Origin: Amia ocellicauda
Taxonomy: Eukaryota; Chordata; Actinopteri; Amiiformes; Amiidae
NCBI RefSeq assembly: GCF_036373705.1
Contig: NC_089856.1
Coordinates: 3,481,501 to 3,545,500 of the forward strand
DNA length: 64,000 bases
Direction: 5' to 3'
In this document: piece by piece, positions 1 through 64,000 of the stretch
Layout: the number at the start of each line of letters is the position of its first letter
Position numbering within the stretch: the first letter of the stretch is position 1
Notes under the pieces: generated by a model
The model's input: the letters and a program-made list of their open reading frames with translations, nothing else
What the model was told of the DNA's origin: nothing
The model's database searches: none
Translations under genes and position numbers: made by a program

Positions 1-385
1 CCCCTGTCATAGTCCAGCTGCACTCTGATCTTCTGGGGTTTCCTCTTCACAGTGAGGCGTGTCAGTGGTGAGGTCAGTGCTGTGTACTCCTCTCCAAACA
101 GACATATAGTCCAGAATCCTCCTGCTGGGTTCACAGTCAAGACTCCTTTCCTGCTGCTGGACTCTTTGCTCACACCCAACCAGCAGAAATATCCGTCCCC
201 CACATCAACATCCCAGCAGTGCCTTCCTGAGCTGAACCCCTCAGAGCCCAGGACACAAGAATACCAATCAAACCTCTCTGGGTTGTCAGGAAGCTGCTGT
301 CTCTCAGCTCTGACTCTCACACTGGTTAGATCCTCAGACAGTGAGAGATGGGGGTCTGCTGTATTGGGGTCCAGCGTCACAGGAG
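1..385 (-). CDS. TRIM B30.2 (PRY-SPRY) exon, cut by left edge
   Basis: On the minus strand this is the last exon of a TRIM-type gene. It begins at a clean acceptor (tttctctttcag, with the AG just right of 385) and continues with the PRY motif [23 protein letters not shown] blocks [20 protein letters not shown] and WTICLFGEEYTALTS follow, and it is open through [12 protein letters not shown] to the window edge. About 128 residues are visible of the roughly 175 in intact copies here. B30.2 domains of TRIM proteins bind the target that the RING ligase then ubiquitinates. No upstream exons of this copy are seen between 386 and 1000, so it may be an orphan exon although its frame is open. It shares SSGRHC with the 8721 copy, while the copies at 5516, 20081 and 33889 have SSGMHC, so the cluster holds two subfamilies. 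Confidence 0.75.
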
Positions 386-959
386 CTGAAAGAGAAAGAG
401 AGAAAGGATTAGAAATCAACACTGAGCTACACAAAGACATTCAAACATGTCTTACATATGATGTAATGGTAATTCAAATAAATAAAGATGATACATTAAA
501 TAGTAAAATTAATACATCTTCACTTTGCCAAATTAATGGAAATTCAAATACATTTCTGGGATTGTCATCTCAAATTCTAGAAAATATTTCCAGATGAGAA
601 ATTCGTACATAATACAGAATAGGCGAATCGCTCATCACAGAGGTGTCCTCTTCAGCGTCATGACAAGCCGTTGAGACATTTAATCCATAATTGCTGATAT
701 CAAAAATACAATTGCTAATATCAGCAATTAATTTAATCTTAACCAGATGTTAATTAGTTTGCATTTTTGACATTGTTGTGGCAATGCTGTGTGTTATCTG
801 GGTACTAATTAGCATCCGGTTCTATTTTTTATATCAAACATGCATACTAATTAGCATCCGGTTTCGGCTGCTTTCTGTGTTACAGTCACTCCCCTTCTTC
901 AGAAAAGCCCCAGGCGGATGTGAATAACTCAGAGCACTCACAATGGCCATCCTGTCAGT
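386..959. other. Former TRIM intron 5 and intergenic sequence
   Basis: Positions 386-600 match, in reverse orientation, the sequence just upstream of the B30.2 exon at 8721, so this is old intron. The rest shows no gene. A short direct repeat (actaattagcatccggttt) occurs twice at about 804 and 845. Confidence 0.5.
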
Positions 960-1645
960 GTTACTGTCTGAGACCGCCCTGCTCACTGTTGAACAGCCTC
1001 AGCCTCAGCCATTCTCTACTGGTTTATGTGCGTTTCTAAGCTTCAGAGCCCACAGACCTCAGGATCACTCGACCCACACTTAACAATGGAAGTAGATCTG
1101 ATAGAGATGCTCAGGCTCGACCACAACAGGGAAGTCCACACTGACTAGGATGATCTCTCAGTGTGACACATATGTACAGGGCATGAAGGCCACACTGTTG
1201 GAAGCCCTTTCTCTGAGACTCTTGACACACATCCCAGTTCTGGTCAATTATCAGGCTGGCGTTACCTTGGTCCCTCAGTCAGCATCCACTGACTCACAGC
1301 AACACCGTCCTTCTCTGGCTGAGATTGGCAGTGTCTCTCTGGCTGGTGTAAATGCCCTCAGGTAACTGAAGCTCCTGTGTCTCTCCTCTCTTCTGCAGCA
1401 GAGACACTCTCACCCCCATCCTGAGACGGGGGTGCTGATGCAGACCTCCAGCCGTCCGTCTCTGCTCTGTCTAATCTGGGGGCCTGCTGCTTCTCACTGG
1501 ACACTGATACAGGACAGTCGTGTGTGTGTGTGTGTGAAAGCTATTGTAAAGAGAGAGTGTTGTTAGCAGATCACTTTGATATCAGTGTGAAGCCCTTTTA
1601 CCCCAGTATTTTTCAGTGTTTGTGCTCTAAGGTGTTTGCAGCAAT
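960..1645. repeat. Segmental duplication, block 1 (pairs with about 25190-26285)
   Basis: The sequence from cagacctcaggatcac to ttgcagcaata runs parallel to 25310-26286, with many substitutions. It holds no credible exon. The small ORF at 1150 is not conserved between the two blocks. The pairing matters because each block serves as an empty site for insertions in the other. Confidence 0.7.
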
Positions 1646-3163
1646 ACCAGTCAAGTCAAGATAGGAAGAGATAAAAGCATGTACTATCTCCAGATCCTTG
1701 AAAAAGCTATAAAAGCTACAATTTCAGGGCAGAATCAAAGATGACACCAAGAGTTTCGGCATGAATATGAAATATGAAATTTGGGGACAGAGCCCCAAAG
1801 TTATTGGCTATACCTTCGGTAGTCAGAGGGGCCAAATACTACAAGTCTTACTCTCATTTAGCTGGAGAACGTTTTTTGACATCCAGTATTTAATGTCCTG
1901 ATGTCAATCAAAGAGGGACTTCAAGGAATGATCATCACCAGCTTTCAAGGCAAGGTACAGCTGTGTATCATCAGTGTAACAGTTATAAGAAATGTTATGT
2001 TTCTGCAAAATCCCAGGGCGAACCCAGGGCGAGCATATATAAAGAAAAGAAAATAGGGCCCAAGATAGAACCTTGAGGTACCTGTGGTGGAAGAAAGATT
2101 TGGAGTCAGGAGTTCTAGTCAGAATTTATTACGTGCACGGGAGGAACAGCGCAACACAGAACTCAAAGGATTTTAGGCTTCCATGACACTGTTCCCCAAA
2201 AGTTTTGAGACAGAACAAAGCTTTTATACCCCCTCTGGGCCATACGCCCAAGGGGCCTTAACATTTTACAAACAGTGTCTGAATGGTCATTTCTAATAAC
2301 TAGCAGTGATTTCATTGGCATTCTAAATTATGCCTTCCCATTTCATCAATATTATGATTATTACTCATGAATAATAATCATTAACCTCTACATGCCAATT
2401 GCATTAGAAGGTACTTTGCAGTTAATACGTTGCAAGAAAGGAATGTGAGCTGCTGATAACCAAGTGAGGAGTAACAGCACACCAAGGAAAAAGGCAGGAT
2501 AGGATTTCTATATTTTTCCCCCACATACCCCACAGGGGATGGATGCCGAGGAAAAAGAGAAGTTACCAAAGTTAACAGAGAATGTTCTGTCTTTTAGGTT
2601 GGAATTAAACCACTTTAGGACAGTTCGTCATGTCCTAGGTCCATTCATCCCCAAGTCCACCGCCAGATGTCACCCTTACCACAATTCTGTCTGGCTCCTT
2701 CCCATCATCTGATTATCATATTATCATCCCCAGCTCATCAAACACTTACCACACCTGTCCTTCATTAACCCAGCTCTCTATTTATACTCCTTATCTTGTC
2801 TTGCCTCTGCAGCATTACTGAGCATTTCCCTTGTGAGTTTTCCTGATTTCCTGTATTATTGACCCTCGCCTGTTTCTCTATGTCTCCATCCTGGGATTAT
2901 CCTTCTGCACTCTATCTGCTTGATCGATTGACCTGTTGACTGTGACTCCAACTATGCCCTTTGCCTACTCTACATTGCCCTGTTTGCCAGTTTCCTGACT
3001 TCTGCTTGTATCCTGACCTGCCTCTGTTGCCCACACATGGGTCCTCCACACCACTGTCTGCTCCAGTGTGTCTAGTCCTGACTACAGTGCCCAGAATGCC
3101 AACCCCTTGCTTGAGATGGTCCAGGAGGATGGCATGATTGATCATGTAAAAGCCAGCACTAAT
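1646..3163. mobile_element. Unclassified insertion present in block 1 only
   Basis: Block 2 reads ggcagcaata directly into cagtcccttattg at 26286. In block 1 the same two sequences are separated by about 1.5 kb. A nested unit may start near 2083 (tgtggtggaagaaag). No coding domain was recognised. The 2800-3150 stretch is pyrimidine-rich and resembles an LTR or leader region, but no LTR pair or target-site duplication was established. Confidence 0.45.
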
Positions 3164-3230
3164 ACAGTCCCTTATTGTAACTCAATGTTTTAATAATTTC
3201 TATGTTTTCCTTTGCTCTTTGTGTGTAGCT

Positions 3231-4729
3231 CTATGGGGTGCCAAAAGCAAAACAGCACACACTTTTTTTTCCACGTGTCTTTTTTCACACATTTAACTTA
3301 AATCTAATGTTTCTTTCCCAGATTTAGTATATACTTAAGGCATTTTTTCCACATTTATAAAGATTTCAATTTTTAAAATAAATAATTAAATAAATGCTTA
3401 ATCTCTGTTTTTGAAAAATAAATACTTATCATTAGATTAAATATTTAACTAAATCTCTGAGTCACAATATAAATATATAGCTTTAAAATAAATATTTATA
3501 TAAATGTTAAATATAAATGCAAATGATAAATATAAGTATAAATGCTAAATATAAATCTAAATGTTAAATATAAAAGTTAAATCTAAATGTTACATATAAA
3601 TGTTATAAATATAAATATAAACGTTAATAAATGTAGAGTTTGCAAAATAAATATATAGCTAACATGCAAACACAACCCCGCCCCTACTTCAGTAATAACT
3701 TTGTAATGTCATTTTGATGCATCATCAGGGCATCAAATTGTCTGATTGTCTTTTTTCGTGATGTGGTCAGTGGAGCTAGTGGTCACTGATCTACTGAGTG
3801 GACACTGGCTCCCAACTTCCCCCTTTGATACACTGGCCCACAATCACACCAGCATATTGGATTTTTATTAAATAAGATATAGTCCTGGTTATCAGTGGTC
3901 CACTCTCTGACCCAGTGCACTGTGATAGTGGCTGGGTCATGCCTGTAACCAGATGCATTGTGGGATGCTTGTGTATAAAACACTCAATATAGGAAAGATC
4001 GTGAGATTCAGACAGTTTAATTTAGAATGCATCGTAAGACATGCATTTATGAAGTTTCAACATGTTTTTTATTTCCCCCGAAGTCAATTTCATAACAGAA
4101 AAACTAAGCTTTGAGCTGCGCTTCCTAAGCACTGATGAAAGCTGAAACGTTTGCTGCTTTTTTTTCTTGAGCGTTTAAGACCTGATTCCAGAAAACAAAA
4201 TGTCTGACTTTGTTCCCTTTTCAAGTTCTCTCTGTCTCTATATTGAACTCGCTGTCACCACACTTCAGCCACCGCCATTTACAGGGATCATGCCCCGTCC
4301 CCACTGCTGTGAGAGGCTGACCTGACTAGAGGGACGGGACTGTATTTACATGTTAGCTATATATTTATTTTGCAAACACCACATTTAACATTTATATTAT
4401 ATTTAACATTTGGATTTAGATTTAACATTTAGATTGAACATGTTGATTTATATTTAACATTTGCATTTATAGTTTACATTTATACTTATACTAAATATTT
4501 ATTTCAAAGTTAAATGTTTAGATTGCAAAGCCCATATTTAGGATTTAGCTAAATATTTAATTAAACGATATTTATTTTTCAGAAACGGAGATTCAGCATT
4601 TATTTAAGTATTTATTTTAAAAAACGCAATTTTTATCAATGTGGAAAAAAACCCCATAAGATTTAAGTTAAATGTGAGAAAAAAGCTGAGAAAAAAAGTG
4701 TGCACTGTTTTACATTTGGCACCCCATAG
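3231..4729. mobile_element. Non-autonomous element with long terminal inverted repeats, target-site duplication AGCT
   Basis: The ends are CTATGGGGTGCCAAA and its reverse complement, flanked by AGCT at 3227-3230 and 4730-4733. Inverted similarity extends inward for roughly 400 bp on each side, reaching ctaacatgcaaacac at about 3660 and its partner near 4350-4375. The arms are AT-rich and include degenerate aaatgttaaatataaa repeats. The paralogous block at about 26345-26360 reads straight through the site. No transposase is present. The superfamily is not clear from the termini. Confidence 0.7.
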
Positions 4730-4733
4730 AGCT

Positions 4734-5515
4734 CTGTCTGCTGCTTTAATTTCATTGTGCAGCTTCACAGTAGTCTGTAGAGATAGATGTTCAGGCACTA
4801 AAACTTTATATATTGTTTTTTCATGGTCTTACTGTGTGATGCTTCTGGAAATGTCTACATTGTGTCACAACTACAAGGCACTTTGGGTAAAGGATTTTGC
4901 GTAGAAATACTTACAGTGCCATTAAGTCCATTCATATTATCTGTATTGGTTTTTAATCTCAATTCAGAGTAAGAAGCATGTCAGAAAAACATTTGAGAGA
5001 CAGTAAGTATTTGCATGTGTTTATAATCCCCATTGTAAATGTACACTGAGAGGCACAACCCGGATCAGTCCATTCCAGTTGGCCTTGTTTCTCAGAAGGA
5101 GCTGTGCCGAGCCTGCCCTCTAGTGGAATAAGTGCTGATACTGAGAGTGCAGTGATGAAATAAGACAGGAATATGTTTGTTGCAGAGTTTTGTTTATATA
5201 TTATCAAGTGGCTGTTGTGAAATCTATAAAATTTCCTTATCCCCAAAAACTGAACAAATGATTTCCACAAACCTGAAAAAATATCTAGTGCACCTCTGAA
5301 CATTATTCACATTTCCTATAGCTAAGGGAACTTTGTGCCATTCAGCCCAATAAAGGATCCTGTGATGAGCATTCAAGTCAAAGGTTAATTAGTTCATCAT
5401 CAACTGCAATTGAGATTCAAGTCTTCAGAGTTTTAACCAGTACATTGCAATTGTATTCTGCATGGACTCCCTTTGCTGCAGTGAAATTGACCCTTCTCTG
5501 AATTACCCAAGATCT
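4734..5515. repeat. Segmental duplication, block 1 continued (pairs with 26355-28089)
   Basis: The sequence from ctgtctgctgctttaatttc through acctctgaacattattcac and gccattcagcccaataaagg to the former TRIM end parallels 26355-26876 and 27885-28089. Block 2 carries an L2 fragment that is absent here, so this block shows the pre-insertion state near 5295-5310. No gene is seen. Confidence 0.65.
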
Positions 5516-5950
5516 GTCCCTGGGGTCAGAGATTGACACCTCCCCCCTGTCATAGTCCAGCTGGACTCTGATCTTCTGGGGTTTCCTCTTCACAGTGAGT
5601 CGTGTCTCTGGTGAGGTCAGTGCTGTGTATTTGTCTCCACACAGAGCTATAGTCCCCTCCAAACAGACTTATAGTCCAGAATCCTCTTGCTGGGCTCAGA
5701 GTGAGTCCTCCCTTCTTGTTGCTGGACTCTTTGCTCACACCCAACCAGCAGTAAGATCTGTCATCCACATCAACATCCCAGCAGTGCATGCCTGAGCTGA
5801 ACCCCTCAGAGCCCAGAACACACTCACACACATCAAACCTCTCTGGATTGTCAGGAAGCTGCTGTATCTCAGCTCTGTCTTTCACACTGGTTAGATCCTC
5901 AGACAGTGAGAGACGGGGGGATGCTGTATTGGGGTCTAGAGTCACAGGAG
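5516..5950 (-). pseudogene. TRIM B30.2 exon, frameshifted and truncated
   Basis: On the minus strand the exon opens at a good acceptor, and [19 protein letters not shown] through FWTISLFGGDY is readable. The frame then breaks. Compared with the intact copy at 20081, 22 extra bases lie at about 5629-5680. They are an imperfect tandem duplication of the stretch ending ctatagtcc. The domain resumes in another frame as [20 protein letters not shown] and ends at SDPRD, after which unrelated sequence replaces the last 40 or so residues. No upstream TRIM exons exist in this orientation, because the LTR-like element at 6093 follows immediately. It is closest to the copy at 33889: both share the same insertion site of the 6093/34546 element. 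Confidence 0.85.
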
Positions 5951-6092
5951 CTGAAAGAGAAAGAGAGAAAGCATTAGAAATCAACACTGAGCTGCACAAA
6001 GACAATCACACGTGTCTTACATATGCTGTAATGGAAGCTAAAATAAATAAATACATCAATAAAAGATTAATGAAATAATAAATGTAAAACAT

Positions 6093-7917
6093 TGTAGCGT
6101 TAAGGGGGGGTATATTTTGATAGAGCATTCTAGCTCTGAGCTGAAGCTCTGATCTAAAGAAGATTTAAGTTACCAGAATTCCTGAGCTCATCGACCCATG
6201 AACTGTTCTACATCAAAGTGGCAGTTTTGAGAGGATGGCATTGAGAATGGGCCAAATGGCTTGGAATCCCTGCTGTGAAAATGTCTGGGGAATATGGCGT
6301 GGAGGTCATAAAACTCTTTGAAGTAGGCGAGAGCCAAAATCCCAAAACAGAGCTAGGAACCCAGGCCAACCGGCATTTCCAAAAGATGGCATGGATTGAC
6401 ATCAGTCATAAATCAAGCCTCCTCCAATAGGACACTGGGGGCTGAAAGCGAAGTCCACTCTCGCAAACTCAAGAACCTATCATCTATGATCTGACAGGCG
6501 TATAAAAGCTAGCGTATGGCATCTTTTGTTCTCTCTCTCACCCGAATCAGTAATCCGCTGCCACAGCTCAACTTGTAGCTCTGTTGCCAGAACCGAAACC
6601 GGAAACCAACTAAGTCTTTGCCGGCAACAGAAGAGTTAAAGTGGGAGAAGGAGATTGAGCCGTACGAAGAATTCTTTTAAAGGACTTTATTAAGTAAGGA
6701 ACTTTAGAAACTGCGCTGCCCGCCTGTACCCACCTGATCAGTGGAGTGTATGCAGCTGGTCGACTGCAATACAAAAGTGTTCAGTCATTTAAATAGCTAT
6801 TGAGTCTTAAAAAACTTGACCCTTGGAAATGAACAGGGCCCTGCTTTCCTCAAAGACTTTGTCTTCAAGTAACTACGGTGGAAACCCTGCTTGCAAAGAA
6901 GATTTTGTTCACAACCTTGGAGCCTTCAAACCAGTGGAAAATCTGTTTGGAAAAGACTCTACATTCGCAAAACCCCAACTTCCAGGTGCATCGACTGAGT
7001 GGAAGTTCTTGGACGAAGCCGAACCGGACTGCCTTTGTTCCAACCACACGGACCTCGTGCCGTGTGCTGTTATCTGAGCCCGAAGCCAGAGAGGCCTCTC
7101 TGCGACGAAGTTCAGATAAGTTTAACAGTTTGGAGTTCATGATTCATGACATTTGAGAAATCAGTTAGAAATGTTAATCTGTGATTCATAACTCTAGAAT
7201 GTGTAATATCATTTAGTTTTGCTTAAATATAAATGTGTGTTGCATTAAACTGTTTAGTTGATAATTTTAGAAATAAAATCTGTCAACGCCGAGAAATATC
7301 TTCTCATTCCTGTTTAACTGTTTAGTCTGAAATTGACACAAGTTAATAGACACCAGATTATTGGTGGCCCTGCCTATCCTTAATCATTGAATAATAATCA
7401 GTTAACTGATTAACAGTTAACTAATTGTGGTAACAAGTAATGATAGGATCTTTCTCGGGACCTAAACGTGAATGAGACTGATATATATATAACGAGAAGT
7501 TACCTGACATAAATACTAACCTGTGTAGTTATTTAATGTCTGACTAACAATACTAATGAGAGACTCACCTTCGTCTTACTAACCGGTATTGTAGTCAATG
7601 TGTTTATAACCTTTTTTTTTTAACGATTTGTGTTATCATATGTGATCCCATGGTCTTTGATTTGGTCACGGAAGTGATTTGTCTTTGATTTGTTGATCTA
7701 GAGTTGAATTTTAATTAGTTTTTCCCTTTTGTATAATTAGTGTAGTGCTACATTTAGTCTTTGTTTTTGAATAAATTTGACAATTTATATATTTGGAATT
7801 GGTGTCTGCGTCCAATTATTACAGAAATTGAGTTCTACAAGATTCCAGGATTCGTGATAAGGTGATACTATAAATTCACTTCTTTAATTGAAATTTATAA
7901 GTGTACCTTACGCTACA
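6093..7917. mobile_element. TGTAGCG...CGCTACA element, copy 1 (chimeric flanks)
   Basis: This copy begins TGTAGCGTTAAGG and ends CCTTACGCTACA, giving near-matching inverted termini of about 12 bp, and it is about 88-95% similar by eye to the copies at 17774 and 34546. It contains a TATA box (tataaaag, 6501), an AATAAA at 7272, and a PBS-like ttggtggccctgcc near 7360. TG...CA ends and 4-bp target duplications in the other copies suggest an LTR-retrotransposon derivative, but no LTR pair or protein domain is evident. Here the flanks do not match (acat left, catt right). The left flank is a minus-strand TRIM intron and the right flank is a plus-strand TRIM exon, so two insertions appear to have recombined. 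Confidence 0.75.
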
Positions 7918-9060
7918 CATTCCTGCAGGTGAGGACTGTTTACTCTGTGAATGCAGACTGACATCACTGCTCAATCACATTCACAGACTCATGTCAGTGT
8001 TTGTGTGTCAATATTTAGTAACCGGTCATGTTGTTGTTTTCCAGAACTACAAGAAGACAAAGAGCAGGTATATGAACTCCAGCCCGTCTTCCTCTTTTCT
8101 ATTGTATTGAATCCAGAGCCACAGCAGCCCTGACTCCTGAATATTATTGCAGAGCCCAGTGCGCAGTGCAGGATCCAGAGGGGGTTTCAGGAGCGCTGAT
8201 AGATGTTGCCCAGCACCTGGGCTCTCTGAAGTACAGAGTGTGGGAGAAGATGCTGGGGATTGTTCACTACAGTGAGTACTGGGGGCAGGGCCACAAGGGG
8301 GGAGGGGGATTTACAGACTTTCACAATACAGGAGCAACACTGAGCAGCATTCTTCCACTTAAATTAACCCAGAGCCAATGTCTGGTGTAACTGTAACATG
8401 GTTTTACATTCTTTTCCAAAATTATATCATCAATAACAAAACCAACTGAGTTTCTAAGCTGGTTTTCAGTTTCTAATCAGGATCATTCTGTATGAATTTC
8501 TCAACTGAGAAATAATTCTAAAATGATTCTAAATGATGACAATCCTAGAAATATATCTTAATTTTAAATTTCCATTCACTTCATAAAGTGAAGATGTATT
8601 AATTTTTCATTTTTTTTCAGCTATTTATTTATTTTAACTACCATTACAACATATGTAAGACACATGTGAATGTCTTTGTGCAGCTCAGTGTTGAATATTA
8701 ATCCTCTCTTTCTCTTTCAGCTCCTGTGACTCTGGACCCCAATACAGCATCCCTCCATCTCTCACTGTCTGAAGATCTAACCAGTGTGAGAGTCAGAGCT
8801 TCAAGTCTGAAGCTTCCTAACAACCCAGAGAGGTTTCAGTGGTGTTGTTGTGTGCTGGGCTCTGAGGGGTTCAGCTCAGGAAGGCACTGCTGGGATGTTG
8901 ACATGGGGGACAGATCTGACTGGTGGTTGGGTGTGACCAAAGAATCCAGCAAAAGATAAAATCACTTTTATCCCAGCAGAAGGTTCTGGACTCTATGGCA
9001 TTCTGAGGGGGCCTGTGTGTCTCCCAGTGAGAGAGTTCAGCACAGTGGGGAATATGTCAG
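7918..9060 (+). pseudogene. TRIM pseudogene, 3' half (end of exon 3, exons 4-6)
   Basis: On the plus strand the order is: the last bases of coiled-coil exon 3 ending cattcctgcag before gtgagg; exon 4 (8045-8067, 23 nt); exon 5 (8153-8271, 119 nt, encoding [20 protein letters not shown]); and exon 6 from 8721. Exon sizes equal those of the intact genes. The B30.2 exon reads [19 protein letters not shown] through [12 protein letters not shown], then stops at 8957. A frameshifted remainder continues to about 9060. RING, B-box and most of the coiled coil are missing because the TGTAGCG element abuts exon 3. It therefore cannot make a full TRIM protein. Confidence 0.85.
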
Positions 9061-9579
9061 CCTTCATTCCCTATAGACTAGTTGTGATGTTTTAGGGAAG
9101 AGAACATGCCCCCTTCTGATAACAGAGTCTCCTCCTGCCTCTTCATTTCTGAATGGGAGAAGAATTTGCTACCAGTCATATATTCATTTATTTTGCATTA
9201 TTTGCTACTTATTTCCCAGAGGGAGTGGAGGCAGACGATATGATTAACTTCTTAAGGACAAATATTCCAATTATTCTGGACCTTGGGGAGGTCTACAGAG
9301 ATCTGAAAATGGCACACATCATTCCATGGGGCCCAGTCCTGTGCCAGACAGGTGTCTGAGGCTTGTCATTATGAGATTGCTGCACTTTTGAGTCCGGGAA
9401 TTGATTCTATGAGCCACCAGGAAGAAGGGAAAGATTGGAGAGTGCTTTGAGGATTGTTTTTTCCCCACAATGTTTAATTGTTTAATGAGTTATCTTTTTT
9501 GTCATGTTAATATGTTCAATGATTACAGCTCCTAAAAATCCTAATCAGTTATATAAAACCCATAATATTAAGGATTCTT

Positions 9580-9835
9580 ATTCTAACAACAGTGGTGGCA
9601 CATTTTCCCAACACTGGTTGCAATGCTGCAGACATGCCACAATACCAGTGTCCACAGCCAGAGAAGAGAGGTCATTTTCAAAGCTGCAACTGGTGAACAG
9701 CAGGCTTTGAAGTCTGTGCTCAGAAGAGAGGCTCTCTGATCTTTACTGCTGGCCATCGAGAAGGACATTCCAGTGAACCACACTGAGGTTATCAACCATT
9801 TCAAGAAGATGGCACCCAGAAGACTGGGGCTGTAA
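9580..9835 (+). pseudogene. hAT transposase C-terminal (dimerisation) relic
   Basis: The frame ending at 9710 reads IPVSTAREERSFSKLQLVNSRL. This matches the conserved hAT dimerisation motif around ERSFSKLK. After a stop, another frame continues with LLAIEKDIPVNHTEVINHF and ends at the TAA at 9833-9835. The catalytic N-terminal part is not seen. A preceding open stretch at 9153-9359 may be part of the same gene but is not diagnostic. This is a decayed fragment of a hAT element related to the ZMYM1-like group. Confidence 0.7.
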
Positions 9836-10453
9836 TGACATCACTGGATGTGCATGCCCTTTATTGCCCTTCACCCCTGCCCTCCCGTTACTCTGTGCAT
9901 GGGTCTGAGTAACAGTTTATATTCTGTTCAAGCAACTGGAATCTGTACTGTTTCTATTGAATCAACAATTCAATAGGGTGTAAAAAATACTGACCTCAGC
10001 TGTATATCAGACAGCTCAGTGCTCTGGTGTCCCTACAGGTTTACAGGATGTGTGAGGGGAGACAGGTCCAGGCTAAATACGTTCAGTGACACTATCTCTT
10101 TAAAGCAGAATCAGGCTCAGCTACAAGGCAGACAATTTTGTTCTAGATTCACAGACTCTTCGTACAGGGGAATCCCATCTCTGCAGTCCTGAATAATTCT
10201 GCTCTTAATGCCAGCTTGTGACCTGGGCTCCCTGTTTTATTGCTTTTCTAAGGAAGCTTGTTCAATACCATTGACATCTTTTAAGAAGATATGCAAATCC
10301 CTTTAAACATTTTCTTGAATAAATGAATAGACCTGCCACACAGAAGAGCATTCCTCTCCAATGAGTCAATAGTGCAGTGGGAGGATGCTGCCCCTAGTTT
10401 CAGCTGCAGTCTCAAAGGAGGAGAGTTTTACCTGTAGGTATTAAAATGAGCAG
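9836..10453. other. No gene recognised
   Basis: AT-rich to mixed sequence without a conserved ORF, structural RNA or recognisable repeat. The 3' end grades into the old 5' flank of the RING remnant at 10511. Confidence 0.4.
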
Positions 10454-10466
10454 TAAAAGTGAAAGT
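10454..10466 (+). promoter_or_regulatory. Degenerate ISRE-like box of a dead TRIM copy
   Basis: The stretch aaaagtgaaagta aligns with the GAAAGTGAAAGT boxes upstream of the two intact TRIM genes. The first GAAA is mutated to AAAA. It lies in the equivalent position, ahead of the RING exon remnant. Confidence 0.5.
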
Positions 10467-10510
10467 AAATCTGGGATCAGAAGCCTTTACTGAGAGCAGG
10501 ACAGGCTGGA

Positions 10511-10842
10511 GCTCTCCCGTGTGCCGTGACATCTACATCTCCTGTACTACAGACATGTAGCCACAGCTTCTGTAAAGCCTGTCTGGAGCAGTACTGGGGA
10601 CAGAAGGACGCTCAAGAATGTCCAGTGTGCAGGAGAAGGTCTTCTAGGGATGATCCTCCCCTCAGCCTGGCTTTAAAGAATCTGCGAGAGTCAGTCTTAA
10701 AGAAGAGAAGTCAGAGACACCCAGCAGGGCGAAGCTCTTGTGTCTGGCAGATCAAGAGGTGCTCGGTGTTGATTGTCTCACTTCAAGAAAACATGACAAC
10801 CACAAATTAATTTATGAGAAAGAGGCAGTTCAGACATACAAG
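10511..10842 (+). pseudogene. TRIM exon 1 remnant (RING and B-box), broken
   Basis: The RING core [20 protein letters not shown] and [10 protein letters not shown] is readable in the frame from 10526. The start codon and first residues are missing: the 5' UTR ggagctc is joined directly to the ctctcc of the coding region. This looks like a deletion between the two ggagctct repeats that flank that segment in intact copies. The B-box is shortened, with the first Cys-x2-His pair lost, and continues in another frame with [13 protein letters not shown] up to 10842. It lies downstream of the B30.2 pseudogene at 7918-9060 on the same strand, so it is a separate copy and not its first exon. Confidence 0.85.
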
Positions 10843-10859
10843 GTTGGAAATTGTATTTA

Positions 10860-12299
10860 TTTATAACTTACCATTCTCGCTAAAGTGTGACAATGACAAA
10901 GGGGGGAAACAATTGCCACCGTCATGTGACACACCACCTTTAGTTTAGCAAGATCCCAATGTACACACCAGAGTCAATATTTAGAATTACAACAAGTTTA
11001 TTACAATGGTTGCCAGGCTGGGCACGAAGTCCGCCGGCCTAGAGGCCCCATTACCTAGAATTACAAACACTAAAACCACCTTTAATAACAGGCAATTGCA
11101 CTAGCAATCAAAACCAAAAAAAAAAAGAAACTGGAAAGTTTAAAAGACCGGCAAAACTAAATTACTAAACTAATAAAAAAAAAAAAAAATCCCCAATAAA
11201 ACTAGTCTAAAAGTAAAGCCTGTCTTGGCCCCCACAAAATCCAAGTCCCGGAATTAAGGTGCGAATCTGCTGCAAGGAGACTTCAATCACCAATGTCCAT
11301 TCAAGTTCTTAGCAGGTGGATTCCTAGGAGGCTTGGCAGTACAGTGCCCCCTCCTACTGTGTCAGCCCCTGGGCCAGGCTTTGCAGTGCCACCAATCCTA
11401 GGCAGGGAGAGAGAAACAAGGAAAGGACATCCGGAGGGAACGCGTCATTGAGACCGGGTAAGTGAAACCACACATACTACAGTGGTTATTTTCCCCAGTC
11501 ACGTCCCTCCGCTATCCTTTTCCCCAGCGTGTCTCTCCACAGGTGCACAGCTTTCCATCTCAGGCCCAGCTGACCACCGGGGAACACACCATCTCTACCA
11601 GCCTGGTCAGGGAAGTAGGAAAAATAGGAAATCAGTCCAGTATCTTCTCAAATTAACTCTCCTTTTCTCCTCAGGATACCACACGTTACACAGAGGCAGC
11701 CAGGAAGGGTGCACAGCAATCAGCCAAAACTCATTCAAAACCAAGGAGAGTTTTCCCCATAAGACATCAGAGTTCTTATCCTGCCATGAACAATCCCCCT
11801 GTTCCCATCTGCAGCTTCCTCTGTTCCTCAAGGCTGTCTTCTAGTCTTGTTCCCCATTGTCGCACACCCGCCTGCCTGGCTCCCCACAGTGCTATCCTCC
11901 TTCCTTCTCAATCCCAGGTCTCCTTCTTCCTGCTCTCTGCACTCTTTTTAAAGCAGGTGCTCTTCAGTAGGGGTCAGGAGATGAATGAAAACAGTTGTGC
12001 TAATTAAAGGAGTGGGGGTCACCGCCCAATCAGACGGGTGTGTCCTTGATTGGTGTCTGCAGTTGGTGAAAATGTTGCCTTTAAGTGACGACAATTAAGT
12101 GAAAAAAAGCAAAGCAAATCAAGTGAAAATTAACAAGTAATATAACAAATACAAAAGTAATAACAAGTGAAAATAAACCCCACAAACTCCATAATAAAAT
12201 AAACATAATAACACCAAATAATAGGCAACAATAAGATTTCAAATAAACACTAGTGACATTTGTTCTGGTAAATAATGGCAAGTTTATTACCAGTATAAC
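10860..12299. other. Unclassified, probably transposon-derived sequence
   Basis: No protein domain was identified. Poly-A tracts lie near 11115 and 11175. Two aagtttatta motifs (about 10992 and 12281), seen as polyadenylation-like taataaactt on the minus strand, suggest a minus-oriented retroelement or LTR. The ORFs at 11462-12007 are not conserved with anything recognised. Confidence 0.35.
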
Positions 12300-12301
12300 T
12301 A

Positions 12302-13522
12302 CACTCACCTAAAGGATTATTAGGAACACCATACTAATACTGTGTTTGACCCCCTTTCGCCTTCAGAACTGCCTTAATTCTACGTGGCATTGATTCAACA
12401 AGGTGCTGAAAGCATTCTTTAGAAATGTTGGCCCATATTGATAGGATAGCATCTTGCAGTTGATGGAGATTTGTGGGATGCACATCCAGGGCACGAAGCT
12501 CCCGTTCCACCACATCCCAAAGATGCTCTATTGGGTTGAGATCTGGTGACTGTGGGGGCCAGTTTAGTACAGTGAACTCATTGTCATGTTCAAGAAACCA
12601 ATTTGAAATGATTCGACCTTTGTGACATGGTGCATTAACCTGCTGGAAGTAGCCATCAGAGGATGGGTACATGGTGGTCATAAAGGGATGGACATGGTCA
12701 GAAACAATGCTCAGGTAGGCCGTGGCATTTAAACGATGCCCAATTGGCACTAAGGGGCCTAAAGTGTGCCAAGAAAACATCCCCCACACCATTACACCAC
12801 CACCACCAGCCTGCACAGTGGTAACAAGGCATGATGGATCCATGTTCTCATTCTGTTTACGCCAAATTCTGACGCTACCATCTGAATGTCTCAACAGAAA
12901 TCGAGACTCATCAGACCAGGCAACATTTTTCCAGTCTTCAACTGTCCAATTTTGGTGAGCTTGTGCAAATTGTAGCCTCTTTTTCCTATTTGTAGTGGAG
13001 ATGAGTGGTACCCGGTGGGGTCTTCTGCTGTTGTAGCCCATCCGCCTCAAGGTTGTACGTGTTGTGGCTTCACAAATGCTTTGCTGCATACCTCGGTTGT
13101 AACGAGTGCTTATTTCAGTCAAAGTTGCTCTTCTATCAGCTTGAATCAGTCGGCCCATTCTCCTCTGACCTCTAGCATCAACAAGGCATTTTCGCCCACA
13201 GGACTGCCGCATACTGGATGTTTTTCCCTTTTCACACCATTCTTTGTAAACCCTAGAAATGGTTGTGCGTGAAAATCCCAGTAACTGAGCAGATTGTGAA
13301 ATACTCAGACCGGCCCGTTTGGCACCAACAACCATGCCACGCTCAAAATTGCTTAAATCACCTTTCTTTCCCATTCAGACATTCAGTTTGGAGTTCAGGA
13401 GATTGTCTTGACCAGGACCACACCCCTAAATGCATTGAAGCAACTGCCATGTGATTGGTTGGTTAGATAATTGCATTAATGAGAAATTGAACAGGTGTTC
13501 CTAATAATCCTTTAGGTGAGTA
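12302..13522 (-). mobile_element. Tc1/mariner element, complete with terminal inverted repeats
   Basis: The terminal inverted repeats begin CACTCACCTAAAGG at 12302 and end in the reverse complement at 13522. The 28-bp core is identical on both sides. TA duplications are at 12300-12301 and 13523-13524. The whole element is 1,221 bp and carries a single transposase ORF on the minus strand. Near-identical ends and an unbroken ORF suggest a fairly recent insertion. Confidence 0.92.
12334..13374 (-). CDS. Tc1-family (DD36E-type) transposase, catalytic Asp replaced
   Basis: 346 residues, full length with no stop or frameshift. The N-terminus (about 1-120) carries paired helix-turn-helix DNA-binding domains (NFERGMVVGAKRAGLSISQS, then FSRTTISRVYKEW). 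The catalytic domain shows WSDESRF (Asp155), GGGVMVWGMF, and SPDLNPIEHLWD (Glu283). The second catalytic residue should be the Asp of the DNAPCH block but is Val246 (QQVNAPCH, codon GTT at 12637-12639). Thirty-six residues separate position 246 from Glu283, the spacing of the DD36E Tc1 group and not the usual DD34E. Loss of one metal-binding aspartate should abolish DNA cleavage while leaving terminal-repeat binding possible. A sequencing error at one base is the main alternative. Confidence 0.92.
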   Translation of the reverse strand: MGKKGDLSNFERGMVVGAKRAGLSISQSAQLLGFSRTTISRVYKEWCEKGKTSSMRQSCGRKCLVDARGQRRMGRLIQADRRATLTEISTRYNRGMQQSICEATTRTTLRRMGYNSRRPHRVPLISTTNRKKRLQFAQAHQNWTVEDWKNVAWSDESRFLLRHSDGSVRIWRKQNENMDPSCLVTTVQAGGGGVMVWGMFSWHTLGPLVPIGHRLNATAYLSIVSDHVHPFMTTMYPSSDGYFQQVNAPCHKGRIISNWFLEHDNEFTVLNWPPQSPDLNPIEHLWDVVERELRALDVHPTNLHQLQDAILSIWANISKECFQHLVESMPRRIKAVLKAKGGQTQY

Positions 13523-13524
13523 TA

Positions 13525-14810
13525 TACCGGATACCAAAAATAATAATACAAAAAATTAAATAAACATGTGGATTCAGATTTAAAGAATGAGTCAGATTCC
13601 TTGTCTTATTTATAGCCTAGGATATATTTATATTCAGTTCTACCTGGATTGAGTCTAATAAAGAAAAGGATAGAGGTTGAACCGGAGTATAAGTCCCAGT
13701 GTTCCATTAGGTTCTCAGCGGAAGTCTTCCTTCCCTATCTGTGCAGTCATCAAAGTGGGTCCTGGCTCACGATCTCAGAGATTCTCCATGAAAAAAGATA
13801 ACCTGCATGCAGCGGGTTTTAAGAATAATGAGCACTTCACTTTCTTAATCGTGTCAGATTCATAATGCTGTGATGTTATCTGGTGAACTACACAAATTAG
13901 TGAGTTATGGAAATCAAATCATAAAAAATAACAAAATGGAGGATAATACTGACATCTAGTGGAAGTGCTAATAGAATGCTATGAGAACCACCATTTTGTT
14001 TCCAACCCGCCATGTGGAGCAAACGTTTATTTTAACCTATTTACATTTTTCAAAATAAACAGACTTAAAAAATATCTTGTTCCATTACATATCTCTAATA
14101 TTCAAACATAAGCTACACTGTAGTTTCTTCTCCGTTTGATTTCTTATTTCTTCAATATATTTTTCTATCTCATAATGAAAGTCTTATAACAGTTTTTTAT
14201 GATTGCTTAAGCACAATTTTGAAAACAGGTACTCATTTTGTCAAAACACTACACACAACTCACACAACCACACACACAAGTAGCAGAACACCTCAGATAT
14301 TTTGCAAAATGAAACACTTCATTCAAAACTATACAATAATTTATAAAAAAACAATTGTCAAAGTATGGCACACACATGGATCATACGATCTGATTCTGTT
14401 TGAACCAGTTACACACTACTGTGCTCAATCTAAAACACTTTTAACATGTCTGCTTTTCTAATTATATAGTCTGGGTTAGATTTTTTCAGAGATATTGTTA
14501 TTGTAAAGTACATTAATATATTGACCAAACAACACACAAGACCAGTACTGCATACTGATTGAAAATATTATCTCCACATTGTAAAATTAGTCAATACATC
14601 CATGCATTTTGCACTGAAAATCAGAACAGAACATATTCTAAATAGAATACAGTACATAAACACAGCAAAGACATTTATGGAGACAAAAAAGAAAGCATGA
14701 ATTAAAGACAGCAAGGGTAAGAATCTTCTGGAATGGCGAATCCATCCTTGCACACACCCTGCATCAATTTGTCACAGGCCTCCTCCATGGCTTGAATGAG
14801 GGATATCCTG
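13525..14810. other. No gene recognised
   Basis: AT-rich intergenic sequence. The stretch around 14200-14430 is rich in cacacaa and aaaacac motifs and could be the end of a DNA transposon, but no inverted partner was found. The ORFs here are short and unconserved. Confidence 0.35.
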
Positions 14811-16186
14811 ACATAGGGCTGGAAACATTACAAGGATCAGGGACCTGACCTGAAGACAAGACTTTTGGAAACTTGTGACTGACCCTGCCTACAGAACCAC
14901 ATGTCATGGATTGTATAAAAATCTGTTAACTTCTGCTGTTAAGAGAGACCCTGCTGAGGTGGAGAGCTTCCATGTCGGGGCCTTCCAGGCCGGGCATGTT
15001 AAATAAATTAATTATCCTCTGTGCTTCAAGACTTCAAGGCTTCAAGGCTTCTACTCCACCTTCTCCCTCTTCCTCCCCTCCCCTTCCTCGTCTCTCTCTG
15101 CTGATGATTTTGTCTCCTTCTTCTCCTCCGAGATCACAGACATCCACAGCTCTTCAACAGTCCCCCCTCCTCTCCCAAACCCACGGAGTGTGCCTTGGAC
15201 CCTCTCCCCACTCATCTCCTCAAAGTGACTGCTCCCGATCTACAACCCTTCATCTCCTCCCTCCTCAACTCCTCACTCCTCTCTGCTTGTTTCCCCTCTG
15301 CTTTTAAACTAGCTACTGTGATCCCACTCCTCAAAAAAACAACCCTTAACCCTACCTCTCCTGAGAACAACCACCCCATCTCCCTACTACCATTCCTCTC
15401 AAAGACCCTCGAGCATGCTGTGCACAACCAGCTTTCTGCATTTCTTTCCCATCACTCACTTGATCCTCTGCAACCCAGCTTCTGCACAGCTCACTCCATG
15501 GAGACTACTCTACTAGCAGTCATTGAATCCCTCAATTGTACTCGGGTGGCCTCCCTCTCCTCATTCCTAAAACTCCTTGATCTCTCTGCAGTGTTTGTCA
15601 CTCCAATCACTCCATCTTCTCCTACACTCAGCACTCCACCACACTGACATGCACCTACTGATTCTTCCTAAGCAACATACGCCGAATCCGACACTTCCTC
15701 ACCGACTACTCTACTAGCTACTCCAGTCCCTGGTGCTCTCCCACCTGGACTACTGCAACTGCCTCCCGCACACTCCAGCTCATTCAGAACTCTGTGTCTC
15801 ACCTGGTATTGTCCCTGCCCTGATTCGCACATGATACCCCACTGCTCCGCTCCCTCCACTGGCTCCCAAGACATTGACCCTCACCTACTGTTGCCTGGAC
15901 CAGACTGCGCTGTGCTCCCTTCAGACCACCATCTCTCCATACTTCTACAAGACTACTGCGGTCTTCTTGCACCAGAAGACTAACCTTGCATCTGTTCCAA
16001 TCCCCTTTCTCCAGAGCCCGCTCCTTTTCATCCCTGGCCCCTAAGTGGTGGAATGACCTTCCCAAGTCAAGACAGCTGAGTTCCTGACCTTCTTCCAGCG
16101 ATTATTCATGACACATCTTTTCAGACTATGCTTGTAATGTAGTAGATTATTCTCCTGTAAAATTGCACTTCTACAACGTTGTGTCA
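14811..16186 (+). mobile_element. L2-clade LINE, ORF2 fragment (5' of the Tc1 insertion)
   Basis: A reverse-transcriptase block is readable from 15195: FKLATVIPLLKKTTLNPTSP, then SLLPFLSKTLEHAVHNQLSA and the start of a palm region. After an internal deletion the conserved C-terminus follows near 15840-16110 (LTLTYCCLDQT..., then SSLAPKWW...), broken by frameshifts. The 3' UTR starts about 16110 and is interrupted at 16187 by a Tc1 element. Positions 14811-15030 match 31170-31385, upstream of the second L2, so both copies descend from one insertion duplicated with the TRIM gene. It is dead: several stops and a deletion. Confidence 0.8.
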
Positions 16187-16398
16187 TACAGTGAGGGAAA
16201 AAAGTATTTGATCCCCTGCTGATTTTGTACGTTTGCCCACTGACAAAGAAATGATCAGTCTATAATTTTAATGGTAGGTGTATTTTAACAGTGAGAGACA
16301 GAATAACAACAAAAAAATCCAGAAAAACACATTTCAAAAAAGTTATACATTGATTTGCATGTTAATGAGGGAAATAAGTATTTGACCCCTTCGACTTA

Positions 16399-17404
16399 TT
16401 ACTTGGTGGCAAAACCCTTGTTGGCAATCACAGAGGTCAGACGTTTCTTGTAGTTGGCCACCAGGTTTGCACACATCTCAGGAGGGATTTTGTCCCACTC
16501 CTCTTTGCAGATCCAAGTCATTAAGGTTTTGAGGCTGACGTTTGGCAACTCGAACCTTCAGCTCCCTCCACAGATTTTCTATTGGATTAAGGTTTGGAGA
16601 CTGGCTAGGCCACTCCAGGACCTTAATGTGCTTCTTCTTGAGCCACTCCTTTGTTGCCTTGGCTGTGTGTTTTGGGTCATTGTCATGCTGGAATACCCAT
16701 CCACGACCCATTTTCAATGCCCTGGCTGAGGGAAGGAGGTTCTCACCCAAGATTTGACGGTACATGGCCCCGTCCATCGTCCCTTTGATGCGGTGCAGTT
16801 GTCCTGTCCCCTTAGCAGAAAAACACCCCCAAAGCATAATGTTTCCACCTCCATGTTTGACGGTGGGGATGGTGTTCTTGGGGTCATTCCTCCTCCTCCA
16901 AACACGGCGAGTTGAGTTGATGCCAAAGAGCTCGATTTTGGTCTCATCTGACCACAACACTTTCACCCAGTTCTCCTCTGAATCATTCAGATGTTCATTG
17001 GCAAACTTCAGACGGGCCTGTACATGTGCTTTCTTGAGCAGGGGGACCTTGCGGGCGCTGCAGGATTTCAGTCCTTCATGGCGTAGTGTGTTACCAATTG
17101 TTTTCTTGGTGACTATGGTCCCAGCTGCCTTGAGATCATTAACAAGATCCTCCCGTGTAGTTCTGGGCTGATTCCTCACCGTTCTCATGATCATTGAAAC
17201 TCCACGAGGTGAGATCTTGCATGGAGCCCCAGACCGAGGGACACTGACAGTTATTTTGTGTTTCTTCCATTTGCGAATAATCGCACCAACTGTTGTCACC
17301 TTCTCACCAAGCTGCTTGGCGATGGTCTTGTAGCCCATTCCAGCCTTGTGTAGGTCTACAATCTTGTCCCTGACATCCTTGGACAGCTCTTTGGTCTTGG
17401 CCAT
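16399..17404 (-). pseudogene. Tc1 (DD34E) transposase, C-terminal frameshift
   Basis: The normal start is [20 protein letters not shown] (ATG at 17402-17404); the longer reading from 17488 only adds inverted-repeat sequence. The paired HTH domains and all three catalytic residues are intact: [18 protein letters not shown], and [11 protein letters not shown] with 34 residues between the second Asp and Glu. About 40 residues before the end, the frame breaks after LNDLD, probably through a 5-nt deletion in ttggagaggatctgc. The reading stops early at 16478. The family's ending ([15 protein letters not shown] through NKGFATK) is present in another frame and ends at the TAA at 16399. Confidence 0.9.
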
Positions 17405-17447
17405 GGTGGAGAGTTTGGAATCTGATTGATTGATTGCTTCTGTGGAC

Positions 17448-17542
17448 AGGTGTCTTTTATACAGGTAACGAGCTGAGATTAGGAGCACTCCCTTTAAGAG
17501 AGAGCTCCTAATCTCAGCTCGTTACCTGTATAAAAGACACCT
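17448..17542. repeat. Subterminal 39-bp perfect palindrome arms in the Tc1
   Basis: Arms 17448-17486 and 17504-17542 are reverse complements separated by 17 bp. They start aggtgtcttttatacagg. This hairpin lies between the transposase start and the right inverted repeat. Confidence 0.9.
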
Positions 17543-17773
17543 GGGAGCCAGAAATCTTGCTGATTAATAGGGGATCAAATACTTATTTCCCTCATTAACA
17601 TGCAAATCAATTTATAACTTTTTTGAAATGCGTTTTTTCTGGATTTTTTTGTTGTTATTCTGTCTCTCACTGTTAAAATACACCTACCATTAAAATTATA
17701 GACTGATCATTTCTTTGTCAGTGGGCAAACGTACAAAATCAGCAGGGGATCAAATACGTTTTTCCCTCACTGT

Positions 17774-19612
17774 TGTAGCGTTATGATGGGTTATTTTGAT
17801 AAGAGCATTTTAGCTCTGAGCTGAAGCACTGATCCAAAGAAGACCTCTCCCCCCAAAGTTATCAGATTTCCTTAACTCATCAGCTTGGAACTGGTTTACA
17901 TCAAAGTGACAGTTTTGGGGAGGATGGCACCGAGAAGAGGCCAAATAGTTTGGAATCCTGCTATGAGATGTCTGGAGAAAGGGGCCTGTAGGTAATAAAA
18001 AACTCTTTGAAATGGACAAGAGCCGAAATCCAGACACAGAGCTACGAACCCGGGCCAACCGGCATTTCCAAAAGATGGCATGGATTGACATCAGTCATAA
18101 ATCAAGCCCCCCTCCAATAGGACACTGGGGGCTGAAACCGAAATCCAATCTCAAAAACTCAAGAACCAATCATCTATTGTTCTGACAGACTATAAAGAAC
18201 AGCGCACAGTCTCTTTCTCTCTATCTCTCTATCTCTCACCTGAACCAGAAACTCGCTGCCACAGCTCAACCTGTGGTTCTGTTGCCAGAACCGGAACCAG
18301 AAACCAACCAAGTCTTTGCCGGCAACAGAAGAGTTAACCTGGGAGAAGGAGATTGAGCCGTACGAAGAATTATTTTAAAGGACTTTATTAAATAAAGAAC
18401 TTTACAGACTGCGCTGCCCGCCTGTGCCCACCTGATCAGTGGAGTTTTACAGCTGGACAATTGACTAAGTCGACTGAATACGAAAGTGTCAGTCATTTAA
18501 ATAGCTATTTGAGTCTTAAGAAACTTGACCCTTGGAACAAACAGGGCCCTGCTTTCCTCAAAGACTTTGTCTTCAAGTAACTACGGTGGAAACCCTGCTT
18601 ACAAAGAAGATTTTGTGCACAACCTTGGAGCCTTCAAACCAGTGGAAAATCTGTTTGGAAACGACTCTGTTTCGCGAAACCCCAACTTCCAGGTGCATCG
18701 ACTGAGTGGAAGTTCTTGGACGAAGCCGAACCGGACGGCCTTTGTTCCAAACCACACGGACCTCGTGCCGTGTGCCGTTATCTGAGCCCGAAGACAGAGA
18801 GGCCTCTCTGCGATGAAGTTCAGATAAGTTTAACAGTTTGGAGTTTGTGATTCATGACATTTGAGAAATCAATTAGAAATGTTAATCTGTGATTCATAAC
18901 TCTAGAATGTGTAATATCATTTAGTTTTCTTAAAAATAAATGTGTGTTGCATTAAACTGTTTAGTTGATAATTTTAGAAATAAAATCTGTCAACGCCGAG
19001 AAATATCTTCTCATTCCTGTTTAACTGTTTAGTCTGAAATTGACACAAGTTAATAGACATTAGATTATTGGTGGCCCTGCCTATCGTTAATCATTGAATA
19101 ATAATCAGTTAAGGGAAATTGTGGTAACAAGTAATGATAGGATCTTTCTCGGCACCTAAACGTAAATGAGACTGATATATATATATAACGAGAAGTTACC
19201 TGACATAAATACTAACCTGCGTAGTTATTTGATGTCCGACTAACAATACTAACGAGAGACTCACCTTCGTCTTACTAAGCGGTATGGTGGTCAATGTGTT
19301 TATAACCTTTTTTGTTTAACGATTTGTGTCATCATATGCGATCCCATGGTCTTTGATTTGGTCACGGAAGTGATTTGTCTTTGATTTGTTGATCTAGAGT
19401 TGAATTTTAATTAGTTTTTCCCTTTTGTATAATTAGTGTAGTGCTACATTTAGTCTTTGTTTTTAATACATTTTACAATTTATATCTTTGGAATTGGTGT
19501 CTGCGTCCAATTATTACAGAAATTGAGTTCTACAAGATTCCAGGATTCGTGATAAGGTGATACTATAAATTCACTTCTTTAATTGAAATTTATAAGTGTA
19601 CCTTACGCTACA
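17774..19612. mobile_element. TGTAGCG...CGCTACA element, copy 2 (intact flanks)
   Basis: TGTAGCGTTATG to CCTTACGCTACA, 1,839 bp, flanked by the 4-bp duplication CTGT (17770-17773 and 19613-19616). Removing it restores the Tc1 tip CCCTCACTG plus TA and the L2 tail cttcttgctttgc. It inserted into the very end of the Tc1, so it is younger than that Tc1. A TATA-like tataaaga is at 18191. The open stretch at 18525-18785 is also open in the other copies but the frame drifts, so coding is doubtful. Confidence 0.85.
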
Positions 19613-19616
19613 CTGT

Positions 19617-19887
19617 ACTTCTTGCTTTGCATTACTAGTTCTCGTATTATTTTGATTTCCCCTATGCCCCCTCTCCCATACCTTGATGACTTCACATCTT
19701 GTCTGCACTTATTAGCTTTTACAACCTAGGATGTAGGACTTGTATTGTTTACTGTATATTTCCTATACACTTGTTTAAATTGGAATTTGTAAATTGCATA
19801 ATGTTTAGAACTGTACTGTATTATTGCACTTTGTATTGCTCTTATATTTTGTAAGTCGCCCTGGACAAATGTGTCTGCTGAGAAATA

Positions 19888-19932
<45 letters not shown>

Positions 19933-19933
19933 T
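19617..19933 (+). mobile_element. L2 LINE 3' tail with (AAT)n
   Basis: Continuation of the L2 at 14811-16186 beyond the nested Tc1 and TGTAGCG elements. It contains the hallmark gtaagtcgccctggacaaat and ctgctgagaaataaat, then an AAT microsatellite from 19887. It abuts the 3' flank of the TRIM gene at 20081, as the L2 at 33660 abuts the TRIM gene at 33889. Confidence 0.85.
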
Positions 19934-20080
19934 CACTCATTTATTGTAGGTGTTCATTCACGTCATCAGGTTTCCATTGGATTGGTCTCCTCTCAAACAT
20001 CCTCTCAGCTTGCAGTGGCCAGCAAGGTCTCAGCTCCATTCATAGCAGTGCTGCCTGATCTTTATCCCCAAAACACTGTG

Positions 20081-23000
20081 CTATTCCACTGAGAGAGACA
20101 CCTTCACTGGGCAGATTCGCAGAGGGGAAAAAGGACAGAAGAATGGAAACAGCCTCTCACTGAATGTGTCTTTAAAGGTGTAGAGAGGTGTGCTGTCCCT
20201 GGGGTCAGACAATGACACCTCCCCCCTGTCATAGTCCAGCTGGACTCTGATCTTCTGGGGTTTCCTCTTCACAGCGAGTCGTGTCTCTGGTGAGGTCAGT
20301 GCTGTGTATTCCCCTCCAAACAGACCCATAGTCCAGAATCCTGCTGCTGGGCTCACACTGAAGTCTCCTTTCTTGTTGCAGGATTCGTTGCTTACACCCA
20401 AACACCAGGAAGATCCGTCCCCCACGTCAACATCCCAGCAGTGCATGCCTGAGCTGAACCCCTCAGAGCCCAGAATACACTCACATACATCAAATCTCTC
20501 TGGGTTGTCAGGAAGCTGCTGTCTCTCAGCTCTGTCTCTCGCACTGGATAGATCCTCAGACAGTGAGAGACGGGGGGATGCTGTATTGGGGTCCAGAGTC
20601 ACAGGAGCTGAAAGAGAAAGAGAGAAAGGATCAACACTGAGCTGCACAGAGACATTCACACGTGTCTTACATAAGCTGTAATGGAAGTTAAAATAAATAA
20701 ATACATCAATAAAAAGATGAATGAAATACTACATGTAAAACTTCTTCATAGAAATAGTAAATTAAAATATATTTCTGGAATTGTTGAAGAACTGCATGAC
20801 TTCCCCTGTGTGTCTGTGTAAACAAGGTCATTGTCTTACGGTCTTACTGTGCCATAGTTCAGACCTGATACCTAGAAGAACAGGGTCTGATAACACCAGC
20901 TTTCACCAACAATTTGCCTCATATGCCTCAATTTTCCTCAGTTTAGCCACATATGGGTCTTCCTGAGCAGTTGTCAGGCAGAAACCGAGTTTCCACTCAT
21001 CACGGGACAGACATGTGGGCCTGTTATCGTTCTCTCCTGTCTGGTCTGCATAAAATGCCTGTAACTTGTAACTTCTTTGAGACTCTATGCTGATATTGTA
21101 TCGGTGTTAGACTCTCCCAAGTTGGCTTGTTAATAAAACTTTCTGAACCTGGATCACATTTAAGTGGCAAAATGCTGCTCAGTGTTGCTCCTGTATTGTG
21201 AAAGTCTGTAAATCCCCCTCCCCCCTTGTGGCCCTGCCCCCAGTACTCACTGTAGTGAACAATCCCCAGCATCTTCTCCCACACTCTGTACTTCAGAGAG
21301 CCCAGGTGCTGGGCAACATCTATCAGCGCTCCTGAAACCCCCTCTGGATCCTGCACTGCGCACTGGGCTCTGCAATAATATTCAGGAGTCAGGGCTGCTG
21401 TGGCTCTGGATTCAATACAATAGAAAAGAGGAAGACGGGCTGGAGTTCACATACCTGCTCTTTGTCTTCTTGTAGTTCTGGAAAACAACAACATGACCGG
21501 TTACTAGATATTGACACACAAACACTGACATGAGTCTGTGAATGTGATTGAGCAGTGATGTCAGTCTGCATTCAGAAGACTATTGTCACAGAGAAAACAG
21601 TCCTCACCTGCAGGAATGATATGTCTTCAGCTCCCATCTCCTGTTCTAGGGCTCTGATTGTGTCTGAAAGAGATGATATCTTTCTTGTCAAGTTCTCAAT
21701 CTTCTCCTTCATCACGCCACTCTTTTTCTCCTCTTCCTCCCTCAGTGCAGCTATCCTGGCTGCCTCTTCATCTCGTAGAAACTGGTGAAGTTTCTCAAAC
21801 TCCTCCTTTATCTGCCTCTCTGTCTGCTGGGCCTGGGTCTGCAATGGAAAACATTGAGAGCATTTAGATCATGTCAGTGTGTCATCTTTAGACAGGTTTA
21901 TTGTGGCAGAATTACCTTAATATGTTCTGCGGTTTGATCACAGGTTGTTTTCACTTTATTGAAGGCTTTCAGCTTCTTCTGCAGGGGCTCCAGTGCAGTC
22001 TTGAATTCCTCCTGGAATGAAATGACAGAGTTGACACTACTGGAGAAACACACTGACAACAGGCCTCACTGCACACTGCAGTAATAAACCAGAGGTGTGC
22101 CCCCATGTGCTCCAGTGTCCCAGTGTTTCCATCACTTCTATCTGGGGATTGTCTGGGTATGACTCTCCTGGGCAGGAGCCCATCTGGAGCAGTTGACTTC
22201 CTCACAGAGAGAGCAGGGCAAGCTGTACCATTCAGGCAAATAAAGACTCCAGACACGCAGGACCTTTAATATGTGAGCGGATGATTATTTAATTGAATTA
22301 TATGAATCGTACAGCACAGAGAATTCACATTAGAGCAGAGCCTGTGACTCCCTGACTAACACAGATATCTGTAAATCCTGAACCGGATTCTAGGACTGAA
22401 CTCTCTGTAACAGGTTTAACATAAAACACAGACTGGATTATTTTAGTGCTCAGCAGCACACAACTGTGTAAGAACTGGAATATAAACTGTGTGGAAAACT
22501 ACCAGATTATTATTTCAGAAGAGTGTTGCTTTCCAGATACAAGTTGAGCACTGCTGATCAATGTGTTTCTTTGAAAACTTGCTTTTGTAAAATAAATGTA
22601 AAAATATTGAATCTAAACATGTCAAGCATCACATTCCTGGAGATGACATGGCACACACTGATATGAGGAACAGTGCTTTCATTATTACATTTTTAAAATA
22701 CCGGTGCCCTTGTGAATAGGCGAGAGGCCTGAAGAGATCTTATCTGATGTGCTAAACTATATTTAGTGTCTCAGTGCCTGTTTAGCCTCATTACTGGGAT
22801 CCATACAGGGCTCTACGAACAGTGGATTATTACACAGACACACAATAAGAGGACGGACAGTTTATTAAGCATGTGAAAAACAATTCATAATACAGTGATC
22901 TTACCTTCCGATCCAGCACAGCCTCCTCTGTGGGACAGAACTTATGATTCTTATGTTTTCTTGAAGTGAGACAATCAACACAGAGCAGCTCTTGATCCTC

Positions 23001-23309
23001 CAGACAGAAGAGCTTCAGTGTCTCTCTGTGCAGACTGCAGAGCGCTGCACTCCCTGCTGGGGGTCTCTGACTTCTCTCCTTTAAGAAGGACTCACACAGA
23101 TTCTTTAAAACACGGTTGATGGGAGGACTGTCCTTAGAAGACCTTCTCCTGCACACTGGACATTCCCGAGAGCCCTTCTGTCCCCAGTACTGCTCCAGAC
23201 AGGCTTTACAGAAGCTGTGGCTGCATGTCAGTATTACAGGATCCTTGTAGATTTCACAGCACACAGGACAGGAGAGCTCCTCTTCCATTTCAGAAGGACT
23301 TGCTGCCAT
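20081..23309 (-). CDS. TRIM E3 ubiquitin ligase, complete (class IV, TRIM35/39-like)
   Basis: Six exons, all with GT-AG junctions: 22905-23309, 21916-22011, 21608-21838, 21455-21477, 21251-21369, 20081-20607, totalling 1,401 nt or 466 residues. Residues 14-53 form a C3HC4 RING (C14, C17, C29, H31, C34, C37, C50, C53), the E2-binding ubiquitin ligase domain. Residues 91-122 are a B-box 2 (C91, H94, C102, C110, C113, H119, H122). Exons 2-3 encode a coiled coil for dimerisation ([15 protein letters not shown]..., [15 protein letters not shown]). B30.2 spans 292 to the end ([53 protein letters not shown]) and ends VKVSLSVE. Such TRIMs are cytoplasmic and often act in antiviral or inflammatory signalling. 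That role is inferred, but the ISRE-like box 64 bp upstream supports it. Nearest named relatives are TRIM35, TRIM39 and A33-like proteins; orthology cannot be fixed. Confidence 0.93.
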
Positions 23310-23372
23310 TTCTCCACAGAGCTCCAGCCCGTCCTGCTCTCAGTAATGACTTCTGATCCCAGTCTGAGATTT

Positions 23373-23387
23373 ACTTTCACTTTCACT
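23373..23387 (-). promoter_or_regulatory. ISRE/IRF-like element of the TRIM gene at 20081
   Basis: On the minus strand this reads AGTGAAAGTGAAAGT, matching the GAAANNGAAA core of interferon-stimulated response elements. It lies 64-78 bp upstream of the ATG and is conserved at the second intact gene. This suggests interferon or IRF control. Confidence 0.7.
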
Positions 23388-23394
23388 CACTTGC

Positions 23395-24003
23395 AGGCTG
23401 CATACACTTCCTGTGACACTGCAGGTCTGACTGTGTTTCTCATTTTATTACAGATCTTCATTACACATTGAAAACTGGTTACATTTACATCTACAGCTGA
23501 TCCCACAAACACTTCAACACGGTATCAAAGAAAATCAAACTTTAGGGGCAGCATCCTCCCACTGCACTATTGGTTCATTGGAGATTATACATTAATTAAC
23601 ATGAGTCAGGTTTTCTAGATATAATTTAGACAAATCATGCTGTAGTATAATCACAGTGTTGTAGTAAGTCAATCAGTTCAACCCTATATGCGGCACAGAT
23701 CCGCTCCCTCTCTCATCCATTACCTCTTCATCACTCTTTCTTTCTTTCGCTCAAAGATGGACACGAACCCATGGCCACACTTGATACTGCGCACTGAGTA
23801 ACACAAGCTTTAACCTTTCAGAGGCAGCTTCTTTATATTCTGTTGTACCCAGAAGAGTGAATCATTGATCATTCTGGTAATAAAATGCATTTGTCAACAA
23901 GGACTGTTTTTGAGCAATCAAAGGCTGTTTTTTGTTATGTTATTCGCCTACACTCTCACTAATTTGGGTCATATCTCCGACCTTAACAGACTCATGAAAT
24001 TAA
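23395..24003. other. No gene recognised
   Basis: Upstream flank of the TRIM gene, then mixed sequence. No conserved ORF. The 23690-23830 stretch contains no tRNA-like promoter boxes that I could recognise. Confidence 0.35.
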
Positions 24004-24980
24004 TCAGAATTGCATTCTTCTGGAGTGCCTGTCTAGCCTCAGAAAGTAATATTTCGCCAAAGGGGGGAACCTCGTCCGAGTCCTTCGACAGGCGAGCTTG
24101 ATATGGGGCCAGGTGATCACGGTGTAGGACCACCACTCGGCGTCACTTCCAGAGCCACACCCGATAACACACCATCCCCACAATGTTGGGGGGCCCTCCC
24201 AGGCAGGTCTACGTTTCAGGGAGAGTCCCTTCCGACGGTGGGGATTGTAGACCCATACTTGGTCTCCGGCGGTGAATCCCGGGACCCTGCTGTGCTGGTC
24301 GTAGTGGCGCTTCTGGTGGGCCCTGGAGCTGGTGAAGTGGCTGCGGGCACAGCCGCTTCTGAAACTCCCACACGTAATCTGTCCCCACTGGGGGTCCGAC
24401 TCTTGGGACCGGAGGTGCACCAAATGTCAGGTTCACTGGTGTCCGGAGCTCGCGTCCAAGCATCAGGTGTGCGCCCCGTGGTGCACTATCACTGGCGTGG
24501 CATTTTGTGGAGCTTGCGGTCTACCACTTTCCTCGTCTCCGCCGGCGTGGTCGCCTGTCGGGAGGTCCCCTCGTCGCCAGCATTAGAAAGGAGAAGGGCG
24601 CTGTCACCTGGAAACAGGGGTTGTGGCGTGCGTCTGCCGACCTCCACCCACAGCATCTTCGTGCCCAGCATTTTTGCCCTCTGCCCCGTCACAGTCCTCA
24701 GGCTCAGGGAGGTGGTTTCCCACATTGCTTCCAGGATGGTGATGGTTGAAAGTGGTGGGCGCGGCTAACCCCATATTGCGTTGAAGTTCTTCTGGTGTGA
24801 GAGCAAGCTCTGCCTGGACTGAAGGCAGGAACCCAGGGTAGCTCCAGCGTACCATAAACTGTGCATTTGCAGCCAGAGGCCCCAGCTTCTCCCCTGACTT
24901 CCTCTTTAATATGGTCAGGTGCCGGCCCAGGCCGCGATTTGGAACTGGGCATGGTAAGTCTCCCACGCCTCCAATCCATC
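24004..24980 (-). pseudogene. Ty3/gypsy retrotransposon relic (gag-like plus integrase end)
   Basis: On the minus strand, 24463-24330 reads MLGRELRTPVNLTFGAPPVP and 24340-24110 reads RAHQKRHYDQHSRVPGFTAG then DQVWVYNPHRRKGLSLKRRP. These are the C-terminal part of a gypsy integrase (LMLGRELRTPVDL and GDLVWLYNP types). They lie in different frames, with stops. Upstream, at about 24966-24700, a stretch around FLPSVQAELALTPEELQRN may be gag. Protease, RT and RNase H are absent, so the body of the element is deleted. The piece is conspicuously GC-rich against its neighbours. Confidence 0.75.
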
Positions 24981-25189
24981 ATACCACATCACCCGGATTC
25001 TCATGCCATCTTGCAGTCTGGCAGCATTCTCCATGGCGGTTGCCTGGGCAGGTCTGGGTGTCATTGGCCATACTGGTTTTTCCTCTCTGCTCTCTCTCGG
25101 ACTGAGCAGAGACCATAGGGACCGCCCTGTGGGACTGGTGCCAGTGTGTCTGTCTGCTCTGCAGCCCTCAACTCCAGTGATCTGAGCTT

Positions 25190-26285
25190 ACACACTCACA
25201 AAACACAAGTGTATGAAATTAGACATTGACAGTGTGGTGAGAGGAGGCCCCCAATGCCACAGCCCCCTCATGTGTGACAGGAACTTCAGAGCCCACAGGG
25301 TCTGTCAGATACATAATCACACAGACAGACCTCAGGATCACTTGACATGCACTTCATAATGGAAAGTGATCTGATTGAGAAGCTCAGGCTCGACAGCAGA
25401 AGAGAAGTCCACACTGACTAGGATGATCTGTGTGACACATATATAAAAGGCATGATGGACACAGTGTTGGAAGCTTTTTCTCTGAGATTCTAGACACATC
25501 CCAGTTTTTGTCATTACCAGGCTGGAGTTATCTTGTTCCCTCAGTCAGCATCCACTGACTGACAGCAACAACGTCCTTCTGTGGCTGAGATTGGCAGGGT
25601 CTCTCTGACTGGTGTAAATGCCCTCAGGACTCTGAAGCTCCAGTGTCTCTCCTCTCTTCTGCAGCAGAGACACTCTCACCCTCAGTGTGATGTAGGAAGC
25701 ACTAAGGGTGATGAGCCCAGGTACAGAGCACAGCAGACTGGTCAGGTCGGGCAAGAAGTCAGGGGCCGGCAAACAGTAACAATAGGGGCAAACCAGTATT
25801 CATGGTCAAAGGAACTAGCAGGTAGTAAAGAAATCAGGTAAACACTTCAGAGAGGACAATCCAGGGTCAAAACAAAAAGGGTCAGTGCTCAAGAAATAAC
25901 AAAAGCTGTAATCCAGACTTCATTACATTACTTGTCTTTTACAACAGCACTCACCCACCCAGGATTAGAACCCACAACCTTCCAGTTACTAGTCCAGAAC
26001 CCCAACCACTACTCCACAAATGGTAAGTGAAACAAAGGGATATATAGATGTGAAGCAGAGGGAAGCAGGAGATGGGGGAGGGAGTGTAGACCAATGGGAG
26101 AAGAGGGTTGATTGAACAAGTGCACATGGTGATGAGGAATGTCCATTGGAAGATGGGTTTAGTATTCTGGGGATGTGTGGGGGAAGATATCACACTCAGA
26201 TTGCTAACAGATCACTTTGATATCAGTGTGAAGCCCCTTTACTCCAGTGTTTATCAGAGTTTTTGCTCTAGGGTGTTGGCAGCAA
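25190..26285. repeat. Segmental duplication, block 2 (pairs with 960-1645)
   Basis: Positions 25310-25690 match 1060-1440 and 26205-26286 match 1565-1645. Between them about 500 bp (25690-26195), including gtcaaaggaactagcagg, is unrelated to block 1 and resembles a non-autonomous DNA transposon by its caggtaaac and cagggtcaaa phrases. No gene is seen. Confidence 0.6.
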
Positions 26286-26875
26286 TACAGTCCCTTATTG
26301 TAACTCAGTGCTTTAACAATTCATATGTTTTCCTTTGCTCTTTGTGTGCAGATCTGTCTACTGCTTTAGATTTCATTGTGCAGCTTCATATAAGTCTATA
26401 GAGATAGATGTTCAGCCAAAATAACTAACTATATATTGAATTTTCTTGCTCTTTCTGTGTGATGCTTCTTGAATTGGATACGTTGTGTCACAACTGCAAG
26501 ACACTCTGGATAAAGGAATTTGCTCAGATACACCTAAATAAGTCAGTAAGTCAAATAATATTATCATCTGTATTGCTTTTTATCTTAAAGACTAGAATGC
26601 TGAATTACATTTTAAATGGCGCAAGGACAACTGAGAGACATTAAGTTTTTCTATGTGTTTATAGGCCCCATTGTAAATGTACACTGAGAGACATAACCCA
26701 GATCAGTCCATTCCAGTTGAACTTGTTTCTCAGAATGAGCTGTGCAGAACATGTGCTGATCCTGGCAGTGTTTCACTTATATATTGTTGAATTGCTTTTG
26801 TAAAATCTGTGTTATCTTTATCCCCCAAATTGGAACAGATGATTTCCACAAAACTGAAAAAGTATCTAGTGCACC
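26286..26875. repeat. Segmental duplication, block 2 middle (empty site for the 3231 element)
   Basis: Runs parallel to 3164-3230 and then 4734-5295 with no trace of the 1.5-kb long-TIR element, reading gtgtgcagatctgtctactgc across the site. No gene. Confidence 0.65.
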
Positions 26876-27885
26876 TCTTAACAAGCTACCTTCAATCCCT
26901 CATCTCCCCATACATTCCCTCCAGACTACTGCGGTCTTCCGATGCCAGAAGTCTAACTCTGCCTCCCCTCCTCTCCCCTTTCTCCAGAGCCGCTCCTTCT
27001 CATCCCTGGCCCCTAAATGGTGGAACGACCTTCCCACCGAAGTCAAAACAGCAGAGTCCTTGACCTCCTTCTAGCGCTTACTCAAGACACTTCTTTTCAG
27101 ACAGTACTTGTAATATTAGCCCTTTTAATCCCCGTAAGATAGCACTTTACAGCATTTTATCATGCTTCTTGCATTACTAATACTTGTATTATTGATTGAT
27201 TTCCCCCTTGCTCCCTTTCCCATAGCCCTTGACTGTGACCTTACATTTTGACAGCACTTAGGTTTTACTTTCCAAGTGTAATGATTCACAGGACAGCCGA
27301 GGTGGACCCAAGTGCAAGCTCTTATACAGAGGAGGCAAGGCTGACAATGCAAAGGGGATATCCAAAAGACGAGGTTTAAAGACAGTCCAAGGGTCAATAG
27401 ATCAGGCAAACAAGCTGAAACAGGTAATCCAAAGGGGAGGTCATAAAGCGAAGGCAAACGGTCAGGAACACAAGAAAGTCAAAAGCCAGAGGGAATGCTT
27501 AGAAATGCAACAATGAATAAGACAAGACTTAGCAGAGAGTAAAGGGCAAACAGGGCTTAAGTGCAGGGCACAGTGGAGTCCATGGAGCTGGTGGAGAGAG
27601 GGGGAACCAATGAGTGAAGAAGGTTAGTAGGACAAGTGCACATGGAAGGTAGGAATGTTAATTAGAAGATTGCAGGGTTAGTACTCAGGTGATAATGACC
27701 TCTGGTGATGAACAGGGGAACTGTGGCTTGCAGGTCAGACACCAGGCTGTATGACCTCACTTAATGTACTTACCTGTGTAAATTGGAAGTTGTAAAATGT
27801 ATTTTACTTTGAATTGCTTTGTATAATGTAAATTTGAAATTGTTGCCCTTGATAAGGGCATCTGCCAAGAAATAAAAAATCATAT
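26876..27885 (+). mobile_element. L2 LINE 3' end with a nested insertion
   Basis: The C-terminus of ORF2 is readable at 26900-27074 (SRSFSSLAPKWWNDLPTEVK). The 3' UTR then follows and ends in aagggcatctgccaagaaat at about 27870. It is broken at about 27280-27745 by roughly 470 bp of unrelated sequence (taatgattcacagg...), probably a non-autonomous element. The whole L2 piece is absent from block 1 near 5300, so it arrived after that duplication. Confidence 0.75.
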
Positions 27886-28089
27886 TTACATTTCCTACAG
27901 CTAGGGACACTCTGTGCCATTCAGCCCAATAAAGGATCCTGTGCTGAGCATTCAAGTCACAGGTAAGTTTGTTCATCAGCAACTGCAATTGAGAGTCAAG
28001 CTTTCAGTGTTTTAACCTGTTAATTGCAATTGTATTCTGCATAGACTCCCTTTGCTGCAGTAAAATTGTCTCCAAATTACCCAAGATCT

Positions 28090-28181
28090 CACCCAACCAC
28101 CAGTAAGATCCATCCCTGACATCAACATCCCAGCAGTTCCCTCCTGAGCTGAACCCCTCAGAGCCCAGTACACAACACCAC
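28090..28181 (-). pseudogene. Scrap of TRIM B30.2 exon
   Basis: Minus strand: WDVDV is readable after a stretch equivalent to LGSEGFSSG, and the fragment ends in WWLG. It is then joined to agatcttgggtaatt, the same downstream sequence that follows the truncated B30.2 at 5516. This is the block-2 counterpart of that pseudogene, with a further internal deletion. Confidence 0.7.
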
Positions 28182-29915
28182 AGAGCAAAATGAAAGCCCT
28201 GTCAGGCACAGACTGCAACAGTGCCAGTGTAATTGAGACTGTTGTGTTTAAGGGGACACTCCTTTCTGTGTGTTTCTGGGATTTTAAATCCGGTTCAGAT
28301 AGAGGAACCATTTCAGAAGTGCACAGAGGACCCAAGTTAACTTTAGTTCTAATACAATAATGCAAAATAAATGAATGTATGATAGGCTGCAAATTCTCCT
28401 CCCACTCAGAAATGAAGTAGCAGGAGGAGATGTAATTCATAAATAATCAATTGTGTGCACCTCGTGGTGCTGTTGTCGTTTGCCACAAAGACAGCTACAC
28501 AGACCAGTGGAGCAGTCGACTAGCTCAGCTTAGCTAAGTAACAGTTGTTTGCATGTTTACTTATTTATTTATAGATTTATATATTGCACCTGTATTGTAG
28601 TAATGGCAGATACTGTTTGTTAGTTAGGGTAGCAACTTACTTACCGCATTTTGACCATATATCGATGCAGTTTCTGTAATCAGATCCGGTTGCACTGAAA
28701 GCTATTATTATTCTTAGTATTGTTGCATGCTATCAGTGTAACTGCACCACCCTTGTCTGCAATCAGAAGTGGCTGTTAATTGTGCTATTAGTATTTCTGA
28801 CTGGGAGGGACTCATGCGATCCTGAAAGACTTGTGTCATTCAATGCAACACAGGTGTGTACTCTCCACATTAGCTACAGGTGGACTATTTAAATCAGGCA
28901 GACTTCTTTAAGCTAAAACACAAATAAAAGATTAAAAACCAAAAAATTTAAATTAAAGTTCTTGCAGGGACTGTTGGTCTCTCCAGGCAGCACCAGGAGC
29001 TGGAATGGGGCAGGCAATAGTCCACGTGTCCTAACAACGTAAAGAGGAGCGGGGACAAACAAATCCAGCTTCTGCTCTCGTCCGGGGTTGATGATCCAAA
29101 GAAACCATATACAGTCCCAAGAGAAGAATGGCCAAATTAAAATTAAATAAAAAACTTTCCTTAAAAAGATAAAGAAAAGCCCAATGCCTTGTACTTTAAA
29201 TAGTCCATTTGTGGCAAAAAAAATACTAATAAGTCCACAAAATGTAAAAGTAAAATTGAAAAATAAAAGACCTCTAAAATGATATAAAAAAAATACTAAA
29301 AACAAGGGATGCAAGTGGAAACATGAAAATGTAAAAGTAGCAATGTCCACAGGTTCTTATCCGGTAAAACACTACTGTTGTTCAAAAAAACCCTGTATGC
29401 CGTCCTTTCCCTGAATACTATTGTTAGCGTTACAGCAGTCGTCTCAGCCCTTTCTTTCGCTATGCAATCCCTCCCTGGAACTCGCTCTGCAGTCACCTCT
29501 AGATCTCTCCCTCTCAATTTTGCTCTGCAATCTGCCTTCCCCAGCTCCAAACCTGGGAACTTTTTACCTCTCGCCTTTCAGGTGTTCCTCATTGTCAGTT
29601 ATTGACTCTTGTATAACCTGGCGAATAAGCGGGTGCTCTCGTGAATGCGTGATTAGACATGTGCGTATTTAAATCAAATCAATCATGAATAAAACCTGTG
29701 GATATCTGTGTATTGAAGGGCAAAGCAAAGTAAACGAATGTGACTTTAATAATAATAATTGTGATAATAAGAAAGATTTATAGTGAATAAGTGAGAAAAA
29801 AAAATACAAAGCAAACAAATAAAAATAGGCTAACACGCATTATTTCAATGTCCCGCAGGTGACACAGCCTTAAGTGCCCCCCTTCTGAAGGGCCACATTT
29901 CCAAAGGGCAGGTAC
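28182..29915. other. No gene recognised
   Basis: AT-rich sequence with no domain found on either strand. The 28913-29890 stretch has a base composition shift (A-rich plus strand) and could be an old LTR element in minus orientation, but no ends were found. Confidence 0.35.
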
Positions 29916-29922
29916 TCTAGAT

Positions 29923-32900
29923 GTGGGTGGGACTCCAGCAAGGAGAAGACTGGGTGGAGACTCTACACATCAACACCAAGCAGCCATGATGATCTCTCCA
30001 ATTCCTGTCCTGTTCTCTCCTGCCTCACAGAGCGCACCTGCAAAACATTGCCTACCTAATCCCTCTAACCTCATCGCTCTGCCTCTTCCCTCCACCTCTC
30101 TCCCCTCTATTCCCCTCTCAGGTGGTCTGTGGAACTGCCACTCAGCTGCCAACAAGGATGACTTCATCTCTGCTTTCATCTCCCACAACTCTCTGGATTT
30201 CCTGGTTCTCATCGAGACTTGCATCTCCCCTGAGAACTCAACCACCCCTGCTGCCCTATCCTCTCCGTTTGTCCTGTCCCACTCCCCTTGTTTTACCGGG
30301 CAGGGAGGAGGGACGGGGCTGCTGCTCTCCCCTTGTCTCCTCTTCTCTGTCCCCCCGTGTCTCTCCTTTATCACAACTGACAGCTTTGAATTCCATGCAG
30401 TAGAACTCACCTCTCCCTCTCACTTCTTTCTTCCAGTTCTCTAGTGCTCTCCCGGTCCACTCGCCTCCTTCCTGGATGAACTGGACTTCCTTCCCTCCTC
30501 GCTCCCGTCACTGTCCTCACCTACCATCCTCCTTGGAGACTTCAACATCCACCTCTCCAACCCCTCCCACTCTGCTGGATTTCTTCTTCTACTCCACTCT
30601 TTTAACTTCTCTCTCTCCCCGTCTCCCCCCACTCACAGGGCAGGCTGCCAGCTAGATCTCATCTTCTCTAGAGGCTGCTCCACTTCTATGCTCTCCATGA
30701 CACCCCTGGACATCTCAGACCACCACTTCTCCCATCTCCTTCTCCCTTCCTCTACCCTCCCTCCCTCCCCACCCCACCACCCACTCCCTGTCACCTTCCA
30801 CCATCTGCTCCGTCTCCCCCTCCACCTTGGCCTCCACTGCTCTCACTCTCTGAAGAGCCAGTATAATGTTTTATATTCATATTTGAAACACTAATATGAT
30901 CGGCTCCGGCTTCGCCACGACCATCGCCATGATAAGTGGTTTCACAAATGGATGGATGGAAATAATAATATGTCAACAGAGCCAATTGTATTAATTGTCA
31001 AGCAAGCAAATGTTAGCAAGGCTGTCGATGCAGAAGTCCCTCCCAGCATTTGCTTCATGGATTTCTGTGGCTTATCTTAAGGCTGGAGAGGTCACATCAT
31101 AGTGATTGATTGACAGTTGACATGGGATCGGACCTCTCCCAGTACATCAAAGGAAGCCATCTGGTTTCCACATCCCACACCTCCCCCCAGGAAGACAACC
31201 ACAAAGATTACAAAGCCAGTAATCTGACCTCAAAGCAACACTTCTTGGAAGCATGTGACTGGACCCTGCCCACAGAACCACGTCATGTATTGTATAAAAG
31301 CTGTTAAATTTTGTTGTTCAGAGAGACTCCACTCCTTCCAGGCCGGGCATGTTAAATAAATACATTATCCTCTGTGCTTCAATACTTCAATTCTCTACTA
31401 GGTTCTTCACTCTCTTACCTTCCACTGACTGTTTTTCCCATCTATCTATTAACTGTGCTACCTCCTCTTTGTTCTCCTCTCTCACCTCCTTCCTTGATTC
31501 TCTCTGTCCTCTCACATCTCGTCCTGTCTGTCCCTCCCCTCCTCAGCCTTGGATCTCTTACGTCCTCCACTCAGCCCGATCCATTCTGTGTGCCGCTGAA
31601 CAGAAATAGAAGAGGTCCAAACTACCAGCTGCCCTTGACCTCTACCGCTCTCTACTGTCCACATTCTCCTCCTTGCTCACCCCGCTGGCCAAGAATTCTT
31701 ACTTCCAATCACTCATTGAATCCTTTGTCAATAACGCCTGCAAACTCTACTCCCTCTTCCCCCCTCCCCTTCCTCGTCTCTCTCTGCTGATGATTTTGTC
31801 TCCTTCTTCTCCTGCAATATCATAGACATCCGCAGCTCTTCAATAGTCCCCCCTCCTCTCCCAAACCCACGCAGTGTGCCTTGGACCCTCTCCCCACTTG
31901 CCTTCTTGAAGCAACTGCTCCTGATCTACTCCCCTTCATCTCTTCCCTCCTCAACTCCTCACTCCTCTCTGATTGATTCCCCTCTGCATTTAAACAAGCT
32001 GCTGTGATCCCACTCCTCAAGAAACCAAACCTTGACGCCACCTCTCCTCAGAACAACCGCCCCATGTCCCTACTTGTATTCCTCTCAAAGACCCTCGAGT
32101 GTGCTGTGCACCGTCAGCTTTCGGCATTTCTTTCCCATCACTCACTTATTGATCCAGCTTCTGCACAGCTCACTCCATGGAGACTGCTCTACTAGCAGTC
32201 ACTGACTTCCTCAATTGTGCTCGGGTGGCCTCCCACTCCTCAGTCCTAAACCTCCTTGATCTCTCTGCAGTGTTTGTCATTCCAATCACTCCATCTTCCT
32301 CTCCTGCCTTGCTGACCTTTGAATCTCTGGAACTGCTCTAGCCTTGTTCTCCTCCTACCTCAACAACCGGACCTACCAAGTGGCATGGTGAGGTTCTTCG
32401 TCCACACCTCAACCTCTCCTCACAGGCGTACCCCAAGGCTCTGTCCTTGGCCCACTTCTGTTCTCTCTCTACACACGCTCCTTGGGCCCCTTCACATCCC
32501 ATGGTTTCTTCTGCCATTTCTACACAGATGATGCCTAGATCTTCCTGTCTTTTCCCTCCTCTGACCCTCTCATCCCCTCTCGCATCTCTTCCTGTTTGTC
32601 TGCTATCTCCGCCTGGATGCACACACACCACACTTAAACTCAACCTCTTCAAATTGGATCTCCTCTTTTTTACCCCTCTTCCTCACCTTCTACTGATCTC
32701 TCCATCTCAATCCCCTTGGAATCTTTGACACTCTCTCCCTTTTCTTCCACTAAGAACCTAGGAGTCACCTTCCATCCTGTCCTCTCCTACACTCAGCACT
32801 TCACCACACTGACACGCACCTGCTGATTCTTCCTAAGCAACATACGCTGAATCCGACTCTTCTTCACCGACTACTCAACTAGCTGCTCGTCCAGTCCCTG

Positions 32901-33657
32901 GTCCTCTCCCGCCTGTACTACTGCAACTCCTTCCTGGCTGGGCTGCCTGCAACTACTACCCGCCCAGTCCAGTTCATCCAGAAGTCTGTGGCTCACCTGG
33001 TATTGTCCCTGCCATGATTCGCACACGCTACTCCACTGCTCCGCTCTCTCCACTGGCTCCCAAGACATTGACCCTCACCTACTGTTGCCTGGACCAGACT
33101 GTGCCGTACTACCTTCAGACACTCATCTCTCTGTACATCCCCTCCAGACCACTGCGGTCTTCCTGCACCAGAAGACTGACCTTGCATCTGTTCCACTCCC
33201 CTTTCTCCAGAGCCGGCTCCTTTTCATCCCTGGCCCCTAAGTGGTGGAATGACCTTCCAATTGAAGTCACGACTGCTGAGTACCAGACCTTCTTCAAGCT
33301 ATTACTCAAGACGCATCTTTTCAGACTATGCTTGTAATTTAGTAGGTTATTCTCCTGTAAAATTGCACTTCTACAACGTTTTGTCATACTTCTTGCTTTG
33401 CATTACTAGTTCTCGTATTATTTTGATTTCCCCTATGCCCCCTCTCCCATACCTTGATGACTTCACATCTTGTCTGCACTTATGAGCTTTTACAACCTAG
33501 GATGTAGGACTTGTATTGTTTACTGTATATTTCCTATACACTTGTGTAAATTGGAATTTGTAAATTGCATCTTGTTTTGAATTGTACTGTATTTTTGCAC
33601 TTTGTATTGCTCTAATATGTTGTAAGTCACCCTGGACAAATGCATCTGCTGAGAAAT
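29923..33657 (+). mobile_element. L2-clade LINE, longest copy, with nested insertion 30861-31384
   Basis: Endonuclease blocks: LWNCHSAANKDDFISAFISH and LVLIETC near 30130-30220, then LLGDFNIHLSNPSHS near 30535 and DISDHHFSHLLL near 30720, in shifting frames. About 520 bp of foreign sequence (30861-31384) follows, including a tail ending aatggatggatgg. The element then resumes with the linker and RT (AVIPLLKKPNLDATSPQNNR-like, 32000-32200) and the C-terminus LTYCCLDQT...SLAPKWWNDLPIEV at 33060-33330. The 3' UTR with gtaagtcaccctggacaaat ends in an AAT tract. It has multiple frameshifts, so it is inactive. Confidence 0.85.
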
Positions 33658-33658
33658 A

Positions 33659-33757
<99 letters not shown>

Positions 33758-33772
33758 AATAATAATAATTCA
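33658..33772. repeat. Inverted AAT/ATT microsatellite
   Basis: (AAT)n to about 33706, then (ATT)n to about 33753, then (AAT)n again. The strand switch makes it a near-perfect hairpin-forming sequence. The homologous tail at 19887-19933 has only the single AAT run. Confidence 0.9.
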
Positions 33773-33888
33773 CTAATTTATTGTAGGTGTTAATTCACTT
33801 CATCAGGTTTCCATTGGATTAGTCTCCTCTCACACATCCTCTCAGTCTGCAGTTGCCAGCAAGGTCTCAGCTCCATTCAGTGTGTTCT

Positions 33889-36800
33889 TCACAGCAGCTC
33901 TGATTCGCAGATTCGCAGAGGGGAAAAAGGACAGAAGAATGGAAACAGCCTCTCACCGAATGTGTCTTTAAAGGTGTAGAGAGGTGTGCTGTCCCTGGGG
34001 TCAGAGAATGACACCTCCCCCCTGTCATAGTCCAGCTGCACTCTGATCTTCTGGGGTTTCCTCTTCACAGTGAGTCGTGTCTCTGGTGAGGTCAGTGCTG
34101 TGTATTCCCCTCCAAACAGACCCATAGTCCAGAATCCTGCTGCTGGGCTCACACTGAAGTCTCCTTTCTTGTTGCAGGATTCGTTGCTTACACCCAAACA
34201 CCAGGAAGATCCGTCCCCCACGTCAACATCCCAGCAGTGCATGCCTGAGCTGAACCCCTCAGAGCCCAGAACACACTCACACACATCAAACCTCTCTGGA
34301 TTGTCAGGAAGCTGCTGTATCTCAGCTCTGTCTTTCACACTGGTTAGATCCTCAGACAGTGAGAGACGGGGGGATGCTGTATTGGGGTCTAGAGTCACAG
34401 GAGCTGAAAGAGAAAGAGAGAAAGCATTAGAAATCAACACTGAGCTTCACACAGACAATCACACGTGTCTTACATATGCTGTAATGGAAGTTCAAATAAA
34501 TAAATACATCAATAAAAGATTAATGAAATAATACATGTAAAACATTGTAGCGTTAAGGGGGGGTATATTTTGATAGAACATTCTAGCTCTGAGCTGAAGC
34601 TCTGATCTAAAGAAGATTTAAGTTACCAGAATTCCTGAGCTCATCGACCCATAAACTGTTCTACATCAAAGTGGCAGTCTTGAGAGGATGGCATTGAGAA
34701 TGGGCCAAATGGCTTGGAATCCCTGCTGTGAAAATGTCTGGGGAATATGGCGTGGAGGTCATAAAACTCTTTGAAGTAGGCGAGAGCCAAAATCCCGAAA
34801 CAGAGCTACGAACCCAGGCCAACCGGCATTTCCAAAAGATGGCATGGATTGACATCAGTCATAAATCAAGCCTCCTCCAATAGGACACTGGGGGCTGAAA
34901 GCGAAGTCCACTCTCGCAAACTCAAGAACCTATCATCTATGATCTGACAGGCGTATAAAAGCTAGCGTATGGCATCTTTTGTTCTCTCTCTCACCCGAAT
35001 CAGTAATCCGCTGCCACAGCTCAACTTGTAGCTCTGTTGCCAGAACCGAAACCGGAAACCAACTAAGTCTTTGCCGGCAACAGAAGAGTTAAACTGGGAG
35101 AAGGAACTTTTAAAGGACTTTATTAAGTAAGGAACTTTAGAAACTGCACTGCCCGCCTGTACCCACCTGATCAGTGGAGTGTATGCAGCTGGTCGACTGC
35201 AATACAAAAGTGTTCAGTCATTTAAATAGCTATTGAGTCTTAAAAAACTTGACCCTTGGAACAAACAGGGCCCTGCTTTCCTCAAAGACTTTGTCTTCAA
35301 GTAACTACGGTGGAACCCTGCTTACAAAGAAGAATTTTGTGCACAACCTTGGAGCCTTCAAACCAGTGGAAAATCTGTTTGGAAAAGACTCTACTTTCGC
35401 GAAACCCCAACTTCCAGGTGCATCGACTGAGTGGAAGTTCTTGGACAAAGCCAAACCGGACTGCCTTTGTTCCAAACAACACGGACCTCGTGCCGTGTGC
35501 TTTTATTTGAGCCCGAAGACAGAGAGGCCTCTCTGTGACGAAGTTCAGATATGTTCAACAGTTTGGAGTTTATTATTCATGACATTTGAGAAATCAATTA
35601 GAAATGTTATTCTGTGAGTCATAAACTTTAGGATGTGTAATATAATTTAGTATTTTCTTAAATATAAATGTGTGCTGCATTAAACTGTTTTGTTTGACAA
35701 TTTTAGAAATAAAAATCAGGTTGCAGATCTCCCTAAACTAGTAGACGGGCTACTGGCCAAAGCCAGGGGGAATCCACTGGTCATGGTACACATTGGAACC
35801 AATGACATAGGAAAAGGTAGGACAGAGGTTCTGCAAGACAAATTTAAAGAGTTAGGAACAAAACTAAAGAGCAGAACCTCCACAGTAGTTTTCTCTGAAA
35901 TACTTCCGGTACCACATGCCAGGCCAGGGAGACAGGCAGAGATTAGAAAGTTTAACACGTGGTTGAAAGCTTGGTGTAGGGAAGAGGGGTTTAGGTTTAT
36001 GGAGCATTGGTCTTTCTTCTGGGATAGATGGGACCTGTACAAACCGGACGGTCTACATCTAAAGAGAAGGGGGGCTAATGCATTGGGAGAGCATATGTGC
36101 AGTGAAATTGAGAATCATTTAAACTAGGAACCAGGGGGGCAGGGAGCTCTGACAATGTGAGATGTTCCACCAAGGAAAGAAAACCAAGGGAAACTGCCAG
36201 TAGGAAAGTCCTGAAATGTTTGTACCTCAATGCCAGAAGTATAAGGAACAAGATGTTAGACTTGGAAGCCACAGTGCTGGCGTGTGACTATGATGTTGTA
36301 GGAGTGACAGAAACATGGCTTACAGAAAATGATGGGGATGAATACAAGTTGGAAGGATACACACAGTTTAGGAGAGACAGGCAAAATCAAAGAGGGGGTG
36401 GGGTAGCATTATATGTGAAAAATGACATTGAGGCAGAAGAACTTGTATTAGATCCCAGTAACAGAACAGAATCTTTGTGGGTCAAACTTTTGAACAAGAG
36501 ATCTGGAGGATTAGCGGTAGGGGTGTGTTACAGGCCACCAAACTCAGATATTCAGAAAGATGCTGCATTGTACAGTGTAATCAGGACTGCATGTAGCAAG
36601 GATGTGGCTGTTATAATGGGGGATTTCAATTTCCCAAACATAGACTGGGAAAGCCCAGTGGGGACTACAGAAGCAGAAATAGAAATGGTTGAGATGGTAA
36701 ATGACTGCTTTCTAACTCAATTTGTCAGGGAACCAACCAGAGAGAGAGCATGTATTGACTTGATCTTTTCAAATGACCAAGATAGAGTCAGGGGGACACT

Positions 36801-39800
36801 AGTTAGAGAACCAATGGCAAATTGTGATCACAATATGGTTAGCTTTGAGGCATTCCTTCAAAAAACAAGGTCCAAGTCTAAAACAATGGTCTACAATTTT
36901 AGAAAAGCAAACCATGAAGGTATGAGACGGCACTTAGAAGAGGTAAACTGGAGCCCATTGGATACAGAGTCAGTTGAAAATGGATGGGTATATTTTAAGA
37001 ATATACTACTTGAGGCTCAGGAGCAATTTGTACCAAAACTTAGCAAATTGAGGAACAAAAAACACTAGCCAAAATGGTTTAATAGAGGTATGCAAAAAAA
37101 AATAAAGAGGAAGAAAATGTTGTATAGCGTATACAAAAGGGATGGTGATGAGACAAAATACATAGAATATGTTGAGCTGCAAAGAGATCTTAAGAAAGGG
37201 ATCAGGAAAGCAAAGAGGGAAATAGAAAGAAACATAGCTCTTGGAGCTAAAACTAATATAAAGAGCTTTTTTCAATATTACAACAGCAAGCGGTCAATAA
37301 AGGAGGAAGTGAAACAGATAAAGGGCAAAAATGGAGGTATCTTGGAAAACAAACAAGATGTGGCAAATGTTCTAAATGAGTATTTCACAGAGGTTTTTAC
37401 AAAAAAAAAACAGATGACATGCCACAGGTTGACAATCAGTCCAGTCAAACCCTAGGAGAGATCAGGATAAATGAGGAGGAGGTACTAAAGGGACTAGCAG
37501 AATTAAAAACAAACAAATCACCTGGGCCAGATGGGATATTTCCAACATTACTTAAAGAAATGAGGGAAATTATTTATAGGCCGCTAACTCAATTATTCCA
37601 AATGACACTTAGAACAGGGGATGTGCCAACTGACTGGAAGACAGCAAGTGTCAAACCAATCCACAAGAAAGGGGACAAAACTGAGCCAGGAAATTACAGA
37701 CCAATCAGTCTCACCTGCATCACCTGTAAAAATAGAAAATAGAAGAGCATCTCAATGAAAACCATATTCTTGGAGAATAACATGGGTTTAGATGAGGCAG
37801 ATCATATCTTACTAACTTACTAAAATTTTTTGAACATGCAACTGCAGCTGTAGATCATGTGAAAGCATATGATATGATATACTTAGATTTCCAAAAAGCT
37901 TTGGATAAGGTTCCACACCAAAGACTGATCCTCAAATTGGAAGCTGTAGGCATTCAGGGTAATGTAAGTAGATGGATTATGACCTGGTTGATGTCTAGGA
38001 AACAGAGGGTGTCGATTAGAGGAGTCGCTTCTAACTGGAGTGAGGTTGTAGTTCCACAGGGATCAGTACTAGGGCCTGTGCTTTTTCTAATCTATATTAA
38101 TGATCTGGACTCTGGGATAGTTAGCAAACTTGTCACATTATCAGATGATACTAAAATAGGTGACTCAGCAGATACAATCTCGGCAGCACAGGCTTTTCCA
38201 AGGGACTTAGATAATATTCAGACGAAATTCAATGTGGACAAGTGCAAGGTATTACATGCAGATAATAAAAATGTCCACTATAATTACACTATGGGAGGAA
38301 TAGAACCAGATGAAGTAATGCATGAGAAAGACCTAGGAGTCTATGTGGACTCCTCACTTTCTCCATCCAAACATTGTGTGAAGCAATAAAAAAGGCAAAC
38401 AGAGTGTTAGGGTATATTGTCAAAAGTGTAGAATTTAAAACAAGGGAAGTGATGTTCAGACTGTACAATGCACTAGTTAGAGCTCATTTTGTGTAACGTT
38501 TTGAGTGTTATCATATGCGATTCCATGTTTTTTGATTTGGTCACGGAAGTGATTTGTATTTGATTTGTTGATCTTGAGTGAATTTTAATTATTTTTTCCC
38601 TTTTTGTATAATTAGTGTAGTGCTACATTTTATCTTTGTTTTTAATAAATTTGAGAATTGATATCTTTGGAATTGGTGTCTGCAATTGAGTTCTACAAGA
38701 TTCTAGGATTCTTGAAAAGGTGATACTTAAATTCACTTCTTTAACTGAAATTTATGAGTGTACCTTACGCTACAACATCTTCATAGAAATAGTACATTAA
38801 AATACATTTCTGGTATTGTTGAAGAATTGCATGACTTCCCCTGTGTGTCTGTGTAATCAAGGTCACTGTCTCACGGTCTTACTGTGCCATAGTTCAACCC
38901 TGATACCTAGAAGAACAGGGTCTGATAAGAACCAGACATGTGGGCCTGTAATCTTTCTCTCCTGTCTGGTCTGCATGAAATGCCTGTAACTTGTAACTTC
39001 TTTGAGACTCTGTGCTGAGACTGCCTTGGTGTTAGACTTTTATCTGGCAAAATGCTGCTCAGTGTTGCTCCTGTATTGTGAAAGTCTGTAAATCCCCCTC
39101 CCCCCTTGTGGCCCTGCCCCCAGTACTCACTGTAGTGAACAATCCCCAGCATCTTCTCCCACACTCTGTACTTCAGAGAGCCCAGGTGCTGGGCAACATC
39201 TATCAGCGCTCCTGAAACCCCCTCTGGATCCTGCACTGCGCACTGGGCTCTGCAATAATATTCAGGAGTCAGGGCTGCTGTGGCTCTGGATTCAATACAA
39301 TAGAAAAGAGGAAGACGGGCTGGAGTTCATATACCTGCTCTTTGTCTTCTTGTAGTTCTGGAAAACAACAACATGACCGGTTACTAAATATTAGAACATA
39401 AGAACATAAGAAAGTTTACAAACGAGAGGAGGCCATTCGACCCATCATGCTAGTTTGGTGTCCATTAATATCTAAGTGATCCAAGGATCCTATCCAGTCT
39501 ATTTTTAAATGTTACCAAACTTTCAGTTTCTACCACATCGCTGGGTAGTTTATTCCAGATTGTGACAACTCTCTGTGTAAAGAAGTGTCTCCTGTTTTCC
39601 GTTTTGAATGCCTTGAAGCCCAATTTCCATTTGTGTCCCTGGGTGCATGTGTCCCTGCTGATCTGGAAAAGCTCCTCTGGTTTGATGTGGTCGATGCCCT
39701 TCATGATGTTGAAGACTTGGATCAAGTCCCCACGTAGTCTCCTCTGTTCCAGGTGAAAAGGTTCAGGTCCTCAGTCTCTCAGTAGGACTTTCCCTTCAGA

Positions 39801-42357
39801 CCTGGAATAAGTCTGGTTGCTCCTCTGAACTGCCTCTAGAGCAGCGATATCTTTCTTGAAGTGTGGAGCCCAGAACTGTCCACAGTATCCAGATGAGCTC
39901 TAACTAGTGCATTGTACAGTCTGAACATCACTGCCCTTGTTCTCAATTCTACACTTTTGACAATATACCCTAACATTGTGTTTGCCTTTTTTATATTTTT
40001 TATATATATTGACACACAAACACTGACATGAGTCTTTGAATGTGATTGAGCAGTGATGTCAGTCTGCATTCAGAAGACTATTGTCACAGAGTAAACAGTC
40101 CTCACCTGCAGAAATGATATGTCTTCAGCGCCCATCTCCTGCTCTAGGGCTCTGATTGTGTCTGAAAGAGATGATATCTTTCTTGTCAAGTTCTCAATCT
40201 TCTCCTTCATCATGCCACTCTTCTTCTCCTCTTCCTCCCTCAGTGCAGCTATCCTGGCTGCCTCTTCATCTCGTAAAAACTGGTGAAGTTTCTCAAACTC
40301 CTCCTTTATCTGCCTCTCTGTCTGCTGGGCCTGGGTCTGCAATGGAAAACATAGAGAGCACTTTGATTATGTCAGTGTGTCATCTTTAGACAGGTTTATT
40401 GTGGCAGGATTACCTTAATGTGTTCTGCGGTTTGATCACAGGTTGTTTTCACTTTATTGAAGGCTTTCAGCTTCTTCTGCAGGGGCTTCAGTGCAGTCTT
40501 GAATTCCTCCTGGAATGAAATGACAGAGTTGACACTACTGGAGAAACACACTGACAACAGGCTGCCGTACCAACACAGACAATACAAAAGCACCTGCACA
40601 GAGAGAGGGTAATGAAAGAGAAAATTGAAAATACATAACAGTGCCAACATAAATACAATTAACCTGTGTATAACTTAACAATGATTTGAAGTGGATAAAC
40701 AATTTCAGTTTGTGAAGAAACCCTTTTAAAGGACGAAAATGGCAGCGCAGGAGTTGTGTTGCAAATGGAAAATAAGTATTTTTTCAGGCCAGCCCAGAAG
40801 AACAACAGAGCGAACGCGAATCAGTCTCGTGCTCAACCAGCTTTCTTACAGTTCTCTTCCGGGTTTTACATTTTATACAGCAGTAAACAAAAGGTGAATA
40901 ATGTCCAATCAGCAGAGGGCAGTGTCCCGGATGTGCATGTGGATTGGCTCAGCCCTCGCTTCTCTACTTCCTCTTCTTCCTTTGGAGTGTAGAGTTACGA
41001 AGCAGCGGGGGTGACGTCACTGTTTCCTCCGCAAAGCATTCTGGGATGCGCAAAGGACTGTGGGGGAGAGAGTGGTTCGACGTGTTTTGCACGTGGAACT
41101 AGACAAAGAGAAAAGAGGCTGTGCAGGAGGAGGAAGAGTTGTTCCACGTGTTTTACAAATGGAACCAGAAAAGTGGGTGTGCAGGGGGAGAGAGACAGAC
41201 AGACAGAACTATACAACAACATTTTACATATTCCATTCGAATAAATATATATACATATTCATATACATTTTAATATTTATGCAGAGCTGTCATTTATTGT
41301 ATTTTAATGTGACCTCATCTCTTTCTTCTTAATGGTTCTTTCTCTTCATTAAAATCACTTAATTAATTTGGAATGTAGCTGGTGATACAAGTAGAAACTC
41401 CATGAATACACACTGCAGTAATAAACCAGAGAGGGTGTGCCCCCATGTGATCCAGTGTCCCAGTGTTTCCATCACCTGCGGCTCCCTGACTAACCCAGAT
41501 ATCTTTAAATCCTAATCCGGACTCTAGGACAGAACTCGCTGTAACAGGTTTAACATAAAACACAGACTGGATTATCTTAGTGCTCAACTGCACACAACTG
41601 TGTAAGAACTGGAATATAAACTGTGTGGAAAACTACAAGATTATTATTTCAGAAGAGTGAATAAATGTAGATTAAAAGCATTAAATGTAAATATGTCAAA
41701 CTTCAATTTGCTGAAGAAGACATGGCACACACTAAAATGAGGAAAACTGCTTTCATCGTTAAATTAGTCAAATACATTAGGTGCCCTTGTGAATAGTCGA
41801 GAGGCCTGAAGAGATCTTATCCGATGTGTTAAACTATATTGAGCGTCTCAGTACAGGGCTCTACGAACAGTGTATTATTACACAGACACACAATAAGAGG
41901 ACTGACAGCTCATTAAACCAATGAAAAACTATTTTTAATACAGTGATCTTACCTTCCGATCCAGCACAGCCTCCTCTGTGGGACAGAACTTATGATTCTT
42001 ATGTTTTCTTGAAGTGAGACAATCAACACAGAGCAGCTCTTGATCCTCCAGACAGAAGAGCTTCAGTGTCTCTCTGTGCAGACTGCAGAGCGCTGCACTC
42101 CCTGCTGGGGGTCTCTGACTTCTCTCCTTTAAGAAGGACTCACACAGATTCTTTAAAACACGGTTGATGGGAGGACTGTCCTTAGAAGACCTTCTCCTGC
42201 ACACTGGACATTCCCGAGAGCCCTTCTGTGCCCAGTACTGCTCCAGACAGGCTTTACAGAAGCTGTGGCTGCATGTCAGTATTACAGGATCCTTGTAGAT
42301 GTCATAGCACACAGGACAGGAGAGATCCTCTTCCATTTCAGAAGGTCTTGCTGCCAT
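33889..42357 (-). CDS. TRIM E3 ubiquitin ligase, complete, TE-swollen introns
   Basis: Six exons with intact splice sites: 41953-42357, 40414-40509, 40106-40336, 39335-39357, 39131-39249, 33889-34403, giving 1,389 nt or 462 residues. Exon sizes match the gene at 20081 except the last. [31 protein letters not shown]-box: [20 protein letters not shown]. Coiled coil in exons 2-3. B30.2 from HYTPVTLDPN to [14 protein letters not shown], ending CESELL and not [10 protein letters not shown], because the 3' sequence differs. Intron 5 is 4.7 kb with the TGTAGCG element and a CR1 LINE inside it. Intron 3 (39358-40105) holds a CR1 3' end, and intron 1 holds an 840-bp insertion with promoter-like motifs. 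All are absent from the sister gene. The role as a ubiquitin ligase of innate immunity is inferred from the family. Confidence 0.92.
35718..36127 (+). pseudogene. CR1 ORF1, SGNH/GDSL esterase domain (N-truncated)
   Basis: The frame starting in LTR sequence at 35690 becomes LINE at about 35718 and ends at the stop at 36125-36127. [10 protein letters not shown]-like sequence ([16 protein letters not shown]) is the GxND block of SGNH hydrolases. [19 protein letters not shown] carries the C-terminal D-x2-H catalytic pair. The N-terminal block with the catalytic serine is missing because the copy is 5' truncated. CR1-family ORF1 proteins are known to carry esterases of this fold, thought to act on lipids during retrotransposition. 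Confidence 0.8.
36157..38388 (+). pseudogene. CR1 ORF2, endonuclease and reverse transcriptase, broken
   Basis: The APE-type endonuclease covers 36210-36850: [48 protein letters not shown]. There is a premature TAG at 37066. The frame continues to an A10 run near 37400, where it shifts. The RT follows: [29 protein letters not shown], then after another break at 37742 [23 protein letters not shown] and the catalytic box as LSDDT in place of FADDT, with the two aspartates kept. It ends near 38388 as [12 protein letters not shown]. At least three lesions, so inactive. Confidence 0.88.
39392..40010 (-). mobile_element. CR1 LINE 3' end in TRIM intron 3
   Basis: Minus strand: [20 protein letters not shown], then [20 protein letters not shown] and [14 protein letters not shown]. 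The 3' UTR follows, ending in the octamer-like repeat ttatgttcttatgttct at 39392. The sister intron reads ggttactagatattgacacac without it. The target duplication is about atatt. The same family as the CR1 at 35718. Confidence 0.85.
40562..41400. mobile_element. Insertion in intron 1 with promoter-like motifs
   Basis: The sister intron at about 22060 reads cactgacaacagg into cactgcacactgcag, while here about 840 bp intervene. It contains GATTGG (inverted CCAAT) near 40943, a full CRE TGACGTCA at 41012-41019, and two imperfect tandem copies of a roughly 60-bp unit with CACGTG-type E-boxes (41070-41185). No ends or ORF were recognised. It could be an LTR fragment. Confidence 0.5.
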
Positions 42358-42419
42358 TTCTCCACAGAGCTCCAGCCCGTCCTGCTCTCAGTAATGACTT
42401 CTGATCCCAGTCTGAGATT

Positions 42420-42434
42420 TACTTTCACTTTCAC
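42420..42434 (-). promoter_or_regulatory. ISRE/IRF-like element of the TRIM gene at 33889
   Basis: On the minus strand GGTGAAAGTGAAAGT, about 64 bp above the ATG at 42357, equivalent in position to the box at 23373. Upstream sequence diverges between the two genes right beyond this box, so the duplicated segment ends there. Confidence 0.7.
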
Positions 42435-42479
42435 CAACTTCTTTTTGTACTGGAGGGTAAAATGACCTGCCGTTCAAAT

Positions 42480-44390
42480 AATCACAGCCAGTATATATTT
42501 AGATTTGTCTTCTTTCAATTAGACCATTTGCAATTCTGTTTTCAAAGAGTTTTATATACTTGAACACGCAGAACAGAACTAAGACTAATAAATGTCAGCG
42601 AAGAAATCAAAGTCCACATTGCCTCTTCCTGATGGGCTCACCTGAGGTTTAGAGCTACAGCTTCCTGTGGCCGAATCTCAGGAGGAAGTGAGTGGAGACA
42701 AAGTACAGAGTCCAACTATGCTTTGCATCCTTCCTCCTGATTGTGTCTATAAACCCATTTTTGCTCTAGTTCATTAATTAATTTTAAAATCAGTACACAG
42801 AGGATTACACTTTTCTGAACATGCCACGTTTATTAATTTATAGAATTTAAAGAACAGGTTTGAAAAATAATTGTAGTTTTACTACACTAAAGCTTTGCCA
42901 GGGAGTCCTTCTCAGAGCTCAATGACTGCCTCTTGAGCAGAGCATGTGTGACACCAGTGAGGAAGCAAGTAGGCAGAGGAGATCAAAATCTCATTAAGTA
43001 GTCACAGCAGTGAGATCTCCCCACACTCACTGGGCTCCAAACCTCACTGAAATCAGGGAGACAGGGGGCGTCACCACTGAACCAGAGCACCCACACAATA
43101 AATCCACTGCTATAGCCATTATGAACACTGCTAGGCAATAAGCCCCTCATCTTTCTCATGACCACAAGGAGGAACTCTTCATATGGAGTAAACTTCTACT
43201 CACAAATCAATAGATTTACATCATGTCGAGCTCACTGGTCACATTTAAAAGGCTTGAGAAATTATATTTTGTTGCTTTGATTTTCTTACCAATATCCCCA
43301 ATCCCCTCTATCTCAGCTCCCACTGTCACACTGCCCAGTCCCCCAGGCACCAGGCCAGCAACAGATAACACTATTGAGCAGCAAACCAGGGATGCCCTAG
43401 ATGAGCCGACCTCATAGAGCCCTGATAGAGCTCAGCCAATCCTGGACCTCAAATGGAAACTTCTGATCAATCAGCGAAGGTACAGCCTGGCAGGATCTGC
43501 ACACTGTTTGACTCACACTGCCCTCCAGGGGAAGGTCATGTCAGTTGAAATAAAAATACATATTTGTGCAATTGTACATGATTTTGTGAGTATAGTTTGG
43601 TTTTACATGAATATAACATACATATCAAATAACTCTGTGGTTGAATGAAAAAAACATCAATCCAGGGCCTCCCAACCCCCTTAAACAGAAGTATTTACAA
43701 GTTGCCAAAGACAGAGACAGGAGAGTACAGGTGAGATGCAGCCATCTTGTTGTTTGACTAGTTTCAGTTTAAGTTTGCCTTAATTGAAGTTGGAATTATC
43801 TGTAGTTTGCCTAAATTGAAGTCAATTCAGTTCAGCCGCTGAGCTGGTGAAAGTAAATAGGTTGTAGATAGGAGATTTAGTCAAGGACTAGCAGGAATTT
43901 TGTTGCCCCAGGTGGGGCCAGTTAGCTGTGGATTGGGGGCAGGTGGACAAAAGCTACTTAAAGCAACTGTTGAGAAAGAGCTAATCTTCCCAGCTCCTCG
44001 CTTTTGCCACGTTCAGCTTCGCCAGTCATACCTGGCGCTTCATGCTTGGCAAGAAATGTGGCCATTGCCTGTCTGCTTCTTTCGTTTACTTTTCCTCTCT
44101 GTCCCCTGGCTTTTCTTTGTTGAGCCCCTGATTTTTGCCTTTGCTGAGGCACTTTGCCTCGCTGGTCAGTCCCGCTTCACAGGAGCTGCTCGATGCACAG
44201 CGCGTGTTCCGCACCTCTGACTGGACAAGTGCTGCGACCGCACCATTTTCACAATAATGGGGGATGGGGTATCACATGACAAGTTGAAATGTGTTTTAAT
44301 GATAACAATACATTTATTTATCATGTAAATACATATACATTCTATATTCAGTGATATAAGTCAGTATGTAAATTGTTGTACTTGATCCCA
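42480..44390. other. No gene recognised
   Basis: Mixed sequence without conserved domains on either strand. The ORFs at 42983, 43223 and 43900 show no recognisable motif and are probably chance. Confidence 0.35.
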
Positions 44391-44391
44391 T

Positions 44392-46165
44392 TTAAGGGTC
44401 AACCATAGACATTTGCATGGGCCCCCCTGGGCCTTTGACCCCCCCTGACGGCGGGCCTGGCTGTACATATGCTGCACACCACATCAGCTGAGCAAAGATG
44501 GGCATGCCAGCATTATCGCTCAGGTGAACCCCGTCAGCGCACCACAGATCTGAGTTCCAAGCAGGGAAGTGTTCCACAGTGGAGAGGACCCGAAAGGTAT
44601 CAACAAGAAATCATGAGGAATCGAACTGCCTATTTATTTTGTGGTAAAATAATAGAGAAATGCATGCCCGTAGACGGGGGTTCGGGTAGTTCGAACGACC
44701 CCCGCCCCCCTCACTGCCAAAGGTCCAGAATTTAAGTCAGTTTTTTTTATGTTCATTAATATCATCCTTTACAGGAGTATTACATGCGCAGCAACCGAGG
44801 TTATGCACTCATAGCAAAATCTGTGAGGCCAACGACATCCACCTGGATAGTGAGTATGGAGCGAAAAGAGCAGGCAGCAGCGTCATTGTCGCAGAATATT
44901 GAACGTATGTTCAAAAAGACTGCCAAACAGGGTAAGCTTGTTATATTTACTACCTAACCTAACAGTTGAGATAGCTAACGCTTGCTACGTGCTAGCTAAC
45001 AGTCGTCAACCCCACAGGAGCAGAAGGTTTTCACTCGTGTGTGTCTGTGTCTGTCAGGATTACGCAAAAACTACAAGACCGATTATCACAAAACTCAGTG
45101 GAGGGGTGTAGCATGTGTCAAGTCAATTCTGACCATGATCCGTTCAGTGGAACCAGCTAGCAACAGTGACCGATTCAGAAGGTTTTTACCCTGAATATGT
45201 GTGATGTGTGTTCCTCTGTGTCAGTGCTCCATTCACACGTGTGTGTGTGTGTGTTTGGACTGAAAAAGGTGGTACAAGCAATTTGACAACACTGTAGTAA
45301 ATATTTTTGGTGCATCAAAAAGTGTGCTCATTAAGATACCAGCAGACAAGCTAATCCAGCACAAATTAGTGCATAAAAAGTCACCAAAATGAAATATTTG
45401 AACCTCATAATTAAATACAAAATGAGGGGAAAAACGGCAAAAATGTCCACTTAAAAAAAAAAAGAACCCCCCCTTCCACTAGGCTGGCTACGGGCCTGCA
45501 ATGGGTGACAGAATACACAGGATTTCAGACTCCGCAAAGATTCAGAGAATACCATTTCACACATACCGTATCTTCTTGCTGGCCGCAATCCGGTGGTACT
45601 CTTAGCACAGCAAATCTTGGTGTTCCACCCCACAGTAAGGCGCCTTTGTAATTAAGAATAGGTCATGAATGAGGGGTGTGCTATGAAAAACACTCCTCTG
45701 TGTAGTTTAAATCAGTGTACTACTATATAGATTAGTCTTTCAGTTTCACTTGGTTTCAGTTAGTGTTATCAGGAAAATAAAAAATGTATAAATATATTAT
45801 TTAAAAATACATCTGATTTTCAATAAAAGCAAAACAAACAGTGATGGTAGAGGGTCATTTTCATTAGACAAGAACACAGCACCACTCTTATTAAGGTTAT
45901 TACCTTATTCCATCTGCTCTGCACTGACTGGATAAGACAGGCGAAATCTTTCCCTGCTTCTTCGATGGTATTTCTCTGGGTGATGTTGTTCCCTGGAGCA
46001 AGTCTGGCTGTTTGACCATGGTGGTGCTCAGCGCTTCCTGGCGGAGTATCAACACACAGGCACCTGGAGTGCAGCTGAATCCAAAGTCAAGGTCACTGTC
46101 TGGCATCTTGACATGACCATCGACGACTCCTCAGGAGGGAATCTCCAATAACCATCACAAACTGA
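44392..46165 (-). pseudogene. Scattered SGNH-hydrolase relic of a transposable element
   Basis: On the minus strand the first SGNH block VMVIGDSLLR lies at about 46160-46125. It is followed by an open stretch to 45900, where LRQEALSTTM is readable. The last block, DLWCADGVHLSDNAG, with the D-x2-H catalytic pair, lies at about 44560-44500. Intervening pieces near 45633-45451 (RRYGMCEMVF) are frameshifted and separated by other sequence. SGNH domains occur in ORF1 of CR1-like LINEs and in Ngaro-type elements, but this sequence differs clearly from the CR1 esterase at 35718. It is a relic, not a working gene. Confidence 0.55.
44856..44931 (+). other. Possible first exon of a TE-derived gene
   Basis: ATG followed by MERKEQAAASLSQNIERMFK and KTAKQ, ending at a strong donor gtaagc. 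The basic, heptad-like start resembles N-termini of hAT-type zinc-finger transposase genes in fish. No following exon was found, so this is weak. Confidence 0.25.
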
Positions 46166-46286
46166 ATTGTGTGTGTGTGTGTGTATATATGTATATATGT
46201 GTATGTAATAAAATGAATGTATAATATTCTTTACAAACCTTTGAAGTCGTGTCGTGGAGATTCTGTGTCCGGTCCCCCAAAATTGC

Positions 46287-46540
46287 ACATTATTATTATT
46301 ATTACTTCTTGGCAGACGCCCTTATCCAGGGCGACTTACAAAATAAGTGTAAAACAAAGTGCAAAAATACAGTTAAGTAAAAGGCATCAATCATTACAAA
46401 TTCAATTAAACTAAACATAGCAATTCAAAATACATTTTACAAATTCCAATTTACAATTTAAACAAGCAGGTACAGTAAGTGAGGTCCTACATCCTGGACG
46501 GTAAAAGCTAAGTGCTGTCAAGATGTAGGGTCAGCCGAGG
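46287..46540 (-). mobile_element. L2-type LINE 3' tail
   Basis: Minus strand: AAT tract, then the complement of cagacgcccttatccagggc and gacttacaaaataag. It extends to gtcaaggatgta-type sequence equivalent to the L2 3' UTR at 33480-33660. No coding part. Confidence 0.7.
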
Positions 46541-46784
46541 GCTACAGGAAAGGGAGCAAGGAGGAAAACAATCAAAAACGCAAGAAGCAAATAAAACTGA
46601 GAAGTGCTATCTAGCAGGGATAAAGGACTAATATTACAAGATGCATACACATCCATTGCTAAAATAAAAAAAAACTTAAGACAAATACTGCTTTGAATAA
46701 GGAAAAACAAGAGATACAATCACACATGGAGTTTATACATCGGTTACTTTGCGGTTGGTTTAAACTCGAAAATCTCTTTAAATT

Positions 46785-46990
46785 ACATTACATTATTTGT
46801 CATTTAGCAGACACTCTTATCCAGGGCGACTTACATTTGCACCCATTTATACAGCTGGGCATTTTACTGGAGTAATCGAAGTGAAGTATCTTGCTCAAGG
46901 GCACAACAGCATTTTCGTTTCAAAGGTGTTTTATGAAGATCGAGCCGCACATGTCGCGGGTGTGACAGCTGTGTTTAGCCAGAGATCCCG
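46785..46990 (-). mobile_element. L2-related interspersed repeat end
   Basis: The stretch tttagcagacactcttatcc agggcgacttac and the following cttgctcaagggcacaac are typical of the widespread fish repeats that share the L2 3' end. Confidence 0.55.
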
Positions 46991-47034
46991 GGGTTCCAGT
47001 GGAACATGATTACATTTCAATATTATTATATATT

Positions 47035-47274
47035 ACTATTATTTATTTATTACAGACGCCCTTATCCAGGGCAACTTACACAACATAAGAACATTATTAA
47101 AAGTGCAATACAGTATACAATTACAGATCAAAACAGTACAAATTACAAGTTCAAAATCACAAAAGCGCATAAGAACAAATAGAGTAAATCCAGGTCCTAC
47201 ATGCTTGTGAGCTAATAATTGCAGACAAGATGTGAAGTCACAGTCAGAGCTCAGGGGAGGGACACAGGGGGATC
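47035..47274 (-). mobile_element. L2 LINE 3' tail abutting the minisatellite
   Basis: Minus-oriented tail (cagacgcccttatccaggg at 47054 onward, then acatcttgtctgcaattatt-type sequence). It runs directly into the first minisatellite unit at about 47275. Confidence 0.65.
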
Positions 47275-50200
47275 AATATATAGTGTATGCGTCTTAGTAT
47301 ATAGTGTGTGCGTCTTAGTATGTAGTGTATGTGTCTCAGTATGTAGTGTGTGCGTCTTAGTATGTAGTGTATGCGTCTCAGTATAGTGTATGCGTCTCAG
47401 TATAGTGTATGTGTCTCAGTATAGTGTATGCGTCTCAGTATGTAGTGTATGCGTCTTAGTATGTAGTGTATGCGTCTCAGTATAGTGTATGCATCTCAGT
47501 ATGTAGTGTGTGCGTCTTAGTATGTAGTGTATGGGTCTCAGTATGTAGTGTATGCGTCTCAGTATAGTGTATGCGTCTCAGTATGTAGTGTATGCGTCTC
47601 AGTATGTAGTGTATGCGTCTCAGTATAGTGTATGCGTCTCAGTATGTAGTGTATGCGTCTCAGTATGTAGTGTATGCGTCTTAGTATGTAGTGTATGCGT
47701 CTCAGTATAGTGTATGCGTCTCAGTATGTAGTGTGTGCGTCTCAGTATATAGTGTATGTGTCTCAGTATAGTGTATGCGTCTCAGTATGTAGTGTATGTG
47801 TCTCAGTATATAGTGTGTGCGTCTCAGTATGTAGTGTATGTGTCTCACTATAATGTATGCGTCTCAGTATGTAGTGTATGCGTCTCAGTATGTAGTGTGT
47901 GCGTCTCAGTATGTAGTGTGTGCGTCTCAGTATAGTGTATGCGTCTCAGTATGTAGTGTGTGCGTCTCAGTATGTAGTGTATGCGTCTCAGTATAATGTA
48001 TGCGTCTCAGTATATAGTGTGTGCGTCTCAGTATGTAGTGTGTGCGTCTCAGTATAATGTATGCGTCTCAGTATATAGTGTGTGCGTCTCAGTATGTAGT
48101 GTATGTGTCTCACTATAATGTATGCGTCTCAGTATGTAGTGTATGCGTCTCAGTATGTAGTGTGTGCGTCTCAGTATGTAGTGTGTGCGTCTCAGTATAG
48201 TGTATGCGTCTCAGTATGTAGTGTATGCGTCTCAGTATGTAGTGTGTGCGTCTCAGTATGTAGTGTATGTGTCTCAGTATAATGTATGCGTCTCAGTATG
48301 TAGTGTGTGCGTCTCAGTATGTAGTGTATGTGTCTCAGTATAGTGTATGCGTCTCAGTATGTAGTGTATGCGTCTCAGTATGTAGTGTATGTGTCTCAGT
48401 ATAATGTATGCGTCTCAGTATGTAGTGTGTGCGTCTCAGTATGTAGTGTATGTGTCTCAGTATAATGTATGCGTCTCAGTATGTAGTGTGTGCGTCTCAG
48501 TATAGTGTATGCATCTCAGTATGTAGTGTATGTGTCTCAGTATGTAGTGTATGTGTCTCAGTATAATGTATGCGTCTCAGTATGTAGTGTATGTGTCTCA
48601 GTATGTAGTGTATGCGTCTCAGTATGTAGTGTGTGCGTCTCAGTATATAGTGTATGCGTCTCAGTATATAGTGTATGTTTGTCAGTATAGTGTATGCGTC
48701 TCAGTATGTAGTGTATGTGTCTCAGTATGTAGTGTATGTGTCTCAGTATAATGTATGCGTCTCAGTATGTAGTGTATGTGTCTCAGTATAATGTATGCGT
48801 CTCAGTATGTAGTGTATGTGTCTCAGTATAATGTATGCGTCTCAGTATGTAGTGTGTGCGTCTCAGTATGTAGTGTGTGCGTCTCAGTATGTAGTGTATG
48901 CGTCTCAGTATAGTGTATGCGTCTCAGTATAGTGTATGCGTCTCAGTATGTAGTGTATGCGTCTCAGTATGTAGTGTATGCGTCTTAGTATGTAGTGTAT
49001 GCGTCTCAGTATAGTGTATGCGTCTCAGTATGTAGTGTGTGCGTCTTAGTATGTAGTGTATGCGTCTCAGTATGTAGTGTATGCGTCTCAGTATAGTGTA
49101 TGCGTCTCAGTATGTAGTGTATGCGTCACAGTATGTAGTGTATGCGTCTTAGTATGTAGTGTATGCGTCTCAGTATAGTGTATGTGTCTCAGTATAGTGT
49201 ATGCGTCTCAGTATGTAGTGTGTGCGTCTCAGTATATAGTGTATGTGTCTCAGTATAGTGTATGCGTCTCAGTATGTAGTGTATGTGTCTCAGTATATAG
49301 TGTGTCTCAGTATGTAGTGTGTGCGTCTCAGTATAATGTATGCGTCTCAGTATATAGTGTATGCGTCTCAGTATGTAGTGTATGCGTCTCAGTATGTAGT
49401 GTATGCGTCTTAGTATGTAGTGTATGCGTCTCAGTATAGTGTATGCGTCTCAGTATGTAGTGTATGCGTCACAGTATGTAGTGTATGCGTCTTAGTATGT
49501 AGTGTATGCGTCTCAGTATAGTGTATGCGTCTCAGTATGTAGTGTGTGCGTCTCAGTATATAGTGTATGTGTCTCAGTATAGTGTATGCGTCTCAGTATG
49601 TAGTGTATGTGTCTCAGTATATAGTGTGTCTCAGTATGTAGTGTATGCGTCTCAGTATAGTGTATGCGTCTCAGTATAGTGTATGCGTCTCAGTATGTAG
49701 TGTATGCGTCTCAGTATGTAGTGTATGCGTCTTAGTATGTAGTGTATGCGTCTCAGTATAGTGTATGCGTCTCAGTATGTAGTGTATGCGTCTCAGTATA
49801 GTGTATGCGTCTCAGTATGTAGTGTATGCGTCACAGTATGTAGTGTATGCGTCTTAGTATGTAGTGTATGCGTCTCAGTATAGTGTATGTGTCTCAGTAT
49901 AGTGTATGCGTCTCAGTATGTAGTGTGTGCGTCTCAGTATATAGTGTATGTGTCTCAGTATAGTGTATGCGTCTCAGTATGTAGTGTATGTGTCTCAGTA
50001 TATAGTGTGTCTCAGTATGTAGTGTGTGCGTCTCAGTATAATGTATGCGTCTCAGTATATAGTGTATGCGTCTCAGTATATAGTGTGTGCGTCTCAGTAT
50101 GTAGTGTGTGCGTCTCAGTATAATGTATGCGTCTCAGTATATAGTGTATGCGTCTCAGTATATAGTGTGTGCGTCTCAGTATGTAGTGTATGTGTCTCAC

Positions 50201-52872
50201 TATAATGTATGCGTCTCAGTATGTAGTGTATGCGTCTCAGTATGTAGTGTGTGAGTCTCAGTATATAGTGTATGTGTCTCAGTATAGTGTATGCGTCTCA
50301 GTATGTAGTGTATGTGTCTCAGTATATAGTGTGTCTCAGTATGTAGTGTGTGCGTCTCAGTATAGTGTATGCGTCTCAGTATGTAGTGTATGCGTCTCAG
50401 TATGTAGTGTGTGCGTCTCAGTATGTAGTGTATGTGTCTCAGTATAATGTATGCGTCTCAGTATGTAGTGTGTGCGTCTCAGTATGTAGTGTGTGCGTCT
50501 CAGTATAGTGTATGCATCTCAGTATGTAGTGTATGTGTCTCAGTATGTAGTGTATGTGTCTCAGTATAATGTATGCGTCTCAGTATGTAGTGTATGTGTC
50601 TCAGTATGTAGTGTATGTGTCTCAGTATGTAGTGTATGCGTCTCAGTATGTAGTGTATGTGTCTCAGTATGTAGTGTATGTGTCTCAGTATAATGTATGC
50701 GTCTCAGTATGTAGTGTGTGCGTCTCAGTATGTAGTGTATGCGTCTCAGTATAGTGTATGCGTCTCAGTATAGTGTATGCGTCTCAGTATGTAGTGTATG
50801 CGTCTCAGTATGTAGTGTATGCGTCTTAGTATGTAGTGTATGCGTCTCAGTATAGTGTATGCGTCTCAGTATGTAGTGTATGCGTCTCAGTATAGTGTAT
50901 GCGTCTCAGTATGTAGTGTATGCGTCACAGTATGTAGTGTATGCGTCTTAGTATGTAGTGTATGCGTCTCAGTATAGTGTATGTGTCTCAGTATAGTGTA
51001 TGCGTCTCAGTATGTAGTGTGTGCGTCTCAGTATATAGTGTATGTGTCTCAGTATAGTGTATGCGTCTCAGTATGTAGTGTATGTGTCTCAGTATATAGT
51101 GTGTCTCAGTATGTAGTGTGTGCGTCTCAGTATAATGTATGCGTCTCAGTATATAGTGTATGCGTCTCAGTATATAGTGTGTGCGTCTCAGTATGTAGTG
51201 TGTGCGTCTCAGTATAATGTATGCGTCTCAGTATATAGTGTATGCGTCTCAGTATATAGTGTGTGCGTCTCAGTATGTAGTGTATGTGTCTCACTATAAT
51301 GTATGCGTCTCAGTATGTAGTGTATGCGTCTCAGTATGTAGTGTGTGAGTCTCAGTATATAGTGTATGTGTCTCAGTATAGTGTATGCGTCTCAGTATGT
51401 AGTGTATGTGTCTCAGTATATAGTGTGTCTCAGTATGTAGTGTGTGCGTCTCAGTATAGTGTATGCGTCTCAGTATGTAGTGTATGCGTCTCAGTATGTA
51501 GTGTGTGCGTCTCAGTATGTAGTGTATGTGTCTCAGTATAATGTATGCGTCTCAGTATGTAGTGTGTGCGTCTCAGTATGTAGTGTGTGCGTCTCAGTAT
51601 AGTGTATGCATCTCAGTATGTAGTGTATGTGTCTCAGTATGTAGTGTATGTGTCTCAGTATAATGTATGCGTCTCAGTATGTAGTGTATGTGTCTCAGTA
51701 TGTAGTGTATGTGTCTCAGTATGTAGTGTATGCGTCTCAGTATGTAGTGTATGTGTCTCAGTATGTAGTGTATGTGTCTCAGTATAATGTATGCGTCTCA
51801 GTATGTAGTGTGTGCGTCTCAGTATGTAGTGTATGCGTCTCAGTATAGTGTATGCGTCTCAGTATAGTGTATGCGTCTCAGTATGTAGTGTATGCGTCAC
51901 AGTATGTAGTGTATGCGTCTTAGTATGTAGTGTATGCGTCTCAGTATAGTGTATGTGTCTCAGTATAGTGTATGCGTCTCAGTATGTAGTGTGTGCGTCT
52001 CAGTATATAGTGTATGTGTCTCAGTATAGTGTATGCGTCTCAGTATGTAGTGTATGTGTCTCAGTATATAGTGTGTCTCAGTATGTAGTGTGTGCGTCTC
52101 AGTATAATGTATGCGTCTCAGTATATAGTGTATGCGTCTCAGTATATAGTGTGTGCGTCTCAGTATGTAGTGTGTGCGTCTCAGTATAATGTATGCGTCT
52201 CAGTATATAGTGTATGCGTCTCAGTATATGGTGTGTGCGTCTCAGTATGTAGTGTATGTGTCTCACTATAATGTATGCGTCTCAGTATGTAGTGTATGCG
52301 TCTCAGTATGTAGTGTGTGCGTCTCAGTATGTAGTGTGTGCATCTCAGTATAGTGTATGCGTCTCAGTATGTAGTGTGTGCGTCTCAGTATGTAGTGTAT
52401 GCGTCTCAGTATGTAGTGTGTGCGTCTCAGTATGTAGTGTGTGCATCTCAGTATAGTGTATGCGTCTCAGTATGTAGTGTGTGTGTCTCAGTATGTAGTG
52501 TATGTGTCTCAGTATAATGTATGCGTCTCAGTATGTAGTGTGTGCGTCTCAGTATGTAGTGTGTGCGTCTCAGTATAGTGTATGCGTCTCAGTATATAGT
52601 GTATGCGTCTCAGTATGTAGTGTATGTGTCTCAGTATTTAGTGTATGTGTCTCAGTATAATGTATGCGTCTCAGTATGTAGTGTATGTGTCTCAGTATGT
52701 AGTGTATGTGTCTCAGTATAATGTATGCGTCTCAGTATGTAGTGTATGTGTCTCAGTATGTAGTGTATGTGTCTCAGTATAATGTATGCGTCTCAGTATG
52801 TAGTGTATGTGTCTCAGTATGTAGTGTATGTGTCTCAGTATGTAGTGTATGTGTCTCAGTATGTAGTGTATG
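47275..52872. repeat. 5.6-kb minisatellite, 19-21-bp units, with higher-order structure
   Basis: The consensus unit is tgcgtctcagtatgtagtgta (21 bp; quoted once as two parts: tgcgtctcag and tatgtagtgta). A 19-bp variant lacks one tg (cagtatagtgta), and there are variants atatagtgta, ataatgta, tgtgtctcag and tgcgtcttag. There are about 270 units. Larger segments repeat: the stretch from 49887 recurs at 50981 (1,094 bp later) with the same order of variants, and again from 51953 (972 bp later). The array sits 0.3 kb upstream of the ODAD3-like gene promoter. Open frames inside it (VCVSVCS heptads) arise because 21 is a multiple of three and are not genes. Confidence 0.95.
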
Positions 52873-53151
52873 CACCACGGGGTGAATAATGTCCTACCTA
52901 GTGGTTGTAAAATACAGTCCTCCTAAAATACTAACTTAGTTAGATAACTTAATCTGTGTGGTGCTTTCTACTTTCAATTGTGTGCACAAAGCTCACTATC
53001 CTGATTCCAGAGGAAACGCGTCTCCTTTGGCTTTGGGAGAGAGCAGCGTTTCTCCAGAGGTACGCGTGTAAAACTACAACACCCAGCATGCACTGCTCCG
53101 AGCCTCGTCCCGGCGCCACGCGTTCCGTGTGTGTATGTGCGACGGCGGGCG

Positions 53152-53164
53152 GTTGCTAGGCGAC
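53152..53164 (+). promoter_or_regulatory. RFX X-box in the ODAD3-like promoter
   Basis: GTTGCTAGGCGAC differs by one base from the palindromic X-box GTTGCTAGGCAAC that RFX factors bind in ciliary gene promoters. It lies in a CpG-rich island (about 53020-53300), 140 bp before the first recognised splice donor. This fits a motile-cilium gene. Confidence 0.65.
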
Positions 53165-53740
53165 GGTGCGGGGCTGTGCGGCGGCTCGCGCTCAGGGGCG
53201 TCATTTGTCCCGACTGTCTGCACGTGAGAGCACGCGTGATGCGGGCGACGAGCAGGACGTCATCGCCGAGCAGATCGACGAGCTGCGGAGGAGGATCCGG
53301 ATAATCGGTAGGTGTTTGTGCAGCTCCTGAAGCAGGGCAGCCATTGATCCGCTCACATCTGTATCAAAACCAGCAAGAGCGACGTCGCTGTTGCAGCTTC
53401 TGTCGGAAACGTCACTGGACTTAAAGAGACAGTAGGAGCCGCACAGTTGCTAGTTATCCTCCATGCGCCATGTGGACACGGTGTCTGTTCAGGTTCCCCA
53501 CAGCGCCTCTGCTCGGTTTGGGAAATCTCTCTGCTGTCATGAAAGCCTGCTTTAGTCACTGTAATTAGTTCAGTTAAGCAGCCGGACACTGTCCCTGTGC
53601 GCAGTGTAAAGCAGGATTTTAACAGACCTGGATGTGAACAACTTGACTACAGCCGGCTTTTGTCACTATATTGAAGTCAGTCAATTGAAAGCCTCATGGA
53701 TCTGCGAAGAAAAGTTTTAGATGTCACTGTTTTCAAGATG

Positions 53741-53787
<47 letters not shown>

Positions 53788-56700
53788 ACTGACGTCTATA
53801 TGAATACTGTCTATACAAAATCTGCATATTCCTTATCTTATTATCTCCAAATTTCCAGAGGGGAACAAGACTGCTATCTATGTGAGCTCACAGTACACCA
53901 TCGAGCAGTACAAGGACATGATTCTGCAGCTCCAGCAGCAGGACGAGAAGCAGCGGCCTGAGCCCTTACCGGTGAGAGGGTTTAGGCTACACTCTTTCCT
54001 TCCTGCCTTGTGGCTTCGGATGGGCCTGTGTTGATTATTAGTATTTGTAAACCACTGGAGATAAACCCGTATTCTCCAGCTTTTTGAAGTGGGATGAAGC
54101 CAATTATCAGTTCAATTAAGGTTTCAATGAATTAATTGAGAGTGCAGTTTGATCACAAGCCTGTAGTACCAGGATTGGGAACTAAGCCTTGATATCTGGA
54201 TGGCTGTGAAAGTGAAATGGATGCTCAGCCACACGCTGCCCTGTACTGAAATCATATCTATGGAAACCATAGGAGGAGGAGATAGTGTACAAGGAGCGCA
54301 AACAGAGGAAGAGGATCGGGAACAAGAAGGAGGAGATGAATGCACAGGCTGAACTAGAGGAGAAGGAGGTAGGTGTGAGAATCGGGGTCATCATTGACTT
54401 TTTTATTTCTTTGCCCAATGGTTGAACTTGGACTGTATAGGGAAGAGCAAAAGAGCACCGAGTTTAGGAATGAGAGGAAGCCGTTCGAACCCTCGTGCTC
54501 GCCGGGCTGCTCGGCACTTTGACCCGAGAGTCGCCTCCATTTGAGAATCATCCCAAACTGTGGGCTTGTTCCACCCCCCACCTCTCTCTGTGTAGAGGTG
54601 CCTCTGGTCTCCTGTTCTCAAAACCTGACCGATTCTGGATATGAAGTTCAGCAGTCGCTCTTGTGGAGTTTTCTCATGACTGAACACAGTTCTGGATGAG
54701 GGTCTGCTTTTATTTTGGCCCGTACCTACAGGCATTTATTCTGCAGTCTCCTGACAGGATCGCTCCCTCTTTGCAGGCGACTAGTGATACATATGCGATA
54801 CCCCTCTGTGGGCAGTAGAGGGCTCCCTCACAACACGATGCGACTTACCTGTATAAGTCACTCTGCAGCAGAGAAGGTCGCATGTCCCAGACTGGGCCGG
54901 CCTAATGGTTTACAATATGAAGAGCCCAGGTCCAGCTGGCGCGCCTCACCTGACGTCACTTGCACAGCAGGGTTAGGGGTCCAGTTTGGGTTGGGGTTTC
55001 AAAAGTCTTGTGGTCAGAACATGGGCCAACTATTGCCTTTGAGAAGTCTTGCAAAGTGCATTGAGACTGCACTTTTAATAGAACATTACGAACACAAAGC
55101 CCATGAATGGGTCATTTGAAGAAAAGGTGGGGATCAGTCGCTCATTATAACACGAGGAGTAATTTGTCCTGGATGTAAACTCGGGCATTTCACACCCTGG
55201 CTGAATTCTTCACACGTGAAAAGGCCTGGCAACCTGGCAATGTTTACACATACTCTCCTTTCTCCAGAGGTGTGAAGAGCAGTTCAGTGCACACTTAACG
55301 AGGCAGGGTGTGGCCTCATTAGGCAGCAAGCCATTGACCTGCAGTCCAGCTCATAACACAGACGCACGTTAGAAGCCTGAAATAAAGAAACTGGTGTCAG
55401 GGTTACATTTTAGGTAGTTTTTAGTTTCACAACACACACAGGCTCCCAATAGTGTGAGGGTTGCGTCTCCACACGGGTCATTTCACACGGGCTCACCCTC
55501 ACGTCTTGGTCTCGGCTAGGACTGGGGTTCCAGCTACATCAATCTGATAACGGAGGGGATGTGGAAGAGATAAACCCTTTTTGGTACCAAGACTGACCTC
55601 AATTATGCGTGTGTGTGTCTGTATCTGTGTCTGTCTGTCTCGAAACGTCTGGAGCAGATGAAAGAGAAGTACAACAAGTCCCAGCTCAGACTGAGGGAGA
55701 AGAAGAAGAGACTGGAGGCCGAGTTAAAGGAGATGAAGGACGCAGAGCAGGCCAAGCGCTCCAGGTACTGCTTATATCACCGTCCTATCCCCCGCCCCCC
55801 TTCAGTTCAGTCACCAGACAAAGGGCAATTGTCCAGTTTTCAAACATCTCTTGCACTACGTCAGGCTGAACTTCCCCTGCTGTGTTGTTGTGTGCTCACT
55901 TATGTGTTCGGTCTTGTGTCACACAAATAACAAATGAAAGGAAAAACCTGAATAAATGAGTGGAGGAACATAATGATGCAGATGCCTCCAAAGAGGTGTA
56001 TGCATGATGCAATTAAGCAATTAACATCCTATCATGCTCTGTGGTATGTATACAAATGCTGAACAGGCCCAGTTGACCTCAATTTTGGATCAAGATGGCA
56101 GTGCGTAAACCCCTCAATACAAATTTGAGAGTTCAATGGTTCAAAAAACATAGGCACTGGTCTACAGAGGTGTGTAAAAAAGTGATCTGGTCAGATGAGT
56201 CACCCTTCACCATATTCTCAACAAGGGGGCGAGTGCATGTGTAGCGACACCAAGAGAACGGCATTTGTCTCTGTTCCCATTTTGATCAAAATCTCAGGGC
56301 TGCCCAGCAACCCTTTGTGTATCTGGTGCTTGAAGGCTAACACAGGAGTTGAGTGTGTGTTTCATTGTGTGTGGCTCCTGTACACTGAGCCCAGGGTTGC
56401 TGTGTCCTCGTGTGTATTGTTAAAGCCTCCTTCTGCTGACTGTTCCTCAGAGGTATTTAGCTGTGCACCATCCCCTGCAGTTGTACTGTCTGTCTATTCT
56501 CAGTTTGCCTCAGTGCCCTTCCGCCCCCATCTCCTGTGTGTCGAATAATACAGTGACAACTGTGTATTCAGCGCCTTTCGTCATAAGTAAGGGATCCTGT
56601 ATAAGCTATCTCAGTTTACGAACTCTTCTGTTTCTAAACCATTGTTAAACCCGGAAGCACAGCTGCACACAGCTGGATAAGCTGTTTCTTCCTGCCCCAG

Positions 56701-58630
56701 CATTGAGTAAAAAATTATATCTAAATCCCTTGCTCACTTATATCAATGGTTCCCATCCCTGGTCCTGGAGGACGCCCTACCCTGCTGGGTTTTGTTCCAA
56801 CCAAGTTCTCAATTTATTAATTGAACCTTAATCAAGTAACAATCTGCTTAGATTACATTTTTTAAATTGTGCAATGAAAGAGCTGGTTCTTTAATAAGTT
56901 CCTCATACAATTCTATACTTAACTTAAACCCCCTACTGTTTAAAACAATTAAAAGGCTCTGGTTTAGGAATTTATTAGTTCAATTAAGGGTTCAATTATG
57001 TATTTGAGCGCTCTGTTGGAAAAAATCCCCCAGTTGCACTGATCAAAGCCTTGCAGGAGTCTAGTGACTTATGATCATCCAAATAAATTACAGCTTTTCC
57101 ATTGATTCAGTCAAACAAAAATAAATGAATACAATACTTCCTCACAGCCACACAAGCAAAATACAAAACAGAAAGCTACTGTTTAAAGAACTCGACAGCG
57201 GTAGTCGATTCTGACCAGGCGTGCAGACGTCATGCCAACTCGCCGAATTTCGGTTCAGGGTCGTGCCTCAGTGTCTTTTGTTGCCTGTCTATTTACATGT
57301 TGTTTGGCGGGGGGGGTTGGGGCTAGCCCTGGTTAATGGGGTCTCTCTCTATGCCCGTCTCCCACAGTGAGCAGCAGATGGTGGAGGAGGCCAAGGCTCG
57401 CCTGAGGGCCGTGGAAAAGCAACGATACGCATTCCAAGAGAATTCTCAGCAGGTGACCCGCACCCTGAATGCAGTGACCATCGGGGTGAAGCACCTGAGT
57501 AACATGCTGGACCACATCAAGCAGGTAAGCCCCGCCCCCTTTCTCCCCGCGGAGAGATCTGCAGCCGGCCCGGCACACAGATTAGTGGCTCCTGGACCAC
57601 AGAGCCCAGCTTGTAGAAAGCTGGAAGTGAAAGGGCACTGCGGAGATCTACTATAGTGGTTTGACACGGGGAGGAGAGCTGTCTGACACTGTGGTTCAGC
57701 TGTCCACAAATGAGCCTTTAGTGACTAAAAACAATGCCTGGAAAGTTAGAATGGGAAACTAGAATAGTACACTGTACTAGTGTACGATTTGTAAAGTGGA
57801 AAGTCTTCCATCAGCGTTGTGTTTTGAAGCCAGTGTCTGTCTGTAGCAGCAACATCGACATGTTTGAATGTAAACAGTGCATGTATTTTGTACGCAGCAG
57901 CTACCTGCCTGTGTGTGTTTAAACCAGGCTTATGGAGAAAGAAATCAGGACTGCAGTGTCTGGGTCAAATTGCATGTAGTAGGTGCCGTAATTGGAGTTT
58001 GAGTTGATGAATCAGAGGAACTGATCTGTGGAGTACAAAGCTAGGCATTTCTAGGCATTTCGCACATCTAGGACAGGGGTAGTTAAGACCCATTCTATGC
58101 CCATAGACATCTTAATGTAAATTTCCAGCTGAAATATGGAAAGAAGGTCTGGAGGGACGGCGAGGGATCTCACTTAATCACACATTTATTTCTCTCTCTC
58201 TGTCCCTCTCTCAGGGTTGGTACGGGTGCTTGAAATCCTTGAAAATGCTTGAATTTTAATGTGGTATTTTCAAGGTTGTGAAAGTGCTTGAATTTTGAAT
58301 AAAGTGCTGGATTTTTGTGAAAAATGATTAAATGAATGATCTTGGGGATATAACTACAATGGTTGGGGAGCCAGTTGATTGCTTTATGCCGCGCCCAGTG
58401 CGACTCCTGTTGGATGAGCTGGTGTGTTTGATGCGCTGAGTGTGAGCCGCTGAGACAGCGCGCATCAGCGCCCAGTGAGGCAAATGTGCCACAATGCTGC
58501 CGTTTCAGAGGAGGGGGCTCCATAACATTGAATATACACTCTGGTTAAAACAAGGTCCACATTTGCGGATAGCATTGTAATACTTTGCATTAGTATCTGC
58601 TGGTCTCTGCTTTTTTATTTTTTTAAATAC

Positions 58631-58661
<31 letters not shown>

Positions 58662-60435
58662 TAAATAACATGTTGATGGTTTAGTATTCAAAATCAATTA
58701 TTATAATGTGTAATTCCATTTAAGAAAATTAAAAAAGCAGAGACCAGCAGATACTAATGCAAAGTATTTATTGCTGAGGGAGATTCCATAACATAAAGAC
58801 CGTCACTGTTTACTAGGTTAAGGATATAGGAACATTGAAGAGAATAAACATGATGCTGTTTTGACAGTAAGTGAGCATACTGAATATACATGGATTGACT
58901 CGTAGAACTTTGTTATGCTCTATTTTACATTTGCTCCTTGAATGTACATGGAAGTTCAATACAGAAAAGTGTTGATGTAGCTTTTTATGTTTTGCATGTT
59001 TAAAACAATTGTGTATTGGTGTTCACTAATTTTGACTGATTGCAAGATGGATTTATATTGATTTAATATCAACCTGATTTTAGCCAGGTAACAACACAAT
59101 GCCAAGTGTACATGAAGGCTCTCATGAAACAATTTTGCTGTTACAGCATAATAACATCTAATAGTGTGGTGAAATTATAATTTCATGTGCTTAGTTCAGT
59201 GCAGAAAAGTGTGCATTTTAGATGAGAAGGTTTAGTTCACCAAGGCTGTGAGGTGCTGGAAAATCTTTGACCTTGCACCTTGAAAGTACTTGAAAAGTGC
59301 TTGAATTTGACTTTTGAAAAGCTGTACGAACCCTGCTCTCTCTCTGTCTCTGTCCCTCTGTATGTCCCTACATTTGTCTCTGTCTCTCCACAGCCTAAGA
59401 GCTACGTCCCGGACGCCCCCGTACCCCCGTCCTCGGAGGAGGATGTGCATGAGCTCCTCTCCCAGGCAGTGCAGAAAGTGCTGCTGATGATAGAGGAGCT
59501 GAAGGGCAGAGACCTCGGTGATCACCAGAAGAAGGTGAGAGGAGCGCCGCCGCAGTGCACCTACACAGAGGACAGATCTGGGGACTTAATCACCAGATGC
59601 AGATACCTGAGACAAATGGACCATGAGATGTAAATGTCTTGGTTACATCGTAAGCAAAAGACCCTGTTGCCGTCCTGGAATCCAGGCTGTCGGCACCCAC
59701 AGCCTGCGACTATCAGCCCGAAACATCTGTACACCGGTGGATGATTCTGACAGGGCACAGATTTCTGTATGTCCAACCGTGGCCTGCATAATCTCTTGGC
59801 CAACGCTGTCTTCCACTAAACACGGGATCTAAACGACTACTACCTGAGTCCAGGATTTAGTGATTATGCATTTATTTACTCAAACTGATTATTTTATGTT
59901 TTATGAACATTCGTGAGCGTTCTTGGGCTCCTGTTGAACGGTGTGTGTAATCTGCATACGCTTGTTTCTAGTTCCTCGCCAGAATCGAAAATAATATCCC
60001 ATACTACAACATAGGGATCAAACTCCCCGAGATGCAGATATATGACACTGAGTGTTTGCTTGCATTGTTTTCCACTACCATCATATTTCCGACACCTCTG
60101 GAAGCAGCGTGTGTAACAGAGTGCTTTTTGTCACAGTTGTAACATCTCTCGCTGAGCTTGCTAGAGCTTTCAAAGCCACTATCCAGGGCCAGAGCAGACC
60201 CATTTGTACTGAGCGGTTCTGATAAAAGTTCCCCCCTTCCGGCGTGTGACCCTCTTCTGTCCCCTGCTGTGTCGTAGAAGAAGAGGACAGTGGCGAGGAT
60301 GACCCGGAAGTACTGAAGCGCGACATGCTGGAGCGCCAGTCCCAGCGCATCGTCGCCTACCACACCAAGGGGAAGGAGAAGAGGAGCAAGAAGAAGAAGG
60401 CAATTAGTAGCCCTACAGTATTTATCAGTTCTTGA
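53160..60435 (+). CDS. ODAD3: ODAD3/CCDC151-like outer dynein arm docking protein, central exons missing
   Basis: Recognised exons: up to 53307 (EQIDELRRRIRII), 53859-53971 (EGNKTAIYVSSQYTIEQYKD), 54273-54368 (VYKERKQRKRIGNKKEE), 55658-55764, 57368-57524 (RTLNAVTIGVKHLSNMLDHI), 59394-59534 (SYVPDAPVP, VQKVLLMIEELKG), from 59972 (FLARIENNIPYYNIGIKLP), and 60278-60435 (EEDSGEDDPEVLKRD, stop TGA). Order, motifs and the acidic then basic C-terminus match vertebrate ODAD3, a coiled-coil protein that anchors outer dynein arms to ciliary doublets. Six junctions have good GT-AG sites and agree in phase. Oddities: no in-frame ATG after the TAG at 53157; no donor in phase joins the last two exons; and the family's long coiled-coil segments after exon 2 and after exon 3 are absent. 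About 300 residues remain against nearly 600 in the family. It is either a decaying copy or a locus with deleted or unassembled exons. Confidence 0.75.
53744..53785 (+). repeat. (GT)n microsatellite in ODAD3-like intron 1
   Basis: Uninterrupted GT dinucleotides, about 21 copies, 75 bp before the next exon's acceptor. Confidence 0.95.
56149..56265 (+). pseudogene. Tc1 transposase fragment in an ODAD3-like intron
   Basis: Readable as HWSTEVCKKVIWSDESPFTI then FSTRGRVHV before a stop. This is the block around the first catalytic Asp of Tc1 transposases. A short, old relic without inverted repeats. Confidence 0.75.
56750..57035. repeat. Interspersed fish repeat (tggtcctggaggac type)
   Basis: The phrases ggtcctggaggacgccctac and caaccaagttctcaatttat recur widely in fish genomes as short non-autonomous elements. 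The boundaries are approximate. Confidence 0.4.
58212..59335. mobile_element. hAT-like non-autonomous element in an ODAD3-like intron
   Basis: The ends are CAGGGTTGGTACGGG and the complement of CAGGGTTCGTAC, with a near 8-bp duplication (ccctctct at 58204-58211, ctctctct at 59336-59343). Both ends carry inverted gtgcttgaa-type repeats. It lies in the pyrimidine tract about 60 bp upstream of the acceptor at 59393. Inside it a perfect 38-bp inverted repeat (58579-58616 and 58731-58768) flanks AT-rich DNA, possibly a second nested element. No transposase. Confidence 0.75.
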
Positions 60436-60556
60436 TTCCTAATTGGGTTCTTCCACTCCCACTCTCCTCCAGTTTATAATCTGGCACCACAGTTGATCTA
60501 TGTTGAATTTCACAGCCTACTAGGGTAAAATGGGCTGGATTTAGTGCAAACTTTCA

Positions 60557-61274
60557 AAGACAATGGCTTGCAAATGCTTATTAGGCAGTGTTGTTAAAGT
60601 TTTAATTGATATTTAATTGATTTCACTATACTGGTATAAATAACGCAGCAAGTCTCAGGATAGAAACGTCAACAGGCTGAGGTTCAGGCACTGCACTATG
60701 AGACGTCATTAGGGACATAATTCATCCTCTGGTACATACACTACATACTGGGACGCATACACTACATACTGAGACACATACACTATATACTGAGATGCAT
60801 ACACTATATACTGAGACGCACACACTATATACTGAGACGCATACACTACATACTGAGACACATACACTATATACTGAGACGCATACACTACATACTGAGA
60901 CACATACACTATATACTGAGATGCATACACTACATACTGAGACACATACACTACATACTGAGACACATACGCTATATACTGAGACGCACACACTACATAC
61001 TGAGACACATACACTACATACTGAGACACATACGCTATATACTGAGACGCACACACTACATACTGAGATGCATACACTATATACTGAAATGCATACTGAA
61101 TGGGTCCAGCTGACGTCTTTCCAGCAGAAAACAGTGCAGTGCCTGAACCTCAGCCTGTTGACGTTTCTCTCCTGAGACTGGGCTGCGTTATTTATACCAG
61201 TATAGTGAAATCAATTAAATATCAATTAAAACATTAACAACACTGCCTAATAAGCATTTGCAAGCCATTGTCTT
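60557..61274. mobile_element. Foldback structure: 141-bp inverted arms around minisatellite
   Basis: Left arm 60557-60697 and right arm 61133-61274 are reverse complements with about four differences and one indel. Each starts aagacaatggcttgcaaatg at its outer end and finishes aggcactgcact at its inner end. The interior (60735-61090) is about 17 units of the minisatellite of 47275-52872 in inverted orientation (catacactacatactgagac). Single-copy spacers join arms and array, each with gacgtc. No target duplication was established. Confidence 0.85.
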
Positions 61275-63255
61275 GTGGTTCAATCTCCTTAAAGCCTGAG
61301 AAATCCTGTCCCCCAATTTGTGTAACGCTCCAGACAGTGACTGGTGTTGTATTTTGAATAATGTTCAACCAGGATTACTAGCCATGCCAGTTCATTAACT
61401 GTCGCCATGAATTCAAGGAAACCATTAAGATGCTCCGTATTCTTACAATTATTAATCTGTTCAATCTCATAGTCATTTAATTTCACCCCCTCTTAGATGC
61501 AATCTTTACACTTTGAACTTGGTTTATTTTTAATGTCGCTCTTTGGAAAGTTTAATTTGACTTTAGCGCTCACAGAAACCTTTCTTCCTGACCAGGCGGT
61601 GGTGGTTGGTCAGTTTAGGTATTCTTTAAGTTATTTGTAATCAAAATCAATACAAATGTAAAATAAAATTAATATTTTAAAGCACAAACATTTAATTTTA
61701 TTTTCATTTAGTTTACCGATCCTGTATGGAATTGATAATACCTTGGTGAGGAAAAATAAAAACATCAAGACCTTACAGTTCTCACGTGTTTCTGTACAGC
61801 CTTAACAGTGTCAATGCTGAGAATTAATACAACTATCTAACTAACTAGACAGACACCCTGCATTTGTACTGTTTTAATGTCACATTGTGCTGTTCGGTCT
61901 GCTCTGACAGATCTGTGTCATGGAGTTAAGATAAGAGAGCGGCTGTGAATGTACGGGGCCGGATTCCTCGCAGCTTTTAACCTTTTGGTCCCGACAGGCT
62001 GGTCTCGGCAGAAGCCTGACCTTTTATTTTTTATTATTTTTTATATTTTTAGCTGGACTCTCCTCCCCCACCGAATTCTCCCCAGTGCGATCACATCAGA
62101 CCTTTTTAGCAAAACTTTGGATGACTCGGAGTGTAAAGAAATCAAGGAGGTCATTAAAACAATACTAATTTAATGTGTATACAGGGACACATCGAACAGG
62201 TTGATGAAGACATGAAGTTTATGATAGAAAGAGGAGTTGTAGTGAGGGAGAAAAGAGAGCTGCGTGATTGAAGTGTGTGAATAAAACCCGTTGATATTAA
62301 CCAGTCTGATTCCAGTCAAATTATTATTAAAGGAGGGATCTCTTCACCACCTCCTGGACCCAAACATTACATTACGTTTGTTATTTATTTGTCTGTTTTC
62401 CTTATTTCTAGTCCATCTCTATTTTTCTGCACCTTTTTGTTGTGGGTGGAAAAACAGCAACAGTGTGTATCCCTGTCGCACTGAAGACCTGCTTGATTGA
62501 CACATGATCCGGTGTGACTAGTGTGACTGTGTGTCCCTCTGCGCTTCTCTTTCACTGTTGCCTCTGTGGCTGCTGCTCCTTCTGGCCTCTGTCTGAGCTC
62601 TGTTTGAGTGCTGCTAGGTAGGTCTCACTCCCCGAGATGCTGAGACTGGAGATTTAACTAGAAAAAGTATAAATCTACTGGTTTAATATGCATATACTTA
62701 ATTATGTATACATATTTAATGTCTAAAGTTACTTTAGTATTTTAGTATTTATTTTTTCTTAACATCATGGGGCTCATTCTTTATTTCTGTAAGAGAAAGT
62801 TACTACTTTTGTTTGACCTTGGAGAGTTATCTAACTAACAAAGACTGCTGTGCTCATTGAAATGTCTTTCATAAGTTAAATAAGTATGCTTTCGTTTCAT
62901 TTACTTATTGTCAGGGGGAAAAATGTTTAAAATGGTGTTTTCATTCTTTATGTCTGTAAGAATGTTAGTAGTTAGTTGTGCTGACGCTGTTCAAACTTTT
63001 TACAGTCAATGCAACCAAGACCATTAAGGTCTTCAGACTGCACCCCCAAGCTATTGTAATGTGTAAATTATGTAAATATACTTACAGACACAGGTTTGTT
63101 TAAAACATATTGAGAGTGTTTACTTAATCTTATTGCATGAATGGATTACATTAGATATTTGTTTAAAAGAATATGATGTTTTGTTACTAGAGACAGCACT
63201 GACAAGTGATGACGGTGCTACACTGTGGGCGTATCCAGTATTGTAAGCATTACCT
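61275..63255. other. No gene recognised
   Basis: AT-rich intergenic sequence. The short ORFs at 61949 and 62291 show no motif. No exon of the zona-pellucida relic at 63260 was recognised here, though degenerate ones could be missed. Confidence 0.35.
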
Positions 63256-63259
63256 GTCG

Positions 63260-63980
63260 TATAGTTCTTCTAATGGTGACCAGAATTATCCCATGACCAA
63301 AGTCCCGTGGGACCCGGTGATTGTGGATCCTGGAGAGGACTGACCCCAACATCATCCTGACTCTGGAAGACTGCTGGGTCAACACCTCTGGCCCTCTCAT
63401 CCTCTCCCCAGTCGGACCTCCTGTTAGATGGGTAAGCTCTCCCCATCCCGACTCCCGGATCAGTTATTTTTACCTTGCTGACTAGTGGACTGACTCCTAA
63501 ATGACCCCCCCATCCAGGTGCCCATCCCAAACAGACAACTACCTGACAAGTTTAGTTCCAGTTGTGCGCTCCCCTCGAGCTGCCCTACCTGTCTCACTAC
63601 AACCGGCTCATTGTCGAGATGCCATGGCTCTGGAAGTCCAGAAGGAGAAGGTACTGGACTAGGAAATCTGCCTGGGTGAATGTGTGTGATTGTGTGAATG
63701 GCTGGAGCTGCAATATTTTCTGCCTTTCAAATTCATATGGGCAAGCTGTACATATAGGGCTTTTTTTCTTGTTGTTTTATTGTAAGGGCTTTGCCTTTTG
63801 AGGGCTAGCAAGTGTCCAAATGGAGATGAACAAGGCTCTCTTACCCCCTCAGGTGTTCATCCACTGTAGTGCAGCAGTATGTCACCCTACCCCAGAGGAC
63901 CACTCTGTTAAAAGCTGCAGCAGAGCAAGAGAGTGACCGACCTGGAGTCAGACCCCCTGCCATTCAGGCCCAAAGGCATT
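63260..63980 (+). pseudogene. Zona pellucida (ZP) domain glycoprotein pseudogene
   Basis: Three exons with intact GT-AG sites: 63260-63431, 63518-63650 and 63853-63980. The first reads YPMTKVPWDPVIVD, then in another frame RTDPNIILTLEDCWVNTSGP, then in a third frame DLLLDG. The second reads CPSQTDNYLTSLVPVVRSP, then in other frames LPYLSHYNRLIVEM and ALEVQKEK. The third reads VFIHCSAAVCHPTPEDHSVK and SCSRARE before a stop. These are the C-terminal half of a ZP domain, including its conserved cysteines, as in fish egg-coat ZP proteins. At least three frameshifts make it non-functional. The N-terminal part was not found, and more may lie beyond the right edge. Confidence 0.85.
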
Positions 63981-64000
63981 GTAAGTTGCCTTGCTCCCAG

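Follow-up and report, generated by a model that had tools for sequence, protein, structure and literature searches.

A 21-bp minisatellite lies between two inverted arms in the 64,000-nucleotide stretch of Amia ocellicauda DNA analysed here (C7:3481501-3545500; hereafter the window), and this arrangement raises the question of whether the arms and their core together constitute a foldback-type mobile element that has spread the satellite. Such an element had been proposed in an earlier, sequence-only reading of the same DNA. A search of the genome (988,188,214 bases in 385 contigs) showed that the window's inverted arms are incidental to the spread of the satellite, and that its vehicle is a different element. 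The features on which this answer depends belong to three dispersed repeats, here called R, M and T, and are listed below.

60055-60545, strand not given: left flank, matching at 94.6% identity that of a paralogous R+M locus, L037 (C7, about 3554.9-3555.4 kb)
60557-60697, forward strand: left inverted arm, matching the putative loop region of R (about 1500-1642 in the oriented L009 frame)
60697-60732, forward strand: left M head, the left terminal inverted repeat of M, TATGAGACGTCATTAGGGACATAATTCATCCTCTGG (score 48, reached by 0 of 1000 shuffles)
60735-61096, forward strand: 21-bp minisatellite, 17.2 copies of the unit CATACACTACATACTGAGACG, expanded subterminal repeats of M
61102-61274, reverse strand: right inverted arm, R in the opposite orientation (about 1673-1500), without the M interruption
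61275-61900, forward strand: third dispersed repeat, T (61900 is the end of the query only)
47273-52873, reverse strand: 5.6-kb array, 275.9 copies of the unit TCAGTATGTAGTGTATGCGTC, a second M-derived array
52875-52894, reverse strand: M head remnant bordering the 5.6-kb array on its right, matching 19 of 20 bases (score reached by 0 of 1000 shuffles)

The inverted arms and repeat R

The two arms pair over 60557-60697 and 61133-61274, where 142 alignment columns show 97.2% identity (E about 2e-64) with three mismatches and one gap. This similarity is far beyond chance and bears out the description of the arms as nearly identical reverse complements. The sequence-only reading was also accurate in counting about 17 units of the 21-bp repeat between the arms (17.2 copies, 60735-61096) and in placing them in the opposite orientation to a large array about 8 kb away; the unit TCAGTATGTAGTGTATGCGTC is the reverse complement of CATACACTACATACTGAGACG, and 7.9 kb separates the two arrays. 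R homology in the right arm extends 31 bp further inward (61102-61132) than in the left arm, and the arms are therefore unequal pieces of the repeat.

Used as a genome query, the left arm yielded 41 rows (40 of 49 candidates scored), four of which were the two arms in both copies of the locus. The remaining 37 rows represent at least 36 other places, 13 of them clustered on C6, and the arm is not single-copy. Sequence was fetched for the second locus copy and for 27 of the 36 other places, the nine omitted all belonging to the C6 cluster. That cluster (C6:1542995-2740650) spans 1.2 Mb and represents a local amplification, its 13 matches to the R arm region, at 88-90%, lying in both orientations.

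Comparison of the fetched loci placed the arm inside a longer repeat, R, away from its terminus. Alignments of R between loci reach about 1.2 kb in length, extending from the arm by about 900 bp in one direction and about 140 bp in the other. The repeat starts near GGTAACACTTTACAATAAG, the reverse complement of which terminates several copies, and in L031 both R ends are present, flanked by ACTTTAAT and ACTTTAAC. Twelve of the 27 fetched loci were examined for inverted pairs of at least 80 bp, and pairs attributed to R occurred in seven (L011, L012, L014, L021, L022, L023 and L031), the longest being 799 bp at 85% in L021. In the other five, the pairs of L009 and L019 were not counted as R, and three loci were without pairs. 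R is dispersed and foldback-like, its long inverted arms enclosing a loop, and in this respect the foldback origin proposed for the arm sequence holds. Judging from L021 and L022, the window arms probably correspond to the R loop and start at the stem/loop junction. Candidate eight-base target duplications were seen at L031 (7 of 8 bases) and around a 270-bp relative in L012 (8 of 8); none was found in L010, L017 or L023, three of the five R copies with both ends recognised. Two other identities for R, an LTR (the arm holds a TATA-like stretch) and a retroposon with an (AAT)n tail, were dropped, as R copies show inverted arms and GGTAACAC...GTTACC ends.

In a query spanning the join of right arm and flank, for which 40 of 210 candidates were scored, all 38 of the other scored places have T homology starting at query positions 143-146, equivalent to window 61275-61278, and the outer edge of the right arm is therefore the edge of T. 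No R homology was found in 61276-64000 by comparison with three R copies. Both arms stop at the same R coordinate, and the T edge accounts for the right side only. T itself occurs in diverging inverted pairs (C9:5707511/5710830, C11:1624047/1627370, C4:48099550/48102915, C6:45801106/45805904 and C3:54863863/54868678), with a gap between paired edges of about 3.1 kb in three pairs and 4.6 kb in two, an arrangement that would suit T as the long inverted arm of a separate and larger element.

Taken at face value, nearly identical inverted arms, a dispersed arm sequence and a foldback-like parent repeat could all suit 141-bp arms that are the ends of a foldback element carrying and dispersing the minisatellite core. 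This is nevertheless exceedingly improbable. The core was present in none of the 27 other fetched arm regions, and the arm region occurred on both strands in only one of them, L022, so that the dispersed inverted pairs to be expected of such an element did not appear. The junction of R with the M head was found at only four places in the genome (control 0), all within 3542-3602 kb of C7. Moreover, the arm is interior to R, the right edge belongs to T, and no target duplication flanks the window arms, the longest common word near their outer edges being five bases and not abutting the arms. The core, in turn, adjoins a different end, the M head, at 114 places. The combination of these arms with the core as a foldback mobile unit, and as a vehicle of satellite dispersal, is thus not supported.

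Transposon M and the dispersal of the minisatellite

A genome search with the array and its inner flanks gave at least 258 matches on many contigs (39 of 380 candidates scored), and 18 array regions were fetched from among the matches listed. An M head stood at the array edge in 11 of these 18, most commonly in the form TATGAGGCGCCGTTAGGGACATAATTCACCCCGTGG, and the flanks outside the head look unrelated by eye, except in the pairs L037/L038 and L040/L041. The other seven arrays were without an M head at the scan threshold, although one, L048, has a degenerate head; some arrays have therefore lost the head or spread otherwise. With up to three mismatches allowed, the 27-base head from GAGG to CACC occurred at 142 places, and the head plus first unit (35 bases) at 114, with a control of 0 in both cases. 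The 100 head-plus-unit places listed fall on at least 21 contigs. Where neighbours among these 100 lay less than 10 kb apart, 15 pairs were convergent (+-), none divergent (-+) and one in the same orientation (++), and the head is therefore a terminal inverted repeat.

Paired M ends are spaced from about 155 bp, in L055, to about 7.4 kb, at about C24:6120548-6127961 and C23:28832914-28840428. Five M copies were read at both ends, and all five carry 6-bp target duplications, exact in L043 (AATAAT), L056 (GTGAAG) and L057/L058 (CATTTT), and with one mismatch (5 of 6 bases) in L055 and L059/L060. In the same copies the 21-bp units run inward from the head, and in L055 a few units make up a complete element of about 155 bp. 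Array lengths in the fetched M copies range from about 0.35 to 5.8 kb, the longest being L045, with a head at one edge. M is thus a DNA transposon: its ends, TATGAGGCGCC...GGCGCCTCATA, are inverted, 21-bp units stand beside them, and the target is duplicated over 6 bp. It is M, not the arms, that has dispersed the minisatellite over the genome. In a region of L051 on C7 (2553-3244), two 21-bp arrays of opposite orientation adjoin each other, with only a few bases between them.

An ordinary minisatellite spread by local tandem or segmental duplication, with the head as no more than a shared flank, would be another reading. Many of the listed array matches are indeed clustered on C7 and C20, and heads have been multiplied in one orientation on two other contigs: on C2 the head recurs on one strand every 0.3-0.7 kb (C2:37160840-37165770, nine listed; 37.16 Mb), and on C1 every 20-27 kb (C1:34686889-34812750, seven listed; 34.69-34.81 Mb). 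M-bearing sequence has therefore been tandemly multiplied there. Such a reading is nonetheless quite unlikely: M heads are spread over at least 21 contigs and pair convergently by 15 to 0, 6-bp duplications are present, flanks look unrelated by eye, and L055 is complete at about 155 bp with few units. It is contradicted for the head-bearing copies and may hold for headless arrays.

The suggestion that a mobile element had spread the satellite therefore survives in part: dispersal was by a transposon, namely M, but the arms were not its vehicle, and there is no clear evidence among the 18 arrays compared that the small array of the window seeded the 5.6-kb array. The small array has 13% of 42-mers in common with a C20 array, L054, versus 3% with the neighbouring 5.6-kb array; for 25-mers the values are 50% for L054 versus 54% for the neighbour.

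History of the locus

Window 58048-64000 recurs from C7:3584800 onwards at 99.5% identity, so that the locus with arms and minisatellite is present twice in the assembly, about 45 kb apart. All four places with the R-M junction lie inside one duplicated stretch of the window's own contig, and comprise the window locus and its duplicate, plus the paralogues L037 and L038. In both paralogues M occupies the same R site as in the window, and is flanked by inverted pieces of the R stem, of 247 bp at 98% in L037 (2006-2252 and 2833-3079) and of 128 bp at 95% in L038 (2193-2320 and 2940-3067). The restriction of the junction to four local places and a left flank 94.6% like that of L037 point to a single entry of M into R, followed by local copying. 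Most other R pairs measured 83-93% (L022, 96%), and the near-identical arms of L037 and L038 suggest that conversion between arms may have operated within the cluster that these loci form with the window. At the window's M locus, CTGCAC just before the left M head is the presumed left copy of a 6-bp target duplication, of which the right copy is absent. Neither the small array on its right nor the 5.6-kb array on its left had a recognisable M head.

The locus very probably represents nested transposons: M would have inserted in the R loop, the locus would have been copied, and M would then have lost its right end and R most of its outer arms. In this account R is a non-autonomous repeat of old date, foldback-like, with its loop between long inverted arms, and M is a family in which the 21-bp repeats adjoining the ends have, in some copies, grown into arrays and become a dispersed minisatellite. 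At the ancestral locus, the insertion site of M may have been CTGCAC in the loop of an R copy. Copying along the contig would then have given L037 and the window locus, each doubled again in the 45-kb tandem duplication. With the loss of M's right end and most of R's outer arms, the window copy would have kept the left end of M and its array, flanked by two pieces of the R loop, one forward and the other inverted. M itself presumably moves by cut-and-paste through an IS3EU-type transposase, for which the subterminal 21-bp units may be the binding repeats, and these units could grow after insertion by slippage or unequal exchange.

Two candidate origins stand out for the inverted piece. When compared with R pieces from 13 of the 27 fetched regions, the two window arms were sisters (support 0.93), with 138 of 141 comparable columns alike, versus at most 113 of 126 columns with any of the 13 other pieces; shorter R pieces in the genome search were up to 92% like the left arm. 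In three of the four columns that differ between the arms, the right arm has the majority state of the other R copies, and the fourth column is mixed. The arms differ by 2-3%, versus 5.4% for the flank common to the window locus and L037. Since the right arm is free of M although the arms are closer to each other than this flank is to that of L037, either arm-to-arm conversion or an M-free template is needed.

In the nested-transposon account, the inverted piece most likely came from an R variant with the loop in its inverted arms, and conversion between the window arms may later have kept them alike. L022, with the loop on both strands, demonstrates that an R copy of this kind exists. A rival account, which departs from the first in the origin of the inverted piece only, is that a break in the M array was repaired by template switching onto an M-free R copy, with the piece arising as a local inverted duplication of the R loop. 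The sister relationship of the arms would suit this account (97-98% alike, when other R pieces of comparable length reach about 90% at most), as would the M-free right arm and the lack, at the threshold used, of a loop piece in L037, where the inverted arms come from the R stem. Against it stand the existence of L022 and the R arms of L037, which at 98% are themselves closer than most R pairs and point to conversion in the cluster. Template switching has an appreciable chance of being correct, one that stops somewhat short of probable.

Affiliation of M and its setting

In their termini, M copies resemble members of the IS3EU superfamily, which have TA..TA ends and usually 6-bp target duplications (PMC10045372). 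Like IS3EU and GingerRoot elements (PMC10045372), M combines the two features, with TATGAGG...CCTCATA at both ends of L043, L056, L057/L058 and L059/L060. TA has been lost at one end of L055, and the tip deviates from TA in two of the 11 array heads (L039 and L047). M differs in possessing a minisatellite, of which there is no mention for IS3EU or GingerRoot in the portions of PMC10045372 drawn on here. We infer superfamily membership from this signature, which fits IS3EU/GingerRoot.

The evidence for a transposase is suggestive only. A search with the Pfam rva_4 integrase core gave at least 127 matches (150 of 217 candidates scored), and 114 rva_4 matches were compared for proximity with 123 head places and 23 array places. 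Matches were near three M-type loci only: within 5 kb inward of the M heads at C4:46168770 and C24:15443912, and 0.7 kb beyond the headless C20 array in L052, as two open pieces of 35.5 and 18 bits (cut-off 26). The L052 integrase piece had no match among PDB sequences. A Pfam scan of 10 frames beside M arrays revealed no M transposase; five frames matched nothing, and the matches in the others were to Tc1-type transposase pieces (two), an IIGP GTPase, a Sushi domain and, weakly, an aspartyl protease. A search with rve (PF00665) scored 150 of 3149 candidates and has no bearing on the M transposase. It is, on balance, somewhat probable that M is a vertebrate IS3EU-type transposon in which 21-bp subterminal units, probably transposase-binding, expand into kb-size satellites, with one family acting as both dispersal vehicle and genome-wide minisatellite seed, and with stages from about 155 bp to 5.8 kb in one genome.

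The growth of satellites from tandem repeats at transposon ends has been described for Tetris (PMC4079207), and other cases are included in a review (PMC12628747). Tetris is a foldback transposon of Drosophila virilis with tandem repeats in its terminal inverted repeats and satellite-like arrays of kb size (PMC4079207). As described in the parts of that account used here, it is like M a DNA transposon with end tandem repeats that also form kb-size arrays, it exists in diverse rearranged forms, and no transposase-coding copy was found (PMC4079207). Compared by description, Tetris repeats are about 220 bp with target duplications of 8-10 bp (PMC4079207), whereas M has 21-bp units and 6-bp duplications. 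A Tetris-like process is evident in M, where the same 21-bp unit occurs in the ends of L055, L056 and L057-L060 and in kb-size arrays. The Xenopus MITEs Xstir and miDNA4 are similarly inverted-repeat elements with one to many units, whose arrays grow (PMC12628747); miDNA4 belongs to Tc1/mariner (PMC12628747), and its repeats differ from those of M, again by description. For R, the zebrafish Angel MITE, named in PMC12628747, offers a resemblance by description only, both being dispersed with inverted arms. No description of the M family was found in searches of the open-licence literature, and M and R may already stand in Repbase. What appeared to be a satellite in a hairpin becomes a case of a transposon seeding satellites, and M copies ranging from a few units to several kb, with ends and target duplications, could be used to time the growth of arrays after insertion.

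Elsewhere in the window, positions 16188-17773 hold an element of Tc1/Sleeping-Beauty type, whose 140-bp ends are 99% alike and whose open transposase frame of 347 aa matches HTH and DDE_3 domains. Frames with PRY-SPRY domains lie at 20084-20728 and 33892-34446, both on the reverse strand. Related stretches of 248 bp begin at 155, 5719, 8704, 20376 and 34172, the others being 86-90% alike to the one at 8704, and two of the five overlap two of the PRY-SPRY frames. Together, the stretches and frames suggest a tandem gene family.
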